The position numbers and the translations under genes are program-made. The notes beneath the pieces are model-generated. The model saw nothing but the letters and a program-made list of their open reading frames with translations, was not told the origin of the DNA and searched no databases. 64,000 nucleotides of DNA from Ianthella basta (Eukaryota; Porifera; Demospongiae; Verongiida; Ianthellidae), in NCBI GenBank assembly GCA_964019415.1, contig OZ025871.1, positions 12,184,936 through 12,248,935 of the forward strand. Reading direction: 5' to 3'. The stretch's first letter is position 1; each line of letters starts with the position of its first letter. This document shows, in pieces, positions 1 through 64,000 of this stretch.

Positions 1-1877
1 TGAGTGGACGGTGTATGAGTGGGTAGTGTGTGAGTGGACAGTGTACTAGTGGGTAGTGTGTGAGTGGACGGTGTACTAGTGGGTAGTGTGTGAGTGGACG
101 GTGTACTAGTGGGTAGTGTGTGAGTGGACGGTGTACAAGTGGGTAGTGTGTGAGTAGACAGTGTACGAGTGGGTAGTGTGTGAGTGGACAGTGTACTAGT
201 GGGTAGTGTGTGAGTGGACAGTGTACTAGTTGGTAGTGTGTGAGTGGACGGTGTACAAGTGGGTGGTGTGTGAGTAGACAGTGTACGAGTGGGTAGTGTG
301 TGAGTGGACAGTGTACTAGTGGGTAGTGTGTGAGTGGACGGTGTACAAGTGGGTAGTGTGTGAGTGGACGGTGTACGAGTGGGTAGTGTGTGAGTGGACG
401 GTGTACGAGTGGGTAGTGTGTGAGTGGACGGTGTACTAGTGTGTGAGTGGACGGTGTACGAGTGGGTAGTGTGTGAGTGGACGGTGTACAAGTGGGTAGT
501 GTGTGAGTGGACGGTGTACAAGTGGGTAGTGTGTGAGTGGACGGTGTACGAGTGGGTAGTGTGTGAGTGGACGGTGTACAAGTGGGTAGTGTGTGAGTGG
601 ACGGTGTACGAGTGGGTAGTGTGTGAGTGGACGGTGTACAAGTGGGTAGTGTGTGAGTGGACGGTGTACTAGTGGGTAGTGTGTGAGTGGACGGTGTACT
701 AGTGGGTAGTGTGTGAGTGGACGGTGTACGAGTGGGTAGTGTGTGAGTGGACGGTGTACAAGTGGGTAGTGTGTGAGTGGACGGTGTACTAGTGGGTAGT
801 GTGTGAGTGGACGGTGTACGAGTGGGTAGTGTGTGAGTGGACGGTGTACAAGTGGGTAGTGTGTGAGTGGACAGTGTACTAGTGGGTAGTGTGTGAGTGG
901 ACGGTGTACGAGTGGGTAGTGTGTGAGTGGACAGTGTACTAGTGGGTAGTGTGTGAGTGGACGGTGTACAAGTGGGTAGTGTGTGAGTGGACGGTGTACA
1001 AGTGGGTAGTGTGTGAGTGGACGGTGTACAAGTGGGTAGTGTGTGAGTGGACGGTGTACTAGTGGGTAGTGTGTGAGTGGACGGTGTACGAGTGGGTAGT
1101 GTGTGAGTGGACGGTGTACGAGTGGGTAGTGTGTGAGTGGACGGTGTACAAGTGGGTAGTGTGTGAGTGGACGGTGTATGAGTGGGTAGTGTGTGAGTGG
1201 ACGGTGTACAAGTGGGTAGTGTGTGAGTGGACGGTGTACGAGTGGGTAGTGTGTGAGTGGACGGTGTACTAGTGGGTAGTGTGTGAGTGGACGGTGTATG
1301 AGTGGGTAGTGTGTGAGTGGACGGTGTACTAGTGGGTAGTGTGTGAGTGGACGGTGTACGAGTGGGTAGTGTGTGAGTGGACGGTGTACAAGTGGGTAGT
1401 GTGTGAGTGGACGGTGTACAAGTGGGTAGTGTGTGAGTGGACGGTGTACGAGTGGGTAGTGTGTGAGTGGACGGTGTACTAGTGGGTAGTGTGTGAGTGG
1501 ACGGTGTATGAGTGGGTAGTGTGTGAGTGGACGGTGTACTAGTGGGTAGTGTGTGAGTGGACGGTGTACGAGTGGGTAGTGTGTGAGTGGACGGTGTACA
1601 AGTGGGTAGTGTGTGAGTGGACGGTGTACTAGTGGGTAGTGTGTGAGTGGACGGTGTACTAGTGGGTAGTGTGTGAGTGGACGGTGTACGAGTGGGTAGT
1701 GTGTGAGTGGACGGTGTACAAGTGGGTAGTGTGTGAGTGGACAGTGTACTAGTGGGTAGTGTGTGAGTGGACGGTGTACAAGTGGGTAGTGTGTGAGTGG
1801 ACAGTGTACTAGTGGGTAGTGTGTGAGGGGACGGTGTATGAGTGGGTAGTGTGTGAGTGGACGGTGTACAAGTGAGT
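1..1877. repeat. 30-bp minisatellite, about 62 copies
   Basis: Head-to-tail 30-bp unit reading TGAGTGGACG / GTGTACGAGT / GGGTAGTGTG. It starts before the window. One unit (421-443) is 23 bp because 7 bp are missing, which shifts the register of everything to its right. Most variants are at CpG sites: GTACGAG also occurs as GTACAAG and GTATGAG, and GGACGG as GGACAG. A second class has ACTAGT. Because 30 is a multiple of 3, one minus-strand frame stays open for almost 500 codons (a THYPLVHRPL-type decapeptide), but this is expected by chance. The array sits just left of the paralogous block, where the right-hand copy has an exon of an unidentified gene. Confidence 0.97.
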
Positions 1878-2192
1878 GGTGGTAGTTGGTGTAGACATGG
1901 ACCATGTCCATGGACACCTAGGGGGGAGCTATTTTGTGTCAAAATGTGTTCATGTAATGTGTCTCATCTAGTGCACAGTGCAATGTGTGGACTGTATTGC
2001 ATTGACCATGGACTCACATACGCACGTACACATACACATGTACTCAAGCACACACTTACACATGCACAGACATCTCTCTGTATACGTATATACGTAGGGG
2101 CTTACCATTATCAGAAGTGCATGTAGTGCATATTGTTTGTGTGCAGTGTTCACTTGGTTCCCTTTCTTTCCCAACTCTGTCCCCTGCACCAG

Positions 2193-2267
2193 GGAGGACC
2201 TCACTACTTCCCTCTCAGGACATTGCTCAGAGAGAGGTATTCCCTGATCATGACCCATCTCTTTTAG
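2193..2267 (+). pseudogene. broken exon of an unidentified gene (left copy)
   Basis: Paralogue of the exon at 46051-46137. A polypyrimidine tract and acceptor (CCCCTGCACCAG) precede it. Read in phase 0 it gives a peptide containing PLRTLLRERYSLIMTHLF, then TAG at 2265-2267 where the right copy has TGG (Trp). The donor after the exon is also weaker (ATT|GTATTT against AAG|GTATTG on the right). Another frame is open in both copies, but only the phase-0 frame links to the neighbouring exons at 45611-45716 and 46538-46621. I read this copy as pseudogenised or as a terminal-stop isoform. Confidence 0.5.
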
Positions 2268-2294
2268 GACAACACCATTGTATTTGTATTGTAT

Positions 2295-2480
2295 TTTGTG
2301 CATGACATTGTGTGCGTGTGTATGTGTGTGTGGGTGTGTGGTGCGTGTGTGTGTGGTGTGTAGGTGGGTGTGTGTGGTGTGTGTATGTGTGTGGGTGGGT
2401 GGGTGTGGCATGTGTATGTGTGTGTGGGTGGGGGCATGTGTGTGTGTGTGTGGGTGTGTGGTGTGTGGATGTGTGTGCAC
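2295..2480. repeat. GT-rich simple repeat in an intron
   Basis: Imperfect (TG)n tract with GGTG and GTGCG interruptions, about 180 bp. The same tract lies at 46160-46275 in the right copy but is shorter, so it was present before the duplication and has changed length since. Confidence 0.9.
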
Positions 2481-2749
2481 ATAATTACTTGTGGGGTGTT
2501 TTCGTGTGTGTGAATTCTGTTTGTGTGCACATTGTCGTCGCACGTGTAGTGGCAGTAGTGCTTGAATGGTTCATGGATTAAATGTGGGGGTGTGCTGCAC
2601 TCGGCACTTGTTACAGACACTGGTGTGTGTACTGTACATGCTGTGTATTGTCTGGTGTATGTTGCCAGTTGTCATGGTGCTCATGGTGCTCATGTTGTGT
2701 GTCTACATATCCTCCTCACTGACATGTTCACTGATTCCTCCTCCACCAG

Positions 2750-2818
2750 GACGGACTCCCATTGCCCACCAACCACTTGAAGGTCATCCCCCACCACCCC
2801 ATCAGCACCAACCTCCAG
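2750..2818 (+). pseudogene. exon of the unidentified gene, left copy, 15 bp shorter
   Basis: Exon bounded by TCCTCCTCCACCAG and CTCCAG|GTGTGT. It encodes DGLPLPTNHLK directly followed by VIPHHPISTNLQ in phase 0-0. The right copy (46538-46621) carries five more residues, WEQLQ, between these two parts. The reading frame is kept, but since the preceding exon has a stop in this copy the whole left copy is probably not functional. Confidence 0.45.
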
Positions 2819-3439
2819 GTGTGTTCAAGTGTACATTGGACTCCATCTTGTATTCCAGTCACTTTCACATTTGAGACTACCCTAGCTGGTCTTACACAAC
2901 TACCCATCACCTCCTACATCACCTCTCTGTGTTGTTCTCTTTACCTATCCATAGACACATGTTGTCAATGCTGCACTCTACAGTAGCAGAGAGTGGGGGA
3001 GTGGTGAGCACACTTGGACAGGAGAGAAGAGCTAGTGATGACTCAGCAGCTGTAACAACTTTCACTTGATCAGAATTTATACATAATTATTGTATGCATT
3101 TTCCTCTATAATGTACAGTATAGATTATACATTCCATTGAAAGTGCTGACATAATGACTATCAGTCATATTAATTACTGCATTCTAAAATTATATACATC
3201 CTGTATCTACTCTTGTAATTACAATAATTACAATACTATTATATAGCGTAAAGCCATGCCCAACACACATTGATCTGACTGTGCCAGCTACATATATAGC
3301 TATGTAGTCTATATTATGCAATTGTGCATGTGCCTGTAGCCTCAACTGAGCAATGGGTGGTGGCAATGGTGCATGCAATTAAAAGCACATGTACACAAAG
3401 TCATATGATCGATCACATGTACAATCACATGAAATATTA

Positions 3440-3785
3440 TATCATATTATGCCAGACGAATGTGAAACGGACTGTGGAATGAACTGGAGCTAGCACAGTG
3501 TCTGGTGGTAAAGGGATGGCTGACTCCCAGGGAACACAGCTAGCTAGTGTGGAGACCTTGCTGGAAATGCCCGGATGTGTACCCAACGCTCTCTTGGCCG
3601 CAGTGCTGTTTAGCAGTAGCAGTAATGTAGTCTTGTCCCCAGCCCGCTTCTGGCCGCCATTTTGCAATGGCCGGCCCAAAAGGGGGGCTGGGAAGGAGAC
3701 TAGTGAGACTAGCGGTAATGAGGTTACCGTGTCTTCTGCTTTCACACCACCAGAAGAGAGGGGCTTATCAGATAATTGAGCCCAC
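3440..3785. other. segment present only in the left copy; no clear gene
   Basis: About 350 bp with no counterpart between 47300 and 47370 in the right copy. It is open on both strands (plus 3498-3779, minus 3437-3787) but neither translation resembles a family I know. It is GC-richer than its surroundings and contains a partly palindromic stretch, GGCCGCCATTTTGC followed by AATGGCCGGCC (about 3651-3675). Either an insertion here or a deletion on the right; no target-site duplication was found. Confidence 0.4.
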
Positions 3786-3971
3786 AATCACATGACAACA
3801 GTTTGAACTGAACACACACACGTTTATAGCATCAGGAGGAATAGAATAGTACAAACAAAATCAATCAAAGTAAAATCAATGTTGCCAAGTGTGTTGATGT
3901 ATGAGCCTGAACTGGAGAGAGGGGGTGGGGCTAGGAGAGAGGGGGGCGGGGCTAGGAGAGAGGGGGCGGGG

Positions 3972-5556
<1,585 letters not shown>

Positions 5557-5565
5557 CTGCACCTA

Positions 5566-5665
5566 GTCTCACATAGCCGACCGCTATTCCTGCCTCCATT
5601 TTTATATTATGATGTCATCATTATATAAAATGAAGCCAGGAATAGCGGTCGGCTACACAAGAGAC
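5566..5665. mobile_element. 100-bp MITE-like palindrome with TA target duplication
   Basis: The two ends are inverted repeats of about 38 bp. The left arm reads GTCTCACATAGCCGACCGCT and continues ATTCCTG; the right arm is its near-perfect reverse complement, with a GC-free AT-rich centre. The element is flanked by TA on both sides (5564-5565 and 5666-5667), the target duplication used by Tc1/mariner-type transposases. It has no coding capacity. It abuts the first visible exon of the NRBP-like gene (5510-5556). The homologous place on the right (about 51940) lacks it. Confidence 0.8.
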
Positions 5666-5825
5666 TAAACTGTACTATTGTCACATCCATCACCATCACA
5701 CTTCTCAACAACATCAACCTAGCACCCTCCACTCCTTCACACCTTCACAACATCCATCACACTCACCCTCACAACATATACTATGGACACAATCGCAGCG
5801 ACTCACTGTCAGTGAACAGACACAC

Positions 5826-6090
5826 AACACTTGAGCTCACTGCAACTGAACACACCACAAACTACTGACCAGTCCACACTGACCACTCCAACCCACAACA
5901 GGTCCACTGACAACACTGCACACAGACACAGAATAAGTGTTAGTACAAACACCACACCAACGGCCACACAGTCAGTAGTACCACACCGTTGTCATAGCAA
6001 CTGGAAACACGACAATGTGTCTTTGAGATTACATTGTGGCCTCATGAGAAGTGCACTGGGACAAGATAGCACGGTAGGCATCAGTGTTAG
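5826..6090. repeat. second stretch of the segmental duplication (partner 52395-53090)
   Basis: Nearly identical to 52395-52611 (both contain TGACCAGTCCACACTGACCA and AGGTCCACTGACAAC) and again to 53030-53090 (ACATTGTGGCCTCATGAGAA). The right copy carries about 415 bp more between these two parts; here they are joined directly at about 6030. Confidence 0.85.
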
Positions 6091-6299
6091 CAGTAGTGAC
6101 CGAGTGACAGAGGGAGCGACTGCACAACTTGGCGAGTACAAGACAGTTGAACAGAACTGTCCTACAGCATTCTACCCTCCGATAACAGAACTCAGTCGAC
6201 TACAAACGAAGCTCCATCACTAGCTACAACACTGAAGAGAGAGTAGCTACCACAAAGTTCTAGCTAGCTAACTACACTGTCCAGCTCCCCCATACCCTC

Positions 6300-6650
6300 A
6301 CCTCACCATGTGGTCACGTCGTGGTGGCGTAGTTGACACCGACTTGAGTATTCCTCTGTGCAGGAAGAAGGCCGCTCCTCCAGGCCATCTGGAGTGCAGC
6401 TCGCGTTATCTGGCGCCAAAGAGCACGTGGTCAAGAAAATGGCGTCGGCAGCAGATCAGCTGCAGCAGCGATTTGTCAAACATGTAGAAAGAGTAAGCGA
6501 CGGATGACGTTTTGTCTCTCTGACATCTACCTCGTTCAATGAGCAGAAGAAAGTGACAAGTTGCTAATCGTTTAGTGCGGGATACCAAGAGGACGACGAT
6601 TCGGTTACAGCGTCCACCCGGCCCAGGTGATGGCTGTAAGTGAAGCACTT
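6300..6650. promoter_or_regulatory. possible 5' region shared by divergent genes
   Basis: A stretch richer in CpG than its surroundings (CGCGTTATCTGGCGCC, GTGGTCACGTCGTGG) between minus-strand exons to the left and a plus-strand candidate first exon at 6439. No TATA or initiator motif is convincing. This is an inference from base composition and gene orientation only. Confidence 0.3.
6439..6492 (+). CDS. candidate first exon, gene unknown
   Basis: AAAATGGCG gives a good start context. The 18 codons read MASAADQLQQRFVKHVER and end at a strong donor, AGA|GTAAGC, in phase 0. If real, the 38.7-kb satellite to its right would lie in the first intron of a plus-strand gene. A 25-bp candidate exon (after GGTTACAG, before GTAAGTG, about 6612-6636) could follow. 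The phases do not join cleanly to the exon at 45611, so a link with that gene is not shown. No family was recognised. Confidence 0.35.
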
Positions 6651-6687
6651 GTACACAACGCGCTCTCGTTGTCTGTAGACATGTAGT

Positions 6688-6835
6688 GACATGTGTACTA
6701 CTTGTCTGTGTGTGTCAACATATACCACTTTACATGTACTGACATGTGCACTACTTGTCTCTGTGTGTGTCCACATATACCACTTTACATGTACTGACAT
6801 GTGCACTACTTGTCTGTGTGTGTGTCCACATATAT
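6688..6835. repeat. 53-55-bp short tandem repeat at the left edge of the satellite
   Basis: Nearly three copies of a unit starting GACATGTGCACTACTTGTCT and ending with CACTTTACATGTACT. The third copy runs from CCACATATA directly into TCTTACTGTATCTTGCC, the first satellite-like sequence, so this is the unit-to-satellite transition. Confidence 0.9.
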
Positions 6836-9800
6836 CTTACTGTATCTTGCCAAATCTTGCCTAATCTTACCTTGTCATATCTTGCCGAATCTTACCTTGT
6901 CATATCTTGCCGTATCTTGCCTAATCTTACCTTGTCATATCTTGCCTAATCTAACCTTGTCATTTCTTGCCGAATCTTGCCTAATCTTACCTTGTCATAT
7001 CTTGCCGAATCTTGCCTAATCTTACCTTGTCATATCTTGCCGATTCTTGCCTAATCTTACCTTGTCATATCTTGCTTAATCTTACCTTGTCATATCTTGC
7101 CGAATCTTGCCAAATCTTACCTTGTCATATCTTACCGATTCTTACCTAATCTTACCTTGTCATATCTTGCCGAATCTAGCCTAATCTTACCTTGTCATAT
7201 CTTGCTGAATCTTGCCTAATCTTACCTTGTCATATCTTGCCTAATCTTACTTTGTCATTTCTTGCCGAATCTTGCCTAATCTTACCTTGTCATATCTTGC
7301 CTAATCTTACCTTGTCATATCTTGCTGAATCTTGCTAAATCTTACCTTGTCATTTCTTGCCGAATCTTGCCTAATCTTACCTTGTCATATCTTGCCTAAT
7401 CTTACCTTGTCATATCTTGCCGAATCTAGCCTTATCTTACCTTGTCATATCTTGCCGAATCTTGCCTAATCTTACCTTGTCATATCTTGCCTAATCTTAC
7501 CTTGTCATATCTTGCCAAATCTTACCTTGTCATATCTTGCCTAATCTTGCCTAATCTTACCTTGTCATATCTTGCCAAATCTTGCCTAATCTTACCTTGT
7601 CATATCTTGCCAAATCTTGCCTAATCTTACCTTGTCATATCTTGCCAAATCTTGTTAATCTTGCCAGATCTTACCTTATCATAGCTTGCCTATTCTTGCA
7701 AAATCTTACCTTGTCATATCTTGCCGAACCTAGCCTAATCTTACCTTGTCATATCTTGCCGAATCTTGCCTAATCTTACCTTGTCATTTCTTGCCGAATC
7801 TTGCCTAATGTTACCTTGTCATATCTTGCCGAATCTTGCTAAATCTTACCTTGTCATTTCTTGCCGAATCTTGCCTAATCTTACCTTGTCATATCTTGCC
7901 TAATCTTACCTTGTCATATCTTGCCGAATCTTGCCTAATCTTACCTTGTCATATCTTGCCGAATCTTGCCTAATCTTACCTTGTCATATCTTGCCTAATC
8001 TTACCTTGTCATATCTTGCCAAATCTTACCTTGTCATATCTTGCCGAATCTTGCCTAATTTTACCTTGTCATATCTTGCCAAATCTTGCCTAATCTTACC
8101 TTGTCATATCTTGCCAAATCTAGCCTAATCTTACCTTCTCATATCTTGCCAGATCTTGTTAATCTTGCCAGATCTTACCTTATCATAGCTTGCCTATTCT
8201 TGCAAAATCTTACCTTGTCATATCTTGCCGAACCTAGCCTAATCTTACCTTGTCATATCTTGCCGAACCCTGCCTAATCTTACCTTGTCATATCTTGCCT
8301 AATCTTACCTTGTCATTTCGTGCCGAATCTTGCCTAATCTTACCTTGTCATATCTTGCCTAATCTTACCTTGTCATTTCTTGCCGAATCTTGCCTAATCT
8401 TACCTTGTCATATCTTGCCGAATCTTGCTAAATCTTACCTTGTCATTTCTTGCCGAATCTTGCCTAATCTTACCTTGTCATATCTTGCCTAATCTTACCT
8501 TGTCATATCTTGCCGAATCTTGCCTAATCTTACCTTGTCATATCTTGCCGAATCTTGCCTAATCTTACCTTGTCATATCTTGCCTAATCTTACCTTGTCA
8601 TATCTTGCCAAATCTTACCTTGTCATATCTTGCCGAATCTTGCCTAATTTTACCTTGTCATATCTTGCCAAATCTTGCCTAATCTTACCTTGTCATATCT
8701 TGCCAAATCTTGCCTAATCTTACCTTCTCATATCTTGCCAAATCTTGTTAATCTTGCCAGATCTTACCTTATCATAGCTTGCCTATTCTTGCAAAATCTT
8801 ACCTTGTCATATCTTGCCGAACCTAGCCTAATCTTACCTTGTCATATCTTGCCGAATCTTGCCTAATCTTACCTTGTCATATCTTGCCTAATCTTACCTT
8901 GTCATTTCGTGCCGAATCTTGCCTAATCTTACCTTGTCATATCTTGCCGAATCCTGCTAAATCTTACCTTGTCATTTCTTGCCGAATCTTGCCTAATCTT
9001 ACCTTGTCATATCTTGCCTAATCTTACCTTGTCATATCTTGCCGAATCTTGCCTAATCTTACCTTGTCATATCTTGCCGAATCTTGCCTAATCTTACCTT
9101 GTCATATCTTGCCTAATCTTACCTTGTCATATCTTGCCAAATCTTACCTTGTCATATCTTGCCGAATCTTGCCTAATTTTACCTTGTCATATCTTGCCAA
9201 ATCTTGCCTAATCTTACCTTGTCATATCTTGCCAAATCTTGCCTAATCTTACCTTCTCATATCTTGCCAAATCTTGTTAATCTTGCCAGATCTTACCTTA
9301 TCATAGCTTGCCTATTCTTGCAAAATCTTACCTTGTCATATCTTGCCGAACCTAGCCTAATCTTACCTTGTCATATCTTGCCGAATCTTGCCTAATCTTA
9401 CATTGTCATATCTTGCCTAATCTTACCTTGTCATTTCGTGCCGAATCTTGCCTAATCTTACCTTGTCATATCTTGCCTAATCTTACCTTGTCATTTCTTG
9501 CCGAATCTTGCCTAATCTTACCTTGTCATATCTTGCCGAATCTTGCTAAATCTTACCTTGTCATATCTTGCCTAAGCTTACCTTGTCATATCTTGCCTAA
9601 TCTTGCTTAATCTTACCTTGTCATATCTTGCCGAATCTTGCTAAATCTTACCTTGTCATTTCTTGCCGAATCTTGCCTAATCTTACCTTGTCATATCTTG
9701 CCGAATCTTGCTAAATCTAACCTTGTCATTTCTTGCCGAATCTTGCCTAATCTTACCTTGTCATATCTTGCCTAATCTTGCTTAATCTTACCTTGTCATA

Positions 9801-11395
9801 TCTTGCCTAATCTTACCTTGTCATTTCTTGCCGAATCTTGCCTAATCTTACCTTGTCATATCTTGCCGAGTCTAGCCTAATCTTACCTTGTCATATCTTG
9901 CCTTATCTTGCTAAATCTTACCTTGTCATATCTTGCCTTATCTTGCTAAATCTCACCTTGTCATATCTTGCCAAATCTTGCCAAATCTAACCTTGTCATT
10001 TCTTGCCGAATCTTGCCTAATCTTACCTTGTCATATCTTGCCGAATCTTGCCGAATCTTACCTTGTCATTTCTTGCCGATTCTTGCCTAATCTTACCTTG
10101 TCATATCTTGCCGAATCTAGCCTAATCTTACCTTGTCATATCTTGCCTAATCTTACCTTGTCATATCTTGCCTAATCTAACCTTGTCATTTCTTGCCGAA
10201 TCTTACCTAATCCTACCTTGTCATAACTTGCCGAATCTTGCCTAATCTTACCTTGACATATCTTGCCGAATCTAGCCTAATCTTGCCTTGTCATATCTTC
10301 CCAAATCTAGCCTAATCTTACCTTGTCATATCTTGCCTAATCTTGCTTAATCTTACCTTGTCATATCTTGCCGAATCTTGCTAAATCTTACCTTGTCATT
10401 TCTTGCCGAATCTTGCCTAATCTTACCTTGTCATATCTTGCCGAATCTTGCTAAATCTAACCTTGTCATTTCTTGCCGAATCTTGCCTAATCTTACCTTG
10501 TCATATCTTGCCTAATCTTGCTTAATCTTACCTTGTCATATCTTGCCTAATCTTACCTTGTCATTTCTTGCCGAATCTTGCCTAATCTTACCTTGTCATA
10601 TCTTGCCGAGTCTAGCCTAATCTTACCTTGTCATATCTTGCTTTATCTTGCTAAATCTTACCTTGTCATATCTTGCCTTATCTTGCTAAATCTCACCTTG
10701 TCATATCTTGCCAAATCTTGCCAAATCTAGCCTTGTCATTTCTTGCCGAATCTTGCCTAATCTTAGCTTGTCATATCTTGCCGAATCTTGCCGAATCTTA
10801 CCTTGTCATTTCTTGCCGATTCTTGCCTAATCTTACCTTGTCATATCTTGCCGAATCTTGCCTAATCTTACCTTGTCATATCTTGCCTAATCTTACCTTG
10901 TCATATCTTGCCTAATCTAACCTTGTCATTTCTTGCCGAATCTTACCTAATCCTACCTTGTCATAACTTGCCGAATCTTGCCTAATCTTACCTTAACATA
11001 TCTTGCCGAATCTAGCCTAATCTTGCCTTGTCATATCTTCCCAAATCTAGCCTAATCTTACCTTGTCATATCTTGCCTAATCTTGCTTAATCTTACCTTG
11101 TAATATCTTGTCTAATCTAACCTTGTCATTTCTTGCCGAATCTTGCCTAATCTTACCTTGTCATATCTTGCCTAATCTTGCTTAATCTTACCTTGTCATA
11201 TCTTGCCTAATCTTACCTTGTCATATCTTGCCTCATCTAACCTTGTCATTTCTTGCCGAATCTTGCCTAATCTTACCTTGTCATATCTTGCCGAATCTTG
11301 CCTAATCTTACCTTGTCATATCTTACCGATTCTTGCCTTGTCATATCTTGCCAAATCTTACCTTGTCATATCTTGCTTAATCTTACCTTCTCATA
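6836..11395 (+). repeat. 35-bp satellite, left segment
   Basis: The main unit is three 10-mers plus five bases: CTTGCCGAAT, CTTGCCTAAT, CTTACCTTGT, CATAT. A 25-bp unit lacking one CTTGCC 10-mer is also common. All units point the same way. Local higher-order copies occur: the block starting near 7931 recurs at 8520 and 9049 (steps 589 and 529 bp), and that at 9933 recurs at 10673 (740 bp). The typical variants CCGAAT, CCAAAT and CTGAAT are what CpG deamination gives. Short open frames (MPNLTLSYLA-type) appear in all copies because the unit has few stops. They are not genes. Confidence 0.98.
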
Positions 11396-12646
11396 AGCAA
11401 AGTCCTAGAGTGGTCCATTCTGATTACCTGGAATGAATTCTTTATCATGAGTGATTTACAATTTGGCTTCAAATCTGGCTTTTCTACTACCCTTTGTACT
11501 GGTGTCATGAAATCTGTTATCAATCGCTACTTGAATAAAGGTTCTAAAGTGTATGCTTGCTTGATTGATGCCTCAAAAGCTTTTGACACAGTTGACCACG
11601 GCATCCTGTTTTCAAAATTGCTTGAAAGAAGAATGCCCAAGCCTATTGTACGTCTGTTATTGCAGTGGTACAAGTCTCAGAAATTGTGTGTTCGATGGTT
11701 GGGTAAATCCTCTGACCACTTTGAGGTCTCCAATGGGGTTCGCCAAGGCGGTGTCCTTAGCCCAATATTGTTCACAATTTATCTTGATGGCCTGCTAGAT
11801 TCACTTCGTACTAGTGGTCGTGGCTGTTACTGGGAGGATCACTTCTCCGGGGCTTTTTGCTATGCCGATGATCTAACCATTCTTGCTCCATCCCCAGATG
11901 CCCTTAGAAAGATGCTTGCCCTATGTGAACAATATGCTCAGGCTCATGGGATTCAATTCAATGCTGATAAGACTCAACTTATATGTTTTAGACGTACTGC
12001 AGGTTCTGATCATACCCGCTTCTCACTCTGTGGCCACTGCCTGCCTATGGTTGATTCAGTCGTTCACCTTGGGAATACTTTGCAGTATGACTTGTCTGAT
12101 AAGCTGGATATTCATTTAAAATCAATGGCATTTATCCGCCAGGCTAACTCTGTCCTGTTTCGATTTAAGGGGTGTAATCCGGAGACAAAGATGAAACTAT
12201 TCAATGCATACTGTCTTTCACTGTATGGGTGCGCATTGTGGAGGCTCGATGCCCCAGACATCCGATCTCTTCATGTGTCGTTTAACAATGTTATCAGACG
12301 AATTTGGAATCTTCCACACAATTGCCATACGTCTATTGCCCATGCTGTTGGATTTACTAAAAGCATTTACAACATCATTTATTCCAGATTTATCAGACTA
12401 CTTTCCACTGCATTATCTCACTCATCTAGTTTCATTCGTTCTGTTTTTCATGAAAGTTCTTTAGTATGTAACTCAGGTTTTATAGGGTACAACTGTATGT
12501 TTGGTCCTTCTCATTGTAAATCTTATTCCACCGATCATGTTGCTGTGGGTCATCTAATTAGAGAGATCCGAGATACTCACTCTGTAATTCCCCATTTTGC
12601 TCAGTCAGAATTAGACTTTATTGTATCCTCAGCCTCCACCATGTAA
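11396..12646 (+). CDS. reverse transcriptase, 5'-truncated
   Basis: Open for 416 codons from the left junction to TAA; the first internal Met is at 11447 but the true start is lost. The visible reading begins SKVLEWSIL, a normal reverse-transcriptase fingers segment, then QFGFKSGFST, LIDASKAFDTVDH (first catalytic Asp, residues about 60-72), GVRQGGVLSPILF and FCYADDL (catalytic YADD). The thumb and C-terminal part follow (YGCALWRLD). No stops or frameshifts, so the insertion is young. No endonuclease domain is left. The clade is not settled; the AAT tail suggests I-like, but the YADD box region also fits other groups. Confidence 0.9.
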   Translation, partial: SKVLEWSILITWNEFFIMSDLQFGFKSGFSTTLCTGVMKSVINRYLNKGSKVYACLIDASKAFDTVDHGILFSKLLERRMPKPIVRLLLQWYKSQKLCVRWLGKSSDHFEVSNGVRQGGVLSPILFTIYLDGLLDSLRTSGRGCYWEDHFSGAFCYADDLTILAPSPDALRKMLALCEQYAQAHGIQFNADKTQLICFRRTAGSDHTRFSLCGHCLPMVDSVVHLGNTLQYDLSDKLDIHLKSMAFIRQANSVLFRFKGCNPETKMKLFNAYCLSLYGCALWRLDAPDIRSLHVSFNNVIRRIWNLPHNCHTSIAHAVGFTKSIYNIIYSRFIRLLSTALSHSSSFIRSVFHESSLVCNSGFIGYNCMFGPSHCKSYSTDHVAVGHLIREIRDTHSVIPHFAQSELDFIVSSASTM

Positions 12647-12718
12647 CTTAACTTGTGCTGTTTCTGCTCCTTTGCACCTTCACTGGTGTGTTTTTCAATA
12701 ATAATAATAATAATAATA
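11396..12718 (+). mobile_element. 5'-truncated LINE (non-LTR retrotransposon) inside the satellite
   Basis: Unique sequence that interrupts the satellite at TCTCATA (left) and resumes at ATCTTGCC (right), so the satellite phase continues across the insertion with an overlap of about 3 bp (ATA). The element ends in (AAT)n, about seven repeats, as in I-clade and some related LINEs. The 5' part (endonuclease, ORF1) is missing, as usual for incomplete target-primed reverse transcription. It was inserted after the array had formed. Confidence 0.9.
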
Positions 12719-13970
12719 TCTTGCCGAATCTTGCCGAATCTTACCTTGTCATATCTTGCCAAATCTTGCCTAATCTTACCTTGTCATATCTTGCCGAATC
12801 TTGCCGAATCTTACCTTGTCATATCTTGCCAAATCTTGCCTAATCTTACCTTGTCAAATCTTGCCAATTCTTACCTAATCTTACCTTGTCATATCTTGCC
12901 GAATCTTACCTAATCTTACCTTGTCATATCTTGCCGAATCTAGCCTAATCTTACCTTGTCATATCTTGCCTAATCTTTCCTAATCTTACCTTGTCATTTC
13001 TTGCCGAATCTTGCCTAATCTTACCTTGTCATATCTTGCCGAATCTAGCCTAAACTTACCTTGTCATATCTTGCCGAATCTTGCTAAATCTTACCTTGTC
13101 ATATCTTGCCTTATCTTGCCTAATCTTACCTTGTCATATCTTGCCAAATCTTGCCAAATCTAACCTTGTCATTTCTTGCCGAATCTTGTCTAATCTTACC
13201 TTGTCATATCTTGCCAAATCTTACCTTGTCATATCTTGCCGAATCTTGCCTAATCTTACCTTGTCATATCTTGCCCAATCTTACCTTGTCATATCTTGCC
13301 GAATCTTGCCTAATCTTACCTTGCTGAATCTTGCCTAATCTTACCTTGTCATATCTTGCCGAATCTTGCCTAATCTTACCTTGTCATATCTTGCCTAATC
13401 TTACCTTGTCATATCTTGCCTAATCTTGCTTAATCTTACCTTGTAATATCTTGCCTAATCTAACCTTGTCATTTCTTGCCAAATCTTGCCTAATCTTACC
13501 TTGTCATATCTTGCCTAATCTTGCTTAATCTTACCTTGTCATATCTTGCCTAATTTTACCTTGTCATATCTTGCCTAATCTAACCTTGTCATTTCTTGCC
13601 GAATCTTGTCTAATCTTACCTTGTCATAGCTTGCCGAATCTTGCCTATTCTTACCTTGTCATATCTTGCCAATTCTTGCCTAATCTTACCTTGTCATATC
13701 TTGCTTAATCTTGCCTTCTCATATCTTGCCGAATCTTGCCTAATCTTACCTTGTCATATCTTGCCGATTCTTACCTAATCTTACCTTGTCATATCTTGCC
13801 GAATCTAGCCTAATCTTACCTTGTCATATCTTGCCGAATCTTTCCTAATCTTACCTTGTCATATCTTGCCTAATCTTATCTTGTCATTTCGTGCCGAATC
13901 TTGCCTAATCTTTCCTTGTCATATCTTGCCGAATCTTGCCTAATCTTACCTTGTCATATCTTGCCGAATC

Positions 13971-16208
13971 TTGCCTAATCTTACCTTGTCATATCTTGCC
14001 CAATCTTACCTTGTTATTTCTTGCCGAATCTTGCCTAATCTTACCTTGTCATATCTAGCCGAATCTAGCCTAATCGTACCTTGTCATATCTTGCCTTATC
14101 TTGCTAAATCTTACCTTGTCATATCTTGCCTTATCTTGCTAAATCTTACCTTGTCATATCTTGCCAAATCTTGCCAAATCTAACCTTGTCATTTCTTGCC
14201 GAATCTTGCCTAATCTTAGCTTGTCATATCTTGCCGAATCTTGCCGAATCTTACCTTGTCATTTCTTGCCGATTCTTGCCTAATCTTACCTTGTCATATC
14301 TTGCCGAATCTTGCCTAATCTTACCTTGTCATATCTTGCCTAATCTTACCTTGTCATATCTTGCCTAATCTAACCTTGTCATTTCTTGCCGAATCTTACC
14401 TAATCCTACCTTGTCATAACTTGCCGAATCTTGCCTAATCTTACCTTGTCATATCTTGCCGAATCTTGCCTAATCTTACCTTGTCATATCTTGCCAACTC
14501 TTGCCTAATCTTACCTTGTCATATCTTCCCTAATCGTGCCAGATCTTACCTTGTTATATCTTGCCTATTCTTGCAAAATCTTACCTTGTCATATCTTGCC
14601 GAACCTAGCCTAATCTTACCTTGTCATATCTTGCTGAATCTTGCCTAATCTTACTTTGTCATATCTTGCCTAATCTTACTTTGTCATTTCTTGCCGAATC
14701 TTGCCTAATCTTACCTTGTCATATCTTGCCTAATCTTACCTTGTCATTTCTTGCCGAATCTTGCCTAATCTTACCTTGTCATATCTTGCCGAATCTTGCT
14801 AAATCTTACCTTGTCATTTCTTGCCGAATCTTGCCTAATCTTACCTTGTCATATCTTGCCTAATCTTACCTTGTCATATCTTGCCGAATCTAGCCTAATC
14901 TTACCTTGTCATATCTTGCCGAATCTTGCCTAATCTTATCTTGCCAAATCTTGCCTAATCTTACCTTGTCATATCTTGCCAAATCTTGCCTAATCTTACC
15001 TTGTCATATCTTTCCCAATCTTGCCTAATCTTACCTTGTCATATCTTGCCGAATCTTGCCTATTCTTACCTTGTCATATCTTGCCAATTCTTGCCTAATC
15101 TTACCTTGTCATATCTTGCTTAATCTTGCCTTCTCATATCTTGCCGAATCTTGCCTAATCTTACCTTGTCATATCTTGCCGAATCTTTCCTAATCTTACC
15201 TTGTCATATCTTGCCTAATCTTATCTTGTCATTTCGTGCCGAATCTTGCCTAATCTTTCCTTGTCATATCTTGCCGAATCTTGCCTAATCTTACCTTGTC
15301 ATATCTTGCCGAATCTTGCCTAATCTTACCTTGTCATATCTTGCCCAATCTTACCTTGTCATTTCTTGCCGAATCTTGCCTAATCTTACCTTGTCATATC
15401 TAGCCGAATCTAGCCTAATCGTACCTTGTCATATCTTGCCTTATCTTGCTAAATCTTACCTTGTCATATCTTGCCTTATCTTGCTAAATCTTACCTTGTC
15501 ATATCTTGCCAAATCTTGCCAAATCTAACCTTGTCATTTCTTGCCGAATCTTGCCTAATCTTAGCTTGTCATATCTTGCCGAATCTTGCCTATTCTTACC
15601 TTGTCATTTCTTGCCGATTCTTGCCTAATCTTACCTTGTCATATCTTGCCGAATCTTGCCTAATCTTACCTTGTCATATCTTGCCTAATCTTACCTTGTC
15701 ATATCTTGCCTAATCTAACCTTGTCATTTCTTGCCGAATCTTACCTAATCCTACCTTGTCATAGCTTGCTGAATCTTGCCTAATCTTACCTTGTCATATC
15801 TTGCCGAATCTTGCCTAATCTTACCTTGTCATATCTTGCCAACTCTTGCCTAATCTTACCTTGTCATATCTTCCCTAATCGTGCCAGATCTTACCTTGTT
15901 ATATCTTGCCTATTCTTGCAAAATCTTACCTTGTCATATCTTGCCGAACCTAGCCTAATCTTACCTTGTCATATCTTGCTGAATCTTGCCTAATCTTACT
16001 TTGTCATATCTTGCCTAATCTTACTTTGTCATTTCTTGCCGAATCTTGCCTAATCTTACCTTGTCATATCTTGCCTAATCTTACCTTGTCATTTCTTGCC
16101 GAATCTTGCCTAATCTTACCTTGTCATATCTTGCCGAATCTTGCTAAATCTTACCTTGTCATTTCTTGCCGAATCTTGCCTAATCTTACCTTGTCATATC
16201 TTGCCTAA
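13971..16208 (+). repeat. 1345-bp higher-order repeat, two adjacent copies
   Basis: The order of variant units at 13971-14863 is repeated at 15316-16208, and a third copy starts at 23575. Diagnostic variants shared by all three are CATATCTAGCCGAATCTAGC, TAATCGTACC and TTCCCTAATCGTGCCAGATC. One copy differs by single bases (GTTATTTC against GTCATTTC at about 14013). Confidence 0.85.
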
Positions 16209-18851
16209 TCTTACCTTGTCATATCTTGCCGAATCTAGCCTAATCTTACCTTGTCATATCTTGCCGAATCTTGCCTAATCTTATCTTGCCAAATCTTGCC
16301 TAATCTTACCTTGTCATATCTTGCCAAATCTTACCTTGTCATATCTTGCCGAATCTTGCCTAATCTTACCTTGTCATATCTTGCCAAATCTTGCCTAATC
16401 TTACCTTGTCATATCTTTCCCAATCTTGCCTAATCTTACCTTGTCATATCTTGCCGAATCTTGCCTAGTCTTACCTTGTCATATCTTGCCTAATCTTACC
16501 TTGTCATATCTTCCAAATCTTACCTTGTCATATCTTGCGAATCTTGCCTATTCTTACCTTGTCATATCTTGCCAAATCTTGCCTAATCTTACCTTGTCAT
16601 ATCTTGCCAAATCTTGCCTAATCTTACCTTGTCATATCTTGCCAAATCTTGTATAATCTTACCTTGTCATATCTTGCCAAATCTTGCCTAATTTTACCTT
16701 GTCATATCTTGCCAAATCTTGTATAATCTTACCTTGTCATATCTTGCCTAATCTTACCTTGTCATTTCTTGCCGAATCTTGCCTAATCTTACCTTGTCAT
16801 ATCTTGCCGAATCTTGCTAAATCTTACCTTGTCATTTCTTGCCGAATCTTGCCTAATCTTACCTTGTCATATCTTGCCTAATCTTACCTTGTCATATCTT
16901 GCCGAATCTAGCCTAATCTTACCTTGTCATATCTTGCCGAATCTTGCCTAATCTTATCTTGCCAAATCTTGCCAAATCTTACCTTGTCATATCTTGCCTA
17001 ATCTTACCTTGTCATATCTTCCAAATCTTACCTTGTCATATCTTGCGAATCTTGCCTATTCTTACCTTGTCATATCTTGCCGAATCTTGCCTAATCTTAC
17101 CTTGTCATATATTTCCCAATCTTGCCTAATCTTACCTTGTCATATCTTGCCGAATCTTGCCTCATCTTACCTTGTCATATCTTGCCAAATCTTGCCTAAT
17201 CTTACCTTGTCATATCTTTCCCAATCTTGCCTAATCTTACCTTGTCATATCTTGCCGAATCTTGCCTAGTCTTACCTTGTCATATCTTGCCTAATCTTAC
17301 CTTGTCATATCTTCCAAATCTTACCTTGTCATATCTTGCGAATCTTGCCTATTCTTACCTTGTCATATCTTGCCAAATCTTGCCTAATCTTACCTTGTCA
17401 TATCTTGCCAAATCTTGCCTAATCTTACCTTGTCATATCTTGCCAAATCTTGTATAATCTTACCTTGTCATATCTTGCCAAATCTTGCCTAATTTTACCT
17501 TGTCATATCTTGCCAAATCTTGTATAATCTTACCTTGTCATATCTTGCCTAATCTTGCCTTGTCATATCTTGCCTAATCTTGCCTAATCTTACCTTGTCA
17601 TATCTTGCCTAATCTTGCCTTGTCATAGCTTGCCGAATCTTGCCTTATCTTACCTTGTCATATCTTGCCTAATCTTGCCAGATCTTACCTTGTCATATCT
17701 TGCCTAATCTTGCCAGATCTTACCTTGTCATAGCTTGCCGAATCTTGCCTAATCTTACCTTATCATAGCTTGCCTATTCTTGCAAAATCTTACCTTGTCA
17801 TATCTTGCCGAACCTAGCCTAATCTTACCTTGTCATATCTTGCCGAATCTAGCCTAATCTTACCTTGTCATATCTTGCCGAATCTTGCCTATTCTTACCT
17901 TGTCATATCTTGCCAAATCTTGCCTAATCTTACCTTGTCATATCTTGCCAAATCTTGCCTAATCTTACCTTGTCATATCTTGCCAAATCTTGTATAATCT
18001 TACCTTGTCATATCTTACCTAGTCTTGCCTTGTCATATCTTGCCCAATCTTGCCTAATCTTACCTTGTCATATCTTGCCAAATCTTGTATAATCTTACCT
18101 TGTCATATCTTGCCCAATCTTACCTTGTCATATCTTGCCGAATCTTGCCTACTCTTACCTTGTCATATCTTGCCTAATCTTGCCTGATCTTACCTTGTCA
18201 TAGTTTGCCGAATCTTGCCTAATCTTACCTTATCATAGCTTGCCTATTCTTGCAAAATCTTACCTTGTCATATTTTGCCCAATCTTACCTTGTCATATCT
18301 TGCCAAATCTTGCCTAATCTTACCTTGTCATATCTTGCCTAATCTTGCCAGATCTTACCTTGTCATAGTTTGCCGAATCTTGCCTAATCTTACCTTATCA
18401 TAGCTTGCCGAATCTTGCTAAATCTTACCTTGTCATTTCTTCCGAATCTTGCCTAATCTTACCTTGTCATATCTTGCCAAATCTTGCCTAATCTTACCTT
18501 GTCATATCTTGCCGAATCTTGCCTAATCTGCTTACCTTGTCATTTCTTGCTGAATCTTGCCTAATCTTACCTTATCATATCTTGCCTAATCTTACCTTGT
18601 CATATCTTGCTTAAGCTAACCTTGTCATATCTTGCTGAATCTTGCCTAATCTTACCTTGTCATATCCTGCCAATTCTTACCTAATCTTACCTTGTCATAT
18701 CTTGCTGAATCTAGCCTAATCTTCCCTTGTCATATCTTGCCGAATCTTGCCTAATCTTACCTTGTCATATCTTGCCAAATCTAGCCTAATCTTACCTTGT
18801 CATATCTTGCTGAATCTAGCCTAATCTTACCTTGTCATATCTTGCCGAATC

Positions 18852-21800
18852 TTGCCTAATCTTACCTTGTCATATCTTGCCAAATCTTGCCTAATCTTAC
18901 CTTGTCATATCTTGCCTAATCTTGCCTTGTCATATCTTGCCCAATCTTGCCTAATCTTACCTTGTCATATCTTGCCTAATCTTACCTTGTCATATCTTGC
19001 CTTATCTTGCCAGATCTTACCTTTTCATAGCTTGCCGAATCTTGCCTAATCTTACCTTGTCATATCTTGCCTAATCTTGCCAGATCTTACCTTGTCATAG
19101 CTTGCCTATTCTTGCAAAATCTTGCCTTGTCATACCTTGCCGAACCTAGCCTAATCTTACCTTGTCATATCTTGCCGAACCTTGCCTAATCTTACCTTGT
19201 CATTTCTTGCCGATTCTTGCCTAATCTTACCTTGTCATATCTTGCCTAATCTTGCCAGATCTTACCTTTTCATAGCTTGCCGAATCTTGCCTAATCTTAC
19301 CTTGTCTTATCTTGCCTAATCTTGCCAGATCTTACCTTGTCATAGCTTGCCTATTCTTGCAAAATCTTGCCTTGTCATATCTTGCCGAACCTAGCCTAAT
19401 CTTACCTTGTCATATCTTGTCGAATCTTGCCTAATCTTACCTTGTCATATCTTGCCGATTCTTTCCTAATCTTACCTTGTCATATCTTGCCTAATCTTGC
19501 CAGATCTTACCTTGTCATATCTTGCCGAATCTTGCCTAATCTTACCTTGTCATATCTTGCCGATTCTTGCCTAGTCTTACCTTATCATATCTTGCCAAAT
19601 CTTGCCCAATCTTACCTTGTCATATCTTGCCAAATCTTGCCTAATCTTGCTTTGTCATATCTTGCCGAATCTTGCCTAATCTTACTTTGTCATATCTTGC
19701 CGAATCTTGCCAAATCTTACCTTGTCATATCTTGCCTAATCTTGCCAGATCTTACCTTCTCATAGCTTGCCGAATCTTGCCAAATCTTACCTTGTCATAT
19801 CTTGCCAAATCTAGCCTAATCTTACCTTGTCATATCTTGCCTATTCTTGCTAAATCTTACCTCATATCTTGCCGAATCTTCCTTAATCTGACCTTGTCAT
19901 ATCTTGCCAAATCTAGCCTAATCTTACCTTGTCATATCTTGCCAAATCTTGCCTAATCTTACCTTGTCATATCTTGCCTAATCTTGCTTTATCATATCTT
20001 GCCCAATCTTGCCAAATCTTGCCTTGTCATATCTTGCCAAATCTAGCCTAATCTTACCTTGTCATATCTTGCCGAATCTTGCCTAATCTTACCTTGGCGT
20101 ATCTTGGCGAATCTTGCCAAATCTTACCTTGTCATATTTTGCCGAATCTTGCCTAATCTTACCTTGTCATATCTTGCCAAGTCTTGCCCAATCTTACCTT
20201 GTCATATCTTGCCTATTCTTGCTAAATCTTACCTCATATCTTGCCGAATCTTGCTTAATCTTACCTTGTCATATCTTGCCAAATCTAGCCTAATCTTACC
20301 TTGTCATATCTTGCCAAATCTTGCCTAATCTTACCTTGTCATATCTTGCCTAATCTTGCTTTATCATATCTTGCCCAATCTTGCCAAATCTTGCCTTGTC
20401 ATATCTTGCCAAATCTAGCCTAATCTTACCTTGTCATATCTTGCCTATTCTTGCTAAATCTTACCTCATATCTTGCCGAATCTTGCTTAATCTTACCTTG
20501 TCATATCTTGCCAAATCTAGCCTAATCTTACCTTGTCATATCTTGCCAAATCTTGCCTAATCTTACCTTGTCATATCTTGCCTAATCTTGCTTTATCATA
20601 TCTTGCCCAATCTTGCCAAATCTTGCCTTGTCATATCTTGCCGAATCTTGCCTAATCTTACCTTGTCATATCTTGCCTAATCTTACCTTGTCATATCTTG
20701 CCTAATCTAACCTTGTCATTTCTTGCCGAATCTTACCTAATCCTACCTTGTCATAGCTTGCCGAATCTTGCCTAATCTTACCTTGTCATATCTTGCCGAA
20801 TCTTGCCTAATCTTACCTTGTCATATCTTGCCAACTCTTGCCTAATCTTACCTTGTCATATCTTCCCTAATCGTGCCAGATCTTACCTTGTTATATCTTG
20901 CCTATTCTTGCAAAATCTTACCTTGTCATATCTTGCCGAACCTAGCCTAATCTTACCTTGTCATATCTTGCTGAATCTTGCCTAATCTTACTTTGTCATA
21001 TCTTGCCTAATCTTACTTTGTCATTTCTTGCCGAATCTTGCCTAATCTTACCTTGTCATATCTTGCCTAATCTTACCTTGTCATTTCTTGCCGAATCTTG
21101 CCTAATCTTACCTTGTCATATCTTGCCGAATCTTGCTAAATCTTACCTTGTCATTTCTTGCCGAATCTTGCCTAATCTTACCTTGTCATATCTTGCCTAA
21201 TCTTACCTTGTCATATCTTGCCGAATCTAGCCTAATCTTACCTTGTCATATCTTGCCGAATCTTGCCTAATCTTATCTTGCCAAATCTTGCCTAATCTTA
21301 CCTTGTCATATCTTGCCAAATCTTACCTTGTCATATCTTGCCGAATCTTGCCAAATCTTGCCTTGTCATATCTTGCCGAATCTTGCCTAATCTTACCTTG
21401 TCATATCTTGCCTAATCTTACCTTGTCATATCTTGCCTAATCTAACCTTGTCATTTCTTGCCGAATCTTACCTAATCCTACCTTGTCATAGCTTGCCGAA
21501 TCTTGCCTAATCTTACCTTGTCATATCTTGCCGAATCTTGCCTAATCTTACCTTGTCATATCTTGCCAACTCTTGCCTAATCTTACCTTGTCATATCTTC
21601 CCTAATCGTGCCAGATCTTACCTTGTTATATCTTGCCTATTCTTGCAAAATCTTACCTTGTCATATCTTGCCGAACCTAGCCTAATCTTACCTTGTCATA
21701 TCTTGCTGAATCTTGCCTAATCTTACTTTGTCATATCTTGCCTAATCTTACTTTGTCATTTCTTGCCGAATCTTGCCTAATCTTACCTTGTCATATCTTG

Positions 21801-24800
21801 CCTAATCTTACCTTGTCATTTCTTGCCGAATCTTGCCTAATCTTACATTGTCATATCTTGCCGAATCTTGCTAAATCTTACCTTGTCATTTCTTGCCGAA
21901 TCTTGCCTAATCTTACCTTGTCATATCTTGCCTAATCTTACCTTGTCATATCTTGCCGAATCTAGCCTAATCTTACCTTGTCATATCTTGCCGAATCTTG
22001 CCTAATCTTATCTTGCCAAATCTTGCCTAATCTTACCTTGTCATATCTTGCCAAATCTTACCTTGTCATATCTTGCCGAATCTTGCCTAATCTTACCTTG
22101 TCATATCTTGCCAAATCTTGCCTAATCTTACCTTGTCATATCTTTCCCAATCTTGCCTAATCTTACCTTGTCATATCTTGCCTAATCTTACCTTGTCATA
22201 TCTTCCAAATCTTACCTTGTCATATCTTGCGAATCTTGCCTATTCTTACCTTGTCATATCTTGCCAAATCTTGCCTAATCTTACCTTGTCATATCTTGCC
22301 AAATCTTGCCTAATCTTACCTTGTCATATCTTGCCAAATCTTGTATAATCTTACCTTGTCATATCTTGCCAAATCTTGCCTAATTTTACCTTGTCATATC
22401 TTGCCAAATCTTGTATAATCTTACCTTGTCATATCTTGCCTAATCTTGCCTTGTCATATCTTGCCCAATCTTGCCTAATCTTACCTTGTCATATCTTGCC
22501 TAATCTTGCCTTGTCATAGCTTGCCGAATCTTGCCTTATCTTACCTTGTCATATCTTGCCTAATCTTGCCAGATCTTACCTTGTCATATCTTGCCTAATC
22601 TTGCCAGATCTTACCTTGTCATAGCTTGCCGAATCTTGCCTAATCTTACCTTATCATAGCTTGCCTATTCTTGCAAAATCTTACCTTGTCATATCTTGCC
22701 GAACCTAGCCTAATCTTACCTTGTCATATCTTGCCGAATCTAGCCTAATCTTACCTTGTCATATCTTGCCGAATCTTGCCTATTCTTACCTTGTCATATC
22801 TTGCCAAATCTTGCCTAATCTTACCTTGTCATATCTTGCCAAATCTTGCCTAATCTTACCTTGTCATATCTTGCCAAATCTTGTATAATCTTACCTTGTC
22901 ATATCTTACCTAGTCTTGCCTTGTCATATCTTGCCCAATCTTGCCTAATCTTACCTTGTCATATCTTGCCAAATCTTGTATAATCTTACCTTGTCATATC
23001 TTGCCCAATCTTACCTTGTCATATCTTGCCGAATCTTGCCTACTCTTACCTTGTCATATCTTGCCTAATCTTGCCTGATCTTACCTTGTCATAGTTTGCC
23101 GAATCTTGCCTAATCTTACCTTATCATAGCTTGCCTATTCTTGCAAAATCTTACCTTGTCATATTTTGCCCAATCTTACCTTGTCATATCTTGCCAAATC
23201 TTGCCTAATCTTACCTTGTCATATCTTGCCTAATCTTGCCAGATCTTACCTTGTCATAGTTTGCCGAATCTTGCCTAATCTTACCTTATCATAGCTTGCC
23301 GAATCTTGCTAAATCTTACCTTGTCATTTCTTCCGAATCTTGCCTAATCTTACCTTGTCATATCTTGCCGAATCTTGCCTAATCTTACCTTGTCATATCT
23401 TGCCGAATCTAGCCTAATCTTACCTTGTCATATCTTGCCGAATCTTTCCTAATCTTACCTTGTCATATCTTGCCTAATCTTATCTTGTCATTTCGTGCCG
23501 AATCTTGCCTAATCTTTCCTTGTCATATCTTGCCGAATCTTGCCTAATCTTACCTTGTCATATCTTGCCGAATCTTGCCTAATCTTACCTTGTCATATCT
23601 TGCCCAATCTTACCTTGTCATTTCTTGCCGAATCTTGCCTAATCTTACCTTGTCATATCTAGCCGAATCTAGCCTAATCGTACCTTGTCATATCTTGCCT
23701 TATCTTGCTAAATCTTACCTTGTCATATCTTGCCTTATCTTGCTAAATCTTACCTTGTCATATCTTGCCAAATCTTGCCAAATCTAACCTTGTCATTTCT
23801 TGCCGAATCTTGCCTAATCTTAGCTTGTCATATCTTGCCGAATCTTGCCTATTCTTACCTTGTCATTTCTTGCCGATTCTTGCCTAATCTTACCTTGTCA
23901 TATCTTGCCGAATCTTGCCTAATCTTACCTTGTCATATCTTGCCTAATCTTACCTTGTCATATCTTGCCTAATCTAACCTTGTCATTTCTTGCCGAATCT
24001 TACCTAATCCTACCTTGTCATAGCTTGCCGAATCTTGCCTAATCTTACCTTGTCATATCTTGCCGAATCTTGCCTAATCTTACCTTGTCATATCTTGCCA
24101 ACTCTTGCCTAATCTTACCTTGTCATATCTTCCCTAATCGTGCCAGATCTTACCTTGTTATATCTTGCCTATTCTTGCAAAATCTTACCTTGTCATATCT
24201 TGCCGAACCTAGCCTAATCTTACCTTGTCATATCTTGCTGAATCTTGCCTAATCTTACTTTGTCATATCTTGCCTAATCTTACTTTGTCATTTCTTGCCG
24301 AATCTTGCCTAATCTTACCTTGTCATATCTTGCCTAATCTTACCTTGTCATTTCTTGCCGAATCTTGCCTAATCTTACCTTGTCATATCTTGCCGAATCT
24401 TGCTAAATCTTACCTTGTCATTTCTTGCCGAATCTTGCCTAATCTTACCTTGTCATATCTTGCCTAATCTTACCTTGTCATATCTTGCCGAATCTAGCCT
24501 AATCTTACCTTGTCATATCTTGCCGAATCTTGCCTAATCTTATCTTGCCAAATCTTGCCTAATCTTACCTTGTCATATCTTGCCTAATCTTACCTTGTCA
24601 TATCTTGCCAAATCTTACCTTGTCATATCTTGCCGAATCTTGCCTAATCTTACCTTGTCATATCTTGCCATATCTTACCTTGTCATATCTTTCCCAATCT
24701 TGCCTAATCTTACCTTGTCATATCTTGCCGAATCTTGCCTAGTCTTACCTTGTCATATCTTGCCTAATCTTACCTTGTCATATCTTCCAAATCTTACCTT

Positions 24801-27800
24801 GTCATATCTTGCGAATCTTGCCTATTCTTACCTTTTCATATCTTACCGAATCTTGCCTAATCTTACCTTGTCATATCTTTCCCAATCTTGCCTAATCTTA
24901 CCTTGTCATATCTTGCCGAATCTTGCCTCATCTTACCTTGTCATATCTTGCCAAATCTTGCCTAATCTTACCTTGTCATATCTTTCCCAATCTTGCCTAA
25001 TCTTACCTTGTCATATCTTGCCGAATCTTGCCTAGTCTTACCTTGTCATATCTTGCCTAATCTTACCTTGTCATATCTTCCAAATCTTACCTTGTCATAT
25101 CTTGCGAATCTTGCCTATTCTTACCTTGTCATATCTTGCCAAATCTTGCCTAATCTTACCTTGTCATATTCTGCCAAATCTTGCCTAATCTTACCTTGTC
25201 ATATCTTGCCAAATCTTGTATAATCTTACCTTGTCATATCTTGCCAAATCTTGCCTAATTTTACCTTGTCATATCTTGCCAAATCTTGTATAATCTTACC
25301 TTGTCATATCTTGCCCAATCTTGCCTAATCTTACCTTGTCATATCTTGCCTAATCTTGCCTTGTCATAGCTTGCCGAATCTTGCCTAATCTTACCTTGTC
25401 ATATCTTGCCGAATCTTGCTAAATCTTACCTTGTCATTTCTTGCCGAATCTTGCCTAATCTTACCTTGTCATATCTTGCCTAATCTTACCTTGTCATATC
25501 TTGCCGAATCTAGCCTAATCTTACCTTGTCATATCTTGCCGAATCTTGCCTAATCTTATCTTGCCAAATCTTGCCTAATCTTACCTTGTCATATCTTGCC
25601 TAATCTTACCTTGTCATATCTTGCCAAATCTTACCTTGTCATATCTTGCCGAATCTTGCCTAATCTTACCTTGTCATATCTTGCCAAATCTTACCTTGTC
25701 ATATCTTTCCCAATCTTGCCTAATCTTACCTTGTCATATCTTGCCGAATCTTGCCTAGTCTTACCTTGTCATATCTTGCCTAATCTTACCTTGTCATATC
25801 TTCCAAATCTTACCTTGTCATATCTTGCGAATCTTGCCTATTCTTACCTTGTCATATCTTGCCGAATCTTGCCTAATCTTACCTTGTCATATCTTTCCCA
25901 ATCTTGCCTAATCTTACCTTGTCATATCTTGCCGAATCTTGCCTCATCTTACCTTGTCATATCTTGCCAAATCTTGCCTAATCTTACCTTGTCATATCTT
26001 TCCCAATCTTGCCTAATCTTACCTTGTCATATCTTGCCGAATCTTGCCTAGTCTTACCTTGTCATATCTTGCCTAATCTTACCTTGTCATATCTTCCAAA
26101 TCTTACCTTGTCATATCTTGCGAATCTTGCCTATTCTTACCTTGTCATATCTTGCCAAATCTTGCCTAATCTTACCTTGTCATATCTTGCCTAATCTTGC
26201 CTAATCTTACCTTGTCATATCTTGCCAAATCTTGTATAATCTTACCTTGTCATATCTTGCCAAATCTTGCCTAATTTTACCTTGTCATATCTTGCCAAAT
26301 CTTGTATAATCTTACCTTGTCATATCTTGCCTAATCTTGCCTTGTCATATCTTGCCCAATCTTGCCTAATCTTACCTTGTCATATCTTGCCTAATCTTGC
26401 CTTGTCATAGCTTGCCAAATCTTGCCTTATCTTACCTTGTCATATCTTGCCTAATCTTGCCAGATCTTACCTTGTCATATCTTGCCTAATCTTGCCAGAT
26501 CTTACCTTGTCATAGCTTGCCGAATCTTGCCTAATCTTACCTTATCATAGCTTGCCTATTCTTGCAAAATCTTACCTTGTCATATCTTGCCGAACCTAGC
26601 CTAATCTTACCTTGTCATATCTTGCCGAATCTAGCCTAATCTTACCTTGTCATATCTTGCCGAATCTTGCCTATTCTTACCTTGTCATATCTTGCCAAAT
26701 CTTGCCTAATCTTACCTTGTCATATCTTGCCAAATCTTGCCTAATCTTACCTTGTCATATCTTGCCAAATCTTGTATAATCTTACCTTGTCATATCTTAC
26801 CTAGTCTTGCCTTGTCATATCTTGCCCAATCTTGCCTAATCTTACCTTGTCATATCTTGCCAAATCTTGTATAATCTTACCTTGTCATATCTTGCCCAAT
26901 CTTACCTTGTCATATCTTGCCGAATCTTGCCTACTCTTACCTTGTCATATCTTGCCTAATCTTGCCTGATCTTACCTTGTCATAGTTTGCCGAATCTTGC
27001 CTAATCTTACCTTATCATAGCTTGCCTATTCTTGCAAAATCTTACCTTGTCATATTTTGCCCAATCTTACCTTGTCATATCTTGCCAAATCTTGCCTAAT
27101 CTTACCTTGTCATATCTTGCCTAATCTTGCCAGATCTTACCTTGTCATAGTTTGCCAAATCTTGCCTAATCTTACCTTATCATAGCTTGCCGAATCTTGC
27201 TAAATCTTACCTTGTCATTTCTTCCGAATCTTGCCTAATCTTACCTTGTCATATCTTGCCAAATCTTGCCTAATCTTACCTTGTCATATCTTGCCGAATC
27301 TTGCCTAATCTTCTTACCTTGTCATTTCTTGCTGAATCTTGCCTAATCTTACCTTATCATATCTTGCCTAATCTTACCTTGTCATATCTTGCTTAAGCTA
27401 ACCTTGTCATATCTTGCTGAATCTTGCCTAATCTTACCTTGTCATATCCTGCCAATTCTTACCTAATCTTACCTTGTCATATCTTGCTGAATCTAGCCTA
27501 ATCTTCCCTTGTCATATCTTGCCGAATCTTGCCTAATCTTACCTTGTCATATCTTGCCAAATCTAGCCTAATCTTACCTTGTCATATCTTGCTGAATCTA
27601 GCCTAATCTTACCTTGTCATATCTTGCCGAATCTTGCCTAATCTTACCTTGTCATATCTTGCCAAATCTTGCCTAATCTTACCTTGTCATATCTTGCCTA
27701 ATCTTGCCTTGTCATATCTTGCCCAATCTTGCCTAATCTTACCTTGTCATATCTTGCCTAATCTTACCTTGTCATATCTTGCCTTATCTTGCCAGATCTT

Positions 27801-30800
27801 ACCTTTTCATAGCTTGCCGAATCTTGCCTGATCTTACCTTGTCATATCTTGCCTAATCTTGCCAGATCTTACCTTGTCATAGCTTGCCTATCCTTGCAAA
27901 ATCTTGCCTTGTCATACCTTGCCGAACCTAGCCTAATCTTACCTTGTCATATCTTGCCGAACCTTTCCTAATCTTACCTTGTCATTTCTTGCCGATTCTT
28001 GCCTAATCTTACCTTGTCATATCTTGCCTAATCTTGCCAGATCTTACCTTTTCATAGCTTGCCGAATCTTGCCTAATCTTACCTTGTCTTATCTTGCCTA
28101 ATCTTGCCAGATGTTACCTTGTCATAGCTTGCCTATTCTTGCAAAATCTTGCCTTGTCATATCTTGCCGAACCTAGCCTAATCTTACCTTGTCATATCTT
28201 GTCGAATCTTGCCTAATCTTACCTTGTCATATCTTGCCGATTCTTTCCTAATCTTACCTTGTCATATCTTGCCTAATCTTGCCAGATCTTACCTTGTCAT
28301 ATCTTGCCGAATCTTGCCTAATCTTACCTTGTCATATCTTGCCGATTCTTGCCTAATCTTACCTTATCATATCTTGCCAAATCTTGCCCAATCTTACCTT
28401 GTCATATCTTGCCAAATCTTGCCTAATCTTGCTTTGTCATATCTTGCCGAATCTTGCCTAATCTTACTTTGTCATATCTTGCCGAATCTTGCCAAATCTT
28501 ACCTTGTCATATCTTGCCTAATCTTGCCAGATCTTACCTTCTCATAGCTTGCCGAATCTTGCCAAATCTTACCTTGTCATATCTTGCCAAATCTAGCCTA
28601 ATCTTACCTTGTCATATCTTGCCTATTCTTGCTAAATCTTACCTCATATCTTGCCGAATCTTGCTTAATCTTACCTTGTCATATCTTGCCAAATCTAGCC
28701 TAATCTTACCTTGTCATATCTTGCCAAATCTTGCCTAATCTTACCTTGTCATATCTTGCCTAATCTTGCTTTATCATATCTTGCCCAATCTTGCCAAATC
28801 TTGCCTTGTCATATCTTGCCAAATCTAGCCTAATCTTACCTTGTCATATCTTGCCGAATCTTGCCTAATCTTACCTTGGCGTATCTTGGCGAATCTTGCC
28901 AAATCTTACCTTGTCATATTTTGCCGAATCTTGCCTAATCTTACCTTGTCATATCTTGCCAAGTCTTGCCCAATCTTACCTTGTCATATCTTGCCGAATC
29001 TTGCCTAATCTTACCTTGTCATATCTTGCCGAATCTTGCCTAGTCTTACCTTGTCATATCTTGCCTAATCTTACCTTGTCATATCTTCCAAATCTTACCT
29101 TGTCATATCTTGCGAATCTTGCCTATTCTTACCTTGTCATATCTTGCCAAATCTTGCCTAATCTTACCTTGTCATATCTTGCCTAATCTTGCCTAATCTT
29201 ACCTTGTCATATCTTGCCAAATCTTGTATAATCTTACCTTGTCATATCTTGCCAAATCTTGCCTAATTTTACCTTGTCATATCTTGCCAAATCTTGTATA
29301 ATCTTACCTTGTCATATCTTGCCTAATCTTGCCTTGTCATATCTTGCCCAATCTTGCCTAATCTTACCTTGTCATATCTTGCCTAATCTTGCCTTGTCAT
29401 AGCTTGCCAAATCTTGCCTTATCTTACCTTGTCATATCTTGCCTAATCTTGCCAGATCTTACCTTGTCATATCTTGCCTAATCTTGCCAGATCTTACCTT
29501 GTCATAGCTTGCCGAATCTTGCCTAATCTTACCTTATCATAGCTTGCCTATTCTTGCAAAATCTTACCTTGTCATATCTTGCCGAACCTAGCCTAATCTT
29601 ACCTTGTCATATCTTGCCGAATCTAGCCTAATCTTACCTTGTCATATCTTGCCGAATCTTGCCTATTCTTACCTTGTCATATCTTGCCAAATCTTGCCTA
29701 ATCTTACCTTGTCATATCTTGCCAAATCTTGCCTAATCTTACCTTGTCATATCTTGCCAAATCTTGTATAATCTTACCTTGTCATATCTTACCTAGTCTT
29801 GCCTTGTCATATCTTGCCCAATCTTGCCTAATCTTACCTTGTCATATCTTGCCAAATCTTGTATAATCTTACCTTGTCATATCTTGCCCAATCTTACCTT
29901 GTCATATCTTGCCGAATCTTGCCTACTCTTACCTTGTCATATCTTGCCTAATCTTGCCTGATCTTACCTTGTCATAGTTTGCCGAATCTTGCCTAATCTT
30001 ACCTTATCATAGCTTGCCTATTCTTGCAAAATCTTACCTTGTCATATTTTGCCCAATCTTACCTTGTCATATCTTGCCAAATCTTGCCTAATCTTACCTT
30101 GTCATATCTTGCCTAATCTTGCCAGATCTTACCTTGTCATAGTTTGCCAAATCTTGCCTAATCTTACCTTATCATAGCTTGCCGAATCTTGCTAAATCTT
30201 ACCTTGTCATTTCTTCCGAATCTTGCCTAATCTTACCTTGTCATATCTTGCCAAATCTTGCCTAATCTTACCTTGTCATATCTTGCCGAATCTTGCCTAA
30301 TCTTCTTACCTTGTCATTTCTTGCTGAATCTTGCCTAATCTTACCTTATCATATCTTGCCTAATCTTACCTTGTCATATCTTGCTTAAGCTAACCTTGTC
30401 ATATCTTGCTGAATCTTGCCTAATCTTACCTTGTCATATCCTGCCAATTCTTACCTAATCTTACCTTGTCATATCTTGCTGAATCTAGCCTAATCTTCCC
30501 TTGTCATATCTTGCCAAATCTTGCCTAATCTTACCTTGTCATATCTTGCCAAATCTAGCCTAATCTTACCTTGTCATATCTTGCTGAATCTAGCCTAATC
30601 TTACCTTGTCATATCTTGCCGAATCTTGCCTAATCTTACCTTGTCATATCTTGCCAAATCTTGCCTAATCTTACCTTGTCATATCTTGCCTAATCTTGCC
30701 TTGTCATATCTTGCCCAATCTTGCCTAATCTTACCTTGTCATATCTTGCCTAATCTTACCTTGTCATATCTTGCCTTATCTTGCCAGATCTTACCTTTTC

Positions 30801-31730
30801 ATAGCTTGCCGAATCTTGCCTGATCTTACCTTGTCATATCTTGCCTAATCTTGCCAGATCTTACCTTGTCATAGCTTGCCTATTCTTGCAAAATCTTGCC
30901 TTGTCATACCTTGCCGAACCTAGCCTAATCTTACCTTGTCATATCTTGCCGAACCTTTCCTAATCTTACCTTGTCATTTCTTGCCGATTCTTGCCTAATC
31001 TTACCTTGTCATATCTTGCCTAATCTTGCCAGATCTTACCTTTTCATAGCTTGCCGAATCTTGCCTAATCTTACCTTGTCTTATCTTGCCTAATCTTGCC
31101 AGATGTTACCTTGTCATAGCTTGCCTATTCTTGCAAAATCTTGCCTTGTCATATCTTGCCGAACCTAGCCTAATCTTACCTTGTCATATCTTGTCGAATC
31201 TTGCCTAATCTTACCTTGTCATATCTTGCCGATTCTTTCCTAATCTTATCTTGTCATATCTTGCCTAATCTTGCCAGATCTTACCTTGTCATATCTTGCC
31301 GAATCTTGCCTAATCTTACCTTGTCATATCTTGCCGATTCTTGCCTAATCTTATCTTATCATATCTTGCCAAATCTTGCCCAATCTTACCTTGTCATATC
31401 TTGCCAAATCTTGCCTAATCTTGCTTTGTCATATCTTGCCGAATCTTGCCTAATCTTACTTTGTCATATCTTGCCGAATCTTGCCAAATCTTACCTTGTC
31501 ATATCTTGCCTAATCTTGCCAGATCTTACCTTCTCATAGCTTGCCGAATCTTGCCAAATCTTACCTTGTCATATCTTGCCAAATCTAGCCTAATCTTACC
31601 TTGTCATATCTTGCCTATTCTTGCTAAATCTTACCTCATATCTTGCCGAATCTTGCTTAATCTTACCTTGTCATATCTTGCCAAATCTAGCCTAATCTTA
31701 CCTTGTCATATCTTGCCAAATCTTGCCTAA
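18852..31730 (+). repeat. kilobase higher-order block in three copies (18.9, 27.6 and 30.6 kb)
   Basis: A segment of more than 1.1 kb starting at 18852 recurs at 27634 and 30626 with the same series of units, including CTTTTCATAGCTTGCCGAAT, the TCTTTCCTAATC variants and the TTACCTCATATC deletion unit. The second and third copies share changes absent from the first (for example CAGATGTTACC against CAGATCTTACC), so the 2992-bp duplication is the younger event. Confidence 0.85.
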
Positions 31731-33693
31731 TCTTACCTTGTCATATCTTGCCTAATCTTGCTTTATCATATCTTGCCCAATCTTGCCAAATCTTGCCTTG
31801 TCATATCTTGCCAAATCTAGCCTAATCTTACCTTGTCATATCTTGCCGAATCTTGCCTAATCTTACCTTGGCGTATCTTGGCGAATCTTGCCAAATCTTA
31901 CCTTGTCATATTTTGCCGAATCTTGCCTAATCTTACCTTGTCATATCTTGCCAAGTCTTGCCCAATCTTACCTTGTCATATCTTGCCGAATCTTGCCTAA
32001 TCTTACCTTGTCATATCTTGCCGAATCTTGCCTAATCTTACTTTGTCATATCTTGCCGAATCTTGCCAAATCTTACCTTGTCATATCTTGCCTAATCTTG
32101 CCAGATCTTACCTTCTCATAGCTTGCCGAATCTTGCCAAATCTTACCTTTTCATATCTTGCCAAATCTTGCCTAATCTTACCTTGTCATATCTTGCCTAT
32201 TCTTGCTAAATCTTACCTCATATCTTGCCGAATCTTGCTTAATCTTACCTTGTCATATCTTGCCAAATCTAGCCTAATCTTACCTTGTCATATCTTGCCA
32301 AATCTTGCCTAATCTTACCTTGTCATATCTTGCCTAATCTTGCTTTATCATATCTTGCCCAATCTTGCCAAATCTTGCCTTGTCATATCTTGCCAAATCT
32401 AGCCTAATCTTACCTTGTCATATCTTGCCTATTCTTGCTAAATCTTACCTCATATCTTGCCGAATCTTGCTTAATCTTACCTTGTCATATCTTGCCAAAT
32501 CTAGCCTAATCTTACCTTGTCATATCTTGCCAAATCTTGCCTAATCTTACCTTGTCATATCTTACCTAATCTTGCTTTATCATATCTTGCCAAATCTTGC
32601 CAAATCTTGCCTTGTCATATCTTGCCAAATCTAGCCTAATCTTACCTTGTCATATCTTGCCGAATCTTGCCTAATCTTACCTTGGCGTATCTTGGCGAAT
32701 CTTGCCAAATCTTACCTTGTCATATTTTGCCGAATCTTGCCTAATCTTACCTTGTCATATCTTGCCAAGTCTTGCCCAATCTTACCTTGTCATATCTTGC
32801 CGAATCTTGCCTAATCTTACCTTGGCATATCTTGGCGAATCTTGCCAAATCTTACCTTGTCATATTTTGCCGAATCTTGCCTAATCTTACCTTGTCATAT
32901 CTTGCCGAATCTTGCCAAATCTTACCTTGTCATATCTTGCCAAATCTTGCCTAATCTTGCCTTGTCATATCTTGCCGAATCTTGCCTAATCTTACTTTCT
33001 CATATCTTGCCAACTCTTGCCTAATCTTACCTTGTCATATCTTGCCAAGTCTTGCCCAATCTTACCTTGTCATATCTTGCCGAATCTTGCCTAATCTTAC
33101 CTTGTCATATCTTGCCAAATCTTGCCTAATCTTACCTTGTCATATCTTGCCTAATCTTGCCTAATCTTACCTTGTCATATCTTGCCAAGTCTTGCCCAAT
33201 CTTACCTTGTCATATCTTGCCAAATCTTGCCTAATCTTACCTTATCATATCTTGCCAAATCTTGCCCAATCTTACCTTGTCATATCTTGCCAAATCTTGC
33301 CTAATCTTACCTTGTCATATCTTGCCGAATCTTGCCTAATCTTACTTTGTCATATCTTGCCGAATCTTGCCTAATCTTACCTTGTCATATCTTGCCTAAT
33401 CTTGCCAAATCTTACCTTCTCATAGCTTGCCGAATCTTGCCAAATCTTACCTTGTCATATCTTGCCAAATCTAGCCTAATCTTACCTTGTCATATACTTG
33501 CCTATTCTTGCTAAATCTTACCTCATATCTTGCCGAATCTTGCTTAATCTTACCTTGTCATATCTTGCCAAATCTAGCCTAATCTTACCTTGTCATATCT
33601 TGTCAAATCTTGCCTAATCTTACCTTGTCATATCTTGCCTAATCTTGCTTTATCATATCTTGCCCAATCTTGCCAAATCTTGCCTTGTCATAT

Positions 33694-35435
33694 CATCGGC
33701 TCTGTGGAATACACTCAAGTTGGCTACCCGCACTTCAGTACACACAAATAACTCATTTTCCACTGGCTCAGATCCTACCTCCGTTGCTGACAACCTTAAC
33801 AGCCACTTTGCTTCAGTCAGTTGCAACACCATTTCTCCTGCCTCTCTTTCTTCTGTTTACTCTCCAGCCACTCCCACTTCTACTTCCATGCCCGTTCTCT
33901 CTCTGACTTTAACTACTCCTGAATGGTGTGATCAAGCTCTCTCCAAGCTGAAACCCAGATGTGCCACAGGCCTTGATCAACTACCTCCATCTGCACTTAT
34001 TGCTGGTCGTTCCATCATCTGCTTTCCGCTCTCATCCATCATAAATTCATCCATCTCTTCTTCCAACTTTCCCTGTCAATGGAAATGTGCCTCAATCTGT
34101 CCACTCCACAAGGGGGGTGACCGCGAGAAGGCAACAAACTACAGACCCATCTCCATTCTTCCAGCTACTAGCAAACTCATGGAAAAACACGTCCAGCTTC
34201 AGCTGTCTTCACACCTGAACTCCAACAGCCTTCTCTTTCCTCTTCAGTCTGGTTTTCGCCCTTCCCACTCCACACAAACTCTACTTCTTCATTGCTTAGA
34301 CAGGTGGTACAAGGCTCTTGATCAGAAGAGATTAGTTGGAGTTGTCTTTCTCGACATCTCCAAGGCCTTTGACACTGTCAGCCACGAACTTCTGTTGTCT
34401 AAGCTTTCTAGCCTTGGCCTCTCTGCTTCTGCTGTTTCCTGGTTTTGTTATTATCTTTCCAATCGTTGCCATGTCACTCGTGTCGCCGACTCTTACTCTT
34501 CCCCTGGCTTCCCTTCCTCTGGCGTTCCTCAAGGCTCGGTACTCGGTCCTACTCTTTTCTCTGTTTTTATCAATGATCTTCCTTCTGTGCTTCCTCCTGA
34601 CTCCACAGTACTGTTCGCAGATGACACCACCATCTACATCGTCAGCGACAATCTTTCCTCCATTCAATCCTCATTGCAGCTTTGCCTGGACCTTGCCAAC
34701 CTATGGCTACAGAGAAATGGCTTGAAGATCAATGTGTCAAAGACCAAGTCGATGTTGATTCATTCCAGCAGGAAGATTGTGGATGGCAACTTAACACTGA
34801 AGATTGAGGAAAGTATTGTGGAGCAGGTTCGGTGCTGCAAATTCCTTGGAGTAGTAGTCAACGACACCCTCACATGGGTTGATCACATTGACATGGTTTG
34901 TAAGAAGGTCTCTCGTAGTCTAAATTTGCTTCGTCGTCTCTCTTGGTTTCTTCCCCAGCCTCTCCTGGTTCTTTTCCTCAAGTCCTACATACTCCCCCAC
35001 TTTGACTACTGTGATGTTGTATGGTTTGGCTGTACCAAATCTGAGTCCCATCGTCTTGAGTCTTTGTTGAACTTTGCTTGCCGTACTGTTCTTCGTAGAT
35101 GTAAACACTCTTCTGCTTCTGCTGCTCGCCACGATCTTGGTCTATCAACACTGTCCTCCAGAAGGAAACTTCATCTTTCCCAGACTGTCTTCAAGTGCCT
35201 CTCTTCCCATTGTCCATCCTACCTATCTCAGCTCTTCTCTGGTCCAAACTCCTCTCATCACACTCGGTCGTACTCTTCTTGTCAACTCAACCTCCCGCTC
35301 ACAAGGTCATCTTTAGGTCAAAGGTCATTCAGTTTTACTGGCGCCTCTATGTGGAGATCACTCCCTGCTAACATCCGCGAGACAAAAGATTTCCGAGCCT
35401 TCTCTACCAAGTGCGAAGATTTCCTCCTAGACTGA
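33694..35435 (+). CDS. CR1/L2-type reverse transcriptase, 5'-truncated
   Basis: About 580 codons from the junction to TGA; an ATG at 33645 lies in satellite and is fortuitous. In order: the linker between endonuclease and RT (WNTLKLATRTS), LKPRCATGLDQLP, CPLHKGGDREKATNYRPIS, FRPSHSTQTLLL, VVFLDISKAFDTVSH (catalytic Asp), GVPQGSVLGPTLFSVFIND, VLFADDTT (catalytic FADD), NVSKTKSML and KFLGVVVNDTLTW. FADD with GVPQGSVLGP is typical of the CR1/L2 group. The C-terminal connection region is complete. There are no stops, so the copy is recent, but it lacks the AP endonuclease and cannot move on its own. Confidence 0.93.
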
Positions 35436-35523
35436 CCTTTATGTGCATGCACAGTCATGATCTATTTTCCATTTTAATATTTTTATAACTGCTTGAATGA
35501 ACCCAACAATGTACATCCTCCAT
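33695..35523 (+). mobile_element. 5'-truncated CR1/L2-type LINE inside the satellite
   Basis: Unique 1.83-kb segment that begins after TTGTCATATC and ends before ATCTTGCC; the satellite phase is kept with ATC present at both edges. The 3' tail after the stop codon is about 88 bp and AT-rich (TTTTAATATTTTTATAAC), with no poly(A). It lies in the same orientation as the LINE at 11.4 kb and at the same point of the 35-bp unit. The upstream endonuclease region is missing. Confidence 0.9.
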
Positions 35524-38500
35524 CTTGCCTTATCTTGCCAGATCTTACCTTATCATATCTTGCCAAATCTTGCCAAATCTTTCCTTGTCATATCTTGCCA
35601 AATCTTGCCAAATCTTACCTTGTCGTATCTTGCCAAATCTTGCCTAATCTTAACTTGTCATATCTTGCCTAATCTTGCCAGATCTTACCTTGTCATATCT
35701 TGCCAAATCTTGCCAGATCTTACCTTGTCATATCTTGCCAAATCTTGCTTAATCTTACCTTGTCATATCTTGCCGAATCTAGCCTAATCTTGCCTTGTCA
35801 TATCTTGCCAAATCTTGCCTAATCTTACCTTGTCATATCTTGCCAAATCTTGCCTAATCTTGCCTTGTCATATCTTGCCAAATCTTGCCTAATCTTACCT
35901 TGTCATATCTTGCCGAATCTAGCCTAATCTTACCTTGTCATATCTTGCCAAATCTTGCCTAATCTTGCCTTGTCATATCTTGCCGAATCTTGCCTAATCT
36001 TACTTTGTCATATCTTGCCAAATCTTGCCTAATCTTACCTTGTCATATCTTGCCAAGTCTTGCCCAATCTTACTTTGTCATATCTTGCCGAATCTTGCCT
36101 AATCTTACCTTGTCATATCTTGCCTAATCTTGCCTAATCTTACCTTGTCATATCTTGCCAAGTCTTGCCCAATCTTACCTTGTCATATCTTGCCGAATCT
36201 TGCCTAATCTTACCTTGTCATATCTTGCCAAATCCTGCCCAATCTTACCTTGTCATATCTTGCCGAATCTTGCCTAATCTTACCTTGTCATATCTTGCCG
36301 AATCTTGCCAAATCTTACCTTGTCATATCTTGCCAAATCCTGCCTAATCTTACCTTGTCATATCTTGCCGAATCTTGCCTAATCTTACCTTGTCATATCT
36401 TGCCTAATCTTGCCTAATCTTACCTTGTCATATCTTGCCGAATCTAGCCTAATCTTACCTTGTCATATCTTGCCAAGTCTTGCCCAATCTTACTTTGTCA
36501 TATCTTGCCGAATCTTGCCTAATCTTACCTTGTCATATCTTGCCTAATCTTGCCTAATCTTACCTTGTCATATCTTGCCGAATCTAGCCTAATCTTACCT
36601 TGTCATATCTTGCCAAGTCTTGCCCAATCTTACTTTGTCATATCTTGCCGAATCTTGCCTAATCTTACTTTGTCATATCTTGCCAAATCTTGCCTAATCT
36701 TACCTTGTCATATCTTGCCAAGTCTTGCCCAATCTTACTTTGTCATATCTTGCCGAATCTTGCCTAATCTTACCTTGTCATATCTTGCCTAATCTTGCCT
36801 AATCTTACCTTGTCATATCTTGCCGAATCTAGCCTAATCTTACCTTGTCATATCTTGCCAAATCTTGCCTAATCTTGCCTTGTCATATCTTGCCGAATCT
36901 TGCCTAATCTTACTTTGTCATATCTTGCCAAATCTTGCCTAATCTTACCTTGTCATATCTTGCCAAGTCTTGCCCAATCTTACTTTGTCATATCTTGCCG
37001 AATCTTGCCTAATCTTACCTTGTCATATCTTGCCTAATCTTGCCTAATCTTACCTTGTCATATCTTGCCAAGTCTTGCCCAATCTTACCTTGTCATATCT
37101 TGCCGAATCTTGCCTAATCTTACCTTGTCATATCTTGCCAAATCCTGCCCAATCTTACCTTGTCATATCTTGCCAAATCTTGCCTAATCTTACCTTGTCA
37201 TATCTTGCCGAATCTTGCCTAATCTTACCTTGTCATATCTTGCCGAATCTTGCCAAATCTTACCTTGTCATATCTTGCCTAATCTTGCCAGATCTTGCCT
37301 TCTCATAGCTTGCCGAATCTTGCCTAATCTTACTTTGTCATATCTTGCCAAATCTTGCCTAATCTTACCTTGTCATATCTTGCCAAGTCTTGCCCAATCT
37401 TACTTTGTCATATCTTGCCGAATCTTGCCTAATCTTACCTTGTCATATCTTGCCTAATCTTGCCTAATCTTACCTTGTCATATCTTGCCAAGTCTTGCCC
37501 AATCTTACCTTGTCATATCTTGCCAAATCTTGCCTAATCTTACCTTGTCATATCTTGCCGAATCTTGCCTAATCTTACCTTGTCATATCTTGCCGAATCT
37601 TGCCAAATCTTACCTTGTCATATCTTGCCTAATCTTGCCAGATCTTGCCTTCTCATAGCTTGCCGAATCTTGCCTAATCTTACTTTGTCATATCTTGCCA
37701 AATCTTGCCTAATCTTACCTTGTCATATCTTGCCTAATCTTGCCTAATCTTACCTTGTCATATCTTGCCAAGTCTTGCCCAATCTTACCTTGTCATATCT
37801 TGCCGAATCTTGCCTAATCTTACCTTGTCATATCTTGCCAAATCTTGCCCAATCTTACCTTGTCATATCTTGCCAAATCTTGCCTAATCTTACCTTGTCA
37901 TATCTTGCCGAATCTTGCCTAATCTTACCTTGTCATATCTTGCCGAATCTTGCCAAATCTTACCTTGTCATATCTTGCCTAATCTTGCCAGATCTTGCCT
38001 TCTCATATCTTGCCAAATCTTGCCTAATCTTACCTTGTCATATCTTGCAGAATCTTGCCTAATCTTACCTTGTCATATCTTGCCGAATCTTGCCAAATCT
38101 TACCTTGTCATATCTTGCCTAATCTTGCCAGATCTTGCCTTCTCATAGCTTGCCGAATCTTGCCTAATCTTACTTTGTCATATCTAGCCAAATCTTGCCT
38201 AATCTTACCTTGTCATATCTTGCCTAATCTTGCCTAATCTTACCTTGTCATATCTTGCCAAGTCTTGCCCAATCTTACCTTGTCATATCTTGCCGAATCT
38301 TGCCTAATCTTACCTTGTCATATCTTGCCAAATCTTGCCCAATCTTACCTTGTCATATCTTGCCAAATCTTGCCTAATCTTACCTTGTCATATCTTGCCG
38401 AATCTTGCCAGATCTTACCTTGTCATATCTTGCCGAATCTTGCCAAATCTTACCTTGTCATATCTTGCCTAATCTTGCCAGATCTTGCCTTCTCATAGCT

Positions 38501-41500
38501 TGCCGAATCTTGCCTAATCTTACCTTGTCATATCTTGCCAAATCTTGCCTAATCTTACCTTGTCATATCTTGCCTATTCTTGCTAAATCTTACCTCATAT
38601 CTTGCCGAATCTTGCTTAATCTTACCTTGTCATATCTTGCCAAATCTAGCCAAATCTTACCTTGTCATATCTTGCCAAATCTTGCCTAATCTTACCTTGT
38701 CATATCTTGCCTAATGTTGCCTTATCATATCTTGCCCAATCTTGCCAAATCTTGCCTTGTCATATCTTGCCAAATCTAGCCTAATCTTACCTTGTCATAT
38801 CTTGCCGAATCTTGCCTAATCTTACCTTGGCATATCTTGGCGAATCTTGCCAAATCTTACCTTGTCATATTTTGCCGAATCTTGCCTAATCTTACCTTGT
38901 CATATCTTGGCGAATCTTGCCAAATCTTACCTTGTCATATCTTGCCAAATCTTGCCTAATCTTGCCTTGTCATATCTTGCCAACTCTTGCCTAATCTTAC
39001 CTTGTCATATCTTGCCAAGTCTTGTCAAATCTTACCTTGTCATATCTTGCCGAATCTTGCCTAATCTTACCTTGTCATATCTTGCCAAATCTTGCCTAAT
39101 CTTACCTTGTCATGTCTTGCCAAGTCTTGCCCAATCTTACCTTGTCATATCTTGCCGAATCTTGCCTAATCTTACCTTGTCATATCTTGCCAAATCTTGC
39201 CCAATCTTACCTTGTCATATCTTGCCAAATCTTGCCTAATCTTACCTTGTCATATCTTGCCGAATCTTGCCTAATCTTACCTTGTCATATCTTGCCGAAT
39301 CTTGCCTAATCTTACCTTGTCATATCTTGCCTAATCTTGCCATATCTTACCTTCTCATAGCTTGCCGAATCTTGCCAAATCTTACTTTGTCATATCTTGC
39401 CAAATCTTGCCTAATCTTACCTTGTCATATCTTGCCTATTCTTTCTAAATCTTACCTCATATCTTGCCGAATCTTGCTTAATCTGACCTTGTCATATCTT
39501 GCCAAATCTAGCCTAATCTTACCTTGTCATATCTTGCCAAATCTTGCCTAATCTTACCTTGTCATATCTTGCCTAATCTTGCTTTATCATATCTTGCCCA
39601 ATCTTGCCAAATCTTGCCTTGTCATATCTTGCCAAATCTAGCCTAATCTAACCTTGTCATATCTTGCCGAATCTTGCCTAATCTTACCTTGGCATATCTT
39701 GGCGAATCTTGCCAAATCTTACCTTGTCATATTTTGCCGAATCTTGCTTAATCTTACCTTGTCATATCTTGCCAAGTCTTGCCCAATCTTACCTTGTCAT
39801 ATCTTGCCGAATCTTGCCAAATCTTACCTTGTCATATCTTGCCAAATCTTGCCCAATCTTACCTTGTCATATCTTGCCAAATCTTGCCTAATCTTACCTT
39901 GTCATATCTTGCCGAATCTTGCCTAATCTTACCTTGTCATATCTTGCCGAATCTTGCCTAATCTTACCTTGTCATATCTTGCCGAATCTTGCCTAATCTT
40001 ACCTTGTCATATCTTGCCTAATCTTGCCATATCTTACCTTCTCATAGCTTGCCGAATCTTGCCAAATCTTACCTTGTCATATCTTGCCAAATCTTGCCTA
40101 ATCTTACCTTGTCATATCTTGCCTATTCTTTCTAAATCTTACCTCATATCTTGCCGAATCTTGCTTATTAATAATCTTACCTTGTCATATCTTGCCAAAT
40201 CTAGCCTAATCTTACCTTGTCATATCTTGCCAAATCTTGCCTAATCTTACCTTGTCATATCTTGCCTAATCTTGCTTTATCATATCTTGCCCAATCTTGC
40301 CAAATCTTGCCTTGTCATATCTTGCCAAATCTAGCCTAATCTAACCTTGTCATATCTTGCCGAATCTTGCCTAATCTTACCTTGGCATATCTTGGCGAAT
40401 CTTGCCAAATCTTACCTTGTCATATTTTGCCGAATCTTGCTTAATCTTACCTTGTCATATCTTGCCAAGTCTTGCCCAATCTTACCTTGTCATATCTTGC
40501 CGAATCTTGCCAAATCTTACCTTGTCATATCTTGCCAAATCTTGCCCAATCTTACCTTGTCATATCTTGCCAAATCTTGCCTAATCTTACCTTGTCATAT
40601 CTTGCCGAATCTTGCCAAATCTTACCTTGTCATATCTTGCCTAATCTTGCCAGATCTTGCCTTCTCATAGCTTGCCGAATCTTGCCAAATCTTACCTTGT
40701 CATATCTTGCCAAATCTTGCCTAATCTTACCTTGTCATATCTTGCCTAATCTTGCCTTCTCATAGCTTGCCGAATCTTGCCTAATCTTACTTTGTCATAT
40801 CTTGCCAAATCTTGCCTAATCTTACCTTGTCATATCTTGCCAAGTCTTGCCCAATCTTACTTTGTCATATCTTGCCGAATCTTGCCTAATCTTACCTTGT
40901 CATATCTTGCCTAATCTTGCCTAATCTTACCTTGTCATATCTTGCCAAGTCTTGCCCAATCTTACCTTGTCATATCTTGCCAAATCTTGCCTAATCTTAC
41001 CTTGTCATATCTTGCCGAATCTTGCCTAATCTTACCTTGTCATATCTTGCCGAATCTTGCCAAATCTTACCTTGTCATATCTTGCCTAATCTTGCCAGAT
41101 CTTGCCTTCTCATAGCTTGCCGAATCTTGCCTAATCTTACTTTGTCATATCTTGCCAAATCTTGCCTAATCTTACCTTGTCATATCTTGCCTAATCTTGC
41201 CTAATCTTACCTTGTCATATCTTGCCAAGTCTTGCCCAATCTTACCTTGTCATATCTTGCCGAATCTTGCCTAATCTTACCTTGTCATATCTTGCCAAAT
41301 CTTGCCCAATCTTACCTTGTCATATCTTGCCAAATCTTGCCTAATCTTACCTTGTCATATCTTGCCGAATCTTGCCTAATCTTACCTTGTCATATCTTGC
41401 CGAATCTTGCCAAATCTTACCTTGTCATATCTTGCCTAATCTTGCCAGATCTTGCCTTCTCATATCTTGCCAAATCTTGCCTAATCTTACCTTGTCATAT

Positions 41501-44500
41501 CTTGCAGAATCTTGCCTAATCTTACCTTGTCATATCTTGCCGAATCTTGCCAAATCTTACCTTGTCATATCTTGCCTAATCTTGCCAGATCTTGCCTTCT
41601 CATAGCTTGCCGAATCTTGCCTAATCTTACTTTGTCATATCTAGCCAAATCTTGCCTAATCTTACCTTGTCATATCTTGCCTAATCTTGCCTAATCTTAC
41701 CTTGTCATATCTTGCCAAGTCTTGCCCAATCTTACCTTGTCATATCTTGCCGAATCTTGCCTAATCTTACCTTGTCATATCTTGCCAAATCTTGCCCAAT
41801 CTTACCTTGTCATATCTTGCCAAATCTTGCCTAATCTTACCTTGTCATATCTTGCCGAATCTTGCCTAATCTTACCTTGTCATATCTTGCCGAATCTTGC
41901 CAAATCTTACCTTGTCATATCTTGCCTAATCTTGCCAGATCTTGCCTTCTCATAGCTTGCCGAATCTTGCCTAATCTTACCTTGTCATATCTTGCCAAAT
42001 CTTGCCTAATCTTACCTTGTCATATCTTGCCTATTCTTGCTAAATCTTACCTCATATCTTGCCGAATCTTGCTTAATCTTACCTTGTCATATCTTGCCAA
42101 ATCTAGCCTAATCTTACCTTGTCATATCTTGCCAAATCTTGCCTAATCTTACCTTGTCATATCTTGCCTAATGTTGCCTTATCATATCTTGCCCAATCTT
42201 GCCAAATCTTGCCTTGTCATATCTTGCCCAATCTTGCCAAATCTTGCCTTGTCATATCTTGCCAAATCTAGCCTAATCTTACCTTGTCATATCTTGCCGA
42301 ATCTTGCCTAATCTTACCTTGGCATATCTTGGCGAATCTTGCCAAATCTTACCTTGTCATATTTTGCCGAATCTTGCCTAATCTTACCTTGTCATATCTT
42401 GCCAAATCTTGCCTAATCTTGCCTTGTCATATCTTGCCAACTCTTGCCTAATCTTACCTTGTCATATCTTGCCAAGTCTTGTCAAATCTTACCTTGTCAT
42501 ATCTTGCCGAATCTTGCCTAATCTTACCTTGTCATATCTTGCAAAATCTTGCCTAATCTTACCTTGTCATGTCTTGCCAAGTCTTGCCCAATCTTACCTT
42601 GTCATATCTTGCCGAATCTTGCCTAATCTTACCTTGTCATATCTTGCCAAATCTTGCCCAATCTTACCTTGTCATATCTTGCCAAATCTTGCCTAATCTT
42701 ACCTTGTCATATCTTGCCGAATCTTGCCTAATCTTACCTTGTCATATCTTGCCGAATCTTGCCTAATCTTACCTTGTCATATCTTGCCTAATCTTGCCAT
42801 ATCTTACCTTCTCATAGCTTGCCGAATCTTGCCAAATCTTACCTTGTCATATCTTGCCAAATCTTGCCTAATCTTACCTTGTCATATCTTGCCTATTCTT
42901 TCTAAATCTTACCTCATATCTTGCCGAATCTTGCTTAATCTGACCTTGTCATATCTTGCCAAATCTAGCCTAATCTTACCTTGTCATATCTTGCCAAATC
43001 TTGCCTAATCTTACCTTGTCATATCTTGCCTAATCTTGCTTTATCATATCTTGCCCAATCTTGCCAAATCTTGCCTTGTCATATCTTGCCAAATCTAGCC
43101 TAATCTAACCTTGTCATATCTTGCCGAATCTTGCCTAATCTTACCTTGGCATATCTTGGCGAATCTTGCCAAATCTTACCTTGTCATATTTTGCCGAATC
43201 TTGCTTAATCTTACCTTGTCATACCTTGCCAAGTCTTGCCCAATCTTACCTTGTCATATCTTGCCGAATCTTGCCAAATCTTACCTTGTCATATCTTGCC
43301 AAATCTTGCCCAATCTTACCTTGTCATATCTTGCCAAATCTTGCCTAATCTTACCTTGTCATATCTTGCCGAATCTTGCCTAATCTTACCTTGTCATATC
43401 TTGCCGAATCTTGCCTAATCTTACCTTGTCATATCTTGCCGAATCTTGCCTAATCTTACCTTGTCATATCTTGCCTAATCTTGCCATATCTTACCTTCTC
43501 ATAGCTTGCCGAATCTTGCCAAATCTTACCTTGTCATATCTTGCCAAATCTTGCCTAATCTTACCTTGTCATATCTTGCCTATTCTTTCTAAATCTTACC
43601 TCATATCTTGCCGAATCTTGCTTAATCTTACCTTGTCATATCTTGCCAAATCTAGCCTAATCTTACCTTGTCATATCTTGCCAAATCTTGCCTAATCTTA
43701 CCTTGTCATATCTTGCCTAATCTTGCTTTATCATATCTTGCCCAATCTTGCCAAATCTTGCCTTGTCATATCTTGCCAAATCTAGCCTAATCTAACCTTG
43801 TCATATCTTGCCGAATCTTGCCTAATCTTACCTTGGCATATCTAGGCGAATCTTGCCAAATCTTACCTTGTCATATTTTGCCGAATCTTGCTTAATCTTA
43901 CCTTGTCATATCTTGCCAAGTCTTGCCCAATCTTACCTTGTCATATCTTGCCGAATCTTGCCAAATCTTACCTTGTCATATCTTGCCAAATCTTGCCCAA
44001 TCTTACCTTGTCATATCTTGCCAAATCTTGCCTAATCTTACCTTGTCATATCTTGCCGAATCTTGCCAAATCTTACCTTGTCATATCTTGCCTAATCTTG
44101 CCAGATCTTGCCTTCTCATAGCTTGCCGAATCTTGCCAAATCTTACCTTGTCATATCTTGCCAAATCTTGCCTAATCTTACCTTGTCATATCTTGCCTAT
44201 TCTTGCTAAATCTTACCTCATATCTTGCCGAATCTTGCTTAATCTTACCTTGTCATATCTTGCCAAATCTAGCCTAATCTTACCTTGTCATATCTTGCCA
44301 AATCTTGCCTAATCTTACCTTGTCATATCTTGCCTAATCTTGCCTTATCATATCTTGCCCAATCTTGCCAAATCTTGCCTTGTCATATCTTGCCAAATCT
44401 AGCCTAATCTTACCTTGTCATATCTTGCCGAATCTTGCCTAATCTTACCTTGGCATATCTTGGCGAATCTTGCCAAATCTTACCTTGTCATATTTTGCCG

Positions 44501-45544
44501 AATCTTGCCTAATCTTACCTTGTCATATCTTGGCGAATCTTGCCAAATCTTACCTTGTCATATCTTGCCAAATCTTGCCTAATCTTGCCTTGTCATATCT
44601 TGCCGAATCTTGCCTAATCTTACCTTGTCATATCTTGCCAAGACTTGCCCAATCTTACCTTGTCATATCTTGCCGAATCTTGCCTAATCTTACCTTGTCA
44701 TATCTTGCCAAATCTTGCCTAATCTTACCTTGTCATATCTTGCCGAATCTTGCCTAATCTTACCTTGTCATATCTTGCCAAGTCTTGCCCAATCTTACCT
44801 TGTCATATCTTGCCGAATCTTGCCTAATCTTACCTTATCATATCTTGCCAAATCTTGCCCAATCTTACCTTGTCATATTTTGCCAAATCTTGCCTAATCT
44901 TACCTTGTCATATCTTGCCGAAACTTGCCTAATCTTACCTTGTCATATCTTGCCGAATCTTACCTTGTCATATCTTGCCAAATCTTGCCAGATCTTACCT
45001 TCTCATAGCTTGCCGAATCTTGCCAAATCTTACCTTGTCATATCTTGCCAAATCTTTCCTAATCTTACCTTGTCATATCTTGCCTATTCTTGCTAAATCT
45101 TGCCTCATATCTTGCCGAATCTTGCTTAATCTTACCTTGTCATATCTTGCCAAATCTAGCCTAATCTTACCTTGTCATATCTTGCCAAATCTTGCCTAAT
45201 CTTACCTTGTCATATCTTGCCTAATCTTGCTTTATCATATCTTGCCCAATCTTGCCAAAACTTGCCTTGTCATATCTTGGCTAATCTTGCCAAATCTTAC
45301 CTTGTCATATTTTGCCGAATCTTGCCTAATCTTACCTTGGCATATCTTGGCGAATCTTGCCAAATCTTACCTTGTCATATCTTGCCAAATCTTGCCTAAT
45401 CTTACCTGTCATATCTTGCCTAATCTTGCCAGATCTTACCTTATCATATCTTGCCAAATCTTGCCTAATCTTGCCTTGTCATATCTTGCCAAATCTTGCC
45501 AAATCCTACCTTGTCATATCTTGCCAAATCTTGCCTAATCTTAT
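35524..45544 (+). repeat. 35-bp satellite, right segment
   Basis: Same family, with CCAAAT and CCAAGTCTTGCCCAAT variants more common than on the left. A 3457-bp block repeats: 37565-39551 matches 41022-43008. Smaller steps of 490 bp (37565 to 38055) and 687 bp (39267 to 39954, 42724 to 43411) are nested in it. At about 40170 one copy carries a 6-bp insertion (TTATTAATAATC). The array ends at TTGCCTAATCTTATCC, directly before a pyrimidine-rich tract and a gene exon. Confidence 0.98.
37565..43008 (+). repeat. 3457-bp higher-order repeat, two copies
   Basis: All block borders in 37565-39551 recur at +3457. Shared marks include CATATCTTGCAGAATC, CATATCTAGCCAAATC and CCTTGTCATGTCTTGCC. Single differences (for example TTGCAAAATC at about 42541 against TTGCCAAATC at about 39084) show a small amount of divergence since the duplication. 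Confidence 0.85.
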
Positions 45545-45610
45545 CCACATTGTACCTATTAACTCCTTCACTTCCTCTCTCATCTTCTCACTCTCCATCT
45601 CTATACGAAG

Positions 45611-46621
45611 AGATGGTGCTAATGATGACAAAGATAGCATTAACAGTGATGACCCTCCTACCCCTTCAAGTGATGATGGTAACAGTTCTCCCCTCTCTCC
45701 ATCAAGTGAGCACTTGGTGTAACACTATAGTGTGGTAGTGGTTTGGTGTAGAAATGTGGTGTTCTTGGACACCTACGTAGGGGGAGCCATTTTGTGTCAA
45801 AATGTGTTCATGTAATGTATCTCATCTAGTGCACAGTGCAATGTGTGGACTGTATTACAATGACCATGGACTCACACACACACGTACACATACACATGTA
45901 CTCAAGCGCACACTTACACACGCACAGACATCCCTCTGTATACGTATATACGTAGGGGCTTACCATATCAGAAGTGCATGTAAGTGCATATTGTTTGTGT
46001 GCAGTGTTCACTTGGTTCCCTTTCTTTCCCAACTCTGTCCCCTGCACCAGGGAGGACTTCACAACTTCCCTCTCAGGACTATGCTCAGAGAGAGGTATTC
46101 CCTGATTATGACCCATCTCTTTTGGGACAATGCCAAGGTATTGTATTTTGTGCATGACACTGTGTGTGTGTGTGTGCGTGTGGGTGTGTGTGTGTGGGTG
46201 TGTGGTGTGTGTGTGTGTGGTGTGTGGGTGTGGGTGTGTGTGGGTGTGTGTGGTGTGTGGTGTGTGTGGGTGTGCACATAATTACTTGTGGGGTGTTTTT
46301 GTGTGTGTGAATTCTGTTTGTGTGCACATTGTCGTCGCACGTGTAGTGGCAGTAGTGCTTGAATGGTTCATGGATTAAATGTGGAGGTGTGCTGCACTCA
46401 GCACTTGTTACAGACACTGGTGTGTGTACTGTACATGTTGTGTATTGTCTGGTGTATGTTGCCAGTTGTCATGGTGCTCATGTTGTGTGTCTACATATCC
46501 TCCTGACTGACATGTTCACTGATTCCTCCTCTATCAGGACGGGCTCCCATTGCCCACCAACCACTTGAAGTGGGAACAGCTGCAGGTCATCCCCCACCAC
46601 CCCATCAGCACCAACCTCCAG
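45611..46621 (+). CDS. unidentified gene, three consecutive exons (right copy)
   Basis: Exons 45611-45716, 46051-46137 and 46538-46621. The first follows a long pyrimidine tract ending ATACGAAG, starts in phase 2, and is acidic and rich in Ser/Pro: DDKDSINSDDPPTPSSDDGN, then SSPLSPSSEHL, donor TTG|GTGTAA. The second (phase 0-0, 29 codons) contains PLRTMLRERYSLIMTHLFWD and ends NAK at AAG|GTATTG. The third (phase 0-0, 28 codons) reads DGLPLPTNHLKWEQL, then QVIPHHPISTNLQ, donor CAG|GTGTGT. The phases join without shifts. A 14-bp exon after TGTAGCAG, before GTGAGC (about 46792-46805), may follow. No family was recognised. The left copy has the second and third exons, the second with a stop codon. 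The satellite lies directly upstream and may be in an intron or just 5' of this gene. Confidence 0.5.
46160..46275. repeat. GT-rich simple repeat (right copy)
   Basis: Imperfect (TG)n with GGGTG interruptions in the intron between exons 46051-46137 and 46538-46621. Homologous to 2295-2480 but shorter. Confidence 0.9.
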
Positions 46622-47513
46622 GTGTGTTCAAGTGTACATTGGACTCCATCTTGTATGCCAATCACTTTCACATTTGAGACTGCCCTAGCTAGTCTTACAC
46701 AACAACCCATCACCTCCTACATCACCTCTCGTATTGTCTTCTTTACGTATCCATAGACACACGTTGTCACTGCTGCACTCTACTGTAGCAGAGAGTGAGG
46801 GAGTGGTGAGCACACGTGGACAGGAGAGAAGAGCTAGTGATGACTCAGCAGTTGTTGTAATAACTTTCAGTTGATCAGAATTTATATAATCCTTATAAAT
46901 ATGAATACAAGCTTATATAGTTTTCTTATTATTTTTATAATAGCAGTTATTGTATTTGTTCATTAGGTGTACAGCATTTTCTCTATTATTATAATTATAC
47001 ATTATACAGTAGATCAGTAAGTACTGACAGTAGATCAGCACATATTCGAATTCTACTGAAATTGCTGACATATAATGCCTATTATTATACTGTTTACTGT
47101 ATCTAAAATTATACTGTATCAATTCTTTTGTATTAGTGTCAAGCCAAATGTATTGATCTATAGACATATGCAGGCTACACACAACTATATAGCTAGCTAT
47201 GATAATGATAGTCTATATAATTATGCAATTGTGCATGTGCCTGCGGCTTTAATTCAATCTATATACAATTTATAATCATTCACCAACTCAATTGATCAAT
47301 TGGGTGTTGGCCGTGGTGAGCACACATTAATGTCATGTGATGGAGCACACACTCCCATGATAACAATTTACTGCACACACATGTTTACAGCATCAGGAGG
47401 AATGGAATAGTACAAACAAAATTGATCAAAGTAAAATCAATGTTGCCAAGTGTGTTGATGTATGAGCCTGCACTGGAGAGAGAGGGGGTGGGGTTAGGAG
47501 AGAGGGGGCGGGG

Positions 47514-48033
47514 CTAGGAGACACACTCAACACTTTTACTGGACACCTCTTCCAAGTCATTCTGATGGGGAGGGGCGGGTGGGAGTGGTCAAGTTAACTA
47601 TGTATATGTATATGTACACAATATCCCATATGTCACACATGTATGAGTAACTGGAGACCGAGGAGGGTCAGTGATATACAGTAAAAGGCTGTCATGTGAT
47701 TATCATGTGACTGTCACATGACACTCTCTTTCCTATGTACATGGACTCCTCTTGTGGAATAGTACTCAGCAAACATGACGCAGTGCTGGTAGGTTAGTCC
47801 CTTCCTATTTGTCCCACCCACCTCCTGCCCCGCCCTACTCAGCCCCACCCACCTCCTGCCCCACCTTACTCAGCCCCACCCACCTCCTGCCCCATGCCAC
47901 TCAGCCCCACCCACCTCATTAACAAGTCCATTAGTGACTAAGTCCTTGGTGAGCTGCTCTGGGAGGTCTCCTTCCTTCAGCTCTGTGGTGAAGTTCATCT
48001 TGAGTTTGTCATCAAACAGGATCCGAATTTTTC
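47514..48033 (-). pseudogene. duplicated last two exons of the NRBP-like gene, decayed
   Basis: Paralogues of the exons at 4433-4314 and 4019-3972. The larger (about 48033-47915) still reads LFDDKLKMNFTTELKEGD and LPEQLTKDLVTNGLVNE, with a GAG|GTGGGT donor. Its acceptor, CCCTCAG on the left, has become GGGGAAAAATTCGG, so normal splicing is lost. The terminal exon (47561-47514) reads NDLEEVSSKSVECVS and TAG; the left copy has KIAERVS. The upstream NRBP-like exons are not found here. Loss of the acceptor and changes at the end of the domain suggest a pseudogene. Confidence 0.6.
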
Positions 48034-48181
48034 CCCAGGTCCCTCCCCTCCCTTCAGGACTGCTGGCTGTGGTCATTGCTACATTACTGAACTGCTCTGG
48101 TTAAAGTGAGTGAGGGAGGAGAGTGATAACAGTGATACAACAACATGGACAGTGACAGCTGTGGATGAGGACCCAGCACAC

Positions 48182-48241
48182 TGCATGTGGTGCTGAGTGA
48201 AGGTGTGGATGTGACCCAACACACCAACCAATATACCCTCC
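48182..48241 (-). CDS. possible RPA2 exon (strand beta of the OB fold)
   Basis: After a CTCTACACAG acceptor the minus strand reads EGILVGVLGHIHTFTQ. This resembles the RPA2 segment around VKVAGHLRSF by its V-x-V-x-G-H-[IL]-x-[ST]-F pattern. It would come after the exon at 51874-51778, with the 51-bp minisatellite in the intron between them. The joining phase and the donor are not clean, so this call is tentative. Confidence 0.35.
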
Positions 48242-48578
48242 CTGTGTAGAGGGACAAACACAACATTGATGGGAAGAGCAGGACTGCACAGAATACAGCA
48301 ATACTGCAACACACCCATGGTATAGTAACAATAGCATAGCTTACTATATTAACTACACAATGCTATACATTTTATTACACAATATTATACAAGTATTGAC
48401 TGTACTATTGTTCCTCATTGAAATGACATATTCTCCGCCCCTTACATTCCATCATCAACTGGTGTGGTTCACTGGCTGTGTGCAGTACATCCATAGTGTT
48501 GTACTCATGGTCCACTTGACTCACGTTGGGTGTTGTAGTGTGATTATGTTACCTTTTGGGTTGTATTATTGTGTACAG

Positions 48579-48649
48579 AGATTGACATGGAAGGCACTGT
48601 GACTCCAGATGATGACCCACCTCAGGACATGGGGGACCCAGACAAAGAG
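48579..48649 (+). CDS. single exon resembling ST13/Hip (Hsc70-interacting protein)
   Basis: 71-bp exon with acceptor GTGTACAG and donor GAG|GTGGGT. It reads IDMEGTVTPDDDPPQD then MGDPDKE in phase 1. ST13/Hip has a very similar acidic linker, EIDKEG followed by PDTDAPQEMGD, just before its TPR domain. Hip stabilises the ADP state of Hsp70. The flanking Hip regions (N-terminal dimerisation helix, TPRs, GGMP repeats) are not found in this window, so this could be an exon of a gene with very long introns or a stray duplicated exon. It is on the opposite strand from the RPA2 exons and adjoins the 51-bp minisatellite. Confidence 0.5.
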
Positions 48650-48769
48650 GTGGGTGTGCACACATATACAAAATTCACGCACATACGTACGTACATACAC
48701 ACACATGTGGATGCATGCACACACACACTTGCATAAGTGCACATAAGGACATCCTTGTCACCGGGCAAC

Positions 48770-51495
48770 TACACGCTATACTCTACATGTGCACCAGATG
48801 TCCCCAGTGGTGACTCACACTACACGCTATACTCTACATGTACACCAGATGTCCCCAGTGGCGACTCACACTACACACTATACTCTACATGTGCACCAGA
48901 TGTCCCCAGTGGTGACTCACACTACACGCTATACTCTACATGTGCACCAGATGTCCCCAGTGGTGACTCACACTACACGCTATACTCTACATGTGCACCA
49001 GATGTCCCCAGTGGTGACTCACACTACACGCTATACTCTACATGTACACCAGATGTCCCCAGTGGTGACTCACACTACACGCTATACTCTACATGTACAC
49101 CAGATGTCCCCAGTGTTGACTCACACTACACGCTATACTCTACATGTGCACCAGATGTCCCCAGTGGTGACTCACACTACACGCTATACTCTACATGTAC
49201 ACCAGATGTCCCCAGTGGTGACTCACACTACACGCTATACTCTACATGTGCACCAGATGTCCCCAGTGGTGACTCACACTACACGCTATACTCTACATGT
49301 ACACCAGATGTCCTCAGTGGTGACTCACACTACGCGCTATACTCTACATGTACACCAGATGTCCCCAGTGGTGACTCACACTACACGCTATACTCTACAT
49401 GTGCACCAGATGTCCCCAGTGGTGACTCACACTACACGCTATACTCTACATGTGCACCAGATGTCCCCAGTGGTGACTCACACTACACGCTATACTCTAC
49501 ATGTGCACCAGATGTCCTCAGTGGTGACTCACACTACACGCTATACTCTACATGTGCACCAGATGTCCCCAGTGGTGACTCACACTACACGCTATACTCT
49601 ACATGTGCACCAGATGTCCCCAGTGGTGACTCACACTACACGCTATACTCTACATGTACACCAGATGTCCCCAGTGGTGACTCACACTACACGCTATACT
49701 CTACATGTGCACCAGATGTCCCCAGTGGTGACTCACACTACACGCTATACTCTACATGTACACCAGATGTCCCCAGTGGTGACTCACACTACACGCTATA
49801 CTCTACATGTGCACCAGATGTCCCCAGTGGTGACTCACACTACACGCTATACTCTACATGTGCACCAGATGTCCCCAGTGGTGACTCACACTACACGCTA
49901 TACTCTACATGTACACCAGATGTCCTCAGTGGTGACTCACACTACGCGCTATACTCTACATGTACACCAGATGTCCTCAGTGGTGACTCACACTACACGC
50001 TATACTCTACATGTACACCAGATGTCCCCAGTGGTGACTCACACTACACGCTATACTCTACATGTACACCAGATGTCCCCAGTGGTGACTCACACTACAC
50101 GCTATACTCTACATGTGCGCCAGATGTCCTCAGTGGTGACTCACACTACATGCTATACTCTACATGTGCGCCAGATGTCCCCAGTGGTGACTCACACTAC
50201 ACGCTATACTCTACATGTGCACCAGATGTCCCCAGTGGTGACTCACACTACACGCTATACTCTACATGTACACCAGATGTCCCCAGTGGTGACTCACACT
50301 ACACGCTATACTCTACATGTACACCAGATGTCCCCAGTGGTGACTCACACTACATGCTATACTCTACATGTGCACCAGATGTCCCCAGTGGTGACTCACA
50401 CTACACGCTATACTCTACATGTACACCAGATGTCCCCAGTGGTGACTCACACTACACGCTATACTCTACATGTGCACCAGATGTCCCCAGTGGTGACTCA
50501 CACTACACGCTATACTCTACATGTGCACCAGATGTCCCCAGTGGTGACTCACACTACACGCTATACTCTACACGTGCACCAGATGTCCCCAGTGGTGACT
50601 CACACTACACGCTATACTCTACATGTGCACCAGATGTCCCCAGTGGTGACTCACACTACACGCTATACTCTACATGTACACCAGATGTTCCCAGTGGTGA
50701 CTCACACTACACGCTATACTCTACATGTGCACCAGATGTCCCCAATGGTGACTCACACTACACGCTATACTCTACATGTGCACCAGATGTCCCCAGTGGT
50801 GACTCACACTACACGCTATACTCTACATGTACACCAGATGTCCCCAGTGGTGACTCACACTACACGCTGTACTCTACATGTACACCAGATGTCCCCAGTG
50901 GTGACTCACACTACACGCTATACTCTACATGTACACCAGATGTCCCCAGTGGTGACTCACACTACACGCTATACTCTACATGTGCACCAGATGTCCCCAG
51001 TGGTGACTCACACTACACGCTATACTCTACATGTACACCAGATGTTCCCAGTGGTGACTCACACTACACGCTATACTCTACATGTACACCAGATGTCCCC
51101 AGTGGTGACTCACACTACACGCTGTACTCTACATGTACACCAGATGTCCCCAGTGGTGACTCACACTACACGCTATACTCTACATGTGCACCAGATGTCC
51201 CCAGTGGTGACTCACACTACACGCTATACTCTACACGTACACCAGATGTCCCCAGTGGTGACTCACACTACACGCTATACTCTACATGTACACCAGATGT
51301 CCCCAGTGGTGACTCACACTACACGCTATACTCTACATGTGCACCAGATGTCCCCAGTGGTGACTCACACTACACGCTATACTCTACATGTACACCAGAT
51401 GTCCCCAGTGGTGACTCACACTACACGCTATACTCTACATGTACACCAGATGTCCCCAGTGGTGACTCACACTACACACTATACTCTACATGTAC
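48770..51495. repeat. 51-bp minisatellite, about 53 copies
   Basis: Unit of 51 bp built from CACTACACGCTATACTCTAC, ATGTGCACCAGATGTCCCC and AGTGGTGACTCA. Variants are mostly at CpG or former CpG sites (ACACGCTA/ACATGCTA/ACACACTA; ATGTGCACC/ATGTACACC/ATGTGCGCC). The length is a multiple of 3, so two plus-strand frames stay open for over 900 codons each. Substitutions change and conserve residues without bias in both frames, there is no start context and no splice link, so I do not call a protein. It lies between an ST13-like exon and RPA2 exons, probably in introns. Confidence 0.96.
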
Positions 51496-51777
51496 TGTGG
51501 TAGCACTACAGTGTGGTATAGCTAAGACCAGACTAAGTAATGGACAGATTTAAATGTCAACCACTTAGCAAGCAAATGAGACGTTTCCATGACAACACAA
51601 GTGGAGTCCACTGGCACACAATGCTAATACGCAGGCAGTCCATTCACCTCCACACACCCTCCTTCTTATACTGGTCAACACTCACTCCATTCACTTCAAT
51701 GTACACACTGACACCAACACACATATACATGCACACCTGCACTTGACTCCGCCCACAACTCCTGGTCGTCCAACCAC

Positions 51778-52367
51778 TTTTGACATCCACCAGTGGACCG
51801 GTGCGGTCATCCACCTTGTACACCACATTGGTCTGGGACTCACTGACGCTCACAATCTCTCCTACAGACACAATCTGAGGAGAGTGAGGGAAGGAGGGAG
51901 AGGGGAGTGGGTTGGTGGAGGAATAGCAGTCACTTCACTAGCTATATTCTACACTCACTATCCACTGTCACCTCCAACCTCATCCTACACAGTACACACA
52001 CTAAACCAACAACCTCACCACCTTTCACACATTGTGCAACATCCATGACACTTACCCCCACACATTGTCACTCTTCACCCACCTTCCCAACACATCCACT
52101 CCTTCCCAGTACCATTCCAACTGCCCTCAGTGCCGCTTCCCCAAACCACACCTCACACTTGCTCCACACTCATCACGGCCATGCACAATTACAACTACTC
52201 CACGCTCACTCTCTTTTCTGTACTCTCACCACACACTCCTCCCCGTCCCTCCTCACCTGTCCCAGCGGCACTCCATCCAGTTCAAACTCGTTGTCACCGG
52301 TATGAGTAGCATTGGAGATCATGGCAGCAGTCAGAGGAATGACACTCTGGACCAGATTCCCACTTCT
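51778..52367 (-). CDS. RPA2: replication protein A 32-kDa subunit, two OB-fold exons
   Basis: Exon 52367-52257 (111 bp, acceptor CCATTGCAG, donor CAG|GTGAGG) reads LVQSVIPLTAAMISNA, then FELDGVPLGQ. Exon 51874-51778 (acceptor CTCCTCAG) reads IVSVGEIVSVSESQTN and VVYKVDDRTGPLVDVK. The joined pattern (hydrophobic VxPLT segment, then Q-[IV]-x-x-V-G, then TN-[IV]-VYK-[IV]-DD-x-T, then MDV/VDV) is the start of the DNA-binding domain D of RPA2. The protein pairs with RPA1 and RPA3 to bind single-stranded DNA in replication and repair. The N-terminal phosphorylated Ser/Gly segment and the C-terminal winged helix are not located. The exons are absent from the left copy of the duplication. Confidence 0.8.
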
Positions 52368-52394
52368 CTGCAATGGAAGTGGGAATGTGTACAA

Positions 52395-53090
52395 GTTACA
52401 CAAGACACAACACTTGATCTCACTGCAACTGAACACACCACAAACTACTGACCAGTCCACACTGACCACTCCAACCCACAACAGGTCCACTGACAACATT
52501 GCACACAGACACAGATAAAGTGTTAGTACAAACACCACACCAATGGCTATACAGTCATTAGTGACACACCGTTGTCACAGCAACTGGAAACACAACAATG
52601 TGTCTCTGATGCCGTCTCACCTCAAGCACCATAAACATGGAGATGTCTCCCAATGGTGATGACTGGCAGTGACAAGGGCACAGTTCACACCTCCACATGG
52701 TCCTCCCCTCCGTGCAGAATGCACTGCAGCCTGGCATGTGGGGATAATGCCCATAGTATGGGACACAATACATTCCTGCATGCACTCCTTACACAATTCA
52801 TACTAATAGGCAATGACAATTACAAGGACGGTAGCTACACAGCTGAGAGGGGACAAGACAGAGGCAAGCAAACTTTGAGTCATTCCATTTTGGTGGAGGT
52901 ACGAGTGACTGACTCCACCACTGCCTCAGAGACACATGGTGGTGTACAAGATGGCAGTCAGTCAGTAGTGACAGCTGTTGAGTGGGGCACAGATGGACCC
53001 AACACAACACACAAACACAATAGGACTTAGATTACATTGTGGCCTCATGAGAAGTGCCCTGGGACAAGATAGCGTGCGGTAGCCATCGCG
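52395..53090. repeat. right copy of the second duplicated stretch, with 415 extra bases
   Basis: 52395-52611 and 53030-53090 match 5826-6090. Between them about 415 bp (52612-53029) have no counterpart in the left copy. On the minus strand this extra piece contains a possible exon ending SPLGDISMFMVLE at GAG|GTGAGA (about 52618), in the right place for an upstream RPA2 exon, but it does not resemble the known RPA2 N terminus. Confidence 0.7.
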
Positions 53091-54744
53091 TTCTTGTCTG
53101 GGAGCCTGGCTAGCAGTACATGTATGGAGCAATGATTGAAAGACAAAGTAAGTAGAGGACATTTCAACTGTGACGGTCTTTGTCAGCAGAGGTGTGATCT
53201 GGCCTAACTACAGCAACTTGTGACGTAATAAACACAGGTGTACTTGGAGGGGTGACAGGTCATTGCCATAGCATGAATGTCTACCACATCATCAGATGTC
53301 ATGTTGGCAGCAGTGACAGAGGGACAGCTTGGAGTGTACAAAACAGCGTGAACAGAACAGAACTGTGCCAGAGTATTCTACCCGTCCACAAACTAAACTC
53401 AGTCGCCAAGCTACAAGCCAGGCTTCATCACTGTCCGCGTGTTATCGGACCAGAAAGGACCGACGGGACCAATACATTAGATAGGGGCCTGTGCGGTCGA
53501 TCAAAAAGCTGTTAGGACAAGAGAGAGAGAGTACCACAATGTTCTACACTGCGTAGTTTGCCCCCTTGCCCTTACCTGACTCGGTGGTCTAGTCGCGATG
53601 TGATGTGACCTCGTTGTGGCTCTGCTGACGAACAGTGTGTCCTGAAGCCGACACGCACTCATCCTCCCTTAAAATCCACTTTTCTCTCCCAAACTTTGAA
53701 AGGACCTCAAGGCAAAAGGAATTAGCGAAAGGAATTGGAGCACACTGTCCACTTGATGTCTGCAGGTGAAGCACCTCTTCTCAATCTTTGTTCATTATCT
53801 GATCTATAGGTCTGTAGCTAGCTGCCATGGCTGCTCAGAGCACCGTTTAGTCCTCCCTCAGCCTTTCCCGCTGGAGGTTAGGCCTCCATGCGCTAAGCAG
53901 TTTCTGTGCCTCTCCACTTGTTCGCAAGACCAAATAGCCGACACCGCCATTTTCCCGGTAGATCCCTCTAATCCTCCTCCGCGCGCGCGCCGCTGACCTT
54001 CGTCTTGGTGTGTGCATTTCCTTATATGCCGTGCATTGGTGACCTCAACGTCAGCCCTTGCGTTTGAGATTCTGTTCTTCTGACGCGCTACTGGGAGGTT
54101 ACGTTTGACTTAACGAATGAAGATATTGTCTGTAGTACATGCCCACGGAGCTGAGGTGAGCTTCGTTTAACATGGGCCGAATGTACCTATAGCCAGACAG
54201 TTAGAATACGACTCCAGTGCACCCAGGCCCTACGGATACAGTTCCGTTGTACGTATTTCGTGCCCATGAATCTATTGTATCTATTGCATATGCTTTAGTT
54301 TAGAGCAAGTGTGTGAATGATGACATATAGCTAGCTGTTATTCTCTGTGACTATCTACCTAAGGTCGTGTGTAGCTAGGTCTTACACGCCATGCTGCGGT
54401 ATCAGTATCAGTATCAGTATCAGTAATTATTATCCTGGCACTCCACTTAGTCCACAGGACTACTTTCCAGGGAGCCCAGTTAACATTAGCGGTAGCTATA
54501 CAATATACAATGCTAGCACAACCTTGGGCACAACCAATATCCACTGTGCTCTACCTAATACCGGGTCCTCTAAGGCAGGTCTCATCAGTGTGACATAGCC
54601 TCTCAACACCAGTGCCTTGTATGTAGCTAGGAGATGGTTCACTGTAGACTGTGCTAGTGAAGGCTTAGCACACATTTGAAGTGATGTAGGTGAATGCATG
54701 CTATTCATCTCAACTCATTGTCTCTCTCCTTTGTTTCCACACAG
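53091..54744. other. region without a supported gene; likely 5' ends of flanking genes
   Basis: Includes a minus-strand donor-like site (GAGTCAG|GTAAGG near 53574), a CpG-rich patch (CCTCCGCGCGCGCGCCGCTG, about 53976-53995) and the simple repeat at 54399. RPA2 is transcribed leftward and the NLR-like exons rightward from here, so a divergent promoter is likely, but no core motif was identified. Short open frames in it have no recognisable features. Confidence 0.4.
54399..54426. repeat. (CAGTAT)n microsatellite
   Basis: Four to five copies of the hexamer in the presumed 5' region of the NLR-like gene. Confidence 0.9.
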
Positions 54745-55179
54745 GTGACATGCCTATTTCAAATGAGCAGTGGCGTGTGGTTGTAGGACTGTGGGTTGCC
54801 CGCATTCAGCAGACTCTCATCATCAGGAGAGGAGTGAAGAGGTCACCGTCCAGTCAGGAGGGGGCACCTTGTCCACTCGGCCAACCACACAGCGGAGAGA
54901 AGAAATGCATGGTGAAGAAGAAAGGGAGAAAGAAACCAAAAAATGACTCTTTTGGTGACTCAGCTATCTCAACTGATGAATTCTATAATGGCTTGATTGC
55001 TCTTGCCATGATTGTGAGCTGCTTAGGAAGAAATAAGTGTAAAGACGGCTCATACAGGAATCCTGTAGGCCCATTGCTGGAAATGTTAGGGGGCAATGGC
55101 TTAGGTGCACTGGTTGTCATAGCAATCCTCCTCCTCCGAAGTGGCGATGTGGAAACAAACCCTGGTCCTGTAGTGACAG
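54745..55179 (+). CDS. NLR-like gene, leader exon with 2A motif (exon A)
   Basis: Starts after TTTGTTTCCACACAG and ends ACAG|GTGGGT; 435 bp, phase 1 at both ends. A Met codon lies six bases inside (54750, MPISNEQWRVVVGLW), probably the translation start unless an upstream exon exists. The middle is basic (KKKGRKKPKN), then comes an acidic stretch (DSAISTDEFYNG), two hydrophobic stretches (LIALAMIVSCLG and GALVVIAILLLRSG), and DVETNPGP. The 2A motif makes the ribosome skip the Gly-Pro bond, releasing the upstream part. In sea-urchin NLRs such 2A-like leaders are known to double as signal sequences; the hydrophobic run here fits that. After the motif only VVT and a split Gly codon precede the splice to a DEATH exon. 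Confidence 0.8.
55146..55169 (+). other. 2A ribosome-skipping motif 1 (DVETNPGP)
   Basis: Perfect match to the D-[VI]-E-x-N-P-G-P core, in frame, immediately after the hydrophobic run VVIAILLLRSG. The predicted break is between Gly and the last Pro. Four codons later the exon is spliced. Confidence 0.9.
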
Positions 55180-55419
55180 GTGGGTGGTTGTATTTAGTGA
55201 ACAATTTAAATGAGTCAAGCACTTATTGCACAGTAGTACAGGTCATGTTAGCAGTCACTAACACACTGGCTGGCCATGGGTTACTGGCTAGGCTGAAATC
55301 TTTGACAAGGCTAACTGCTTGTCAGTGCACATACCAAGGAGTGGATCTGGCTGCTGAGGGTGGCAGGGTGAAGGATGGGGTTTGCAATGCTGTGTTTGTA
55401 GGGTGAACATCTTCTCAGA

Positions 55420-55610
55420 TATTCTAATGTGAACAATCTCATGCAATACCACCTCTCTATTCTGGAGACATGTGGGATGTTTTGGACAGGTTCAAATGTC
55501 CTGATTACAGAGGTGTCTTTATTTCAGAGGTAGCTGTTACATACCTCTATGTAGCTGGAACAGCAGGCATTGTCTTCGTTAAAGAGGTGTCCTTACATAC
55601 ATCATTGTGT
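55420..55610. repeat. two diverged copies of the intronic 79-bp repeat family
   Basis: Contains TTTATTTCAGAGGTAG, CCTCTATGTAGCTGG and GGCATTGTCTTCGTTA, the same parts as the 61.3-62.5 kb minisatellite but only about two units long. It lies in the same place relative to the 2A exon as the expanded array does relative to the third 2A exon. Confidence 0.75.
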
Positions 55611-56246
55611 TCCTTTTGAGAGGCTCCATTCGTAATAGCCACGTGCACTACTATATCTACAGTAGCTAGTTGAAGTGCTTTTTGTCTAAGAGCCCTTTGG
55701 TGTAGGCTTGTAGGGTCTCCCACACACCAGTGTAGGAGGTGGGTGGGGCTTGTGGGTAACCTAATGCAATCAAGGGTGGTCTGTTGTTTACACTGTGATC
55801 ATTAGTCCTTGCTGTGTTGCTACACAATCACCTCCTGATTTGAACAGCTTCCCATTTCAAGGCAGTGTGTCATGTGCTGTTCTGTTGTGACTAGTCTCCT
55901 GTACATAGTTTCATGTCAGTTCTCTCACTATGCCAGACAATACTTAGCTACTGAGTCTCCACTGAAAGTAGCTAGGTACAGCTTGTAAACGTAGCTGCAG
56001 TGCATACAGCCTAATCATGTGTGTGGTATTGTAAAATACAGAGAAGGGACTCAGGAAGTAATTGGATGCAGTTATGGGAAATTGGGGACACTGAAAGTAA
56101 ACAAAAATAGCTAGTGCTGTCACTACCTGTCACCATCACGTGGTGTGACTGGAGATAGTATTTAATGTGCCATTGTAATGATAAGGTTTTACTAACTGTA
56201 CGTACCATCGTTGCCCAACATATCTTGCCATCCTGTATTTCTTCAG

Positions 56247-56621
56247 GTGCTCACACTCTCCTCTACATCAGCTCCAAGCCCACAGTGGCTGAGCTGGACG
56301 AGTTCATAGTACAATCTATCACTGATCAGTGGGAACAAGTGATGTTTCATTTCGGGGTAGAGTCCCTTGTAATAAACATATTGGAAGGGGATAACCCTGG
56401 TCAATCTCAGGAGGCGAGCCAAAGAGTTCTCAGCAGTTGGCTGAATGCCAAACCTGGTATGGGTGAGGCTGAGAGGTCTTGGCACTCTGTTTTACAGGCA
56501 CCGGAGACTAGTGGGTTAGAGTCACCAGAAAAAGGCAGCCACAGACAGCTAGGAGATAAACTGAAGACAGAACATTTTGGTGAGAGTTCTGAAGGACCAG
56601 ATTCAGAGCCTACCTTTGCAG
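56247..56621 (+). CDS. NLR-like gene, DEATH-fold exon 1 (exon B)
   Basis: 375 bp between TTTCTTCAG and GCAG|GTGTGT, phase 1-1, 125 codons. It begins AHTLLYISSKPTVAEL and contains ITDQWEQVMFHFG, INILEGDNPGQSQEAS, RVLSSWLNA and SHRQLGDKLKTEHFG. The six-helix DEATH pattern is visible: a W in helix 2 (DQWEQV), the D-N-P-G-Q turn, the R-V-L-x-x-W helix, and a last helix with L-x-D-K-L. DEATH domains bind other DEATH domains in signalling assemblies. Compared with exon D it has a small insertion (GLESPEKG). The exon after it should be a CARD, but that one is deleted here. Confidence 0.8.
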
Positions 56622-56837
56622 GTGTGTGTGCAGCTGGGTTGAGTAGGGATAGTATTATTGTCACAGACATGCATTTTTGCGGGTTTGTCAACTGCATACT
56701 GGTGCATATTGTAGCCCCCCTGGGTTTGTACACATCAGTGACCTGCTCAAAGTGGGTGGAGGGTGGTCCTACGTACAGTGTGCATGAGATATGTGATGGG
56801 TTTGTGTGACATGACTCTTTAATTTCTTTCCATGCAG

Positions 56838-56850
56838 TGTGTATGTGTTT
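56838..56850 (+). other. scar of a deleted CARD exon
   Basis: The intron sequence before the CARD exons at 59307 and 63054 (TGACTC or TGACAGTTC then CTTTCCGTGCAG or CTTTCCATGCAG) is present here as TTTCTTTCCATGCAG, ending at 56837. Directly after it comes GTGT-rich sequence like that found after the CARD exons. The CARD exon itself is missing. Confidence 0.7.
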
Positions 56851-57367
56851 GACTGTGTGAATTTGTGTGCATGCATGTGTGTGTGATGGGTAGGCCTTAG
56901 TGTGTTGCTGCTGTATGCTGTCAATCCTGTCGTTAGGGGCTTCCCCATCAAGATTTGTGTCACATGCTGTTCTGTTCTTACTAGTTTCTTGTATGCACAA
57001 ATAATATAGCTGAGTTGTCAGTCAGTATGCCACAGTGCACTGCATTAGTCACCACGGGAACCATACTAGCTGATGTACAGTGCATGCAGTAAATGTATGC
57101 AGTATTGTCAATTGTGTCAATTGATTGGAGAATGAATATGATTCAGATGGTGATGATAAATTTGTCTTAGTGCACCAGTTGTCCCTGTGTTTGTGGTGTG
57201 AGACTGTTTTCAGTTGAGGATGCTACTCAAGTGGAATTGTGATGTACATACACATCTCTCTGTCACCATTGTGGGGTGTGACTGGGCTGAGTGGTAGACT
57301 GTGCTAGTAATGATGAGTGAACTACCTTCTTTTACTCTATCCTGCCATCCTGCATGTCCTTCCTCAG

Positions 57368-57586
57368 GTGCTCATGCCCTCCTCAACATCAGCTCCAAGC
57401 CCACACTGGCTGAGCTGGATGAGTTCAAAGTACGATCCATCACTGATGGATGGGAACAAGTATTGCTTCACCTAGGCCCATTGCTGGAGGTGTTAGGAGG
57501 CAACGGCTTAGGTGCATTGGTTGTCATAGCAATCCTCCTCCTCCGAAATGAAGATTTGGAAACAAACCCTGGTCCTGTGAAGAGAG
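57368..57586 (+). CDS. NLR-like gene, chimeric DEATH-fragment/2A exon (exon C)
   Basis: 219 bp between CCTTCCTCAG and GAGAG|GTGGGT, phase 1-1, 73 codons. The first half is the N-terminal third of the DEATH domain (AHALLNISSKPTLAELDEF to WEQVLLHL); at about 57470 it changes, in frame, to the end of the leader exon (GPLLEVLGGNGLGALVV to LLLRNEDLETNPGP). The junction shares a few bases (CCTAGGCCC against CTGTAGGCCC), as in non-homologous joining. The 2A core has Leu in the second place (D-L-E-T-N-P-G-P), an allowed variant, but the two residues before are Asn-Glu, not Ser-Gly. It is open throughout with both splice sites intact. Confidence 0.75.
57553..57576 (+). other. 2A motif 2 (DLETNPGP)
   Basis: In frame in exon C. 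Conservative V-to-L change at the second core position, and the SG before the motif is NE, so skipping could be less efficient than at motifs 1 and 3. Confidence 0.8.
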
Positions 57587-58750
57587 GTGGGTGGTTGTGT
57601 TTGGAATGTACCTGCCCGAGTAGTAGTAGACATGCAGGGTGACAGCTATGTGGCCCAAAATTGCACAGTAAAAAGTGGTTGGCCGATGCAGTGCCGAGGG
57701 TTCTGCACATTAGTGCTCTTGTTTCAGAGGTAGTTTGTACACGACACTATGTAGTTGAATTGAAGAGATGCCCTCATTTCATTGTGTCCTTTTTGAGAGG
57801 GTCTATTCATTGTAGCTATGTACACTAATGTTTTCATAGCTAGTTGAAGTGCTTTAAATGGCTTGTACAGGATTCAGAGCCTTTTGGTGTGGCCCTTGTT
57901 GTAGGGTCTCCCACACAAGGGAAGGCTGTGTAGCACACAGGAGGTGGGCAGGGCTTGTGGGTAACCTAATGTAAACAAGGTGGTAAACAAGGGGTATGCC
58001 CCTGTCATTACTTGGTCTGTTGTTTACATTGTGATCCTTAGGCCTTTCTGTGTTGCTACATGTCAGGTAAAGGTTACGTTCTACCGGTGTACAGACGCCC
58101 GTATACCTACTCGTATTGCAACCATACATTTCTCGTGTTACACCTGTGCATTCCCCCATATGTGCACTGTGCAAATGCCCTTAAGTGCTGCGTACATTCT
58201 CCAAATCACCCATTGGTTAACTACCTACGGACAGTTTAGGTGCCGCAGCCACAGTACTTTCACATCAACATGTATTGTGGCTTCAGCTACGGTGTGTACA
58301 TCGTCACAAGTGTAAAACAGTTCCAGTCATGTTTACCTCCTGATTTGAACAGCTTCCCTCTTGAAGGTAGTGTGTCATGTGCATGTTCTGTTGTGACTAG
58401 TCTCCTGTACATAGTTTCTTGTCAGCTCTCTCACTATGCCAGACAATACTTAGCTACTGAGTCTCCACTGAAAGTAGCTACAGCTTGTGAAAGTAGCTAC
58501 AGTGCATACTGCCTAATCATGTGTGTGGTATTGTAAAATACAGAGAAGGGACTAGGGAAGTAATCGGATGCAGTGATGGGAAATAGGGGACACTGATAGT
58601 AAACAAAGATAGCTAGTGCTGTCATTACCTGTCACCATCATGTGGTGTGACTAAACATAGTATTTAATGCATCATACTAATGATGGGGTTGTGTACTAAC
58701 TGTGCCTACCATCATCACCTAACATATCTTGCCATTCTGTATTTCCTCAG

Positions 58751-59104
58751 GTGCTCACACTCTCCTACACATCAGCTCCAAGCCCACACTGGCTGAGCTG
58801 GACACGTTCGTAGTGCACCTCATCACTGATGGATGGGAACAGGTATTGCTTCACCTCAGGGTGGAGTCCTCTGTAATAATAAACATGTTGAAAGGGGATA
58901 ACCCTGGTCAGTCTGAAGAGGCAAGCCAAAGAGTTCTCAGCAGTTGGCTGAATGCCGGTCCTGGTACAGGTGCTGCTGAGAGGACTTGGCGTTCTGTATT
59001 AGAGGCACTGGAGACAAGTGGCCACAGACAGCTAGCAGATAAACTGATAAGGGAGCACTTTAGTGAGAGTTCTGAAGGACCAGATTCAGAGCCTACCTCT
59101 GCAG
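58751..59104 (+). CDS. NLR-like gene, DEATH-fold exon 2 (exon D)
   Basis: 354 bp between TATTTCCTCAG and TGCAG|GTGTGT, phase 1-1, 118 codons. It reads AHTLLHISSKPTLAELDTF, ITDGWEQVLLHLRVE, MLKGDNPGQSEEASQR, VLSSWLNAGPGTGAAER, then TWRSVLEALETSGHRQLADK and ends with LIREHF. This is the most regular of the two full DEATH domains: ends with a canonical W-x-x-L-x-x-A-L and L-A-D-K-L. It is followed by an intact CARD-like exon. Confidence 0.85.
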
Positions 59105-59306
59105 GTGTGTATGCAGCTGGGTTGTGGAAGGAGTGTAATTGCTACAGACATTTTCGGAGGTTTTTGCAACTGCACACCAGTTGTGTATGTTAGTCCCCTG
59201 GGTTGGTACACATCAGTGACCTGCTCAAAGTGGGTGGAGGGTGGTCCTACAGTGAGCATGAGATGTTGGTTGGTTTGTGTGTCATGACTCTTCTCTTTCC
59301 GTGCAG

Positions 59307-59588
59307 CTGAAGAAGTTCTTAAAGAGTATCAAGAACAATTCATTAACCATGTGGAGGCTGATGTTGTTGCGTCTGATCTTCGATTCAGTGACATTATTGC
59401 ACAAGGCTGCCATAAACAAATCTTGTGGACTATTGGACGTATTCAGAGAAATAAGATTTTACATGACCAGATGATGACCAACTGCACCAGAGAGGTGTTA
59501 ACTGTTGTCTGTAGCTCATTCATTACTAAGGAAGGCTACCCAAGGATGAAAGAGCTGGGTGTAGCAATGAAGAAGAGCATGGTAGCAG
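59307..59588 (+). CDS. NLR-like gene, CARD-like exon 1 (exon E)
   Basis: 282 bp between TTTCCGTGCAG and GCAG|GTTTGC, phase 1-1, 94 codons. It reads AEEVLKEYQEQFINHVEA, SDLRFSDIIAQGCHKQI, RNKILHDQMMTNCTREVL and GYPRMKELGVAMKKSM. This follows the CARD layout: F-x-x-x-V-E-A-D, D-L-x-x-x-x-I-I-x-x, R-x-K-x-x-x-L-x, then a last helix after the G-Y-P turn. CARDs recruit CARD-bearing adaptors or caspases. It could also be classed only as a DEATH-fold relative; the family is diverged. A GT-rich tract follows in the intron (59590-59690). Confidence 0.7.
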
Positions 59589-59870
59589 GTTTGCACGTGT
59601 GTGTTTGTGTGTACGCGTGTGTATTCATGTGTGTGCATGTGTGTATGTGTTTGTGTGTATGTGTTTGTGTGTATTTGTGTGTGTGATGACTAGTCTTACT
59701 TTGTAGCTGCTGTACTGTCAATCTTGTTGTGAAGGGCTCCCCCCATTAAGGACTGTGTCACATGCTGTTTTGTTCTTACTAGTTTCTTGTCTATAATTTT
59801 GCTGAGTTGTCACTCACTTTGCCAGACTGCACTGAGTCACCACAGAAGTCATACTAGCTGCTGTCCTGTA

Positions 59871-60576
59871 TGGCCGGAAATTTGGCAGTGAATTTATTTT
59901 CGCAGATTGGTGTTTTTGAGAGCAATCCGCCAATATCTCTTTTGCTAAAATTAGTCAGCAATATTGCACAATCATAGTTTCCTGTATAAACTGGGTTGGA
60001 TGCGCTGGGCCTATAGGTTAATCATTGGCATAGAGTTCACAACTGACAGCTGCGTACGAGGACATTACATTTCCAAATGGTTAGTTTTGGACATGCAAGT
60101 TTGTAGGAGAAGAGCTGTCTAGACTTGTCAGCACAAGGAAGCCAAATGCAATACAAACGGCATCGCTGTGAAGACTGACGTTGATATCATTATTGGTAGC
60201 TTACTGTGGAAGATTGGCAGCCTGTTCTATGTTTCTGCATTGGATTGGTGTGACTGTGTGCTAAGTCACAGACAGCAAGCGAGCATCAGTAGATCTACCA
60301 TAAGGAGGCTTGGATTCTCCTTTGCATGTTGAAGAATTCTTGGTCTAGGGTAAGGATTAGAACGAAAATAGTCCAGATATTGTCAAACAGCAGCGTGTGC
60401 ACTCTGCAGCCACATTTCATCATCATTGCAATCTAGCTCTTGCCTGTTCCAGATTAGCCATTTCACTATGAATATCATTATAGCATAAGGCTTGCCCAAC
60501 CACCAAAGTAAATTCCGCTACATGCCATAATTTCATCAATTCACAAAAACAAATTCCAGCCCAAAATTTCCAGCCA
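59871..60576. mobile_element. 706-bp nonautonomous DNA transposon, TA target duplication
   Basis: Ends are inverted repeats of about 40 bp with mismatches: TGGCCGGAAATTTGGCAGTG on the left, and TTCCAGCCCAAAATTTCCAG then CCA on the right. TA flanks both ends (59869-59870 and 60577-60578). The paralogous intron near 57080 (CATACTAGCTGATGTACAG) has no insertion, which gives an empty site. There is no open frame of a transposase; the inside resembles nothing I recognise. Confidence 0.75.
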
Positions 60577-60878
60577 TATGGTATATACTGTAACAGTGTA
60601 TACAGCAAACGTATGTATTGTGGTATTGTGAAATGTGTTGATTGATTGGAGAGTGAATATGATGCAGCTAGTGATGAGAAATGTGCCTTAGTTCACCAGT
60701 TGTCCTGTGTTTGTGGTGTGAGACTGTTGTCTATTGAGGATACTCAAGTAAAACAGGGATACACATCTCTCTGCCACCATTGTGGGGTGTGACTGGGCTG
60801 GGTAGTAGACCGTGCTAGTAATGATGAGTGAATTACATTCTTTTACTTTATCTTGCCATTCTGTATGTCCTTCTTCAG

Positions 60879-61226
60879 GTGCTCGTGCCCTCCTCAACAT
60901 CAGCTCCAAGCCTACACTGGATGAGCTGGATGAGTTCATAGTACATCTCATCACAGATGGACGGAAACAAGTGGTGCTTCACCTTCAAAGTGACTCTTTT
61001 GGTGACTCAGCTATCACAACTGATGAATTCTATGATAGCTTGATTGCTCTTGCCACGATTGTGAGCTACTTAGGAAGAAATAAATGTAAAGGCGTCTCAT
61101 ACAGGAATCCTGCAGGCCCTTTGCTGGAAGTGTTAGAAGACAATGGTTTAAGTGCACTGGTTGTCATTGCGATTCTCCTCCTCCGAAGTGGTGATGTGGA
61201 AACAAACCCTGGTCCTGTGGAGAGAG
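60879..61226 (+). CDS. NLR-like gene, second chimeric DEATH-fragment/2A exon (exon F)
   Basis: 348 bp between TGTCCTTCTTCAG and GAGAG|GTGGGT, phase 1-1, 116 codons. It starts as a DEATH N-terminal third (ARALLNISSKPTLDELDEF, then GRKQVVLHL, lacking the helix-2 Trp) and changes at about 60987 to the leader exon at an earlier point than exon C does: DSFGDSAITTDEFYDSL, SYLGRNKCKG, then SALVVIAILLLRSGD and VETNPGP. So the two chimeras have different breakpoints. It is open throughout with both splice sites intact. Confidence 0.75.
61193..61216 (+). other. 2A motif 3 (DVETNPGP)
   Basis: Identical core to motif 1, in frame in exon F, after the same hydrophobic run (VVIAILLLRSG). Confidence 0.88.
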
Positions 61227-61308
61227 GTGGGTGGTTGTGTTTAGTGAACAGTTTACATGAGTCCTGCACTTACATTTGAACATCTTTGTATTGGATGCAT
61301 CTGGGTCA

Positions 61309-62515
61309 TTTTGTACCAGGAACAAGTGTCCTCATTAAAGAGGTGTCCTTATTTCAGAGGTAGTTCTGTACACAGCTGTATGTAGCTTGGAGAGTAGGCA
61401 CTGTCCTCATTAGAGAGGTGGCCTTATTTCAGAGGTAGTTTTGTACACATCTCTATGTACGTAGCTGGGACAGTAGGCACTGTCCTCATTAGAAAGGTGG
61501 CCTTATTTCAGAGGTAGATTTGCACACATCTCTATGTATGTAGCTGGGACAGTAGGCACTGTCCTCATTAGAAAGGTGGCCTTATTTCAGAGGTAGATTT
61601 GCACACATCTCTATGTACGTAGCTGGGACAGTAGGCACTGTCCTCATTAGAAAGGTGGCCTTATTTCAGAGGTAGATTTGCACACATCTCTATGTACGTA
61701 GCTGGGACAGTAGGCACAGTCCTCATTAGAAAGGTGGCCTTATTTCAGAGGTAGATTTGCACACATCTCTATGTATGTAGCTGGGACAGTAGGCACTGTC
61801 CTAATTAGAGAGGTGGCCTTATTTCAGAGGTAGTTTTGTACACATCTCTATGTACGTAGCCTGGACAGTAGGCACTGTCCTAATTAGAGAGGTGCCCTTA
61901 TTTCAAAGGCAGTTTTGTACACATCTCTATGTACGTAGCTGGGACAGTGGGCACTGTCCTCATTAGAAAGGTGACCTTATTTCAGAGGTAGTTTTGTACA
62001 CATCTCTATGTATGTAGCTGGGACAGTAGGCACTGTCCTCATTAGAGAGGTGCCCTTATTTCAGAGGTAGTTTTGCACACATCTCTATGTATGTAGCTGG
62101 GACAGTAGGCACTGTCCTCATTAGAGAAGTGCCCTTATTTCAGAGGTAGTTTTGTACACACCTCTATGTAGCTGGGACAGTAAGCACTGTCCTCATTAGA
62201 GAGGTGCCCTTATTTCAGAGGTAGTTTTGTACACACCTCTATGTAGCTGGGACAGTAGGCACTGTCCTCATTAGAGAGGTGCCCTTATTTCAGAGGTAGT
62301 TTTGTACACACCTCTATGTAGCTGGGACTGTAGGCACTGTCCTCATTAGAGAGGTGTCCTTATTTCAGAGGTAGTTTTGTACACATCTCTATATACGTAG
62401 CTGGGACAGAAGGCGCTGTCTTCATTAGAGAGGTGCCCTTAGTTCAGAGGTAGTTTTGTGCACGTCTCTATGTACGTAGCTGGGACGGTAGGCAATGTCC
62501 TCATTAGAGAGGTGG
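61309..62515. repeat. 75-79-bp intronic minisatellite, about 16 copies
   Basis: Unit: GTCCTCATTAGAAAGGTGGC, CTTATTTCAGAGGTAGATTT, GCACACATCTCTATGTACGT, AGCTGGGACAGTAGGCACT. Later copies lack 4 bases (ACGT or ATGT) and are 75 bp. CpG-type variation TATGTACGTAG/TATGTATGTAG is common. Homologous introns after the other 2A exons hold only one or two diverged units (55420-55610 and about 57720-57790), so the array expanded after the cassette duplication. Each unit carries TTATTTCAG, an acceptor-like motif. Confidence 0.95.
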
Positions 62516-63053
62516 CATGAATTCACGGTGTCTATAAGAGGGGCTCCATTGTAACATGTAGTTTGGTCACTAGCTACTAATTCAAATAGAACTTATAGCT
62601 ATATGCCCATTTGAATGGGATTTGGAGCCTTCTGCATATTGCATGGAGTAGCCCTGTAGCCCTATGTTTACGACTTATACTTATAAATCATGTGTAAGAG
62701 TGTATGATTGGACTTCACACAACAGAATGTTCAGTGTGCTTGTGTTGGGACACTGAGTCACTGTTGTGCAGGTAGGTAGCAGTGCTATATTTAAACATTT
62801 CTTCATTGGGGAGGGGACAAATTTGCAAGGTGGGCGAGATTATACTAAGCATAATGTACCACTGGGTAGGGCTATTGGATCACATACGTAACGTAAAGAA
62901 GGTGATATGCCTTTGTCATTACTGGTTGGTTGTGTGCTATATCTCTGGGTTGGTACCCATCAGTGACCTGCTCAAAGTGGGTGGAGGGTGGTCCTACAGT
63001 GAGCATGAGAGGTTGGCACATTTGTGTGTCATGACAGTTCTCTTTCCATGCAG
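62516..63053. other. intron with a deletion of the DEATH exon
   Basis: The stretch 62890-62930 (GGTGATATGCCTTTGTCATT) matches the intron before exon D (near 57995), and from 62943 (CTGGGTTGGTACCCATCAG) it matches the intron after exon D (59200). The DEATH exon and about 1.2 kb around it are missing between the two. Confidence 0.65.
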
Positions 63054-63335
63054 CTGAAGAAGTTCTTAGAATGTTTCGGAAACAATTCATTGACGATGTG
63101 GAGGCTAATGCTGTTGTCCATGATCTTCAATATCATGGTATTATTCCACAAGGCTGTCAGGTGCAAGTCTCAAGGGCTAGTGGTCGTAAACAGCAAAATC
63201 AAATCCTGCACACACAGCTGATGGTCAGCTGCACCAATCAGGCTTTGATTGATTCCTGTAACATATTCATTGCTGAGAAAGGCTATCCAAGGATGAAGGC
63301 ACTCGGCGAAGTGATAAAGAAGAGCCTGCAAGCAG
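63054..63335 (+). CDS. NLR-like gene, CARD-like exon 2 (exon G)
   Basis: 282 bp between TTTCCATGCAG and GCAG|GTGCAG (an alternative donor 6 bp on also keeps the frame), phase 1-1, 94 codons like exon E. It reads AEEVLRMFRKQFIDDVEA, HDLQYHGIIPQGCQ, NQILHTQLMVSCTNQAL, NIFIAEKGYPRMKALGEVI. About half the residues match exon E; the charged surface differs strongly (K/R-rich RMFRKQ, VSRASGRKQQ), which may change its partner. It leads into the pre-NACHT exon. Confidence 0.72.
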
Positions 63336-63783
63336 GTGCAGGTGTGTGTGCTTCTGTGTACACGTGTGCGCTCTTGTGCGCATGTGTGTGTGATGCTTAG
63401 GCCTTACTGTGTACTGTACTGTCTATCCTGTTGTGAAGCCCCAAACAAAGCACTATTACTACTATCCTTAATGATTAAGTTTTTTAAGATTTTCTAGTAA
63501 AGAATTTCTAGTAGCTTCATGGGACTAGCTAGCTAGACATTTGGGTCCATGTAGCTGTATAAGGAAATTAGGAATGCAGAGCAAACTTCACGGAAATGTG
63601 GTTCATCGTGGTGTTGAGTTTACTGTTGCTTGTTTCTATGCTTATTCTGCTGGCCATTCCTAAATCCCTCTTAATCCTAAAAGAATTTTTATACACTAGT
63701 TTAAGTTTGTAATTTGTGTTATCATTACTTGTTGAGTTGATTGTATTCTTGTCTCTCTTTCAACCATTGTACTCTGCATGTAG

Positions 63784-64000
63784 TTGAGGAAGGTGGGGGA
63801 GGAGGAGAAAGAGAGCAGGTAGACTCCTTTTCCAGTTGCCTTCTGGAATTCTATATGAACATGAAGGTTGTCGAGGATAAGTGGCTTCCTGCCGATCAAT
63901 CTTTACCATTTGTTAACTTAGCCCTTGCTCGTTTCCATTTAAGTGCCCAGCATGCCCAAGAGATGTTTGTTGAAGCCGTGAGGGAAGGTGTCGATAATGT
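63784..64000 (+). CDS. NLR-like gene, pre-NACHT exon (exon H), cut by the window edge
   Basis: Acceptor CTCTGCATGTAG, phase 1 start. The reading opens with a Gly/Glu linker (VEEGGGGGEREQ), then FYMNMKVVEDKWLP, SLPFVNLALARFHLSAQ and AQEMFVEAVREGVDNV. In invertebrate NLRs a similar segment (K-W-P-P-x-x-x-x-x-F-I-N-L-A, then a helix, then a G-x-I/V-D-x-I turn) comes before the NACHT nucleotide-binding domain. So I expect a NACHT domain and perhaps leucine-rich repeats outside the window. The Walker A motif is not in the window, so the NLR assignment is inference. Confidence 0.65.

Follow-up and report, generated by a model that had tools for sequence, protein, structure and literature searches.

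Exon organization of the locus

The window, by which we mean the whole stretch of 64,000 nucleotides analyzed, ends in eight predicted exons, A to H, all on the plus strand. Exon A (54745..55179) is a type I 2A exon, in which a leader of ~100 amino acids is followed by a hydrophobic stretch, GLGALVVIAILLL (55098..55136; 13 residues, mean Kyte-Doolittle 3.0), and by a 2A core that fits the consensus, DVETNPGP (55146..55169). Its likely start codon (54750..54752) lies 5 bases past the acceptor. With an ATG and a 2A near the N-terminus, exon A has the make-up of a SpNLR-type leader, and it is presumably the first coding exon. Exon B (56247..56621) encodes DEATH1, homologous to exon D. Exon C (57368..57586) is a short type II 2A exon, in which the initial ~35 residues of a DEATH exon are fused to a hydrophobic stretch and a 2A core that departs from the consensus, DLETNPGP (57553..57576). 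DEATH2 (exon D, 58751..59104) and CARD1 (exon E, 59307..59588; CARD fold predicted) precede a second type II exon, F (60879..61226), composed of a half-DEATH, a linker, a hydrophobic stretch, and a consensus core, DVETNPGP (61193..61216), which of the three is closest to NACHT. The intron between F and G contains a 79-bp minisatellite of ~15 copies (61327..62516). Exon G (63054..63335) encodes CARD2, with 49% identity to exon E, and exon H (from 63784 to the last nucleotide, 64000) begins a NACHT domain (PF05729, E 5.2e-21) that runs past the window (L031 1720-3383).

The assignment of the death-fold modules draws on relatives as well as on the window. Exon D scores 15.4 bits against Death, under the cut-off of 22.6, and its paralog L037:5797-6141 scores 24.6 bits, over it; exon B has no Pfam match of its own. 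Pfam likewise returned no CARD match for exons E and G or for the other members of set A2, and sequence searches of the PDB with exon D and with the CARD profile gave no useful match. The N-terminal DEATH or CARD module expected of an NLR is nonetheless present, through the fold of exon E and, for Death, through the paralog, the DEATH exons of the window itself scoring below the cut-off. Leucine-rich repeats were sought in one open frame downstream of NACHT, and that frame had no match in Pfam. When a folded domain was sought in the type II exon, AlphaFold2 modeled it at a pLDDT of 43.6.

When A to H are joined from the ATG at 54750 into the flank, they form a single frame of 1317 residues before the first stop, in the order 2A core, DEATH1, 2A core, DEATH2, CARD1, 2A core, CARD2, NACHT. 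Exons A to G all have AG/GT borders, phase 1-1, and lengths that are multiples of 3. The splice sites, matching phase, and continuous frame described in an earlier note on this DNA, with one 2A core ahead of DEATH1, one separating the two DEATH modules, and one separating the two CARD modules, are accordingly all present. Because these exons are symmetric, any subset of them would stay in frame, so that matching phase alone is no proof that A to H are joined.

2A cores in the window and the genome

A six-frame scan of the window detects NPGP at 55158, 57565, and 61205 only, all on the plus strand, which agrees with the claim that exons A, C, and F end in 2A cores. Sites coding for exact GDVETNPGP number 38 in the 209-Mb genome, and the reversed pattern has none; a chance motif is ruled out by this difference together with the retention of the core in type I exons (see below). 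Reading 30 of the 38 sites by eye assigned 6 to a non-LTR retrotransposon, 4 to short leaders, and 20 to NLR-type exons.

The three cores of the window are not equivalent. Those in A and F fit (D/G/C/N)(V/I)ExNPGP and are preceded by LLLRSG, in line with a Leu-rich context ending in (A/S/C)G, whereas the core in C fits neither the pattern nor, with LLLRNE ahead of it, the context. Exon C reads LLLRNEDLETNPGP, with NE where A and F have SG. The functional variants named in a survey of viral StopGo sequences do not include Leu at position 13, and Gly ahead of Asp is strongly preferred (PMC12846837). As site C has Leu at position 13 and lacks Gly before Asp, it is probably weak or dead. The counterpart of C at 8632 kb also has Leu, and that at 8752 kb is intact. 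Exons A and F both end in ILLLRSGDVETNPGP, which differs at 1 residue in 15 from sea-urchin SpNLR2A6 (ILLMRSG..., taken here as the translation of a primer printed in PMC4981915). SpNLR2A6 is reported to be ~80% active in vitro and also active in cells (PMC4981915), and by analogy A and F probably skip well. The suggestion of three skipping sites is thus borne out in sequence for A and F but not for C, and two active sites are likelier than three.

Two types of 2A exon and their order among relatives

Relatives within the same 209-Mb genome decide more about this locus than the sequence of the window does. Type I exons resemble exon A: the acceptor AG is present in 30/30 rows, representing 26 distinct exons, with the ATG 5 bases on, in a search whose pattern already demanded the ATG region. 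The ATG has been lost in L028, and L030 and L055 are in frame only for their 3' part. Type II exons, which resemble C and F, instead share with DEATH exons the acceptor and the ~35 residues that follow it. Twelve of the 13 were placed, all 12 with an AG acceptor; the thirteenth, L057, was left unplaced by the script and has the same border, and L040 has lost most of its DEATH part. Upstream of the 12 placed exons, an in-frame ATG occurs as MMSEL in five (C and F among them), as LMSG or LMNG in four, and not at all in three. MMSEL is found as well ahead of P0175, an ordinary DEATH exon, and so looks like intron. Given the shared DEATH acceptor, the lack of a conserved ATG, and an order downstream of type I, the type II exons have the appearance of internal ones.

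That order was obtained by grouping exons ahead of each NACHT and splitting groups at gaps of >30 kb. The input, drawn from the best candidates of each search, comprised 49 type I matches out of 99 (without partial matches and the C4 array at 4-8 Mb), the 13 exons of type II, 61 entries for DEATH out of 150 matches, 19 for CARD, likewise out of 150, plus 2 from fetched flanks, and 74 of 78 NACHT matches; the resulting gene maps are lower bounds, drawn among the matches listed. Among these matches, each of the 13 type II exons follows a type I exon; they fall into seven groups on C4, and all seven groups open with type I, for which random placing gives P 0.003. Six of the seven end in a listed NACHT; for the remaining group, at 12304 kb, neither the listing nor the fetched DNA contains one.

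The gene in the window has the order I-DEATH-II-DEATH-CARD-II-CARD-NACHT, and a relative at 8600-8590 kb has I-DEATH-CARD-II-CARD-NACHT. The commonest order with a single 2A is type I - DEATH - NACHT, in 8 of 21 single-2A groups among the matches listed. At C4:8911-8932 kb, five 2A exons, four of them with consensus cores, are followed by one NACHT, and the intervening DNA has no second NACHT. Type I exons with their own ATG also recur within several genes, where they could represent extra promoters.

Selection on the 2A tracts

Among 99 matches to a query that stopped short of the 2A, 40 type I exons were taken with the core unseen, and 38 of them have a consensus core, the exceptions being L075 and L076; 20 of the 40 belong to a single array (C4 4-8 Mb) and do not count as independent. 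L072, within the 38, has a stop three codons upstream of its core. Synonymous codon changes occur at seven of the eight core positions. The residues scarcely vary: leaving aside the two outliers and a single N at 12, the changes are limited to V/I at 13 and T/A/S at 15. The cores are therefore conserved as peptide and not as DNA. A database search returned 56 matches, two of which were DEATH exons and were dropped; 2A tails are intact in 47 of the other 54, in a search that needs shared words and may favor intact cores.

Substitution rates point in the same direction. The median pairwise dN/dS among 26 distinct exons of type I is 0.48 over the whole exon and 0.29 over the hydrophobic and 2A part. 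For nine type II exons, pN/pS is 0.47 (0.31-0.71) over the whole exon and 0.16 (95% interval 0.07-0.31) over the hydrophobic and 2A part, where core pN is biased low because eight of the nine were found by their exact core; the hydrophobic part alone, with the core left out, gives 0.22 (10 exons). DEATH and CARD exons have dN/dS near 0.5 (17 and 8 exons, with a few type II mixed among the DEATH exons). Gene conversion among copies could lower both substitution rates. Taken as sequence comparisons, these data show that the 2A tracts are under selection.

Intact and broken sites

Across eight multi-2A genes, 11 of 25 2A exons have cores that depart from the consensus. Six of these 11 are altered at position 18, the Gly of NPG-P (to D in three, S in two, and N in one), and one of the six has a second change.

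The broken cores are unevenly placed. In type II genes, the 2A closest to NACHT is intact in 7/7, and upstream sites are intact in 7/16 (Fisher p 0.019; p 0.017 for the last-site pattern under random placing within these genes), a comparison made post hoc and among related genes. The gene at C4:8983-8968 has both 2A cores broken, the final one included; with it, the counts become 7/8 for final and 7/17 for upstream sites (p 0.042), and with C21, where both sites are intact, they become 8/9 and 8/18 (p 0.042). Adding all other multi-2A groups, each of which is perhaps several genes, gives 14/15 and 16/26 (p 0.033). The seven groups outside the set of 25 exons are C21, two on C4 (11388 and 11869 kb), one on C5, and three on C2; every core in them is within the consensus, that of L072 behind a stop, and most span at least 14 kb and may hold an unlisted NACHT. 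The last-site pattern would fit the hypothesis that freeing of the NACHT is required and that upstream grouping changes freely.

Proposed mechanism and alternative explanations

We consider it probable, from sequence and its comparison among relatives, that the locus is a cellular StopGo (2A) polyprotein gene of a large NLR-like family. In StopGo, the chain is let go at NPG and synthesis resumes at the Pro; a tail-anchor route exists for C-terminal membrane segments. If A to H lie on one mRNA, as we suppose, ribosomes would begin at the ATG of exon A and a 139-residue leader would be let go at site A. Site C being weak, DEATH1 to CARD1 would be read largely as one piece, which would be freed at F, and Pro-CARD2-NACHT-... 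would then be made as a separate receptor. Each upstream piece would have its hydrophobic stretch ~10 residues from the end (as GLGALVVIAILLL in exon A) and could be tail-anchored; upon failure of a skip, the stretch would leave the ribosome and tie the downstream receptor to the membrane. The freed upstream pieces would act as death-fold adaptors. Selection would retain the NACHT-side site, and upstream sites would come and go, setting how death-fold modules are grouped. Between the two views offered in the earlier note, a polyprotein and alternative first exons, the polyprotein is the better, but the separate DEATH and DEATH-CARD products envisaged there would not be clean, each ending in a half-DEATH and a hydrophobic tail.

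It can be hypothesized more generally, and we do so tentatively, as something plausible rather than probable, that immune receptors are made here as StopGo polyproteins. Cassettes ending in 2A, of which a gene would have as many as five, would yield from one mRNA a free NACHT receptor and, in a set ratio to it, tail-anchored death-fold adaptors; the cut on the NACHT side would be kept, and upstream cuts would be gained or lost, often through the Gly of NPG-P, regrouping the adaptors. The reading of the locus as a StopGo polyprotein is supported by the gene with five 2A exons, the order of type II exons, selection on the tracts, the state of the last site, and likeness to SpNLR2A6.

The 2A tracts might alternatively be mainly membrane signals, with skipping setting the amount of receptor or its membrane share and the upstream pieces being by-products, an account that is less likely and is compatible with the polyprotein reading. 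It draws on the position of a hydrophobic stretch right before each core, the strong selection on that stretch, the retention of the final site in particular, and the ability of SpNLR2A6 to do both jobs in cells (PMC4981915), but it leaves unexplained the dN/dS near 0.5 at which DEATH and CARD exons ahead of the final 2A are held.

Somewhat less likely again is a use of the 2A exons as internal cassettes, of which most mRNAs would include one each, with the full polyprotein being rare; A might, for example, be spliced to B or D, with C and F omitted or substituted for a DEATH exon. The symmetry of exons A to G would permit such splicing, and the acceptor and ~35 residues shared by type II and DEATH exons would suit mutually exclusive use. 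It does not, however, predict an intact 2A on the NACHT side or that internal exons would have their 2A tract under selection, and a type II exon included in an mRNA must still follow upstream coding sequence.

Decay is an improbable explanation, according to which a leader exon was copied into introns by recombination and most inner copies are unused relics. The 11 of 25 exons with altered cores and an in-frame stop in L051 are what it would lead one to expect, but the type II pN/pS of 0.47 (0.31-0.71), falling to 0.16 over the hydrophobic and 2A part, and the intact final site in 7/7 genes are not.

Least probable of all, and rejected for C and F, is the alternative view in the earlier note that A, C, and F start separate transcripts with a single 2A leader each: type I exons with their own ATG do recur inside several genes and in-frame ATGs (MMSEL...) do lie upstream of C and F, but the AG acceptor shared with DEATH exons is kept in 12/12 placed type II exons, the upstream ATGs are of two unrelated kinds and absent in three, MMSEL has the appearance of intron, and, with 13/13 downstream of type I among the matches listed, none of the type II exons opens its group.

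Relation to known systems

The closest counterparts are sea-urchin NLRs, which share a near-identical tract (ILLMRSGDVETNPGP), the class of death-fold plus NACHT proteins, and a hydrophobic stretch that doubles as a signal. Their 2A sequence comprises 26 residues at the N-terminus and is stated not to be internal, and skipping is proposed to set the share of membrane-bound receptor or the amount made (PMC4981915). The locus described here differs in its 139-residue leader and in having further 2A exons between death-fold modules, of which C and F are internal, judging from their acceptor and their order. NLRs with N-terminal 2A leaders are thus already known, and internal, repeated sites differ from the described kind. 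Several StopGo sites per frame are found in supergroup 4 picornaviruses, whose relatives also vary in the number of sites and whose sites vary in activity (PMC11512398); here, by contrast with viral polyproteins, the gene is cellular and the cassettes are bounded by exons within an immune-receptor family.

Natural StopGo is described as largely viral and its motifs as very rare in cellular genes (PMC12846837), and the cellular cases that we found described are the sea-urchin NLR leaders. We found no report in the open-access literature of internal or repeated 2A sequences in NLRs or of 2A sequences in sponge NLRs. If the polyprotein reading is true, an animal immune system would have a native polyprotein of its own, with receptor and adaptors supplied from a single message at a set ratio, and the 25 exons in eight genes would form a naturally occurring set of sites, some intact and some broken, from which to ask why cells keep or drop skips. 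Among eight matches to an Antp homeodomain in this genome, the best is 47% identical, so that no Hox-class gene was seen, which is in keeping with a sponge. Large expansions of DEATH/CARD-NACHT genes also occur in other sponges, namely, Dysidea avara and, as cited there, Amphimedon (PMC12909245). The main text of the Dysidea avara paper does not contain "NPGP" or "ribosom" (PMC12909245); it does report putative membrane-bound NLRs.

2A motifs elsewhere in the genome

Short 2A leaders are encoded at three places on contig C4, which also carries the window gene, between 9.62 and 9.67 Mb (stretches L017, L018, and L019) and at one on contig C2 (L002), in each case around positions 1501-1526 of the stretch. 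The C4 leaders run for about 36 amino acids, from Met to LLLQS or LLLRS and then GDVETNPGP, and are nearer in form to the leaders of sea-urchin NLRs. After the core, L018 and L019 continue with VERG/gtaagt, as do the type I exons, which have a conserved acceptor and ATG.

By eye, an N-terminal 2A (LLLVLCGDVETNPGP) also stands ahead of an endonuclease-like frame in a non-LTR retrotransposon of the same genome (L001, L003, L004, L005, L006, and L029, around 1501-1526), and the sequence upstream of it differs from that of the NLR 2A exons.

In further 2A exons (L035 2877-3122, L036 186-611, L037 592-1017, L049, L050, and L051), the Gly of NPG-P is replaced by D, S, or N and the hydrophobic tract is retained. 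Besides this lesion, L035 has a second change in the core and L051 an in-frame stop.

Related genes and surroundings of the locus

Two related genes have a further CARD-like exon, recognized by eye (L098 760-1056; L103 1816-2106), 3' of their other death-fold exons and, in one of them, between the last CARD and NACHT. Pfam gave no match for it, and no counterpart was found in the window gene.

Two further tandem arrays were noted in the window. One, with a 35-bp unit (6844-45543; 38.7 kb, about 1,120 copies), lies upstream of the window gene; similar repeat-born open frames occur downstream in stretch L032. The other (48768-51493; 53 copies of 51 bp) has two open frames of 938 and 918 codons, which we rejected as gene evidence, their openness being a product of the repeat length.

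In the NACHT search of the genome, three NACHT exons of contig C95 repeat three at 12.12-12.17 Mb of C4 with identical scores and in reversed order, a pattern that could mean that C95 is the copy from a second haplotype.
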